A DNA stretch of 33,544 nucleotides from a virus, in IMG/VR virus record IMGVR_UViG_3300033049_000174, positions 1-33,544 of that record, one strand, 5' to 3'. Both the position numbers and the translations under genes were made by a program. The notes under the pieces were generated by a model that saw only the letters and a list, made by a program, of their open reading frames with translations, was not told the origin of the DNA and ran no database searches. Every line of letters starts with the position of its first letter. Position 1 is the first letter of the stretch. Positions 1 to 33,544 of this stretch are shown in pieces.

Positions 1-474
1 TCACTCCGAGGGCCATGCATCCCTCAATCTTTCTGCATCAGCTGCGTGTCCATCAGCTTTTTTTGCCACTGTTCGATATTCCGTGATGCAGTTTTCGAGT
101 ATGTCACTGTTGGCAATGGTGTACTCAACGATGGTTTCTTTGGAGGCACTGGACAAGCGACTGCCTGCAATTTTGAGTTGCTTTGACAAGCTGTCAGCGC
201 TGGACTGAGCAATATCAGCATCAGACTCAATTTGTTTAATTTTGGCATTATAGTTTTGCTCCGCTTTTAACTGTTGTTCAGACCATTGTTTCTCTTTGAG
301 TGCTGCTAAGGCTTTGGCTTTCGCATTTTCAGCTTGCAGAATAATTTCAGTCTGTTTGTATTTCTCGATCTGCCCTGTTTTGTGGTTTAACAGTGCAAGA
401 CAAATAAGCAATAAAAAAGCGAGAAGTCCGATTAAGATTTCTCGCCATTTTGAAATAAGTAGGAATAGTGTCAT
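1..474 (-). CDS. Rz: Rz-like i-spanin, inner-membrane subunit
   Basis: Inner-membrane spanin subunit that, with the nested lipoprotein at 24-248, is expected to fuse inner and outer membranes in the last step of lysis. The 157-residue protein has one N-terminal membrane segment (about residues 11-28, rich in I, L and A) followed by a long charged helix rich in K, E, Q and A that would span the periplasm. This is the classic Rz plan and length. The stop codon is TGA at 3-1, so the gene is complete. Its ATG overlaps the lysozyme stop as ATGA, showing translational coupling in the lysis cassette. The family is assigned from topology, size and context because spanin sequences diverge quickly. Confidence 0.88.
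   Translation of the reverse strand: MTLFLLISKWREILIGLLAFLLLICLALLNHKTGQIEKYKQTEIILQAENAKAKALAALKEKQWSEQQLKAEQNYNAKIKQIESDADIAQSSADSLSKQLKIAGSRLSSASKETIVEYTIANSDILENCITEYRTVAKKADGHAADAERLRDAWPSE
24..248 (-). CDS. Rz1: Rz1-like o-spanin lipoprotein nested inside Rz
   Basis: Outer-membrane spanin subunit encoded entirely within the Rz reading frame in another frame. The 74-residue product starts with a lipoprotein signal (MPKLNKLSLMLILLSPALTAC), and the lipobox LTAC makes the Cys the lipidated N-terminus. The mature part is proline-rich (CPVPPKKPSLSTPLP), which is characteristic of Rz1. It is expected to be sorted to the outer membrane and to bind the periplasmic end of Rz. Full nesting follows the lambda arrangement. 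The lipobox, the proline run and the position together make the call firm. Confidence 0.88.
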   Translation of the reverse strand: MPKLNKLSLMLILLSPALTACQSNSKLQAVACPVPPKKPSLSTPLPTVTYSKTASRNIEQWQKKLMDTQLMQKD

Positions 475-911
475 TTTAGAAATAACTCCATTTCAGCTTT
501 GCGACGTTTTACGAGTCCAGCCAAGACACGACCACCAGCCTTGTTCCATTTAGGAAATTCAGCCGCTGCGCCTTTATAGTCCTTAGCATTTAACTTTTTT
601 AGCAAAGTAGATTTGCTAAGATTGCCTTCGCCTAAGTTATAAGTGAATGAGGCTAAAGCATCGAATTGGTTTTGATTAAGCGGTACTTTCACCAAGCGAT
701 TGATAGCATTTTCAAATACAAATAAGTCATTGCGAAGATATTCTTCCGCTTGAGATTCAGTGCATGTATCGCCTTTTTTTACACGAACACCATTCGGATA
801 TTTAATTGTGCCAAATCCAATGGTCCAAACTCCCACACCGTCGTCATAGGCTTTCAAACGTTTACCTTCAAAGCCTTTGATTAGATTGATTCCTGAGTTA
901 CTTGTTTTCAT
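471..911 (-). CDS. Endolysin, GH24 (T4-type) lysozyme
   Basis: Peptidoglycan-cleaving muramidase of 146 residues. The T4 lysozyme catalytic triad is visible with correct spacing: E15 (in KGFEGKRL), D24 (AYDDG) and T30 (VWTIGFGT), i.e. E-x8-D-x5-T. There is no N-terminal hydrophobic segment, so it is neither a SAR endolysin nor Sec-exported and should depend on the adjacent holin to reach the periplasm. The start codon overlaps the holin stop (ATGA) and the end overlaps the Rz start. This gives the compact order holin, endolysin, Rz/Rz1. Length and motif are standard for phage GH24 enzymes. Confidence 0.95.
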   Translation of the reverse strand: MKTSNSGINLIKGFEGKRLKAYDDGVGVWTIGFGTIKYPNGVRVKKGDTCTESQAEEYLRNDLFVFENAINRLVKVPLNQNQFDALASFTYNLGEGNLSKSTLLKKLNAKDYKGAAAEFPKWNKAGGRVLAGLVKRRKAEMELFLK

Positions 912-1243
912 GGCAACTTACCTCCCGAAACTACTGCTTTCCAAATCAACACAAATGTATCGATCGCTTTACCACCTAAATGACCTGCCATGCCTGCAAG
1001 TACGCCAATAAGTACCAACGGCATATCCCAATAAATACACAATAGAACTGTGATAATCCCTGCGAATGCAGAGATAATTAACTCACCGAAAAGTCGCATA
1101 AATATCTCCTTCAACGGCTTGGGTTCTTTTGACTGATTTAGTCTGCGAATGAAAGCAACCAAGCCTCCAAGCATTGCTAATGCAATCATCCAGCCGTATG
1201 TAATAAGACCTGTAACGATCTCTTTTAATGTCTCTTTATCCAC
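908..1243 (-). CDS. Holin, three-transmembrane (LydA/holin superfamily III-like)
   Basis: Inner-membrane hole-forming protein that times lysis and releases the lysozyme encoded directly downstream. About 111 residues with three hydrophobic segments (roughly residues 14-33, 55-75 and 77-92), separated by a short basic loop with KEPKPLKE. The start chosen is GTG at 1243 because a strong ribosome-binding sequence AGGGGG lies four bases upstream. The frame remains open upstream to a TTG at 1264, but that lies in the terminator T-tract. P1 LydA-like holins share this topology. The family name is inferred from topology and position, and the holin role is well supported by synteny. Confidence 0.85.
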   Translation of the reverse strand: MDKETLKEIVTGLITYGWMIALAMLGGLVAFIRRLNQSKEPKPLKEIFMRLFGELIISAFAGIITVLLCIYWDMPLVLIGVLAGMAGHLGGKAIDTFVLIWKAVVSGGKLP

Positions 1244-1263
1244 AAAACCCCCTATTTTTGGCA

Positions 1264-1287
1264 ATAAAAAAGCACCCGAAGGTGCTA
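1264..1287 (-). terminator. Intrinsic terminator between DUF4376-like gene and holin
   Basis: Stem AGCACC/GGTGCT (1271-1276 with 1281-1286) with a UUCG loop on the minus-strand RNA, followed by a run of U. The stem begins inside the TAG stop (1285-1287) of the upstream gene. The motif TTTTTTATTG follows the stem, as at six other junctions. Confidence 0.85.
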
Positions 1288-1824
1288 AAACTGAATTGAT
1301 TCTATTTGTTCAATACTTTCTGAGTCATAAATAAGTTGCCGAGCTATTCGGCTTCTTGAATGACAGTTTGAAACATGCTGAGCTAGCGCAATTCTCAAAC
1401 CTCTCAATTGCTCTGCATCTAGCGAAACAATTGAATTGTCTTTTAAAGTCCATTCCACATCCGCGCCAAGTTCACTGGCTGTGATGATCCGAGACTGAGA
1501 AGTGATATCTGAATCAAAAATATGCCCTAAAAATGAAAAACCGCCATATTCGGCGGTTTCTCTTTCTTCTTTAATCTCAGACCATTTCTGATCCTTAATT
1601 TGATCCAATGATCGGGGATCAACCCACTGTTTTAAATCATAATCAAATACATGATAAATTGAGGGTTGTTTCGGTATAGATGCCCACCAACCACGATAAT
1701 ACATATTTGATTGTGGAGGATCCGAAACAGCCAAACAACCAAGTGGCTTATTTAAAGCAATTGTTTCTTTATTTGCATAAATCAATTGCAGCAATTCGCC
1801 TCTTCTTGAAATAATAGCTGTCAT
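1285..1824 (-). CDS. DUF4376-like tail-tip-associated protein
   Basis: Protein of 179 residues coded directly after the central tail-tip protein J, starting in an ATGA overlap with its stop. The C-terminal half (from about IFDSDITSQSRI through LDAEQLRGLRIALAQHV) resembles the DUF4376 type of C-terminal domain found in phage tail fibre or fibre-assembly proteins. The N-terminal half has a WQVDP-like stretch (KQWVDPRSL) common in tail-fibre-associated small proteins. Its likely role is in fibre assembly or as a tail-tip accessory, inferred from position. A terminator-like hairpin lies inside the coding sequence at 1538-1559. No catalytic motif is seen. Confidence 0.7.
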   Translation of the reverse strand: MTAIISRRGELLQLIYANKETIALNKPLGCLAVSDPPQSNMYYRGWWASIPKQPSIYHVFDYDLKQWVDPRSLDQIKDQKWSEIKEERETAEYGGFSFLGHIFDSDITSQSRIITASELGADVEWTLKDNSIVSLDAEQLRGLRIALAQHVSNCHSRSRIARQLIYDSESIEQIESIQF

Positions 1825-4800
1825 TTTTTTAGCTCCAACACTGATAATGTTGCTGTTAATACAGATGCATTACCTGTATTCCAAGGTCGAATCATAAGTC
1901 CAGCGTCTGATATTGAAGTTGACCAACCCACTCTAATTGAATACTGAACATTTCCAGTATATGCATCATCAATGATTGTAGGTAGCTGAACAGCCCCATT
2001 AAACACCGCAACATCGTTTGTGGTTTCACTTGAAGATGCGACACGACCTATGAAAATTGGTGAGCCATTCCTATATAAAACAACACCACAATACATAGTT
2101 TTTGGGGCATTGCTCACGGTAGATCCATTTGATCTCCATGCAGATGCACAAACATTATCCACATAAACATAGCCACTAATTTGGCATTTCCCTCCACTTC
2201 TGTTTAAAGATAAAGAGATGATGTCTCCAAAATAGTTTGATGTATCAAGAATTACTGCATCGCCACCAGTAAATACAGTTGCACTTCTCTGAGTATTTTT
2301 TGGGATTGGTGTGACAAGTTTGATTCCAACTGGCACCGTTACTGCATTGTCTTTGATCTTCAGAGTATCTACCGCAAGATTTGCAATTTTCCCCTCAGTA
2401 ACAGCTAAATTATCAATTTGACCAGTCTTCACAGCCAGGTTATCAATATGTGAGGTCTTAACAGATTGGTAATCCATGAATACTGATTTCAAGTATGCGG
2501 CAACAGGAAATACTGTACCTGTGACTGGATCGGTAAATGGTGTGGTTCGGAATATAAATGGGTAATACCCGACACTATCTCCGCGTCCAATAGCCAATGA
2601 GTCAACATCAAAAATATACTGCCCCTCTACACCATCATTAGCACCTCCCCACCCAATAACTTTGCCATTCACATCAATTTTAGTAAATTTTTGTGCGTAC
2701 AAACCATTGGTTGATTCAGCAACTTCTTGAATCGAAGCTGCATTGTCTCCAACCTTTGTTTGAAGCGTTTCAGTCAATTTAACATTGGCTGATACTGCAT
2801 CGGCCGTTGCTTTAATCTGTTGTTGATATAAAGCATCGTTCTGGTTCATTTGGGCAGTAACTTGGTCAGTGCGAATAGACTGTGCTAAATCTCCCTCTAT
2901 TCGTGCTGATTGTTCTGACCAAACACCTGCATAACTGCCAGAATTACCAATGAGATCAGATTCTGAACCAATCAGTGGTGGATTGATTTGAGCATATACA
3001 CCATCAACCTTAGTTGTTGTTGCTGTCAATTTATTGTCAACATCAGCAACTTTTGAGTCAACAGTACTCAATGCACCCGTTGTCGCATAATTGCCTAGCT
3101 TCACTTCTACAGCGTCAACCTTCGATACAGCAGAACTTGCATTAGTCACAGCCACATCAGCTTTTGATAAAGCACTTGCAGAATTAGTTAGTGCATTATC
3201 AGCTGTACTTTTTGCCGAAGTTGCAGTTGCATTGGCTTGTTGCGCCATTGATGCTGCTGCACTTGAATCAGTAACTGCAGTATTTGCTTTGCTTAATGCA
3301 CTGGCTGCATTAGTTTTTGCAGTCGATGCATCAGATTCAGCAACATCAACACGGCTATCTAATGCCTCAATAGAACTACTGTTTGCTGTTGATTGTGTTA
3401 CAGCGGTTTCAGCTTTTTGCTGTACTGAAGATAAGGCTGAATTATTGCTAGAAATATAGTTATTTAGAGCAACCGTATTCGCTTTATCCCCATCAACACG
3501 AGCCTGAACTTCTTGCTGTGCTAATGCTTGTACATCATTGATCTGTGCAACTGTTGTATCAACTCGTTTACTAAGGGCTAGATCACCTTCAATCATTGCT
3601 GATTGGAGTGACCAAGTCCCAGCAAAACCTTGATCATTGCCGATCAAATCAGAAGTGGACCCAATTAATGGAGGATTCAGCTGAGCATAAACACCATCTG
3701 TTTTTTCAGCAGTCAGTTTTAATTCATCAGCAACAACCTTGATACTTGATTGTGCTGCTGCTAAACCTTGATCACTTGATTTTTTGACTGTATCTACAAC
3801 CTCTAAAACAGCATCATCGCCTGCTTTAATTTGCTTTGTTAATCCATCTTCCAACGTGCTAATTGCAGTTTTTCGATCCTGTATTTCAGTATTGATCTTA
3901 GTGGTTGTTGAATTGATTGATTCAATACGCTCAGTCCGTTCAATCGCTAAATCATCATTTGCTTTTTGAGCTGACTCTTTCGCTTGCTGTACAGAAGTCT
4001 TAAGCCCTGAAATATCAGTATCAATATTTTCAATGTGATCAATCTTGGTCTGTAAGTCTTTATGCAATTGGCTTTCAGTGATTTGCTCATTCAATAGTTC
4101 AAGTACATCTGAAGCATCTGCAGAAGTCACACCACTGACCCATTCAGACCAATCGCCAATATTACCAATGCGATCAATCAAACGTCCGCGATAAAACTGG
4201 CGTAAATTTGGTTGCATCCCTTGAATGGTGTGAACAGTAGTCGGATAAGCAAACAAACCCAGTTGAGCAATGTTTGAGGTGCTGTCTGGTGAAACTTCAA
4301 TTTCTGTATATGCAGTATCAAGTGCACCAACTGCTGGAAACAACCATGTTAATTTCATGCCAAATAAAATACCTTCAGCATGGATATTGGCTAGTTTTGG
4401 CGGTTTTCCTTGCTTGCCTTTTAACTCTGTCAGAACTGAATAGGTCGGCAAAGATGAAATATCAAAAGCACTGATTGCAAATACGCGTGCTTCATATTGC
4501 CCTGCGTAAATCCCAGCCACCTCAGCTGAGTTGCTTCCAGTTAATGGTAGTTTTAACCATGTGCCGTTATCTTTACGCCATTCCACTTGATACTTGGTGG
4601 CATCTTTGGCTTGAGGCCAACTGATCACCATGGTTTCAACAGACATTCCTTGCTGAACCATTTGCTCACTGGAAATGCTGACTGATTCAACAGGATCTTG
4701 AGTTGTAGGATTGATGATAGAGATCGGGCGATCATCAATAAATGCACCATGATCAATGGCATCAAATTTAGAATCAGCATGTTGTAGAGCGGTGATGGTA

Positions 4801-6569
4801 AATTGGTGTGGCTCATCTTGTGAGATTGAAACTACACGAAATTTCATCGTTGCTAAATCTTGTGCATCAATCACCCATACATTTTGTGGGGCAACACTAT
4901 CAAATGCTGATACTACAGTAACAACTCGACCAGCAATACTTGATACAACTCGTGCTTGTGCCTTTCCATTCTCGCCATTAACAACTAGACGGTCACCAGC
5001 TCGGCATACAACATCATCACGATCTAAGGTGATTTGTTTTAAATCAGCACTGACTGAAGAAATACGCCCACCATTTGCACGACCAGCTAACAACTCATCA
5101 GCAAGTTCAATCACTTTACCTGGTAATGGAATATAGCCATCCAACCCAACTTTAAATGTGACAGTGCGAGTTTCAAGTTGTTCTGTTTTTAAAGCCCATT
5201 GGCCAGTACGTTGTGCTTGCCCTTCTGATGTACAGCCCCATGCTTCTAGTTCTAATAAGCGTACTGCTTTAGCCTCTGCAATTGATTTTTCATCACGCAC
5301 AAAAACATATTCAGTCTTATAGCGATTTTGCGGATTATCCCAAGCCACTTTGACTGCATTATGCCGATCACGTGCACGCGTACCGGTGTAATTAATTCCA
5401 AGAACACCATCAATAATATTGGCAGATGTGTATGTAAAAATAGCATCTTGAGGTAAATCAGCCTCACATACGATCGATGCACCATCCCAATAACTGATTG
5501 CACGAAATAAACCTGCAAGTTTGCTTAAAATATCGAAAGCAGATTCGGCACTTTGAATATACACATTACAAGTGAACCGTGGCTCTTGACCACCTTTGCC
5601 ATTCGGTACCAGCTGATCACAATATTGTGCTAAACGATATAAAGACCATTTATCAATCATTTGCTCAGTTAAACGGTTGCCAAGTGCATATCGCTTATTG
5701 GTACATAAATCGTAGTAAATCCAAGCTGGATTATTACTATAAGCACGCTTAAATAGACCATCCCATATCCCGATGTAGGTCCGGCTTACTGGATCATAGT
5801 TGTTTGGTACTTTGATCTTTACACCCTTTAGATCAACAGCAATTTTGGCAATATTCGAGAATGTTTCAGCATCATATTGCACGCCAATCAATGCAGTATT
5901 TGGGTAAGCAAGCTTAAGATCCACAACTTCAGTAATGGCTTGAATATACATCTTATCGCTGACATATTCAGAGCTTGAATTCGGTGTTTTACGTGTGACT
6001 CGAATCAACCAATTATTATTGGCTTTTGGTAAGCCGATACGATGGGTACGTTCATAATTTGCTGAAGTTTTTCCTGACATTTGAGTATCAAGCATTAACT
6101 CCCATGATCCCCCATCAGTCTGCACTTCAATCGAGTAATCAATAACAATGCCTGAAACATCGCCATTACTTGGATCTTGTTGTTTTAAAGCCCCAAAGCG
6201 CACTCTTACAATCACGGCATCAAGATTAAGATTGGTAATCCCTTTAACCCAAGGCGTATCACTTTTAAGTTCAACACCCACAGCAGTTTCAGAAGCAATG
6301 CTTTCAAAACCTTCCATGTATGCCTGATCATTGGTACCTGAGCGAAAATCTAGAGTGACATCTTGAAAGTTTCTTGCACCACTATCGTTTTCAACTGGTG
6401 TGTCATCAAGGAAGATTGACTTAAAACCGTTTGCTAATCCCTCAACTTCTCCTTCACTCATGCCATACTGTAAACGTGCATAGGTTTTTGAAGCGGTTGT
6501 ATCATTTGCAACTTTTGGTTGTCTTTGGTTTTTGCTACCGCCTTTTGCGCCTTTTACTGTTTTAAGCAT
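1821..6569 (-). CDS. Central tail tip / host-specificity protein, lambda J-like
   Basis: Large protein (about 1582 residues, against 1132 in lambda J) forming the tip of the tail and contacting the host receptor. The N-terminus (TYARLQYGMSEGEVEGL, then GFKSIFLDDTPV) is typical of J family proteins. Two fibronectin III-like segments follow at about residues 625-820, then long Ala/Ser/Thr-rich coiled coil. Two copies of a module beginning YAQ(L/I)NPPLIGS come next, and last a beta-rich C-terminal region likely to be the receptor-binding part. The ATG at 6569 (MLKTVKGAKGG) is preferred over an in-frame GTG at 6581 because GGGA lies upstream of the ATG and the GTG falls next to the terminator T-tract. 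It sits downstream of I, as in lambda. Confidence 0.93.
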   Translation of the reverse strand: MLKTVKGAKGGSKNQRQPKVANDTTASKTYARLQYGMSEGEVEGLANGFKSIFLDDTPVENDSGARNFQDVTLDFRSGTNDQAYMEGFESIASETAVGVELKSDTPWVKGITNLNLDAVIVRVRFGALKQQDPSNGDVSGIVIDYSIEVQTDGGSWELMLDTQMSGKTSANYERTHRIGLPKANNNWLIRVTRKTPNSSSEYVSDKMYIQAITEVVDLKLAYPNTALIGVQYDAETFSNIAKIAVDLKGVKIKVPNNYDPVSRTYIGIWDGLFKRAYSNNPAWIYYDLCTNKRYALGNRLTEQMIDKWSLYRLAQYCDQLVPNGKGGQEPRFTCNVYIQSAESAFDILSKLAGLFRAISYWDGASIVCEADLPQDAIFTYTSANIIDGVLGINYTGTRARDRHNAVKVAWDNPQNRYKTEYVFVRDEKSIAEAKAVRLLELEAWGCTSEGQAQRTGQWALKTEQLETRTVTFKVGLDGYIPLPGKVIELADELLAGRANGGRISSVSADLKQITLDRDDVVCRAGDRLVVNGENGKAQARVVSSIAGRVVTVVSAFDSVAPQNVWVIDAQDLATMKFRVVSISQDEPHQFTITALQHADSKFDAIDHGAFIDDRPISIINPTTQDPVESVSISSEQMVQQGMSVETMVISWPQAKDATKYQVEWRKDNGTWLKLPLTGSNSAEVAGIYAGQYEARVFAISAFDISSLPTYSVLTELKGKQGKPPKLANIHAEGILFGMKLTWLFPAVGALDTAYTEIEVSPDSTSNIAQLGLFAYPTTVHTIQGMQPNLRQFYRGRLIDRIGNIGDWSEWVSGVTSADASDVLELLNEQITESQLHKDLQTKIDHIENIDTDISGLKTSVQQAKESAQKANDDLAIERTERIESINSTTTKINTEIQDRKTAISTLEDGLTKQIKAGDDAVLEVVDTVKKSSDQGLAAAQSSIKVVADELKLTAEKTDGVYAQLNPPLIGSTSDLIGNDQGFAGTWSLQSAMIEGDLALSKRVDTTVAQINDVQALAQQEVQARVDGDKANTVALNNYISSNNSALSSVQQKAETAVTQSTANSSSIEALDSRVDVAESDASTAKTNAASALSKANTAVTDSSAAASMAQQANATATSAKSTADNALTNSASALSKADVAVTNASSAVSKVDAVEVKLGNYATTGALSTVDSKVADVDNKLTATTTKVDGVYAQINPPLIGSESDLIGNSGSYAGVWSEQSARIEGDLAQSIRTDQVTAQMNQNDALYQQQIKATADAVSANVKLTETLQTKVGDNAASIQEVAESTNGLYAQKFTKIDVNGKVIGWGGANDGVEGQYIFDVDSLAIGRGDSVGYYPFIFRTTPFTDPVTGTVFPVAAYLKSVFMDYQSVKTSHIDNLAVKTGQIDNLAVTEGKIANLAVDTLKIKDNAVTVPVGIKLVTPIPKNTQRSATVFTGGDAVILDTSNYFGDIISLSLNRSGGKCQISGYVYVDNVCASAWRSNGSTVSNAPKTMYCGVVLYRNGSPIFIGRVASSSETTNDVAVFNGAVQLPTIIDDAYTGNVQYSIRVGWSTSISDAGLMIRPWNTGNASVLTATLSVLELKK

Positions 6570-6584
6570 ACTTTTTCCCACACA

Positions 6585-6607
6585 ATAAAAAAGCGCTTAA
6601 TGCGCTT
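6585..6607 (-). terminator. Intrinsic terminator between I and J genes
   Basis: Stem AAGCGC/GCGCTT (6591-6596 with 6602-6607), loop of five, followed on the minus strand by TTTTTTATTG. Confidence 0.8.
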
Positions 6608-6618
6608 ATATTCTTAAA

Positions 6619-7248
6619 TTATTTCTTTCCACCGCTGCTGCCACCGCCTGTAAAACCAGCATCTGCAGAACTAAAAGTATCTACTGCAAATTGACCAGCA
6701 TTTACAATGAATCCACCGACTTCACGCTGACCATAAAGAATCGGAACTGGATTGCCTTGTGCGATTGTGGTGACTGCTCCACCAAATCCAAAGTTAGACT
6801 TATTTCCATCTTGGTTTTGATCTTGTGCATCAACTTTTGGGGTAAGCATTTGTGCAATACCACCAATGGACATTCCAATACCTGCACCAATCAATGCTGC
6901 ACCATAAGGAGTTGTTGCTCCAAAAGTAAAATAGCCAGCAACTATCAACACAACCCCTAAAACTAAATTTAGAACCCCACTGTCACCGCCAGCCCCAATG
7001 ACTTTAGGCACGATCTTGATAACTTTGGCGCCAGTCTCAAAATCAATCTGATCCTCAGAGATATTTTCATCATCTTGGAAAACAGCAAAGGTAAGTCCCT
7101 GTTCATGAGCGGTTAGCATGAATTGTTCAAAGCCGGGCACTTGGACTGATAGCGCTTTTACAGCTTCACGGGTGCTTTCAACAGCAAGCTTAAATTCCTT
7201 ACCAAACTTCTTTCCGAGTACGCCATACAATTTGATCGTTTTAAGCAT
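6619..7248 (-). CDS. Tail assembly protein, lambda I-like
   Basis: Protein of 209 residues of the lambda tail I family, needed for tail-tip assembly. It has the usual plan: an N-terminal beta-grasp-like region (MLKTIKLYGVLGKKFG), then a hydrophobic, glycine-rich middle (GAGGDSGVLNLVLGVVLIVAGYFTFG and following), then LYGQREVGGFIVNAG near the end and a Gly/Ser-rich tail. The start overlaps the end of the K gene by eight bases. The order K, I, J matches lambda. The exact mechanism of gpI in tail-tip assembly is not known from sequence. Confidence 0.9.
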   Translation of the reverse strand: MLKTIKLYGVLGKKFGKEFKLAVESTREAVKALSVQVPGFEQFMLTAHEQGLTFAVFQDDENISEDQIDFETGAKVIKIVPKVIGAGGDSGVLNLVLGVVLIVAGYFTFGATTPYGAALIGAGIGMSIGGIAQMLTPKVDAQDQNQDGNKSNFGFGGAVTTIAQGNPVPILYGQREVGGFIVNAGQFAVDTFSSADAGFTGGGSSGGKK

Positions 7249-7984
7249 TCTTATGCCTCACAATTTTGACAACACGCTCTTGCCATTGTTGTCCAAAGAT
7301 TTCACGCACTGACTTTCGACCATAAGGATGATGTAGGATTAATGGTCCACCAAAACAACTCGTGCTTTCTTCTGACTTTAATTGCCACTGATCACCCAAC
7401 CAAATCACAGCATGATTCGGGTGTTCTGTACGGCCAACATTACACACCAACATGTCACCATACTGAGGTTCTCTGACTTCATAAAATCCAGCTGCGTCTA
7501 AGTTTTCGAGATAAAGGGATTTGTGACTTTTATCACTCCACCAATCATCTTTACGTTCGAAATCAATCAACTGAATACCTAACTCACGATTATAAAAATC
7601 ACGAATTATTGAATAGCAATCTTGATATCCATGATGATAATCACGACCAATGAGTGGTGCTTTATAGCCACATGGCTTATAGACTTGGAAATCTACTTCG
7701 GGCCAAGCACAGATCACCCATGGTATTTCATGAAGTTCAATTTGTAATAAATCTAAATCAGAAGCACGTGCTGTAGCATTTGGATGTGAATGTACATAAG
7801 CTTGAATCTCACCTTGATCTTCAGCATTCGCCAAGTCTTCATGATGAATTTGAAACTGACCTTTTTCAGCGACATTGCGACAAGGTATATACGTACCAGA
7901 AACAATAACCCCGCAACATTCTGCGGGGAAACATTGTTCAGCATGAGATAAAATCGCTGCTTTGAGTTTTTTATTTAATTTCAT
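7241..7984 (-). CDS. Tail assembly protein, lambda K-like: JAMM + NlpC/P60 peptidase
   Basis: Two-domain tail-tip peptidase of about 247 residues. The N-terminal JAB/MPN domain keeps the full JAMM metal site: E22 (PAECCG), H65-S-H67, S75 and D78, matching E...H-x-H-x7-S-x2-D. The C-terminal NlpC/P60 domain has the nucleophile C123 in QDCYSIIRDFY and the histidine in PNHAVIWLG, consistent with an active cell-wall peptidase. The start at 7984 (MKLNKKLKAAIL) lies just after the L gene stop. The longer open frame to 8041 overlaps L and is not preferred. In this family the domains cleave peptidoglycan peptides and/or process tail proteins during infection or assembly. Confidence 0.93.
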   Translation of the reverse strand: MKLNKKLKAAILSHAEQCFPAECCGVIVSGTYIPCRNVAEKGQFQIHHEDLANAEDQGEIQAYVHSHPNATARASDLDLLQIELHEIPWVICAWPEVDFQVYKPCGYKAPLIGRDYHHGYQDCYSIIRDFYNRELGIQLIDFERKDDWWSDKSHKSLYLENLDAAGFYEVREPQYGDMLVCNVGRTEHPNHAVIWLGDQWQLKSEESTSCFGGPLILHHPYGRKSVREIFGQQWQERVVKIVRHKNA

Positions 7985-7986
7985 TT

Positions 7987-8775
7987 TTACACCATTGAAG
8001 ATGCAGGGAATCCACCAAAATGAAGCTCGTTCTCTCGGCAACGACAGCCTGATGTTCGGTAGTTACATCGATCTAAAGCTGGATTGTCTGTCGATTCATC
8101 TTTTTCAGTAAACATTGCAGAACCGATATATCCGCACTCTTCACTTCGATATTCCCAGTTGCAGTAGTTTGAGATTTGCCGCGTAGGAATTTTTAGCCCT
8201 TCGAAATCCACTGGATTAGAAAGTTCAAACGTCACTTGCTGAGCATTTTCAGAAGTCTTTTGTTCAATGAACCAAATCTGCTCGCGCTTTTCACTTGGAT
8301 TAGCCGTGGCATTACCAGCACTAAAGTTTTCAGCATCGAGATATTTGGCTAATGTGGTAATGACTTTGATCTTTGCACCAGCAAAATCACCAAACTGTAA
8401 ACAATATGCAGTTACCGCACCTTGAATACCTTTAATATTGTTGGCCATACTTAAAGTCGGAGCAGAAGCCTTACCATCACTTCGCATTTCTAAGCCTGAT
8501 ACTTGCAACGCCATTGGCTCAAAAGTCTGACCATTAAAGATAATATTGCGATGCCAGACTTTCTCATCACCAATATCAAATACTTTACCTATTAAACCTG
8601 TATCAGAACCCATCAAGCCATCTGACCCAATCGAGCTGTAAATCTTTTCCCAGTCTTCATAAGAAATATGACCATGGAAACGTAAAATGCCAGCACCTAA
8701 AGCGCTGGCATCTAATTCAAATAGTGTAATTAACCCATTAATATACAGCTTTTGAAAATCACTGTTCAGAGTCAT
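7987..8775 (-). CDS. Minor tail protein L, iron-sulfur tail-tip protein
   Basis: Tail-tip protein of 262 residues, lambda gpL family. The C-terminal domain carries C205, C214, C237 and C244, i.e. spacings of 9, 23 and 7 residues. As I recall, that is the same spacing as the four cysteines that hold a [4Fe-4S] cluster in lambda gpL. An extra C246 follows in CRCRENELHFGGFP. The N-terminal part (SDFQKLYINGLITLFELDASALG) is typical of the family. The gene overlaps the end of the preceding fibre-like gene by 17 bases and abuts K. Function is tail-tip hub assembly between M and I/J. Confidence 0.92.
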   Translation of the reverse strand: MTLNSDFQKLYINGLITLFELDASALGAGILRFHGHISYEDWEKIYSSIGSDGLMGSDTGLIGKVFDIGDEKVWHRNIIFNGQTFEPMALQVSGLEMRSDGKASAPTLSMANNIKGIQGAVTAYCLQFGDFAGAKIKVITTLAKYLDAENFSAGNATANPSEKREQIWFIEQKTSENAQQVTFELSNPVDFEGLKIPTRQISNYCNWEYRSEECGYIGSAMFTEKDESTDNPALDRCNYRTSGCRCRENELHFGGFPASSMV

Positions 8776-9637
8776 CTTTCAATGCCTCCGCTACAGCTTG
8801 AGCCAAGTTAGTTGGTTGAAAATCTGCAGGTGTTTTTGAAATTTCAATTTCAGGTTGCGGTAATGCTTTTAATCGAATGTCGATCCAACGCCCTGTTGGA
8901 ATATCACGAGGTTTTTCAAGGTTCGGAACAATATCACCCGTTTCTTCATCAAACTTTTTTGCAAAGGTTTTAACTTCTATGGTGTTATCTTCAAGTTGTT
9001 GATACTGCACGGCTACCAATACATTACCATTTGCATCTTTTGGCATTTCGATATACCACCCATCATCCGAAAAACCTTCTGTATTTTTAATCAGGTAATG
9101 ACCCACATCCACTTTTTCAAATGTAGGTTCTTGTTCTAACGCTTCATCATTTGCTGCAATTTTATCAGCAAATAATTGAACAACTGGTGATGCTGCTTTG
9201 ATGAAACCATTTGAATCTATTGTTGTATTATGACTATTTCTAATTATTGCCTCACTTGACCATACATCACCTGATTTAATCCTTGCTTGGAGGGTAGCAA
9301 GATTAATGTTTCCCATTGGAACTCCTATTTGCCAAGAATACCTGGAGTCATTTGAGTGATTTATATGTATGAATGCGCAATAATTCATACCATTTTCAAG
9401 CCCTGAATGATAAAGCCCGTTATGGATTAAATTATTTGGTTGTGATGTACTTGTAGATAATCCACCCAACCCAAACGCTCCAACTTCCATCACATTTCCA
9501 GCGGCTGTACCAATCAATCGACTTGCTGCATGAGTATTATTGGTGAAGTTTTCATTCATCTTAGTGGCAAATGATCGAAAGGTATCACCACCTGCGCCAC
9601 TCGGTGCTGTGCCTAAATTTCCTGTTTGAATAGTCAT
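8759..9637 (-). CDS. Fibre-like tail protein inserted between M and L
   Basis: Protein of 292 residues, not part of the minimal lambda M-L-K-I-J set. The N-terminal part (NLGTAPSGAGGDTFRSFATKMNENF) resembles the attachment end of phage tail-fibre or baseplate fibre proteins. The middle has a YCAFIHI/WSSEAIIRNSHNTTID stretch like pyocin- and fibre-type knobs. The C-terminal region (IPTGRWIDIRLKALPQPEIE) looks like a small tail-protein domain. It may be a side fibre or receptor-binding protein, which I infer from layout and sequence style only. It lies after a terminator (9650-9671) and overlaps L by 17 bases. Confidence 0.65.
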   Translation of the reverse strand: MTIQTGNLGTAPSGAGGDTFRSFATKMNENFTNNTHAASRLIGTAAGNVMEVGAFGLGGLSTSTSQPNNLIHNGLYHSGLENGMNYCAFIHINHSNDSRYSWQIGVPMGNINLATLQARIKSGDVWSSEAIIRNSHNTTIDSNGFIKAASPVVQLFADKIAANDEALEQEPTFEKVDVGHYLIKNTEGFSDDGWYIEMPKDANGNVLVAVQYQQLEDNTIEVKTFAKKFDEETGDIVPNLEKPRDIPTGRWIDIRLKALPQPEIEISKTPADFQPTNLAQAVAEALKDDSEQ

Positions 9638-9649
9638 ATTTTTCTCACT

Positions 9650-9671
9650 AAAAAGCCCCAGCTAGTGGGGC
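9650..9671 (-). terminator. Intrinsic terminator after M-like gene
   Basis: Stem GCCCCA/TGGGGC (9655-9660 with 9666-9671), loop of five, followed by a short run of U on the minus strand. Confidence 0.75.
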
Positions 9672-9687
9672 GTGAAGTTAATTAGAT

Positions 9688-10032
9688 TTAAGGGTAAAAA
9701 ACTTGGGTGAAGGTTGTTGAGATTTGCCAAACATCTCCACCAATATTCGTTAATTTGTAATTCACATCAGATTTAACTCGAACCTCTCCATCCAAAGGAG
9801 CATTCCAAAGAAATGAGTCTGACCCTTTGTGTTTGTCTAAGAAATCTTTAATTTGTTTAATTTCAGATGAGTAAGCAGTTCGACTATAAGCCCATTGCCC
9901 TTTTCGATTATTAATTCCAACACTTACATGTTGCTCATATCCATCACCAAATTTAGATGAAAGTATGTTGAAGTCTTGAGTCGCTGAATTACCATCAACA
10001 CTATTTTCCCATATAAATTTTTCATTGCTCAT
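9688..10032 (-). CDS. Minor tail protein M-like
   Basis: Tail-tip protein of 114 residues of the phage minor tail protein M family. Family-like features are the FGDGYEQHVSVGINNRKGQW stretch, a short helix with IKQIKDFLDKHKG, FLWNAPLDGE, and a C-terminal WQISTTFTQVF strand. In lambda, gpM acts with gpL at the tail tip below the tape measure. Here the M gene is separated from the tape measure by about 4.8 kb of accessory genes. Length matches the family. Confidence 0.9.
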   Translation of the reverse strand: MSNEKFIWENSVDGNSATQDFNILSSKFGDGYEQHVSVGINNRKGQWAYSRTAYSSEIKQIKDFLDKHKGSDSFLWNAPLDGEVRVKSDVNYKLTNIGGDVWQISTTFTQVFYP

Positions 10033-10042
10033 AAATTTCGTC

Positions 10043-10072
10043 CAATAAAAAACCCACTCACCTGAGTGGGTT
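10043..10072 (-). terminator. Intrinsic terminator after TonB-domain gene
   Basis: Perfect 10-bp stem (10051-10060 with 10063-10072) with a very short loop, followed on the minus strand by TTTTTTATTGG. Confidence 0.85.
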
Positions 10073-10103
10073 TTAAGTTTAATGCTGAATAAGTATTTAA
10101 ATA

Positions 10104-10748
10104 TTAATCACTTGATGATCTTAAAATAAAGCTAAAATCTGCAGTTGTTTTGATAAGTTGAGGCTTTCCATTGATAACTAAAGGCTTAAAACTTGCCTTT
10201 TTGAAAAATTCGCTTAAAACATATTCATCTAAAGCCGGGATTCCAGTGCTTTTAACAACCTTAACTTTGGTTAATTTACCTTTTCCATTAGCCTCTACAC
10301 TCAATGTTATAGTTCTATTACTTCCTTTTAAGTCAGTATTTTTAAAATTAAATTCTGGATACTCAGCATATTCCGGAACTCTTGATACACTTAATTCAAC
10401 TGGTTGAGTTAAGCGAATAGGAAAATTTTCGATTTTATCATTTGGATATTTTGCAAATATTTTTGCTTTTTTAAAGACCTCAATTATCTTGTTGTCTAGA
10501 TCCTGAAGTCCACTGCTTTTATTAATTTCAGCAACCTTAACAAAACCATTAACATCCGTCTCAATCCTCACCACAAGATATCTATCATAACCTTTCAACT
10601 CATCATTATTGATTCTAAATATCGGTTTTTTCACCCATTTTATAATCATATTTTCATCTACAGTTCTTGGCTCAACTCGAGCTTGAGAATCTGCTCCAAA
10701 ACAAAAACTGGAAACCAATAAGCAGAAAATTATAAATAAGCTTTTCAT
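10104..10748 (-). CDS. Secreted protein with two tandem TonB C-terminal-type domains
   Basis: Protein of 214 residues with a Sec signal peptide (MKSLFIIFCLLVSSFCFGA) and then two repeats of the TonB C-terminal fold. The first is near residues 55-105 (VVRIETDVNGFVKVAEINKS then SGLQDLDNKIIEVFKKA), the second near 140-205 (LSVEANGKGKLTKVKVVKS then TGIPALDEYVLSEFFKKASF). The family signature G-x-V-x-x-V-x-hydrophobic-x-x-S-S/T-G followed by L-D is visible in both. It lacks the cytoplasmic and membrane anchor of true TonB, so it should be a soluble periplasmic protein. An accessory (moron) role, such as interfering with TonB-dependent receptors, is inference. It is bounded by terminators on both sides and a dyad lies just upstream. 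Confidence 0.8.
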   Translation of the reverse strand: MKSLFIIFCLLVSSFCFGADSQARVEPRTVDENMIIKWVKKPIFRINNDELKGYDRYLVVRIETDVNGFVKVAEINKSSGLQDLDNKIIEVFKKAKIFAKYPNDKIENFPIRLTQPVELSVSRVPEYAEYPEFNFKNTDLKGSNRTITLSVEANGKGKLTKVKVVKSTGIPALDEYVLSEFFKKASFKPLVINGKPQLIKTTADFSFILRSSSD

Positions 10749-10758
10749 GATATATCTC

Positions 10759-10780
10759 TAGTATTTAGCTCAAAATACTA
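10759..10780. promoter_or_regulatory. 8-bp dyad upstream of TonB-domain gene
   Basis: TAGTATTT/AAATACTA inverted repeat with a six-base centre, eleven bases before the gene's ATG and downstream of a terminator. It could be an operator or an RNA hairpin near the ribosome-binding site. No clear -35/-10 pair was found here. Confidence 0.4.
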
Positions 10781-10791
10781 ATTTTTATGCC

Positions 10792-10817
10792 AAAAAGAAA
10801 CCTCCCGAGGGAGGTTT
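10792..10817 (-). terminator. Intrinsic terminator after BRO-N antirepressor
   Basis: Perfect 8-bp stem AAACCTCC/GGAGGTTT (10798-10805 with 10810-10817) and a short U-rich tract (CTTTTT) on the minus strand. It ends the immI-like operon before the TonB-domain gene. Confidence 0.85.
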
Positions 10818-10823
10818 GTTAAA

Positions 10824-11714
10824 TTACCACGCTGGCGCATTAAACCATTTAGGATTCACACCTATTCGATGACCTGATGATAAATTAATTGTCCTACAGA
10901 GTGAATCAACCAATGGCTGACCGCGTTTAGTCCGAAAATCAAAGTCAGCGCTAACTTTTCTAGCCAATGAATTAGATTTTAAGATGTAGCTGGCATAATT
11001 GTTGATAAACAATGGATCTATTAGCTCTAAAGCCTTCCAAACATTGTCCATAGCGCCATTCTGAGCAAGAATTGCCTCTGTCATTTGGCGTATCAACTCA
11101 TAATCATCTTTATCAAACAACGAGCCCTGTTTTTCCGTCTGACTATACAAAGCAATCAAGTAGTGAACATATTCCACAGCGACTGGTATTTCATCATAAG
11201 GAATCTCATCAATGTGTTTTACGTTGAAACGCTGATGAACGAGTTTGTATGCATCACTGTAATTTAAGTGTTTAGTCTTAGCCACAAGAAGATTTACAGC
11301 ATTGGTTAGGGGTTCGCGTTCTTCTTTGTGAGTTTTAGCAATTGGATTTCCAACTTCTTTATCAAGAATGTCGAGTACCCATTTGCGGAATTGCTTGGCA
11401 ATATCTGTTTTGGAAAACATTGCGATTAAGTGGCAGCCACGAAGTGAAAAGATGCGGATCGTTTTAGTTAAATTTTTGCTTTTCTTCGAGACACTCAAAT
11501 TGAGGGTCTCGACAGAATCATTGATACTTAAATTGAGGGTCGTTGTCATTGATGAATTAAACTCATCCTGATTACGCTCATAAACCTGAGTCACTGCATC
11601 CGATTTTGCATAACCAAGGGCTTTAGCCAACTCGGTTGCAGTTAGCCAAATTTGGCCATTCTGCTCCACTGGTGAAAAATTTACATCGTTAAAACTTAGT
11701 GTTAAACTTGTCAT
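10824..11714 (-). CDS. BRO-N family antirepressor (Ant-like)
   Basis: Protein of 296 residues with an N-terminal BRO-N domain (about residues 1-115: FNDVNFSPVEQNGQIWLTAT, ELAKALGYAKSDAVTQVYERN, then LRGCHLIAMFSKTDIAKQFRKWVLDIL). The C-terminal half is predicted helical and not strongly recognised, but its order is that of phage antirepressors. In P22, Ant binds and inactivates C2-type repressors, so the likely role here is inducing the lytic cycle or acting on a heterologous prophage repressor. The gene follows the Arc-like repressor gene with a 79-base gap holding its ribosome-binding site (AAGGA at 11724-11728) and a candidate plus-strand antisense RNA. Function is inferred from domain and locus layout. 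Confidence 0.82.
   Translation of the reverse strand: MTSLTLSFNDVNFSPVEQNGQIWLTATELAKALGYAKSDAVTQVYERNQDEFNSSMTTTLNLSINDSVETLNLSVSKKSKNLTKTIRIFSLRGCHLIAMFSKTDIAKQFRKWVLDILDKEVGNPIAKTHKEEREPLTNAVNLLVAKTKHLNYSDAYKLVHQRFNVKHIDEIPYDEIPVAVEYVHYLIALYSQTEKQGSLFDKDDYELIRQMTEAILAQNGAMDNVWKALELIDPLFINNYASYILKSNSLARKVSADFDFRTKRGQPLVDSLCRTINLSSGHRIGVNPKWFNAPAW
11680..11708 (+). promoter_or_regulatory. Candidate promoter for sar-like antisense RNA
   Basis: On the plus strand, -35 TTTACA (11680-11685), exactly 17 bases, then -10 TAAACT (11703-11708). It points against the antirepressor gene, inside its first codons, with an expected start at about 11714-11716. Confidence 0.55.
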
Positions 11715-11780
11715 GTGTTTACATCCTTAAGTGATGGCAACTAAACCTTGTATTGATTGGTAGTCTGGCAAGGTTTTTTT
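11715..11780 (+). ncRNA. Candidate sar-like antisense RNA over the antirepressor ribosome-binding site
   Basis: A plus-strand transcript from the promoter at 11680-11708 would start at the antirepressor start codon, cover its whole leader including AAGGA, and end at a strong intrinsic terminator. The terminator is an 8-bp stem (11743-11750 with 11769-11776) followed by seven T. Predicted length is about 65 nt, close to that of P22 sar RNA (about 69 nt as I recall), which lies in the same arc-ant gap and represses ant translation. The terminator has no plus-strand gene to serve, which argues for a dedicated antisense RNA. Expression has not been shown. Confidence 0.6.
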
Positions 11781-11793
11781 GTGCCTATTGATT

Positions 11794-11973
11794 TCATGCT
11801 TTCGCACTCTCTATTTCATTTTTCATTTGCTTAACCGCATGGTTAATTAAATAATTCACTGGTCTTTCATACTCCTGACCAAGCTCTTTAAGCCAATCCA
11901 TTAATTCAGGTTCAATTCGAAGATTGTACTGAATCTTGGTTCGCTCACCTTTTGGTTTTGTGGGTAGTTCCAT
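11794..11973 (-). CDS. Arc-like ribbon-helix-helix repressor (small gene)
   Basis: A 59-residue protein starting MELPTKPKGERTKIQYNLRI. Residues 13-19 (KIQYNLR) form the expected DNA-reading beta strand with Q15, N17 and R19, matching the Q-N-R pattern of Arc. Two helices follow, EPELMDWLKELGQEY and RPVNYLINHAVKQM. Ribosome-binding sequence AGGAG lies six bases before the ATG. The gene is read from a consensus-like promoter (12028-12057) and is followed by the antirepressor gene, so it sits where arc sits in the P22 immI locus (arc-ant). Predicted role is repression of the shared promoter and hence of the antirepressor. Confidence 0.85.
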   Translation of the reverse strand: MELPTKPKGERTKIQYNLRIEPELMDWLKELGQEYERPVNYLINHAVKQMKNEIESAKA

Positions 11974-12010
11974 ATCAAACTCCTATGATGGGTGATCTTA
12001 ACAATAATAG

Positions 12011-12080
12011 CCACTGGCTATATCTGGATAATAATACCCATTGGCTAGGATTGTCAATATGCACTGGCTACTATTATTAT
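12011..12080. promoter_or_regulatory. Divergent promoters with operator repeats (immI-like control region)
   Basis: Minus-strand promoter: TTGACA (12057-12052) then 18 bases then TATTAT (12033-12028). Plus-strand promoter: TTGTCA (12051-12056) then 18 bases then TATTAT (12075-12080). The two -35 boxes overlap. Three copies of CAYTGGCTA lie at 12012-12020, 12038-12046 and 12062-12070: one beyond the minus start, one in each spacer. The first is part of the palindrome TAGCC-ACT-GGCTA. These are the probable operators of the two ribbon-helix-helix proteins. Confidence 0.75.
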
Positions 12081-12107
12081 GTTTTTTATTTGCGGTATAT
12101 GGTCATA

Positions 12108-12365
12108 ATGAGTAGCAAACACTTAAATGCACAATACAATTTGCGCTGGCCCGATGAATTAAAAGAAAAAATAGCTCAATCAGCTAAAAAACATAACCGT
12201 TCAATGAATGCTGACATTGTTGCTCGGCTGGAGCAGTCTTTAGCTAATGAGGAACTGCCTACAATTACTCAAGCTGACAAAGACTATTTGACTAAAATCC
12301 AATCAATCGAAGAAAAGCTAGATATGATTATTAACAATACAGATGTATTAAAAAAAGCACCTTAG
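12108..12365 (+). CDS. Mnt-like ribbon-helix-helix repressor
   Basis: The only plus-strand gene in the window, 85 residues. The N-terminal part matches the Arc/Mnt fold: beta strand Q9-Y-N11-L-R13 (same residue numbers as the DNA-contacting Q9, N11 and R13 of Arc), then RWPDELKEKIAQSAKKHNRS and MNADIVARLEQSL. A C-terminal extension (DYLTKIQSIEEKLDMIINNT) looks like a coiled coil, as in Mnt, which uses it to form tetramers. The start at 12108 (MSSKHLN) was chosen because the Arc-family alignment begins there. Another ATG is in frame at 12099, and upstream ATG codons lie across the promoter. It is divergent from the Arc-like gene and shares its control region. Confidence 0.88.
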   Translation: MSSKHLNAQYNLRWPDELKEKIAQSAKKHNRSMNADIVARLEQSLANEELPTITQADKDYLTKIQSIEEKLDMIINNTDVLKKAP

Positions 12366-12374
12366 GGTGCTTTT
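12353..12374. terminator. Bidirectional terminator between convergent genes
   Basis: Stem AAAAGCACC/GGTGCTTTT (12353-12361 with 12366-12374) between the plus-strand Mnt-like gene (stop 12363-12365) and the convergent lipoprotein gene (stop at 12384). T-tracts are present on both strands. Confidence 0.85.
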
Positions 12375-12383
12375 ATTTAGACT

Positions 12384-12728
12384 TTAATTAGCATTTGTTC
12401 TATTAATACAAGCATGGTACATTTTATTTCTAAAATCGGTAACCGCTTTCTCTTGATTCTCTTCAACACTATAGCGTGGTTCAGCATATGCATCGTTTAC
12501 AATTGCTTGAACCAAACCTTTCATTTGTTCATCTTCAATATTATTAGCTATCGACATACTATCAACCATAGCCATGCCTGTTTGTCTATTCACCATAATT
12601 GATTTAGAAAGATCATCAATGACCTTGCAAAAATCTGAATTGCTAACTATATCTTTGTGCTCTTCTTTTTTTGTACATGCTGTTAAAAATAGAACAGAAA
12701 TAGTTAACGTGAAAAATATCATTTTCAT
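12384..12728 (-). CDS. Secreted lipoprotein, paralog of the 13998-14333 product
   Basis: A 114-residue lipoprotein with signal MKMIFFTLTISVLFLTAC (lipobox LTAC). The mature part aligns over its length with the protein at 13998-14333: both share FC near the N-terminus of the domain, M-x-x-RQ-x-G, M-x-I-x-x-x-I, V-x-x-AY-x-EP-x-Y, ENQE, and AC near the end. The two conserved cysteines could form a disulfide in the periplasm. It starts two bases after the 13278-12730 gene ends, as the last gene of a three-gene cassette. Function is unknown. A lysogenic-conversion or exclusion role is only a guess from its cassette. Confidence 0.8.
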   Translation of the reverse strand: MKMIFFTLTISVLFLTACTKKEEHKDIVSNSDFCKVIDDLSKSIMVNRQTGMAMVDSMSIANNIEDEQMKGLVQAIVNDAYAEPRYSVEENQEKAVTDFRNKMYHACINRTNAN

Positions 12729-12729
12729 A

Positions 12730-13278
12730 CTAATTACTCATATCTTTAATAGCATCATCCAAGTACCAATCTTTTGCAAATGTATTCAAATCTTCCATCT
12801 GTTTATTCATAACACCAAACCAGCCGCCATCCCACACCCCATATGCGTGCTCACCATTTAACAGATAAACATTTTCAGGCATAGTTCGCAATGTATAAAC
12901 AGGATTCTGCAACCCATATTCCTTGCCAAGGTTTTGGAAAAAATCACCATTAAAATAGAACTTATCTTTACCCTTGTAACCAAGATATACTTTATTAAAC
13001 TGCTTATCTTTGATTTTTTCAGCAAACTGCAACATTACTCGATTGACGTCAAGAGAACTATTTTCTCCAGTCATACTGCGAAAATCATATTTAAGTTCAG
13101 TTGGATTTAAAAACCATTTGTAATGAACCCAAACCCTAACACCTTTATTTCTAGGATCTTCTTTTAGTACAGAACTCATATGGCGTTGAAGATTAATATA
13201 ATTAAATGCCGCAACAATACATACTATTACAAGAATACTTAAAATAATTTTAACAATGTTTTTCATAATGTTATTCAC
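12730..13278 (-). CDS. Membrane-anchored periplasmic protein of unknown function
   Basis: 182 residues with one N-terminal membrane segment (about residues 7-25: NIVKIILSILVIVCIVAAF) and a periplasmic domain rich in aromatics (VWVHYKWFLNPTELKYDF, KVYLGYKGKDKFYFNGDFF, YGVWDGGWFGVM). I do not recognise the family. The GTG at 13278 has GGGG upstream; an ATG at 13266 is the alternative start and would remove four residues. The gene overlaps the end of the preceding lipoprotein gene and is followed after one base by the next lipoprotein gene, so the three are likely translated together. Confidence 0.75.
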   Translation of the reverse strand: MNNIMKNIVKIILSILVIVCIVAAFNYINLQRHMSSVLKEDPRNKGVRVWVHYKWFLNPTELKYDFRSMTGENSSLDVNRVMLQFAEKIKDKQFNKVYLGYKGKDKFYFNGDFFQNLGKEYGLQNPVYTLRTMPENVYLLNGEHAYGVWDGGWFGVMNKQMEDLNTFAKDWYLDDAIKDMSN

Positions 13279-13900
13279 CCTTACCCCAATTTATCCCTGA
13301 AACAGTGAAGCTGAATTGTTTCTTTCCTTCTTGATAAAAAGGCAACTCAATGATTAATTTTTTAGATTTTTTTAGTGACTTGATAAAGGTATCAACATCA
13401 TAATCATTTGATATAAACAACACATCACCAGAATAATCTGTTGTGGCACTAAGCTCAATATTTTGAATATGACCATCATCAAACTTTACAGATGCAAAAC
13501 AGCTCTCAGAAATCGTATCACATGAATATTGCCCATCATTAATTGTGAACATTATTTCTGTTGGTTCTGTCGCCCTCTTTCTTAAAGTTATATCAAGATA
13601 CGATCCTCCATTATAGGGGAAATCAAATTGCACTCGATTGTCTGAGGAAATGGAGGCAAATTTAGTTATTATGCCCCTCATATCATCATTTTTTTGATTG
13701 TAATTCCAGTTAGAGGTTGGTTCAGGCGTGATAATCTCTGGCTTAATTTCAGGACTAGGTTTAGCTATGCTTACAACATCACTTTGACTACTCTCCTTTA
13801 TTTCTGCATTATTATTAATCTCAATGGCTTTATTTTTATCTGAACAACCATTTAATAAGACACAAAAACCCATCAATGAAGCTAAAATCAATTTATTCAT
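13271..13900 (-). CDS. Lipoprotein with C-terminal beta-rich domain
   Basis: 209-residue lipoprotein: signal MNKLILASLMGFCVLLNGC with lipobox LNGC, then a Pro/Ser/Glu-rich linker (about residues 30-65) and a beta-rich domain with two cysteines close together (YSCDTISESCF) and the C-terminal pattern LIIELPFYQEGKKQFSFTVSG. That tail pattern occurs in proteins predicted to be periplasmic beta-sandwiches, which is recall and not checked. First gene of a three-gene cassette, with an AT-rich gap upstream (13901-13979). No function can be assigned. Confidence 0.78.
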   Translation of the reverse strand: MNKLILASLMGFCVLLNGCSDKNKAIEINNNAEIKESSQSDVVSIAKPSPEIKPEIITPEPTSNWNYNQKNDDMRGIITKFASISSDNRVQFDFPYNGGSYLDITLRKRATEPTEIMFTINDGQYSCDTISESCFASVKFDDGHIQNIELSATTDYSGDVLFISNDYDVDTFIKSLKKSKKLIIELPFYQEGKKQFSFTVSGINWGKGE

Positions 13901-13919
13901 TTAAATGACCATTGTTATA

Positions 13920-13947
13920 AAGTGTAATCAATGTAACAAAGAGTAAA
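13920..13947 (-). promoter_or_regulatory. Possible moron promoter before the lipoprotein cassette
   Basis: In the 79-base gap the minus strand reads CTTTGT, 16 bases, TATAAC, about 20 bases before the lipoprotein ATG. The -10 is fair and the -35 is poor. A hairpin that could end upstream transcription lies at 13980-13997. Confidence 0.3.
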
Positions 13948-13979
13948 GAAAAAGTGAAGATTTAGTGAACTAAAATTAG

Positions 13980-13997
13980 AACCCAGCTAAGTGGGTT
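13980..13997 (-). terminator. Weak intrinsic terminator
   Basis: Stem AACCCA/TGGGTT (13980-13985 with 13992-13997), loop of six, then CTAATTTTAG on the minus strand. It sits directly against the stop codon of the upstream gene. Confidence 0.6.
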
Positions 13998-14333
13998 TTA
14001 TTTATAATTATCTTCAAGTTTGTAGCATGCCAAAGTCCAATCATTAGAAAACTCTTGAGCTTCTCTTTCTTGATTTTCTTTAGTGTCGTATTTCGGCTCT
14101 TCATAAGCAGAAATTACAATTTTTTTTAAAATCTGTGTTGCTTTCGAGCCTTGTCTCTCTGTCTTAGCTATTTCATTAATTATTCCCATTTCTTTAGATA
14201 ATGGAGCGCCTTGCTGTCTTGATAGCATGGTTTGATACGAAATTCTTTCAATCATGTCGCAAAATTGGCTTGCAATAGCATTGCTGGAAATTGAGCTAAA
14301 ACCCAAAACACCAATCAGTAATAATTTTTTCAT
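13998..14333 (-). CDS. Secreted protein, paralog of the 12384-12728 lipoprotein
   Basis: 111-residue protein with a Sec signal (MKKLLLIGVLGFSSISSNAIA, cleavage expected after AIA) but no lipobox. The mature domain (SQFCDMIERISYQTMLSRQQG, then ISAYEEPKYDTKENQERE, then LACYKL) is clearly related to the lipoprotein at 12384-12728, with conserved FC, RQ-x-G, AYxEPxY, ENQE and AC. The start at 14333 is chosen because it begins the signal peptide. A longer frame to 14369 has no support. The Shine-Dalgarno AAGGAG falls in the loop and 3' arm of a hairpin (14338-14357). Unknown function, likely periplasmic. Confidence 0.8.
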   Translation of the reverse strand: MKKLLLIGVLGFSSISSNAIASQFCDMIERISYQTMLSRQQGAPLSKEMGIINEIAKTERQGSKATQILKKIVISAYEEPKYDTKENQEREAQEFSNDWTLACYKLEDNYK

Positions 14334-14337
14334 TCTA

Positions 14338-14357
14338 AAGCACTCCTTGAAGTGCTT
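14338..14357 (-). promoter_or_regulatory. Hairpin holding the ribosome-binding site
   Basis: AAGCACT/AGTGCTT stem (7 bp, loop TCAAGG on the minus strand) just before the ATG at 14333. The only good Shine-Dalgarno, AAGGAG, is partly in the loop and partly in the stem, so folding could limit translation. Confidence 0.5.
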
Positions 14358-14371
14358 ATAAAATATCAATT

Positions 14372-14402
14372 AAAAAAGAAAAAAGCCACAGGAGTGGCTT
14401 TT
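14372..14402 (-). terminator. Intrinsic terminator after lipoprotein gene
   Basis: 9-bp stem AAAAGCCAC/GTGGCTTTT (14381-14389 with 14394-14402), loop of four, then a long U-rich tract (TTCTTTTTT) on the minus strand. Confidence 0.85.
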
Positions 14403-14412
14403 AAGCTTTCTT

Positions 14413-14820
14413 TTATTTCAAGGACCTTTCACAATATGGCGATGCATTTTTTAACAATGGATCAGGAGTAAAAGCAAAGGTTGCACCCATATAATAATCG
14501 GCTTTCAGTGCTAACTTCTCGCCTGATTTGGATATAATCTTTAATTTAAGATTGTTTTGATTATAAACAACATTATCTACAACCTTTATCTTGTCTAGTA
14601 TGTCCTTACCATTGTAGCTTTGACACATAAGACCCGTACCATCATCATTAAATTTAATAGTCACCAGCCAAGGTCCCCCACTACCTGACCAGTATCCTGA
14701 TAAGTCCGTGGGCTTAGGGGTTATTGAGCTGAATTGACCACTTAATAAATCGTTATTCATAGCACAGCCACTCAGAGTAAAGCCAAAGCACAAAGCGCCA
14801 ATCGGTAGTAATTTTTTCAT
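14413..14820 (-). CDS. Lipoprotein of unknown function downstream of tape measure
   Basis: About 135 residues. The signal MKKLLPIGALCFGFTLSGC has lipobox LSGC. The mature part (DLSGYWSGSGGPWLVTIKFN, then DDGTGLMCQSYNG) has a lipocalin-like opening (G-x-W-x-G) and a beta-rich pattern, with cysteines in LMCQSY and SPYCERS. The start at 14820 begins the signal peptide; the frame extends to 14856 without support. It is first in the accessory block inserted between the tape measure and the M gene and is flanked by terminators, which is moron-like. Lipoproteins in this position are sometimes superinfection-exclusion factors, but nothing here proves that. Confidence 0.75.
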   Translation of the reverse strand: MKKLLPIGALCFGFTLSGCAMNNDLLSGQFSSITPKPTDLSGYWSGSGGPWLVTIKFNDDGTGLMCQSYNGKDILDKIKVVDNVVYNQNNLKLKIISKSGEKLALKADYYMGATFAFTPDPLLKNASPYCERSLK

Positions 14821-14864
14821 ATAAATCCCATAGTTCGTTTTACAGAAAAATAGCACTTGAAAGA

Positions 14865-14887
14865 ATAAAAAGCTACCTAAGTAGCTT
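14865..14887 (-). terminator. Intrinsic terminator after tape measure gene
   Basis: Stem AAGCTAC/GTAGCTT (14870-14876 with 14881-14887), four-base loop, followed by UUUUUA. The stem begins inside the tape measure stop codon (14886-14888). Confidence 0.8.
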
Positions 14888-17800
14888 AACCTTTATTCTT
14901 GATTGCTCTAGCCAATGGGTAGCCTTGCTTTAAATTCCTTTGTATCCCTTTATCCACCCCATCATCAATTTTTTTATCCATCATTTTTCCAATTTGCACC
15001 AATAAATCACCGTTTGGTGCAGTTGATGTTTCAACTGTTTCATTGGAATAATTATTGATGGTGATATTTGGCTGCAATGCTACATTTGCTCTGGCTTGAC
15101 TAATTGCATCATATTGTCTCCCCTGATTATAGGAATTACCAACAACCCCACCATCTGAATAACCGCCATTTTTGCGTAGCTTTTCAACATTACCAACCCC
15201 GCCCCATCTAGCGATATCTTCTTGAGAGAATACCACTTCACCCTTGTGAACAATACCTGCTGGATCATACTTACCACCAGCCCCTGTGTAACCACCATTT
15301 GAGAATCCTGCGATGGTTTGAGCGGCAATCAATCCAACCGAAGCATAACCAACTCCACGGATCACCGCAGCTGCGGGCATTCCAAAAATACCAGTTTGAG
15401 CAGTAGTTGCCCCGGCTGCTAACTCTGTATTGATAATCTGCTGAGCAATTGCCATTGATTGTTGCGCTAAAAACATTGCCCTAAATGTCTTGGAATTTTC
15501 ACCCTTAGCATCCTTAATCAACTGAGTCATATCAGACCAAACAACCGATGTCTGTGAAAGCATTTGACCATAAAAAGCAAGCTGATTCTGGTTATCGGCT
15601 TTAACTGCTTCAACCGACTTTACAGAATACTCCTTTTGAAGTTGCTCTTTTGCTGATTGGAATACTTTCTCAGCATCAAGCCTTTCTTGATGGGATGTAT
15701 CCTCAGCATTCTTTACAGCATCAAGTCTTTCTTGTAGTTGCTTTAATGTGTTGTCTCTCTCCTCGTTAAGTTTGCTTAATTCGGTTTTTTGCCCAGACCT
15801 AGCGCTAGTAAGCTGTTGTATTCCGGTTATAGCCTCAAGCCCACCTCCTAGCATTTTAAATGTTTTGGAGTCCTCACCTCTACCATTCTTAGCCATATTA
15901 ACTGCTGTCTGCATTATTCCTTGGCTTTGAAGGAGTAGCCTACTATAAGCTTTGAGCTTCTCAAGGTCCGAATCCTTGTCTGTATAAGGCGTATTTGGCA
16001 AGAATTGATTTTTGGTTCTTGATGTATGATTATCATCAATCCCAACACCACCCCGAATGTAGCTAGCGTTATAAGCCTTTAAATACTCAGCATCATAACC
16101 TTTGGCTTTAGCATTTAACTCAATTTCCCTTCTTTCGAGTTGGTACTTTTGTTTAATTGCATCAGCCTCAAGCATTAATACTCTTTTATGCTCAAAAAGT
16201 GCGCTTTCTCTGACTAGCTTGGTTTTCTTTATTTCATAATCATAAAGATCATCATAAGCCTTTTTACGAAGTGCTTTTACATCGTCGCTATACTTGCCCT
16301 CTGAATCTAAACTAAATTTAGCTGAATCACGCTGATAGATTAGCTTTTGATCCTCGGTATATTTATAGCCATTGAGCTCATAATCTTGTTGGAGTTTAGC
16401 CAACTTATCTTGGGCATCGTAGCGTTCTTTGATTTTTGGGAGTAAATCTAGCTGCCCCAACACAGTCGCTTCATTAATTGCTTCTTCTCTCGCTTTGGAG
16501 CGTGTAATTGCTTCAGTATCATACTTAGCTTGAAGTTGCTTAATTTCATCTTCTGTTTTGGCGCGAGCTTTAAAAGCTTCATCTTCAAACTTAGATAAAT
16601 CTTTAATCGAACTCATTACATTTTCAGGATTTGCACCTAAAATTTTACTAATTTGATTAAAATAATTATCTTGTTTAGAAAGATGTTGTGAAGCTTTATC
16701 TTTACCTAACTTTTTGCCGTTGTAGTCCCATCCAATAAAGTTTTGACCAACAATTTTTTCTAGCTCTCGATAACTAAGATTGTCATCGTTTAAGGCGTTC
16801 TTAGTTTTCCCATAACTTTTTCCAGTTGCAATTTCCTGCATCAAGAATTTAGCCATTGCATCTAAAGCATCTTGAGATTGTTGAATCTTGCCGTTCTTAT
16901 CAAGAACACCTTGCCCTTGTAAAAACTGCATGAGTTGAGTTGAACGACCTTTCTGCCAAGAGATAAAGCCAGTATTTGTATAGCCGTTATTCGCATCCTT
17001 GTGACTTCCAAACATATCACTGTTACGAAAATCATTTTCACGGCCAACTTGAGCTGTCATTACGCGGGCTTGTTTATCACCTAAACCTGCATTACGAAAG
17101 GATTGATAAACTCGAAGCATATTACGAGTCTGTTCATTATTCCCCGCAAGTAATACAGCTTGTTTGGCTTGCAGTTTTTGTTGAGCCTCCATTTCTTTGG
17201 TTCGATCTTTTTCGGATTTAGTCTGCTTATCATCTAAGTCTTGAATTTGCTGTTTAATAGCCAAATCTTTGACCATAAAAGCAAATGTACCCATATCAAC
17301 AGGCTGACCTTTACCAAGTAAACCTTGTGATTCTTTTAGCTTCACATACGCTTCAGCATATTCTTTTGTTATGCCTTTGGCTCTAAGTGCTAAAATTTCA
17401 CTGTTACTAGAAATACTACTCAAAGAATCATTGATAAACTTCTGAATCTCGGCACTTAAATCCTTAACTTTTGCAGCAGTATTGATAGATTCTTTCGCAA
17501 TATCATTAACACCTTTTGAGGCGTTAGTTGCTTTATTTCCTGCAAGTTCAGCATCGATTCCAAACACTTTTAAGGCTTCTTGCACTCTTTGAACTACGGG
17601 TAGCTTTTCGCGATAAAGATCATTATCTTTTTGCAGTTGCTTAAGTTGGTCTGGAGAAATAAAGTCAAGTTTATTCAGTTCTTTAAGTGCTTCCTCTTGA
17701 CTCATTATCCCTTGTCGAACTTTATTGGAAATCTCAACAATTTGAAGATTACCCCTATAAGCATTTTGAAGTTCAATGATGTGAGCATTAAATAAATAGT

Positions 17801-19286
17801 TTAGATCTTTTAACTCTTTATTTTGTCCTTTGAATGCGTCTTGAAGATCTGCCTTAGCTCCTTTCTTTTGAACACCTTGTAAAGCCAGTAACTCTTGTTT
17901 GGTTCTACTTGCAATTTCAGTCTGTTCTTCAAGTTTCTTATTGGCTTCTGCTGTACTGTCACGCATCAGTAAATATCCAGCAGCGACTGCTGCAATTGAT
18001 ATACCGATACCAACAGGGCCAGTCATCACGCCCAATATTCTTGAACCAATACCCAAAGTTGCTGTTGCGGCCGCGGCGGATCTTGTTCTAGCCGCTGCTA
18101 AAGCATTTTCAGTAGCTGTTAATTCTACATTGATGGCTGCTTGCTGTTGACGCAATAACCCCATTCTCAATTCAGAATTAATCGCACCTTGATCTGAAAT
18201 TTGCTTTTTCTTTCGTGCCAACTCAAGTTTTAACTCTTCTACAAGTTGAGCTCGTGTTGCTTGAAGATTTACTAATTTAGCTTCTGCACCAGCCAACTCT
18301 TGTGCTGCTGCTGCTTTTTCAGCTTGTACTGCAGCATATTGAATGACAGTTTGTTCAACAAGTTGCTTAATTTTTCCATAGCCTGCCATTGTGCTTGTAT
18401 AAAGTGCTGGAATATAAGTTCCAACCCAATAAGCACCACCGATCATAGCTATGTTTGTTACTGTATTTAAGTTTTCTGCAAGTGAGCTGAGGGAACCAGA
18501 AATTGCAGATGCAGCACCTGTTGCTTGCCCTGATTCTCCAACAAACTTAGTAACAGCATTAGACAACTGAGTGAAAGATTGTCCGATGGTGAAATTAGTT
18601 TTTCCAAAATCTTCTTCAATTAAACCTGACATTTTTTCAATTGCTTGAACCATTTTGTCAGTAGTCAATAATCCTTGAGAAGACATTTCTTTCAATTCAG
18701 CACGAGTTACACCTAAGCCTTTCGCAAACACTTCCATTAAGTAGCCAGCGTTTTCACTCATCGAAACGAACTCATCACCATTTAAAGAGGATTTATCGAA
18801 AGACTGGCCTAATTGGTATAAAGCGGCACTGGCTGCTTGAGCACTCGAACCTGAGTTACTAATTGATTTGGAAATAGACTCTGTGATCTTGGCAACTTTC
18901 TCTTGGCTTAAACCCAATTTTTCGCTGTTGTATTGGATCTTTTGATAGATGGTTGCAGTACCACCCCAAGCCGCACCAGATCGTTGAGCAATATCAAATG
19001 TATCTTGCATTGCCACATTTAAGGCTTTCTGACTCGTAGTTACTAGGCGCAATCGGTTGTTAAGATTAGTCCAATCATCCATCTTAGCGATCGCAGTACC
19101 AACAGTCACAACTCCTGCCAAATACCCTGCCAACTGACGTGCTGCCACTGACATAGAGTTCATTGAAGTAGTTGCGTAATTACCAGTGCGTTCGATACTT
19201 TGTAGCTCTCGATCTAATGCACGTGCATTACGTGCTGCTTGTTCTGAGCTAATTTCAATAATGAGTGTGCTGCGTTGTTCAGCCAT
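14886..19286 (-). CDS. Tape measure protein with embedded lysozyme-like segment
   Basis: 1466 residues, setting tail length and passing to the host envelope at infection. The N-terminal part (residues about 60-270, MDDWTNLNNRLRLVTTSQKA through VTKFVGESGQATG) is the typical tape measure domain. Hydrophobic helices lie near residues 280-300 and 405-435 (VMTGPVGIGISIAAVAAGYLL) and again near 1330-1360, with long charged helices between. Around residues 725-890 a distinct non-repetitive segment carries GREN (E750) and then GFISWQKGRSTQLMQFLQ. This resembles the E...G-x-x-x-W-x-x-x-R pattern of phage tail lysozyme-type domains. ATG at 19286; two hairpins lie just upstream. Confidence 0.95.
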   Translation of the reverse strand: MAEQRSTLIIEISSEQAARNARALDRELQSIERTGNYATTSMNSMSVAARQLAGYLAGVVTVGTAIAKMDDWTNLNNRLRLVTTSQKALNVAMQDTFDIAQRSGAAWGGTATIYQKIQYNSEKLGLSQEKVAKITESISKSISNSGSSAQAASAALYQLGQSFDKSSLNGDEFVSMSENAGYLMEVFAKGLGVTRAELKEMSSQGLLTTDKMVQAIEKMSGLIEEDFGKTNFTIGQSFTQLSNAVTKFVGESGQATGAASAISGSLSSLAENLNTVTNIAMIGGAYWVGTYIPALYTSTMAGYGKIKQLVEQTVIQYAAVQAEKAAAAQELAGAEAKLVNLQATRAQLVEELKLELARKKKQISDQGAINSELRMGLLRQQQAAINVELTATENALAAARTRSAAAATATLGIGSRILGVMTGPVGIGISIAAVAAGYLLMRDSTAEANKKLEEQTEIASRTKQELLALQGVQKKGAKADLQDAFKGQNKELKDLNYLFNAHIIELQNAYRGNLQIVEISNKVRQGIMSQEEALKELNKLDFISPDQLKQLQKDNDLYREKLPVVQRVQEALKVFGIDAELAGNKATNASKGVNDIAKESINTAAKVKDLSAEIQKFINDSLSSISSNSEILALRAKGITKEYAEAYVKLKESQGLLGKGQPVDMGTFAFMVKDLAIKQQIQDLDDKQTKSEKDRTKEMEAQQKLQAKQAVLLAGNNEQTRNMLRVYQSFRNAGLGDKQARVMTAQVGRENDFRNSDMFGSHKDANNGYTNTGFISWQKGRSTQLMQFLQGQGVLDKNGKIQQSQDALDAMAKFLMQEIATGKSYGKTKNALNDDNLSYRELEKIVGQNFIGWDYNGKKLGKDKASQHLSKQDNYFNQISKILGANPENVMSSIKDLSKFEDEAFKARAKTEDEIKQLQAKYDTEAITRSKAREEAINEATVLGQLDLLPKIKERYDAQDKLAKLQQDYELNGYKYTEDQKLIYQRDSAKFSLDSEGKYSDDVKALRKKAYDDLYDYEIKKTKLVRESALFEHKRVLMLEADAIKQKYQLERREIELNAKAKGYDAEYLKAYNASYIRGGVGIDDNHTSRTKNQFLPNTPYTDKDSDLEKLKAYSRLLLQSQGIMQTAVNMAKNGRGEDSKTFKMLGGGLEAITGIQQLTSARSGQKTELSKLNEERDNTLKQLQERLDAVKNAEDTSHQERLDAEKVFQSAKEQLQKEYSVKSVEAVKADNQNQLAFYGQMLSQTSVVWSDMTQLIKDAKGENSKTFRAMFLAQQSMAIAQQIINTELAAGATTAQTGIFGMPAAAVIRGVGYASVGLIAAQTIAGFSNGGYTGAGGKYDPAGIVHKGEVVFSQEDIARWGGVGNVEKLRKNGGYSDGGVVGNSYNQGRQYDAISQARANVALQPNITINNYSNETVETSTAPNGDLLVQIGKMMDKKIDDGVDKGIQRNLKQGYPLARAIKNKG

Positions 19287-19304
19287 GGCTTTTCCTTTAG
19301 GCGT

Positions 19305-19324
19305 AAAAAAGCGCCTAAGGGCGC
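19305..19324 (-). terminator. Second of two tandem hairpins before the tape measure gene
   Basis: Stem GCGCC/GGCGC (19311-19315 with 19320-19324), four-base loop, then UUUUUU on the minus strand. Confidence 0.7.
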
Positions 19325-19332
19325 ATTGCGGA

Positions 19333-19364
19333 CAATAAAAAACCGACCATTTGTAGGTCGGTTT
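19333..19364 (-). terminator. First of two tandem hairpins before the tape measure gene
   Basis: 9-bp stem (19340-19348 with 19356-19364), seven-base loop, overlapping the stop of the 78-residue membrane protein gene. TTTTTTATTG follows on the minus strand. Confidence 0.8.
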
Positions 19365-19599
19365 AGTTAAAAAATTTAAAAATCCTTAGCAGTATTTCAA
19401 TGTAAAAATTAGCTATTAGAAACCCAATAAATAATACAAACGGATATTGCAGAACTGGAAATTTTCCAATCATATACAATGTTAAAACAGCCAAAGCAAC
19501 GCAAACCAGAATGCAAAATATTACTATTAAAAAAACTATTGGGTGATTTACTAAAACATCGAATAAAAGATTAAGATTTTCCTTAAATATATTAATCAT
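19363..19599 (-). CDS. Small two-helix membrane protein
   Basis: 78 residues with two strongly hydrophobic segments (about residues 20-45: PIVFLIVIFCILVCVALAVL; and 50-70: LQYPFVLFIGFLIANFYIEI). Its ATG overlaps the stop of the 58-residue gene before it (ATGA), so both are translated as a pair. It lies between the tail assembly chaperones and the tape measure, where lambda has none. No family is recognised. A membrane role during infection or exclusion is possible but unproven. Confidence 0.7.
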   Translation of the reverse strand: MINIFKENLNLLFDVLVNHPIVFLIVIFCILVCVALAVLTLYMIGKFPVLQYPFVLFIGFLIANFYIEILLRIFKFFN

Positions 19600-19772
19600 C
19601 GCCCTACACCCAAAACATTAAAAAAATGCGATAACGAATAAATAAATGGGCTTGCAGCAATTAATAAAATTGCCACTCCGATACAAAATCTTAACCAGCC
19701 AGATAAATAACCTTCCATTTCCACACCTTCTTTAGGATGTAATTTAAATTTACCTTTGGTAAACTTGTTCAT
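19596..19772 (-). CDS. Small membrane protein of 58 residues
   Basis: Short gene beginning MNKFTKGKFKLHPKEGVEMEG, with one membrane segment (RFCIGVAILLIAASPFIYSL) in its second half. A GAGA-type ribosome-binding sequence precedes the ATG at 19772, and the stop overlaps the ATG of the next membrane protein gene. The basic, polar N-terminus suggests it stays in the cytoplasm. Tight coupling to the next gene supports it being real. Function unknown. Confidence 0.65.
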   Translation of the reverse strand: MNKFTKGKFKLHPKEGVEMEGYLSGWLRFCIGVAILLIAASPFIYSLSHFFNVLGVGR

Positions 19773-19809
19773 AGGTTCTCACTTATTCTTGGTCAATTTG
19801 TGGGAAACA

Positions 19810-19843
19810 AAAAAGCCCATCGACTGTGAATCGTGGGCTTTTT
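19810..19843. terminator. Bidirectional hairpin terminator after tail chaperone genes
   Basis: 10-bp outer stem AAAAAGCCCA/TGGGCTTTTT (19810-19819 with 19834-19843) continued by CGA/TCG with one bulged base. T-tracts are present on both strands. It lies in the gap between the GT chaperone stop and the small membrane gene. The rest of that gap shows only a weak 6-bp dyad. Confidence 0.8.
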
Positions 19844-19897
19844 GCTTTTCTAATGCATTTAATTGGAGTTGTAATGAGCGCCACTACAACAAGTTCA

Positions 19898-20218
19898 TCA
19901 TTTTTTATTCATTTCATTCAAATACTTCCCATCCAGCGCAAAAATACACTCAACAAAAAGCCCTCGATTTAAGTCACAACCGTACACATCAAAATAGCTT
20001 TTGATATCAGCAAGAGTGAGTGAGTCATAAAACCCACCACCCTGCGGAAAAGCAATAAACCGTCGAGCCTTTGAAATTAAATTAAAGGCTTTAATCATGT
20101 GATCTGCTGTGAAGCTTGGTTCTAATCGCTCAGGTGGCTTTATGCCGAGCTTTTGGTAGACTTCTGCGGTTTTTTCTTCGCACCATTTGATGTTTCTTTG
20201 TTCGTAGTGCTTGATGAC
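19898..20218 (-). CDS. T extension of the tail assembly chaperone (GT), made by -1 frameshift
   Basis: Reading frame open from the slippery site (20218-20224) to a TGA at 19900-19898, giving a 106-residue extension and a GT fusion of about 242 residues. After the slip the sequence reads VIKHYEQRNIKWCEEKTAEV, then PPERLEPSFTADHM, IKAFNLISKARRF, GGGFYDSLTLADIKSYFDVYG. No stop codon interrupts it. It has an internal ATG at 20098 but no good ribosome-binding site there, so frameshifting is the better explanation. In lambda gpGT, the T part recruits the tail tube protein to the tape measure; the same job is expected here. Confidence 0.85.
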   Translation of the reverse strand, partial: VIKHYEQRNIKWCEEKTAEVYQKLGIKPPERLEPSFTADHMIKAFNLISKARRFIAFPQGGGFYDSLTLADIKSYFDVYGCDLNRGLFVECIFALDGKYLNEMNKK

Positions 20219-20625
20219 TTTCCCACTTCTTCAACAATCTCTTCTTTTTGAAAGTCATGGATCACTTTAGCCTTTTCCATGATGAAGACAATAATTTCAA
20301 GTGATTGCTTTGAGCTTGTACAAATCAGCTCTGCATTTTGCGCACTGTATTCGATCGGCTTCTTATCCTTACCGACTAGCCCAACCCACCCTAGCAACAA
20401 ATGTGAAACAGCTCGGTTAAAACCTAATTTAGCCTTAACCGCTCCTTCATCTGTTACCGCCTTAATACCAGCAAGTTCCTGCTCAGCTTGAATCCCATTG
20501 AGTTCAAGTGAGCGCTGAAATGATGGCTTATCAATACTCGCAATGAGTAGTTTCACGCCATCTTTAAAATCAAACCATTCTTGAACGTATTCAATGGACT
20601 TCTGTTCTTCAATTTCAATTAACAC
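20140..20625 (-). CDS. Tail assembly chaperone, lambda G-like
   Basis: 161 residues in the zero frame, ending in a K/S/T-rich tail (TSNGAKKKPQKSTKSSA), as lambda gpG does. It lies between the tail tube and tape measure genes, the canonical position. Its last 25 residues are replaced by the T extension when ribosomes slip at GGGAAAG. The start is GTG at 20625, three bases after the tail tube stop. No clear Shine-Dalgarno is seen there, so translational coupling is likely. It coats the tape measure during tail assembly and is absent from finished tails in well-studied relatives. Confidence 0.88.
   Translation of the reverse strand: MLIEIEEQKSIEYVQEWFDFKDGVKLLIASIDKPSFQRSLELNGIQAEQELAGIKAVTDEGAVKAKLGFNRAVSHLLLGWVGLVGKDKKPIEYSAQNAELICTSSKQSLEIIVFIMEKAKVIHDFQKEEIVEEVGKSSSTTNKETSNGAKKKPQKSTKSSA
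20218..20224 (-). other. Programmed -1 ribosomal frameshift site GGGAAAG
   Basis: The heptamer G-GGA-AAG lies in the zero frame of the G-like gene 26 codons before its stop. It is the slippery sequence described for lambda G/GT. Slipping back one base gives GGG-AAA-GTC and opens into the T frame. Confidence 0.88.
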
Positions 20626-20627
20626 GA

Positions 20628-21542
20628 TTAAGGCCCCACAACTACAGGAATACGTGTAAGAGTCGGTGCAACATCCGCGACTGTGAACGAGAATTGGGTA
20701 GTTAATACATCGCCAGCACCACCACTTGGCAAAGGCGCAGATACTTGAACTTTAGGTAGTTTGAGCGTGTATTTATTACCAGCAGTATCTTTCAATGAAT
20801 ATTCAAGGCCGATCGGCTCATTTAAGAATTGTTTTTCATAAAGCTCTGCAGTGTTTTTGGACCATGCAATTGTAAAGTTACCACTGCCTTTCATAATGGT
20901 TTCTAAGATTGCGGCAATGTTATTTTCATAGTCTAAGCACTTCTGAATCTGCATTGTATTATCAATGGTTAGCTCAATCTGAGTAATGCACATTCCTGGT
21001 TTCTTTTCACCATCAATAAGGATGTCACCAGTGGATAGACTGGTTAATGGTACTGCATCCACTGCCGGCGTTACGGTACCAGTCGGTGCAACCTCATAAG
21101 CTGTGCGCTTCATTCCCATAATTGCGAATTTAGAAGTCACAATGCCACCATCAGGAATTGATAAAGTCCATCGGTTAATGTGGCAACCGGTGAAAACTTG
21201 GAAGTTATCGATATCACTAAAGCCACGAATAATCGAAAGCGTTTTTCGAGTTGTGCCACCAAATGTTAAAACGTTGCTATTCCAAGCATTGAAGGCAATT
21301 AGCTCTAAGACTTTATCTTGAATGCCATAAGCCCATTCAGATTCAATATCGCCTTGCACTTCAACACCAGTTACCAGAGTGCCGGCTGCAATTCGTGAAT
21401 CTTTGATTGTTTGTGATTCTGTAGTTTGTGCTGATGCATCTAAACCATTTTTGGTAAATGCAAATGTATTCCAAGTGGTTGCAATCACACCGGGTGATGC
21501 TTCAAAACCAACTCGGGTTAATTGTTTAGCTCCAGAACTCAT
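20628..21542 (-). CDS. Major tail tube protein
   Basis: 304 residues. It opens MSSGAKQLTRVGFEASPGVI with ATTWNTFAFTKNGLDASAQT following, as in phage tail tube (Phage_tube_2-type) proteins, and has long beta-rich stretches: TRKTLSIIRGFSDIDNFQVF, GCHINRWTLSIPDGGIVTSK. A second beta domain toward the C-terminus ends LTTQFSFTVADVAPTLTRI. It polymerises around the tape measure to form the tail tube. AAGGAG lies six bases before the ATG, which shares a base with the stop of a seven-codon upstream frame (21542-21565). It is followed directly by the G/GT chaperones. Confidence 0.9.
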   Translation of the reverse strand: MSSGAKQLTRVGFEASPGVIATTWNTFAFTKNGLDASAQTTESQTIKDSRIAAGTLVTGVEVQGDIESEWAYGIQDKVLELIAFNAWNSNVLTFGGTTRKTLSIIRGFSDIDNFQVFTGCHINRWTLSIPDGGIVTSKFAIMGMKRTAYEVAPTGTVTPAVDAVPLTSLSTGDILIDGEKKPGMCITQIELTIDNTMQIQKCLDYENNIAAILETIMKGSGNFTIAWSKNTAELYEKQFLNEPIGLEYSLKDTAGNKYTLKLPKVQVSAPLPSGGAGDVLTTQFSFTVADVAPTLTRIPVVVGP

Positions 21543-21564
21543 TAAGTTCTCCTTAATTTAGGCA

Positions 21565-21588
21565 TAAAAAAACCTCCTTTAAGGAGGT
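21565..21588 (-). terminator. Terminator-like hairpin before tail tube gene
   Basis: Stem ACCTCCT/AGGAGGT (21572-21578 with 21582-21588), three-base loop, followed by UUUUUUU on the minus strand. Its 3' arm also gives an AAAGGAGG ribosome-binding sequence for a seven-codon frame. Confidence 0.75.
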
Positions 21589-21606
21589 GGATTGATTTAA
21601 GTCTGC

Positions 21607-21969
21607 TCAACAATGACCAGATTGCTTTGTAATATCGTGCTTATGATCCCAGTTGAATGCATCAACTATTCGACCTGTAGGTTTGCTATCAATTAGACCG
21701 CCATCTGGAACTATTGCAGATTCAAGTTGCTCTAACTGATCAAGAGTTTCTATAAGATTGAATAATGGTCTATGAGTAATAATCACTTTACTCTTTGGGA
21801 ATTTTGCCTCTAATTCAGTTTGCTTTTCATTCAGATCAAATAGATTAGCTTTGGATGCTGCATGAATCACATATTTTTCATCGTCAATTAAAAAATCCAC
21901 TTCAGCATCATTTTCAAAAGCTTTTCTACATGCGAATATCAAATAGGCATTACCCGTAATCACATTCAC
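21607..21969 (-). CDS. Unknown protein coupled to the KilA-N antirepressor
   Basis: 120 residues starting at a GTG (21969) that overlaps the KilA-N stop as GTGA, with AGGAG eight bases upstream. The long open frame reaches 22032, but that would lie inside KilA-N. The sequence (MNVITGNAYLIFACRKAFEN, VDFLIDDEKYVIHAASKANL) has no membrane segment or obvious motif. A middle helix (IETLDQLEQLESAI) looks amphipathic. It is probably an accessory of the antirepressor unit by coupling alone. Family not recognised. Confidence 0.7.
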   Translation of the reverse strand: MNVITGNAYLIFACRKAFENDAEVDFLIDDEKYVIHAASKANLFDLNEKQTELEAKFPKSKVIITHRPLFNLIETLDQLEQLESAIVPDGGLIDSKPTGRIVDAFNWDHKHDITKQSGHC

Positions 21970-22733
21970 GCCATGCACTCCTGCATCACTAATCTCAATT
22001 GACCTTTCGCTTGTGGGAAAGCTTGATAACACCGAGCTGTAAAGTCTTGGTAATCAATGGAACTGTTTGCAATGACTTCTACTGCATTGATTTGCTTTGA
22101 AAGCATATGCTCACCACCATTTGTAAGCCATTGATGCATTTTCTCACCATCACGTTTATTTGCTCGAAGTTCTGTAACAACCTCTTTAGGCATAATGATT
22201 CGATAAATCCATTTATTTGTGATGTCCCCAAAAATTGCAGGACTTCCACCTATATGGTTGTTGAATTTTGTTCCTGTGATCTTTGCCAAGGCTTTGTAAT
22301 ATGAATCAGGAAAACGTTTTTCCCATGTAGTTGCAGTCGGCAACAACATCAGGCGAATCATATCTTGTACAGAAGGTGGCGCTTGATTGGTTCGAATTAG
22401 ATTGTCAATTTGCAGATCACACCAAACCCCAAAACGAGAATCCAGCCAACGAGCAAAAGGGACTGCCAATTTAGGATGTAACCAAGTACCTTGAGCGTTA
22501 CCATTTTGACTGGTAACGGTACTTCCACCTCGTTTAGTTTTAATTAGTGATTTTGGCTCACTTATTCCCATGTATTCACAAAGTGCTTGAATATATGATT
22601 TCGTTTCAGCAAGGTTGATCCAGTCATTCGCACGCTTTTTGAATTGTTTCGCGGCTTCTGTTGCATTAAACCAACCATTGTTATCAAAGGATTGGTCATA
22701 ATCTTCATACTTAATTTTTACAATTGCATTCAT
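21966..22733 (-). CDS. KilA-N domain antirepressor
   Basis: 255 residues. The KilA-N DNA-binding domain spans about residues 5-115: GWFNATEAAKQFKKRANDWI, then ETKSYIQAL, GTWLHPKLAVPFARWLDSRF, GVWCDLQIDNLI. The C-terminal half (KALAKITGTKFNNHIGG, MPKEVVTELRANKRDGEKMHQW) resembles the C-terminal region of phage antirepressor and P1-type proteins. The start at 22733 is preferred: GGAG lies seven bases upstream and the KilA-N domain begins there. A longer frame to 22841 would run through the C4-type RNA. Role: probably antagonises a phage repressor, inferred from its RNA control and domain. Confidence 0.85.
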   Translation of the reverse strand: MNAIVKIKYEDYDQSFDNNGWFNATEAAKQFKKRANDWINLAETKSYIQALCEYMGISEPKSLIKTKRGGSTVTSQNGNAQGTWLHPKLAVPFARWLDSRFGVWCDLQIDNLIRTNQAPPSVQDMIRLMLLPTATTWEKRFPDSYYKALAKITGTKFNNHIGGSPAIFGDITNKWIYRIIMPKEVVTELRANKRDGEKMHQWLTNGGEHMLSKQINAVEVIANSSIDYQDFTARCYQAFPQAKGQLRLVMQECMA

Positions 22734-22734
22734 T

Positions 22735-22754
22735 GGTATGCTCCGACTACTCAT
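22735..22754 (-). promoter_or_regulatory. C4 target region at the KilA-N ribosome-binding site
   Basis: Minus-strand ATGAGTAGTCG then GAGCATACC. It pairs with two parts of the C4-type RNA just upstream: 11 perfect bases (22744-22754 with 22782-22792) and GGAGC-a-TACC with GGTAGCTCC (22735-22744 with 22813-22821, one bulge). The GGAG ribosome-binding sequence is inside the target. Confidence 0.75.
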
Positions 22755-22756
22755 AA

Positions 22757-22835
22757 AGAAAAAAGCCAACAAGAAGATGCAATGAGTAGTCGAAACGACC
22801 ATCTTCCTTTCAGGAGCTACCCTAGTTGGCTTGGA
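22757..22835 (-). ncRNA. C4-type antisense RNA
   Basis: Transcribed in the same direction as, and just before, the KilA-N gene. Outer stem AAGCCAAC/GTTGGCTT (22763-22770 with 22825-22832), inner stem GAAGATG/CATCTTC (22773-22779 with 22800-22806), small hairpin GTCG-TTT-CGAC, then a U-tract. Two unpaired regions are complementary to the downstream leader at the KilA-N ribosome-binding site. This is the design of P1/P7 C4 RNA, which represses the ant antirepressor. A separate promoter could not be assigned. Confidence 0.8.
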
Positions 22836-22851
22836 TGCCATATTTCAGGCA

Positions 22852-22882
22852 TTAAAAAAGCCGAACTATCACAGTTCGGCTT
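22852..22882 (-). terminator. Intrinsic terminator before the C4 locus
   Basis: Perfect 10-bp stem (22858-22867 with 22873-22882), five-base loop, then a run of U on the minus strand. Together with the dyad at 22921-22945 it separates the C4 locus from the gene before. Confidence 0.85.
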
Positions 22883-22920
22883 AAAGGTAAAACTTGGTTA
22901 AATTATTTAATATTCAATGA

Positions 22921-22945
22921 ACTTGTATAGCGCTCGTATACAAGT
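22921..22945. promoter_or_regulatory. 9-bp dyad between tail genes and the C4 locus
   Basis: ACTTGTATA-N7-TATACAAGT, perfect, right after the stop codon of the 62-residue gene. There is no U-tract, so it looks more like a protein-binding operator than a terminator. P1 controls its c4-ant transcription through repressor operators, which makes this a candidate. Confidence 0.45.
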
Positions 22946-22947
22946 CA

Positions 22948-23136
22948 CTAATCAATAACTTCTAACTCTTCAATTTCATGAGTGTAACCCCAATCATCTA
23001 ATTTCAACTTCAGAACATTAACTATGTACTTTTTTAATTTTTCTTCAGTTGAGAATAGTCCAATAACTTTTCTATTAGTGGACTTGTAACCATCGTAGTC
23101 ACAAGTTGATAATTTATAGAATTTTCTTGCTTCCAT
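22948..23136 (-). CDS. Small protein of unknown function
   Basis: 62 residues, charged and mixed alpha/beta (MEARKFYKLSTCDYDGYKST, then STEEKLKKYIVNVLKLK). The ATG follows the stop of the tail terminator-like gene directly, with AGGGTG as ribosome-binding sequence. No membrane segment or signal peptide. It ends just before the 22921-22945 dyad. Not recognised. Confidence 0.65.
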   Translation of the reverse strand: MEARKFYKLSTCDYDGYKSTNRKVIGLFSTEEKLKKYIVNVLKLKLDDWGYTHEIEELEVID

Positions 23137-23547
23137 TTAATTCACCCTAAATTCGGCTCTCATTATCTTAGCGTAAAAATTATCATCATCCATATCTTTT
23201 GGTGCATGGACTTTATAGACCTCAAGAGAAGAAACACCGAATGATTGAAGAAAATCACGCCATTGATCACACAACTTTGTCATCTCAATGGTTCCAGTGT
23301 TCTTTGGTGCAAAACATTGGATTGAAATAGTACCTATATCTCGAATACAGGGTTCATTTCCAATACCTGCAATCAAACTATCTCCATATTGAATATAGAC
23401 CTTGCACCAAAGTTTATTTGATGGTGGATCAAACGGCTTACCATCTGGCGTTTTCTGATTCTCAATCCGAAGATTTGTTTTTTCCACACCAGTAAATTGA
23501 CCAATACGCTTGTATATCGCCAATTCAGCCTCTGATAAAGTCATCAT
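23137..23547 (-). CDS. Tail terminator-like protein (DUF4128 type)
   Basis: 136 residues. The pattern TLSEAELAIYKRIGQFTGVE, WCKVYIQYGDSLIAGIGN, CIRDIGTISIQCFAPKNTG, and a late RAEFRV strand fit the DUF4128/tail terminator-like family, which caps the tail tube and connects it to the head. Position between the gp10-like protein and the tail tube module agrees. It begins in an overlap with the end of the gp10-like gene, and two adjacent ATGs are available. The family call is by pattern, not search. Confidence 0.8.
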   Translation of the reverse strand: MMTLSEAELAIYKRIGQFTGVEKTNLRIENQKTPDGKPFDPPSNKLWCKVYIQYGDSLIAGIGNEPCIRDIGTISIQCFAPKNTGTIEMTKLCDQWRDFLQSFGVSSLEVYKVHAPKDMDDDNFYAKIMRAEFRVN

Positions 23548-23924
23548 TTATATCTACTCGTAACTGACTGGAATGTGATGGAATAAATACCTAAAGGTGC
23601 TTGCCCAGAATGTCCATTCTCTAGAGCAACTGCATAGGGTAAATTATTACTAATAAAAACTCGCATACCTATTTGGATGCTTAGTACTTTAGCCATTCCA
23701 TCTGCTATGGTAGTAGAACCTGATTTATCAATTTTTTGAAAGTCTTTGGTGTAATCCACACTGCCAATTGAAACTCGATTGTTGCCTCTAAAAGCCCCTG
23801 TATCAACGGGACTTCTAAGGATCACGCCTTGAAGCATTGCTGCTGTGATTTTTCTTTGTAGTTCTGAGCCATCACGTAATACTTGGAGTGAGAATTGTGA
23901 TGGTCTTAATCCGTTCCAGCTCAT
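23544..23924 (-). CDS. HK97 gp10-like head-tail connection protein
   Basis: About 126 residues. Key family pattern: RSPVDTGAFRGNNRVSIGS near residue 38, and NNLPYAVALENGHSGQAPLG near residue 95, as in HK97 gp10-like proteins of the neck. ATG at 23924 (MSWNGLRPSQF) has GGGTG six bases upstream; a GTG at 23933 in frame is the alternative. It lies after a bidirectional terminator that isolates the 24861-23978 cassette and is coupled to the tail terminator-like gene. Confidence 0.85.
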   Translation of the reverse strand: MSWNGLRPSQFSLQVLRDGSELQRKITAAMLQGVILRSPVDTGAFRGNNRVSIGSVDYTKDFQKIDKSGSTTIADGMAKVLSIQIGMRVFISNNLPYAVALENGHSGQAPLGIYSITFQSVTSRYK

Positions 23925-23938
23925 AAGTTTCACCCATT

Positions 23939-23964
23939 AAAAAACCCACCAGGGTGGGTTTTTT
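23939..23964. terminator. Bidirectional terminator closing the membrane-protein cassette
   Basis: Near-perfect stem (23939-23950 with 23953-23964), AAAAAACCCACC against GGTGGGTTTTTT. Strong T-tracts are present on both strands. Confidence 0.9.
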
Positions 23965-23977
23965 GCTTAATTGCTTT

Positions 23978-24427
23978 TTAGCCAAGCCCTATAAACACAC
24001 CAGAACCTTGAAATGTGTTTCTGGAAAATGAAGAGCCGCTAATATTTAATCCATCTTGGTTGCCAGTAATATTTAAACCCAGAGGCCTTAAGTCTAAAAA
24101 AGAAATCACAGCAGAGTCTATACCTGTTTTTTTGACTCTTAATATTTTTTTACCAACATTAAATACCTCAATTACACCCTCTTCTGGCTTATTAACCTCA
24201 ACCCCTTTTACTGTCGGTACATTTCTATCAACCAATAATATTAATTCTTTTGTGGATACATTTTTCACTGCTTGGATCCAGATTACAGGACTAGGGCCAT
24301 TTCCCACCAACAAAGGCAAGCCTTCACCTAAGGAGAATGGGAAACCACCACCTAAAACTTTATTACTACAAATAGTTAGCGTCTGGAATGCCTTGTAGTC
24401 TGAAGGAATATTTTTAAGACTATACAT
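23978..24427 (-). CDS. Unknown protein coupled to a membrane protein
   Basis: 149 residues, start sharing a base with the stop of the membrane protein gene (TAATG). No signal peptide or membrane segment is clear. Beta-rich with glycine patches (VLGGGFPFSLGEGLPLLVGN, then PLGLNITGNQDGLNISGSSF and GSGVFIGLG at the C-terminus). The Gly/Asn-rich end looks like a self-associating or structural surface. It sits inside the head-to-tail gene run but is separated by its own promoter and terminator, so probably a moron, not neck machinery. Family not recognised. Confidence 0.7.
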   Translation of the reverse strand: MYSLKNIPSDYKAFQTLTICSNKVLGGGFPFSLGEGLPLLVGNGPSPVIWIQAVKNVSTKELILLVDRNVPTVKGVEVNKPEEGVIEVFNVGKKILRVKKTGIDSAVISFLDLRPLGLNITGNQDGLNISGSSFSRNTFQGSGVFIGLG

Positions 24428-24861
24428 TAGTTATCCTTTGCTTTAACAATTGATCTGGATGGTGGATTTTTAGCGAAGTGCTCTTCTATTTCCTTGAATA
24501 ACTCTTTCTTAGGATTAGGCAGCATTAAGCCAATACAATAGCAAATAATTGCTATTCCTATAGCCCCAAAACCAGCAATTACCTCATATGACTCGATTTT
24601 TGCTGTATAACCTAACTGTTGCGCAATGTAGCGCCCTATACTAGTAAGCAACAAGCCAAAACCTATAAAAAATATACTGCTTGATAATAAGTCAAATTTT
24701 CTAACGGGGCTTTTTAAGTTATAAAAGTCCATAACCGTAAGATGAAAGTCCGGTTGCGAAGTCAAGCTATAACCAGTCCCCATCAAAGCGTTATTAACCT
24801 TTAATGTGACTTCTACTGTCTGGTTTTCTAATCCTGAATTTTCCACACTTGATTCACACAA
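24427..24861 (-). CDS. Two-helix membrane protein, probable moron
   Basis: 144 residues with two membrane segments (about residues 58-77: LLSSSIFFIGFGLLLTSIG; and 94-114: VIAGFGAIGIAIICYCIGLM) and soluble ends. A TTG codon at 24861 opens the frame only about 10 bases after the predicted transcription start, so translation may be nearly leaderless or begin further in, for example at an ATG at 24783. A strong TATAAT promoter lies just upstream and a bidirectional terminator ends the cassette after its partner gene. It was not recognised as any neck protein. A role in lysogeny (exclusion) is possible but unproven. Confidence 0.65.
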   Translation of the reverse strand: MCESSVENSGLENQTVEVTLKVNNALMGTGYSLTSQPDFHLTVMDFYNLKSPVRKFDLLSSSIFFIGFGLLLTSIGRYIAQQLGYTAKIESYEVIAGFGAIGIAIICYCIGLMLPNPKKELFKEIEEHFAKNPPSRSIVKAKDN

Positions 24862-24876
24862 ATATGAGTAGATCTG

Positions 24877-24904
24877 ATTATATTCATATTTATTTAATAA
24901 TAAA
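24877..24904 (-). promoter_or_regulatory. Moron promoter with consensus -10
   Basis: TATAAT (24882-24877 on the minus strand) in very AT-rich sequence, with a weak TTTATT about 16 bases upstream. It lies directly before the membrane-protein gene and after the stop of the 123-residue neck gene. Confidence 0.6.
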
Positions 24905-24912
24905 CATTAAAT

Positions 24913-25284
24913 TCACATCTTTCTAATCTGACAAACCCAAATACTTTCACTCGGATCCTCAGCAACATTTAAAACTTTAAATCTACCTTTAGAAGTTACC
25001 CAAACATCATCAATCTGAGGCACACCAGTTACTTCATTTTGAAGCACAGTAGCTTTTACATCTTCAACTTGATAATCAATAGGCTTTACCAAATCTCGCT
25101 TATATGAGCCAAATACACCACGTCCAGAGTATTGCTCAACGGTCACAGTAGGATAAGTTTGTGTTTCAAAGTTGAAATCACCTGATTGGATTTCTTTGGA
25201 GCAAGTGAAAGTTGTGATGGCATCAGCTAAATCAGTATCAAATGCCTCTCCAATGTCGGCTTGTAGTTCATTTCTCAATCCCAT
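24913..25284 (-). CDS. Head-tail stopper-like neck protein
   Basis: 123 residues starting MGLRNELQADIGEAFDTDLA. Beta-rich middle with GRGVFGSYKRDLV, and a C-terminal VWVTSKGRFKVLNVAEDPSE then WVCQIRK. This pattern (short helix, then a beta barrel ending near a conserved RF..L.V) fits head-tail joining stopper proteins. It overlaps the previous gene's end by 17 bases. Position after the adaptor and before gp10-like supports the call. Exact family not confirmed. Confidence 0.72.
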   Translation of the reverse strand: MGLRNELQADIGEAFDTDLADAITTFTCSKEIQSGDFNFETQTYPTVTVEQYSGRGVFGSYKRDLVKPIDYQVEDVKATVLQNEVTGVPQIDDVWVTSKGRFKVLNVAEDPSESIWVCQIRKM

Positions 25285-25657
25285 TCAAACTCTCGCTTTC
25301 CTCAAACATAGCAAACAAATCTTGAGCGATACGCTGAATTGAATATGCCTCAAACTCAGTGCTTGGCTTTTTCTCACCCATTAGCTTTCTGATTCGCTGC
25401 CAAATATGAACCGCTTCATGTAGTAAAAGCCCATGAACTTCAATCAGTGTTCTTTCGCTGCAATCGCCCAATTGAACAATGCAATGCTTACCTTTGTCGT
25501 AATAATCAACCTGAGCACCAGCACCCAAATGCATAAATTCTTGTGTATCAGTTACATCATCAAACAGTAGATCGAACTGATCTTGATTGCGAACAAGTGT
25601 GTATTTTGAATGATCAAAAGGTGAAATATGCCATTCTGGAACGTAGTTGTTATTCAT
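25268..25657 (-). CDS. HExxH zincin-like protein in the head-tail module
   Basis: 129 residues. A helix with HEAVHIWQ (H80, E81, H84) is followed by STEFEAYSIQR (E103). The HExxH plus downstream glutamate fits a zincin-type metalloprotease site. No signal peptide is seen. The start at 25657 is an ATG in TGATG with AAGGA seven bases upstream; a GTG three bases earlier is in frame. It lies between the neck adaptor and stopper-like genes, where a peptidase is not expected in lambda. Possible roles are maturation of head proteins or a phage-encoded metal-binding neck component. Confidence 0.72.
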   Translation of the reverse strand: MNNNYVPEWHISPFDHSKYTLVRNQDQFDLLFDDVTDTQEFMHLGAGAQVDYYDKGKHCIVQLGDCSERTLIEVHGLLLHEAVHIWQRIRKLMGEKKPSTEFEAYSIQRIAQDLFAMFEESESLNGIEK

Positions 25658-26040
25658 CACAATTTCCTTACCATTTGAACTCGAGACTTTTTGGTATAAG
25701 GCTTAATCAAATCCCAAATGTATTGCTCAACTGCATTAATGGATTTGGAGCCATCTTGGTATACCTTTTCACTTTCAACACTGTCAGCTTTGACTCGTTT
25801 GGATTTAAGATCTTGGTCTTTATCGATATAGAGTTTTTTATCAATGATGCCTTTAATGATTTCAAAAGATGCATCTTTTAAATCTTGTGGCGCATCTTTA
25901 ACATTTTCATAATCTTTAACATTGCGAGCGATTAAATATGCTCGACTTTTCTTAAGAAGTTGAGCCTTGTCACTTTCACTTTGGCTGGTCCAAGTATCCC
26001 CAAGCGCTTGCTCAACTTCTGATTCAGTGACAAAACTCAT
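25657..26040 (-). CDS. Head-tail adaptor (connector) protein
   Basis: 127 residues, mostly helical: SFVTESEVEQALGDTWTSQS, LLKKSRAYLIARNVKDYENV, DASFEIIKGIIDKK. This four-helix plan with a charged C-terminal loop is that of HK97 gp6-type adaptors that dock under the portal (also annotated as DnaT-like in phage genomes). It directly follows the capsid block and overlaps the next gene's start. Called by plan and position. Confidence 0.75.
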   Translation of the reverse strand: MSFVTESEVEQALGDTWTSQSESDKAQLLKKSRAYLIARNVKDYENVKDAPQDLKDASFEIIKGIIDKKLYIDKDQDLKSKRVKADSVESEKVYQDGSKSINAVEQYIWDLIKPYTKKSRVQMVRKL

Positions 26041-26047
26041 GACTCAC

Positions 26048-26458
26048 CTACTTTGCTTTGGTTGTTTTCGGTTTTTCTTCATCCGTTTTATCGGCGTTTG
26101 CTTCCAATTCGGTGATACGGGCTTTCATTGCTTCAATGTTATTTTGGAATGCAATAAATTCACCTTTTGATGTTTTAAGCTGGTCTAAAGCTTCATCACG
26201 TTCTGCAACCACTTTTTCACACTCAGCTTTTGCTTCATCAACAACTGCTTGTAATTCAGGCGTGATGCCTACATTAACTTGAACTGATAGAGCCTGAGCA
26301 TTTAAGAACGCATAGGCTTGTTTTACTGCTTCAGCATTTGGGAATTCATCATCGACTTCAACTGAAGTTGCGGCAGAGATAACACCTAGATATGAAGTCC
26401 GGTAGCAAACATTTGGCTGCTGATTTTCAGGAATTGTATTTGTATAAATTACTTTCAC
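26048..26458 (-). CDS. Coiled-coil protein after the major capsid gene
   Basis: 136 residues from GTG 26458, which has GGAG six bases upstream. The open frame to 26494 runs into a terminator hairpin and is not preferred. N-terminal beta part (MKVIYTNTIPENQQPNVCYR), then a long charged helix from about residue 75 (VVDEAKAECEKVVAERDEAL, then LEANADKTDEEK), probably a coiled coil, and a K/T-rich tail. The place after the capsid suggests a head decoration or accessory protein. Not recognised. Confidence 0.72.
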   Translation of the reverse strand: MKVIYTNTIPENQQPNVCYRTSYLGVISAATSVEVDDEFPNAEAVKQAYAFLNAQALSVQVNVGITPELQAVVDEAKAECEKVVAERDEALDQLKTSKGEFIAFQNNIEAMKARITELEANADKTDEEKPKTTKAK

Positions 26459-26470
26459 TTTGTTCTCCAA

Positions 26471-26492
26471 AACAAAGGCGACCGAAGCCGCC
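26471..26492 (-). terminator. Intrinsic terminator after major capsid gene
   Basis: Stem GGCGGC-UUCG-GUCGCC on the minus strand (26477-26482 with 26487-26492), one pair being G-U, so it folds best as a minus-strand RNA. Followed by UUUGUUUU. Short, but with a UUCG tetraloop. Confidence 0.75.
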
Positions 26493-26499
26493 AAGTTTA

Positions 26500-27471
26500 T
26501 TAAGGTGTACCTGAGATTACCGCAGCAAAAGGCACAAGTTTACGATCAAACACACGCTCCCAATTCGCAGCATTTGCATATTGAGCAATTGTTGGAGTTT
26601 TATTTGGATCTTCCTCGCCTTTCCATGAGAACCCAGCAGGCTGTAAGATGTAAGTCTTACGCTCTACGATGATTTCAGAACCACCACCATTACCACCTAA
26701 GGCATCACGCTGTACTTCGACTGGATTTGTTGGTGTACCTTCACCATAACCGAAGGCACCCGTACCAAAGAACATTGAAAGATACTGTTTAGTACCATAA
26801 GTAAGACCATCATCCATAAAGATTGGCTTACCAAGGTAAGTAGTTAAGATGATGTTGCCTTGAGAGTCTTTCACATACTCGATCAGGTCTTTTTGCACCA
26901 TCTGCTTCATTACAACAGAATGCACGCCAATTGCAGCAAACTGATCAGCAGCATCACCAGCGGTAAATGCTGCATCTTGCATTGCTGTCGCGGTCATCGC
27001 TGCGCCAGCATCAATAACCATATCGCCTGAATTATTGGCAAGGTTAGATGCAATCACACCACGTGCAGCACCTAACAAATAACGCTGCCATTGACGCTCC
27101 CAATACTTCCCATAACGGTTGCGAATGTGTTGCATTGGTTCGCTGTTGGCAAGCTCAGTCGTTAAATCTGACACGCCATAAGGTTTGTTCAAATAAAGAG
27201 TACGCGCTTGCATCTTGCCTTGCGACGCTTTACCCACTTTACCTTTTTGATCTGGATCGTCTGTAGAGACGTTTGCTTCTTCACTGGCATCAAGATCCTG
27301 CCAGTAAGAAATCGTTGAAGTGCCTTGACCATTATTTGCAATATCACTCAAAGCTGGGTTTTTAGTAACGATTCCTGACTGATAAACTGCCGTTTTTTCA
27401 GGTGAGTTCACTGGATCTAATGTTTGGTAGTAATCCCCAACAAAAATATCCGCAATACGAGTAGCTGGCAT
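26500..27471 (-). CDS. Major capsid protein
   Basis: 323 residues. Layout fits HK97-fold coat proteins of the Gp13-like type: N-terminal ADIFVGDYYQTLDPVNS, spine-like helix around YGVSDLTTELANSEPMQHIR, then ERQWQRYLLGAARGVIAS, loops rich in G/A (VIDAGAAMTATAMQDAAFTA) and KTYILQPAGFSWKGEEDPNK near the end. It comes right after the scaffold gene, with a three-base gap to it, and is followed by its own terminator. Length is usual for coat proteins of this size of phage. Confidence 0.9.
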   Translation of the reverse strand: MPATRIADIFVGDYYQTLDPVNSPEKTAVYQSGIVTKNPALSDIANNGQGTSTISYWQDLDASEEANVSTDDPDQKGKVGKASQGKMQARTLYLNKPYGVSDLTTELANSEPMQHIRNRYGKYWERQWQRYLLGAARGVIASNLANNSGDMVIDAGAAMTATAMQDAAFTAGDAADQFAAIGVHSVVMKQMVQKDLIEYVKDSQGNIILTTYLGKPIFMDDGLTYGTKQYLSMFFGTGAFGYGEGTPTNPVEVQRDALGGNGGGSEIIVERKTYILQPAGFSWKGEEDPNKTPTIAQYANAANWERVFDRKLVPFAAVISGTP

Positions 27472-27474
27472 AAA

Positions 27475-28206
27475 TTAGTTTTCCTTAGTTTTTAATAACT
27501 GTTGAAATGCGTTTGGATTTTCACGAGCAATTGCTGCTCGTTCTGATTCTGTATAGTCAGACCATTTTTTAGTTGATGTTCCTGAACCTGGTGCACCAGA
27601 GCCTTGTGCTTTAGGGAAGAAATAAGACTTGGTTTCACGCAGACTTTCGACCCATTCTTTAGGGCTCAATGGTGTTGTGCCATCTTTCCCAATGATTGTT
27701 TCGCCATTGGCATCGATCATCACAGCATTGCCTTTTTCATCTAAAGCAAATTGTGATAAAGCTAAAGCCGTAACATCGTCTGTCGCTTCTGATAAACCAC
27801 CAACACCACTGAACGCTTGAGCGATCTGACCTTTCACTACTGACTGTTTAAACTGGTTTGCATATGCTTCCGCTTTATTTGCCCGCTCAGTTTCAGCCTG
27901 TAGTTGTTTGTCATGGTCCTGCTTCATTTTTTCTGTACGCTTTTGAATGACTTCATCAATCTTGCCCTCGGCAATCAGTTTTGATTCTTCATCCATATTG
28001 GCTTTTGAAAGAAGGTCTTTAACTGCTGTTAAATCCACCCCTTCCAACTGCTTTTTAATGCCTGAAAGTTCAGTGTTTAAGTCTTTGTTCTTACCAAGAA
28101 GTTCATCATTTTTTGCCTTCAAGCCTTTGACCTGTTCATCTACGGCATTTTTGATTGCTTCTTGAATTTCAGGGTTGTTTAAATCAACTTTATTGTCATC
28201 TGACAT
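27475..28206 (-). CDS. Scaffolding protein
   Basis: 243 residues, acidic and helical: NNPEIQEAIKNAVDEQVKGL, then a long coiled coil (LKAKNDELLGKNKDLNTELS, EVIQKRTEKMKQDHDKQLQA, TERANKAEAYANQFKQS) and a C-terminal Gly/Ser/Thr-rich linker before KKWSDYTESERAAIARENP. This is the usual plan of internal scaffolds that guide procapsid assembly. It directly precedes the capsid gene. No maturation-protease motif was seen in it. Confidence 0.88.
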   Translation of the reverse strand: MSDDNKVDLNNPEIQEAIKNAVDEQVKGLKAKNDELLGKNKDLNTELSGIKKQLEGVDLTAVKDLLSKANMDEESKLIAEGKIDEVIQKRTEKMKQDHDKQLQAETERANKAEAYANQFKQSVVKGQIAQAFSGVGGLSEATDDVTALALSQFALDEKGNAVMIDANGETIIGKDGTTPLSPKEWVESLRETKSYFFPKAQGSGAPGSGTSTKKWSDYTESERAAIARENPNAFQQLLKTKEN

Positions 28207-28261
28207 TGTCTATTCCTCGAATAACCGCCTTGCGGATTTGTGAACCTGAGCTTTGCGCAGG

Positions 28262-28288
28262 CAATAAAAAAGCACCTTGGTAGGTGCT
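28262..28288 (-). terminator. Intrinsic terminator before scaffold gene
   Basis: Stem AGCACCT/AGGTGCT (28271-28277 with 28282-28288), loop of four, then TTTTTTATTG on the minus strand. The 55-base remainder before the scaffold start holds only the AGGA ribosome-binding sequence and a weak 4-bp hairpin. Confidence 0.8.
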
Positions 28289-28305
28289 GTGATTTGAATC
28301 TTTAT

Positions 28306-28530
28306 TTAAAACGTTTGTCGAAAATCATCTTCAAAGCGTATTCCAGTCGATCCCCATGCTTCAAAAGTAGCAATGAGCTTTGCTGGGGCATCTGCTGAAC
28401 TCTCAATCTTAATATCAATCAATCCGCTTAGTGGCTGCCCTGTTTCCTCATCACAAAGAGTGAGTTTATGTTTGAATTTTGGATGACGCTTTACAACCAA
28501 CATTCGCTTGCAATTCTTATCACCGCTCAT
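28306..28530 (-). CDS. Small protein coupled to minor head gene
   Basis: 74 residues, ATG overlapping the stop of the minor head gene (ATGA). Beta-rich with KRMLVVKRHPKFKHKLTL, then PAKLIATFEAWGSTGIRFED, like small phage beta-barrel head accessory proteins. No motif allows a firm assignment. It lies just before a terminator and the scaffold gene. Confidence 0.72.
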   Translation of the reverse strand: MSGDKNCKRMLVVKRHPKFKHKLTLCDEETGQPLSGLIDIKIESSADAPAKLIATFEAWGSTGIRFEDDFRQTF

Positions 28531-29654
28531 AACCCCAACTCCTTAAACGTTTGTTCATCTAGTACTTTTAATTCTTTCAAAGTAAAAGGCTTGCCATTTA
28601 AAGGGTCAACAAACTTATCGATTAGATATCCGCCTTCAGAATAAAGCTTGTATTTTGATGGACCTAACCATTCTTTTTGAAAAGACTCATCTTGCCGATC
28701 AAACCACTCTTTATAGGTCGTATTAGCATCAACTTGACCTATCTTGCCATCACGCTGATCTTTAGGAATATCCTTAATCGCTCGATTATCTGCCACAAAT
28801 GGTCTTAATCCAGCAACCTTCCCATCGGCATCTACGCCAAGCAAAGTTGATCTACAATGGGGATGCAATGGTGGATGCCTGATATTTGGATCACCCTTTT
28901 GCCATGTTGTTTGATCTAAAGACGCGCACAGTAATGAAGTTCTACCATCAAGCACACTAAAGAACTTGTAGAAATCAAATCCCAAAGCATCCCAAGTAGA
29001 CAAATAAGATTGATTTGACACATGACTTCGCGCGGTCCTAACCACCCGATCCACATCTTTAAACGATTGATCGATCAAACCATCAAAATGAACTTTCTTT
29101 CCATCAATCGTTTTGTCATAACCTCGAATTCGTTTAATGATTTCATAATTAGTTTGACCAGAATTAATTCCATCTCGAATCGTATATTCAACTTTTTGGC
29201 GCGCTATAGTGGCAATATTCTCAAGCAAACTATCTACCAAAGCACCACCAGTTAAAGGTTTGTGCCTGATCTTTGTATACAGTTTTTTGCCATCAGGCTC
29301 TTTAATTGGATTATTTAGCGCCTTTGATAACCACATTGACTCGTAAACAGCGAATGCCGTTGCTGTTACTGCAAAAGTTTCAGGCAACGCAACACTTAAG
29401 TTTAAGAACCATTCATTAATAAGGCTGCGCACTTCTTTGAGCTTTGGTGTCGTGTATTGCGCACCAGATAAGGCTATTTTCTCTTGATCGCTTAATTCAT
29501 CCAGCAAATCACGAAGTTTCACAACCATTTCATTAGTTTGATTGCTAAAAACCTGCCACATCTCATTAACAGTTTGACTCGATGCCCGGTGCAAATAAGT
29601 TTGATGCTGTATAAATGCATTTAGAAACGCTTGCTCTTGAATCGAGTTATTCAT
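28527..29654 (-). CDS. Minor head protein, Mu F / SPP1 gp7-like
   Basis: 375 residues. The C-terminal domain holds the signature of the Mu F-like family: FFSVLDGRTSLLCASLDQ and HPPLHPHCRSTLLGVD (two conserved histidines and a cysteine). The N-terminal half is helical. Such proteins sit inside the capsid and are carried with or near the portal; some are injected. It starts three bases after the portal stop and is coupled to the 74-residue gene. Confidence 0.87.
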   Translation of the reverse strand: MNNSIQEQAFLNAFIQHQTYLHRASSQTVNEMWQVFSNQTNEMVVKLRDLLDELSDQEKIALSGAQYTTPKLKEVRSLINEWFLNLSVALPETFAVTATAFAVYESMWLSKALNNPIKEPDGKKLYTKIRHKPLTGGALVDSLLENIATIARQKVEYTIRDGINSGQTNYEIIKRIRGYDKTIDGKKVHFDGLIDQSFKDVDRVVRTARSHVSNQSYLSTWDALGFDFYKFFSVLDGRTSLLCASLDQTTWQKGDPNIRHPPLHPHCRSTLLGVDADGKVAGLRPFVADNRAIKDIPKDQRDGKIGQVDANTTYKEWFDRQDESFQKEWLGPSKYKLYSEGGYLIDKFVDPLNGKPFTLKELKVLDEQTFKELGL

Positions 29655-29657
29655 GGT

Positions 29658-31010
29658 CTAACCCATATTTAATGTGCCTTCAGTTTCTTGTTCAACCTTA
29701 AGCAATTCTTCTTGGTACCCACCTTCAGGAAGTTTGCCAGTAGCAATGTAATCCCAGTAAGTTGAGAATGAATTTTTTCCCGCCAATGCGCCTTCATAAA
29801 GTTGCCTAGCCAAATTGATATCATAAGATTGATTTGAGAATTCAGCTTTTACCGTGAACACATAATCATTAGGATTTAGCCCAAGCCATTGCGCTGCATA
29901 TTTTAATGCCTGCTCAATACCTTCAGCAGCACAAGTCACAATACTGTGTAAACTTGCGTGCTGATCATCTTGTCTTGCTCGACGTGCTTCACCTGATTCT
30001 TGAGTATTGGTGTCAATAACCTTTGCACCAGCTTCTAATGCAGCATTCTTTTGAGAATCCATTTCAGCTTTGGTTTTATCAATTCCTACGCCTTGAATCT
30101 CCAAATATCCGCATTCAGCACCCTGAGGTAAATCCCAAACTGCCATTACACCAGTAACACTGATTTCGTCATCATTGGACAAGCCACTAATCCATGGTTG
30201 AGGATGAGCCGTATGATGCAGTGATTGAAAATAATCCGCTGATAACTGGTAATACTTGATCGCAGCCTTTGCCATCGATAACAATGGAATTGATCCAACA
30301 TTGGGCGAATTATTCGTTGCACCGATAAAAACAAAAGTAATGAAACCTAGATTTTTATCACCAATTTTCGGTGTCTTTTCTTCAGTTTTACCACCATCAT
30401 GCAGGAACACTTCAAAAGTACCATCGTTCAATTCTAAAGAGCGCTGAACTGTCTTTGTGCTATGGCTGAACTTATCTTCACCTGAACTATGTTGTTCTTC
30501 TAAAACAACCAAAGTGGTGTCCTTTCGACCACCAACACTGTTTTCCTTCCAGTTGATGATAGACAGTGCGTCATACAGAGCAAAATAAGGTTTTCCATCA
30601 CCATCTACATCGATGTAAAGCCCACAACGGCCAAATTCAATAATCTGCTCAACTATTCGAATGAATAACTGCTTTAATCCGAATCCATCATTTGTTGCAT
30701 TTTCTTCTAAATGCTTCATCAAATTGCTTTTGATTTGAATTTCAGGAGTAAGTTTAGAAACTAAACCAATCATAGTTCGCAATGAATCTTGGACCCATAA
30801 TGGATATTGAGCACGTTGCAAATATCCAGCGTAAATCTCTTTACCTAATGGACTTTGTTTTTCAGCTTCGATTTGACCTGCTGATTTTGGTAGATACTTG
30901 GTTGTAGCTTCTTTTATGGTTTCTTCGCCAGCAACAGAGCTTGAATCTCGCATCAGTTGCCAACTCTTTTTGACCGCTGCGTACTGCGGATGTTGATCTG
31001 TCACTGCCAT
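29658..31010 (-). CDS. Portal protein (DUF4055 type)
   Basis: 450 residues forming the DNA entry ring. Pattern includes KSWQLMRDSSSVAGEETIKE, KYLPKSAGQIEAEKQ, RTMIGLVSKLTPEI, FIRIVEQIIEFGRCGLYIDV and KVIDTNTQESGEARRARQDD, which fits DUF4055-type portals. It lies directly after the large terminase, and a terminator-like hairpin separates them. Size matches. Confidence 0.9.
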   Translation of the reverse strand: MAVTDQHPQYAAVKKSWQLMRDSSSVAGEETIKEATTKYLPKSAGQIEAEKQSPLGKEIYAGYLQRAQYPLWVQDSLRTMIGLVSKLTPEIQIKSNLMKHLEENATNDGFGLKQLFIRIVEQIIEFGRCGLYIDVDGDGKPYFALYDALSIINWKENSVGGRKDTTLVVLEEQHSSGEDKFSHSTKTVQRSLELNDGTFEVFLHDGGKTEEKTPKIGDKNLGFITFVFIGATNNSPNVGSIPLLSMAKAAIKYYQLSADYFQSLHHTAHPQPWISGLSNDDEISVTGVMAVWDLPQGAECGYLEIQGVGIDKTKAEMDSQKNAALEAGAKVIDTNTQESGEARRARQDDQHASLHSIVTCAAEGIEQALKYAAQWLGLNPNDYVFTVKAEFSNQSYDINLARQLYEGALAGKNSFSTYWDYIATGKLPEGGYQEELLKVEQETEGTLNMG

Positions 31011-31018
31011 ATTAATAC

Positions 31019-31043
31019 CAATAAAAAAAGCACCCGAAGGTGC
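31019..31043 (-). terminator. Terminator-like hairpin between terL and portal
   Basis: Stem GCACC-UUCG... written on the minus strand as GCACC-TTCG-GGTGC (31030-31034 with 31039-31043), then seven U and ATTGG. Stem of only five pairs, but with a stable C(UUCG)G loop. Confidence 0.7.
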
Positions 31044-31050
31044 ATACTAT

Positions 31051-32544
31051 TTAAGCCATCCCTCGAATTCTTCGAGTTTTGACTTTTCTTTCTCGCTTAT
31101 TCATCGCTACACCAAACATGCGGAATGCATCAGCACCATGAGAGGTATGATCATGCAGAGGTTTATCTTTCCAACACCCTTTTTTGTCATCCCACTCTTT
31201 ACGATAGTTTTCTAAATGAGAAATACCTTCTTCACACTTGGTTTCATCAAACTCACAGTATTTAAGGATCTCACGAGTCTGTTCTATACCATCCATCACA
31301 CCTATGCTTTCAACCACTTCAAATCGAACGGAATAGATTTCACCATCGATTTCATAACCTTCTTTAGCGATATCTAGACGAGATTTAGCATCACCTGTTA
31401 AAGAACGGTTTTTGATGTCGTGTGGTGCGTAGTGTTTTGAATATGTGTAGCCTCTATCTTTCAACACTTTAAAGTAATGTCTTAAGCCTTCACCCGAGTT
31501 CTCGTAGTAATCAATGACTTGATAACATTCATCAGATATTTTCCTGATAAACCAAATTGCCATTGAGTCTGAAACGCCTAAATCCCAAAAGGTCATTACT
31601 GGCAAATGATCATTACTTGGTAACTCACCAACTCGACCATTTGCATATAAGAATTTAAATTGCTTCTTGTAATATGCGCCTTCAACTGATTGCTGAAATG
31701 CCTCAGATGGAATGCTTGGATATTCTCGCTTGATGTCATCACCCAAAGTCTTTTCTTTGGATGCATACCATGACTGTTGTTCAGGTGTGGTATTTATTTT
31801 GTATTTTGCCTTTAACTCAGCAAAATAGTCTTTTAAACGCTGCGGTATTTCTCCAGCAACTGGTAAGGCATATTCACCATTTTTCCACCAAGAGAAGAAA
31901 AAGAATTTCCAGTCCAAGATTCCTAATGTTCTGCCTTGTAATTGAAGCTTTTCAGCTTCTTGGCAGTAATCATAAAAATAACCAGCCTTACCCTCAGCTG
32001 TTGATTCAAGTGTGATTTTTCCATCAACACTTACAGCTTCAAACGCACCAGTGACAATTTCACGCGCTTTATCTGGATATTTGGCACAAATTTTACCAAA
32101 CTCAGAAATATGCAGTCGTTTTAATGTACCACCACGAAATGAAGTACTTACTGTAACTGAACCACCTTTCTTAAATACTAGCTCTTCTTTTGTTTCGATA
32201 AGAAGTGGATTTGCAGCTCTTAAAGGGTGAGGTAATTTCTCATAAGCATATTTAACTTTCTCACGAAACAAGCGCTTAGCATCATGTAAGGTATGTGCAA
32301 TCAATGCACATTTATCGGACATGAATAAAGCAGCATCTAATTGAATAATACAAACTTCTGTTGTGAATCCAAGCTGCCTTGCTTTTAAAATAATGTTTCT
32401 TGACCACTCGTTTTCAAAGTATTCAAGTTGTTCAAGAGTCATCTTGAATTTGACTTGTTTACCTTTTTTATCAGTAATGTAGTAGAGGTTATTTAATCGC
32501 CAGTGCTGATCAACAAGTTTTGCTCTATGCTCAGGTTTAAGCAT
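31051..32544 (-). CDS. terL: Terminase large subunit
   Basis: 497 residues; the ATPase and nuclease motor that packages DNA. The Walker A-like motif is LKARQLGFTTEV near residues 53-64. The Walker B-like LHISEFGK follows near residue 147, and ESTAEG, a coupling-type motif, near residue 182. Nuclease region: MTFWDLGVSDSMAIW near residue 316 and HTSHGADAFRMFG near the C-terminus, with acidic residues in place. It lies directly after the small subunit. Typical length for the group. Confidence 0.93.
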   Translation of the reverse strand: MLKPEHRAKLVDQHWRLNNLYYITDKKGKQVKFKMTLEQLEYFENEWSRNIILKARQLGFTTEVCIIQLDAALFMSDKCALIAHTLHDAKRLFREKVKYAYEKLPHPLRAANPLLIETKEELVFKKGGSVTVSTSFRGGTLKRLHISEFGKICAKYPDKAREIVTGAFEAVSVDGKITLESTAEGKAGYFYDYCQEAEKLQLQGRTLGILDWKFFFFSWWKNGEYALPVAGEIPQRLKDYFAELKAKYKINTTPEQQSWYASKEKTLGDDIKREYPSIPSEAFQQSVEGAYYKKQFKFLYANGRVGELPSNDHLPVMTFWDLGVSDSMAIWFIRKISDECYQVIDYYENSGEGLRHYFKVLKDRGYTYSKHYAPHDIKNRSLTGDAKSRLDIAKEGYEIDGEIYSVRFEVVESIGVMDGIEQTREILKYCEFDETKCEEGISHLENYRKEWDDKKGCWKDKPLHDHTSHGADAFRMFGVAMNKRERKVKTRRIRGMA

Positions 32545-32556
32545 ATGCCCTCCTTA

Positions 32557-33297
32557 TTAATCCCCTTTGCTTAATTCATCCATCAAATCGGAAAGAGATT
32601 GAATTTCTATAGTGCCTGAATGTTCTATCTTTCCTGCAAACATACCAATATGTTGACCAACCAGCTTTAAAGCAGCCATTTGATCATTCATTTTGATTTC
32701 AATGCCTTCTTTGGTCTGCTTTGCACCTGCATACAATAATTGAGCTGACTCACTTAAAGTTGACGTGTCTTCAATGTGCAAATAACCTTTACCTTCGCCA
32801 TCACATGACGGGCATTCGGGATGAGGTGGTTTAGTTCTGCGAAATCCATAACCACCAACATCAGTTGGATAGTTACAACGATAATCTGGATCTTCTTTTT
32901 GAATTTCTCTCTCTTCAGCTATCGTTTGTTGTAAAGCATTTTCAAATTCTGCTTCATCACGCCACTGGTATTGATGGTCTTCACCCCAACAAAAACGGCA
33001 ATTTATTAATTTGTGTTTTACCAGTTCACGCGGGTCAGCTGTAGCAACTGCCCAAAGCCGAGATAAAACATCAACCTGCTCAATATGTAATTCTTTTGCA
33101 CGTTCACCTTTAAGAAAGTTGATGCGATCCTGCATATCAGGATTACTCCAAGCTCTCCAAGAGGTACTCTTATCCGCATACCCTGCCAATTCACCAGCCT
33201 TGGCAATGTTTAAGCACTTTAAGTATTCTTGTGCTAACCGTTCGCGACGGTCATCATTTAATGGCTCACTCCCTTTCGGAAGCTCTATATCTTCCAT
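32557..33297 (-). CDS. terS: Terminase small subunit with zinc-binding insert
   Basis: 246 residues. N-terminal helix-turn-helix type region (DDRRERLAQEYLKCLNIAKA, GELAGYADKSTSWRAWSNPD) and RELVKHKL fit Terminase_2-type small subunits that recognise the packaging site. A C100-x2-C103 pair and a C162-x2-C165 pair (CPSCDGEG) bracket an acidic insert, suggesting a zinc site like that seen in DnaJ-like repeats. The C-terminal part (NDQMAALKLVGQHIGMFAGK) is helical. The gene follows a terminator and precedes terL by 12 bases. Confidence 0.9.
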   Translation of the reverse strand: MEDIELPKGSEPLNDDRRERLAQEYLKCLNIAKAGELAGYADKSTSWRAWSNPDMQDRINFLKGERAKELHIEQVDVLSRLWAVATADPRELVKHKLINCRFCWGEDHQYQWRDEAEFENALQQTIAEEREIQKEDPDYRCNYPTDVGGYGFRRTKPPHPECPSCDGEGKGYLHIEDTSTLSESAQLLYAGAKQTKEGIEIKMNDQMAALKLVGQHIGMFAGKIEHSGTIEIQSLSDLMDELSKGD

Positions 33298-33308
33298 AAA
33301 GGAATCTC

Positions 33309-33335
33309 CAATAAAAAACCTCCCGAAGGAGGTTT
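33309..33335 (-). terminator. Intrinsic terminator before terS
   Basis: Stem AAACCTCC/GGAGGTTT (33316-33323 with 33328-33335), loop UUCG on the minus strand, then TTTTTTATTGG. It comes right after the partial upstream gene. Confidence 0.85.
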
Positions 33336-33340
33336 AGTTA

Positions 33341-33544
33341 TTAACCAACTAACTGCTTACGAAAGGATTTATGGATCATCTCTTTTATGTCATCTTCTAA
33401 GTTGGCTTCAAATATAAGAATAATACTTGCAGATTCAAATTCAAAAGACGACTTATCATATTCTTGACCAGATAGATAAAGTTCTAGATTCCCGCTATTA
33501 CTTATATCTGAGAATCCAAATTTATCTCCACAAATATTTACTAA
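33341..33544 (-). CDS. C-terminal part of an unknown gene (cut by window edge)
   Basis: Open frame of 67 codons ending TAA at 33343-33341, with no start inside the window. The residues read VNICGDKFGFSDISNSGNLE, then SGQEYDKSSFEFESASIIL, then LEDDIKEMIHKSFRKQLVG. There are no membrane segments or motifs that I recognise. The small protein ends a few bases before the terminator that precedes terS. Its true length and start lie outside the window, so no product can be named. Confidence 0.7.
   Translation of the reverse strand, partial: LVNICGDKFGFSDISNSGNLELYLSGQEYDKSSFEFESASIILIFEANLEDDIKEMIHKSFRKQLVG

Follow-up and report, generated by a model that had tools for sequence, protein, structure and literature searches.

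The sar RNA of phage P22 is almost the sole textbook case of its sort. It pairs with the ant mRNA and blocks antirepressor translation (reviewed in PMC12197685 and PMC7968456). The C4 RNA has three stems and is cut by RNase P out of a longer precursor; C4-like RNAs also make up the main sRNA family published for Acinetobacter in connection with antirepressor control (PMC5320573). In antisense systems, the U-turn formed by a YUNR motif accelerates loop-loop pairing, whichever partner carries it (PMC4485353). The main texts of open-licence papers yielded no published description of an Acinetobacter sar-like element and no usable RNA data bearing on it, and antirepressors go unmentioned in the main text of the A. 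baumannii AB5075 interactome paper. What the sequences described here appear to add to a known kind of regulation, sar-type antisense control of an antirepressor, is a genus-wide family whose putative promoter holds a constant place within the first codons of antirepressors from at least five families.

The window, i.e., the whole stretch of DNA that was analysed, corresponds to a 33,544-base IMG/VR record. Its immI-like region contains the following features:

10824-11714, minus strand: antirepressor with a Bro-N domain, the predicted target (Pfam Bro-N 1.1e-13; phrog_2127 anti-repressor 1.5e-88).
11680-11685, plus strand: -35 element TTTACA of the predicted antisense promoter (read directly).
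11700-11708, plus strand: extended -10 TGTTAAACT, over antirepressor codons 3-5 (read directly; position conserved in relatives).
11715-11780, plus strand: predicted sar-like antisense RNA of about 66 nt (from promoter and terminator geometry; start by analogy with P22 sar).
11724-11728, plus strand: complement of the antirepressor Shine-Dalgarno sequence AAGGA (read directly).
11743-11776, plus strand: hairpin AAACCTTG - 18-nt loop - CAAGGTTT (read directly, fold, conservation in relatives).
11774-11780, plus strand: seven T, the intrinsic terminator tail on the antisense strand (read directly; T-run invariant in relatives).
11794-11973, minus strand: Arc-like repressor of the ribbon-helix-helix type, encoded at the head of the antirepressor operon (phrog_3180 Arc-like repressor 1.1e-11).
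12028-12057, minus strand: likely arc-antirepressor operon promoter TTGACA-18-TATTAT (among the best-scoring promoter sites of the region).
12051-12080, plus strand: divergent promoter TTGTCA-18-TATTAT (overlapping the operon promoter).
12108-12365, plus strand: divergent Arc-domain repressor, in the position that Mnt has in P22 (Pfam Arc 1e-14).

Two strong, overlapping, divergent promoters thus lie between the Arc-like gene and the divergent Arc-domain gene. They are surrounded by TAGCCA/TGGCTA repeats (12007-12075), which are probably operators for both ribbon-helix-helix repressors. Within the tail genes, the module is adjoined by three genes for small predicted lipoproteins on the minus strand (12384-12728, 13271-13900, and 14413-14856, with lipobox-like LTAC, LNGC, and LSGC, respectively), likely cargo ('moron') genes. 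Directly downstream of the antirepressor, the minus strand encodes a secreted-looking protein with TonB C-terminal domains (10104-10748; Pfam TonB_C 2.4e-12), separated from it by a strong minus-strand terminator at 10798-10817.

The plus-strand promoter TTTACA-17-TAAACT reported in the first-pass annotation is indeed present, with its -10 hexamer at 11703-11708 and a spacer of 17 nt, and it further carries an extended -10 TG (11700-11701) that the annotation did not mention. The complement of the antirepressor ATG (11712-11714) follows three bases after the -10, giving the order TGTTAAACT-TGT-CAT. As a bare consensus match (9/12), such a site is at chance level (19 in 4 kb vs 17.8 expected). 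Single matches of this kind are common in this AT-rich DNA, as would be expected if the hairpin were a plain terminator that keeps spurious antisense transcription out of arc, and the hexamer a by-product of a conserved N-terminus.

The hairpin pairs AAACCTTG (11743-11750) with CAAGGTTT (11769-11776), and three of the seven T fall within the stem. The annotation was right about the 8-bp stem and the T-run, but not about the 65 or so bases placed ahead of them: the stem begins 34 nt past the -10, and about 66 nt is the length of the whole transcript. The 45-nt hairpin folds at -12.8 kcal/mol, a moderately stable structure (z = -2.8; equalled by 2/200 shuffles). Its 18-nt loop is large for an intrinsic terminator, which counts against a sar-like reading, and is the reason why a terminator scan with a loop limit of 8 does not return it. 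The predicted RNA would otherwise hold at most a weak 5' hairpin.

The start of this RNA is placed by analogy: the Rfam sar model matches the P22 record at 532-599 (68 positions), its first base adjoining the ant ATG, which puts the start at 11715 in the window. The course proposed for the transcript, from the antirepressor ATG, over AAGGA, to an end before the Arc-like stop, agrees with the coordinates of the predicted RNA (11712-11714 for the ATG complement, 11724-11728 for that of AAGGA, and 13 nt from the T-run end to the stop at 11794-11796). The claim that no plus-strand gene precedes the terminator also holds. Among ORFs of at least 120 aa before 11680, all lie on the minus strand except two (122 and 126 aa), both inside a 1586-aa minus-strand gene, and none is a credible upstream gene needing the terminator at 11743-11780. 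In the predicted antirepressor leader mRNA, the fold leaves the Shine-Dalgarno sequence unpaired, so translation must be restrained by something else. Neither the promoter score alone nor the fold z-score alone is sufficient evidence, and on this window alone the antisense-RNA claim is only suggestive. The unit is judged to be above chance because it is conserved in about 70 distinct relatives.

These relatives were collected by protein searches and a DNA-pattern search (118 stretches), yielding 72 distinct hairpin-bearing elements, whose named hosts are Acinetobacter; 65 distinct ones were aligned. About 70 distinct Acinetobacter prophage relatives keep both the hairpin and the antisense-strand T-run despite differing stem sequences, the T-run being invariant in all 65 aligned relatives. 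Loops measure 14-20 nt, and the stems are of the types AAGCCC/GGGCTT, AAACCTTG/CAAGGTTT as in the window, and AAAGCAGA/TCTGCTTT (L245, outside the alignment). In the alignment, 99.3% of stem cells are paired. Three stem pairs vary on both sides (GC to AU, CG to UA), totalling 19 cells vs 3.0 in shuffles (reached by 0/500), which represent few independent events, since the second stem is carried by few lineages.

A covariance model built from the relatives, R1, gives its best match in the window at 11709-11785 (40.4 bits), the window being part of the training set. At E <= 0.001, R1 places the element in 54 of the 176 genomes of the genus. Nearly all of the strong matches inspected have the hairpin, and the weak ones are a mix of real and chance matches. 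A wider family search returned three matches in genomes outside the genus list, among which L266 looks like a real element, and L265 and L267 were discarded as family elements, looking like ordinary terminators. Phages TCUAN1, Acba_3, and Ab11510-phi are among the carriers of the cassette. In one 7.2-kb viral contig (L145), the arc-end/hairpin pattern occurs twice, at 139-167 and 6684-6712, with differing loops. An Acinetobacter sichuanensis contig with the cassette (L045) shows a CRISPR direct-repeat match at 2971-2998 (RF01317, 37.4 bits).

The predicted promoter is kept within the coding start of the antirepressors. Each of the 52 distinct antirepressor 5' ends has an in-frame TANNNT hexamer that spans codons 3-4 or is displaced from there by whole codons; two divergent relatives (L233 and L235) have CATACT where others have TANNNT. 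The extended -10 TG (-15/-14) occurs in 30 of 46 distinct promoters. A -35 of the form TTTACA/TTTACT at a spacer of 17 is found in Bro-N relatives of the MxSLxLSFN type, and this element is weaker in several other antirepressor classes, P22_AR_N above all. The residues under the hexamer vary (SL, NL, NI, TI, SI, II, and ML). Codon use was examined with the site defined by residue and fixed place (Leu/Ile at codon 4 or 6), which avoids circularity. The Leu/Ile codon at the -10 is NTA in 62/62 cases, and the preceding codon begins with A in 62/62. Ile is encoded by ATA in 12/12 cases there and in 11/33 at the other positions of these 5' ends (Fisher p = 7e-5), and for Leu the comparison with the other Leu codons of these 5' ends gives p = 1e-3, both p-values being only indicative because the relatives are related sequences. 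In the gene bodies of these antirepressors, ATA accounts for only 16% of Ile codons.

KilA-N genes offer an internal contrast: the hexamer stands at codons 3-4 or 5-6 in 8/8 genes with the hairpin and in 0/9 clear genes without it, though common descent may account for part of this difference because the two groups are different subfamilies. Shared ancestry of Bro-N and KilA-N 5' ends through recombination would help the plain-terminator explanation. This explanation does not account for a hexamer that recurs over seven different residue pairs with NTA codons, nor for its matching position in P22, a phage whose sar RNA is proven (see the reviews PMC12197685 and PMC7968456), and we consider it improbable.

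The element precedes antirepressors of at least five families (Bro-N, KilA-N, ORF6N, P22_AR_N, and AntA), as well as two small ORFs. In some modules (L067 1439-1515, L261 804-1190, and L039 2758-3048), the first gene under the element is such a small unknown ORF (96-130 aa) and no recognised antirepressor, which suggests that the RNA may control whichever gene heads the operon. A single loop can be found with several of these genes: TGAATCTTGGCGGATGC accompanies Bro-N, ORF6N, and P22_AR_N antirepressors and a small ORF. This pattern suggests that the hairpin loops constitute an exchangeable specificity.

The strand on which the loop sequence is read also changes. A CUUGGCGG-like sequence is on the sense strand in most loops; CUUGGCGG itself lies on the sense strand with AAGCCC stems, whereas L043, L242, and L245 have it on the antisense strand. 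A YUNR motif is found in all of the 48 distinct loops collected (on the sense strand in 42, otherwise on the antisense strand in 6), a count that is weak taken alone because YUNR is common by chance in a 16-nt loop. In the window, the loop of the antisense RNA has UUGG, a YUNR motif. More telling than the count is that the CUUGGCGG loop keeps its sequence while its strand changes, as loop-loop pairing would allow, and together, the reassortment of loops among antirepressors and the occurrence of both orientations suggest such pairing. In L095, positions 2781-2886 of the plus strand match the Rfam repBA pseudoknot PK-repBA at 25.2 bits, far under the gathering score of 45; this model stems from plasmid replication control, and the match is probably due to chance, perhaps arising from the UUGGCG loop.

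The predominance of sense-strand CUUGGCGG-like loops would also fit a hairpin that acts in the sense mRNA only, as a structure of the arc-antirepressor leader setting translation or decay, with no antisense transcript. The outer helix, GRC...GYC, suits the sense strand better as well (G-U wobble vs antisense A-C). Nevertheless, a sense-only role leaves unexplained the invariant T-run on the antisense side, the two loop orientations, and the NTA codon constraint with its fixed-place extended -10. This makes it unlikely, if slightly less so than the plain terminator.

From the sequence elements, their conservation and covariation, the codon constraint, and the synteny, we infer that the extended -10 promoter in the antirepressor start very probably yields an antisense RNA of about 66 nt, which would block antirepressor translation as P22 sar does. 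Driven from within the first antirepressor codons and ending at the intrinsic terminator in the arc-antirepressor gap, this RNA would be complementary throughout to the antirepressor leader and, within it, to the Shine-Dalgarno sequence. Pairing would probably begin at the hairpin loop (kissing) and then extend to a full duplex, which would prevent translation. In a lysogen, the antisense RNA would sequester operon mRNA arising from leaky expression; upon infection or derepression, the output of the strong operon promoter would outrun it. The sar-like reading of the first-pass annotation thereby receives strong support from the comparison with relatives and P22 sequences.

A broader interpretation, which we advance as tentative, is that of a genus-wide, exchangeable antisense immunity cassette, in which the promoter would be fixed in the first codons of any antirepressor entering the module, the loop would serve as a swappable and invertible specificity tag, and prophages sharing a loop could silence one another in trans. 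A promoter that, as predicted, persists within the first codons of genes for unrelated proteins would allow antirepressors to be swapped without losing RNA control. If this interpretation is correct, prophages with the same loop could silence each other's antirepressor, which would constitute RNA-based immunity groups in Acinetobacter. On the sar-like reading itself, P22 sar would turn from a near-singular case into a member of a large family that governs the lysis switch of prophages across Acinetobacter, those of A. baumannii included. Whether the type of RNA loop determines the immunity group can also be tested directly.

Among known systems, the C4 RNAs of P1/P7 and the A. baumannii Group 1 sRNAs share with the window a small phage RNA that blocks antirepressor translation (predicted in the window), and C4-like RNAs are abundant in A. 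baumannii (PMC5320573), so that a C4-type identity has to be considered. It can, however, be regarded as extremely improbable: the window element is a cis-antisense unit, whereas C4 is an RNase P product with three stems (PMC5320573), has two target loops with only partial target complementarity, and is encoded elsewhere than opposite its target. As the Rfam C4 covariance model has no match listed in window 11400-12400 or in five relatives, a C4 identity was rejected. Plasmid copy-number antisense RNAs with YUNR (U-turn) loops resemble the Acinetobacter element in having hairpin loops that are complementary, CUUGGCGG frequently occurring on one of the two strands; they differ in that the latter would control a phage antirepressor and not replication, and in that its U-turn is a candidate.

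The likeness to P22 immI extends to the whole module: a divergent Arc-domain gene of similar size, overlapping divergent promoters, an arc-like gene followed by an antirepressor, and a location within the late (tail gene) region. The differences concern the proteins. As the annotation had noted, the antirepressor family is unlike that of P22 (Bro-N in the window, P22_AR_N for P22 Ant), and P22 Mnt has an Arc domain and PF11423, the Mnt C-terminal model, whereas the window's divergent protein matches the Arc domain only, with no PF11423 match. Some relatives show no arc gene; in the Acinetobacter phages A1626.2 and LPAB65, where none is annotated, the hairpin and TAAACT still stand before ant.

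For the RNA itself, homology searches and anatomy give different answers. RF00262, the Rfam sar family, scores 97.8 bits on P22 itself, but has no match in window 11400-12400 up to E 10, nor in five relatives up to E 0.5, and filing the window RNA as Rfam sar was, therefore, rejected. Conversely, R1 reaches only 8.4 bits on P22 sar (E 0.22, not significant). Because neither model gives significant sequence homology, an independent origin of the sar-like control, without descent from P22 sar, keeps some probability. Shared descent of the module with P22 immI, with its control logic kept, nonetheless seems the better-favoured account, because both have the layout and promoter place in common and, in those Acinetobacter modules where the same element accompanies a P22_AR_N antirepressor, the antirepressor family as well. 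The predicted RNA can be called sar-like by its anatomy, membership in RF00262 not being established.

This anatomy is close to that of P22. Both RNAs, that of the window as predicted, are encoded antisense to the antirepressor leader within the arc-ant gap, cover the ribosome-binding site, and end ahead of the arc stop. On the same strand, P22 reads TGC-TATACT-ATT-CAT (TGCTATACT-ATT-CAT), with its extended -10 over ant codons 3-4 and three bases from the ATG complement, as in the window. The expectation of a length about that of P22 sar was accurate, with 66 nt predicted in the window vs 68/69 nt. The two differ in that P22 sar has two strong, compact stem-loops, whereas the window RNA would have one large-loop hairpin and a clean T-run, and in that the Acinetobacter element accompanies at least five antirepressor families, its loops being exchanged and inverted among them.
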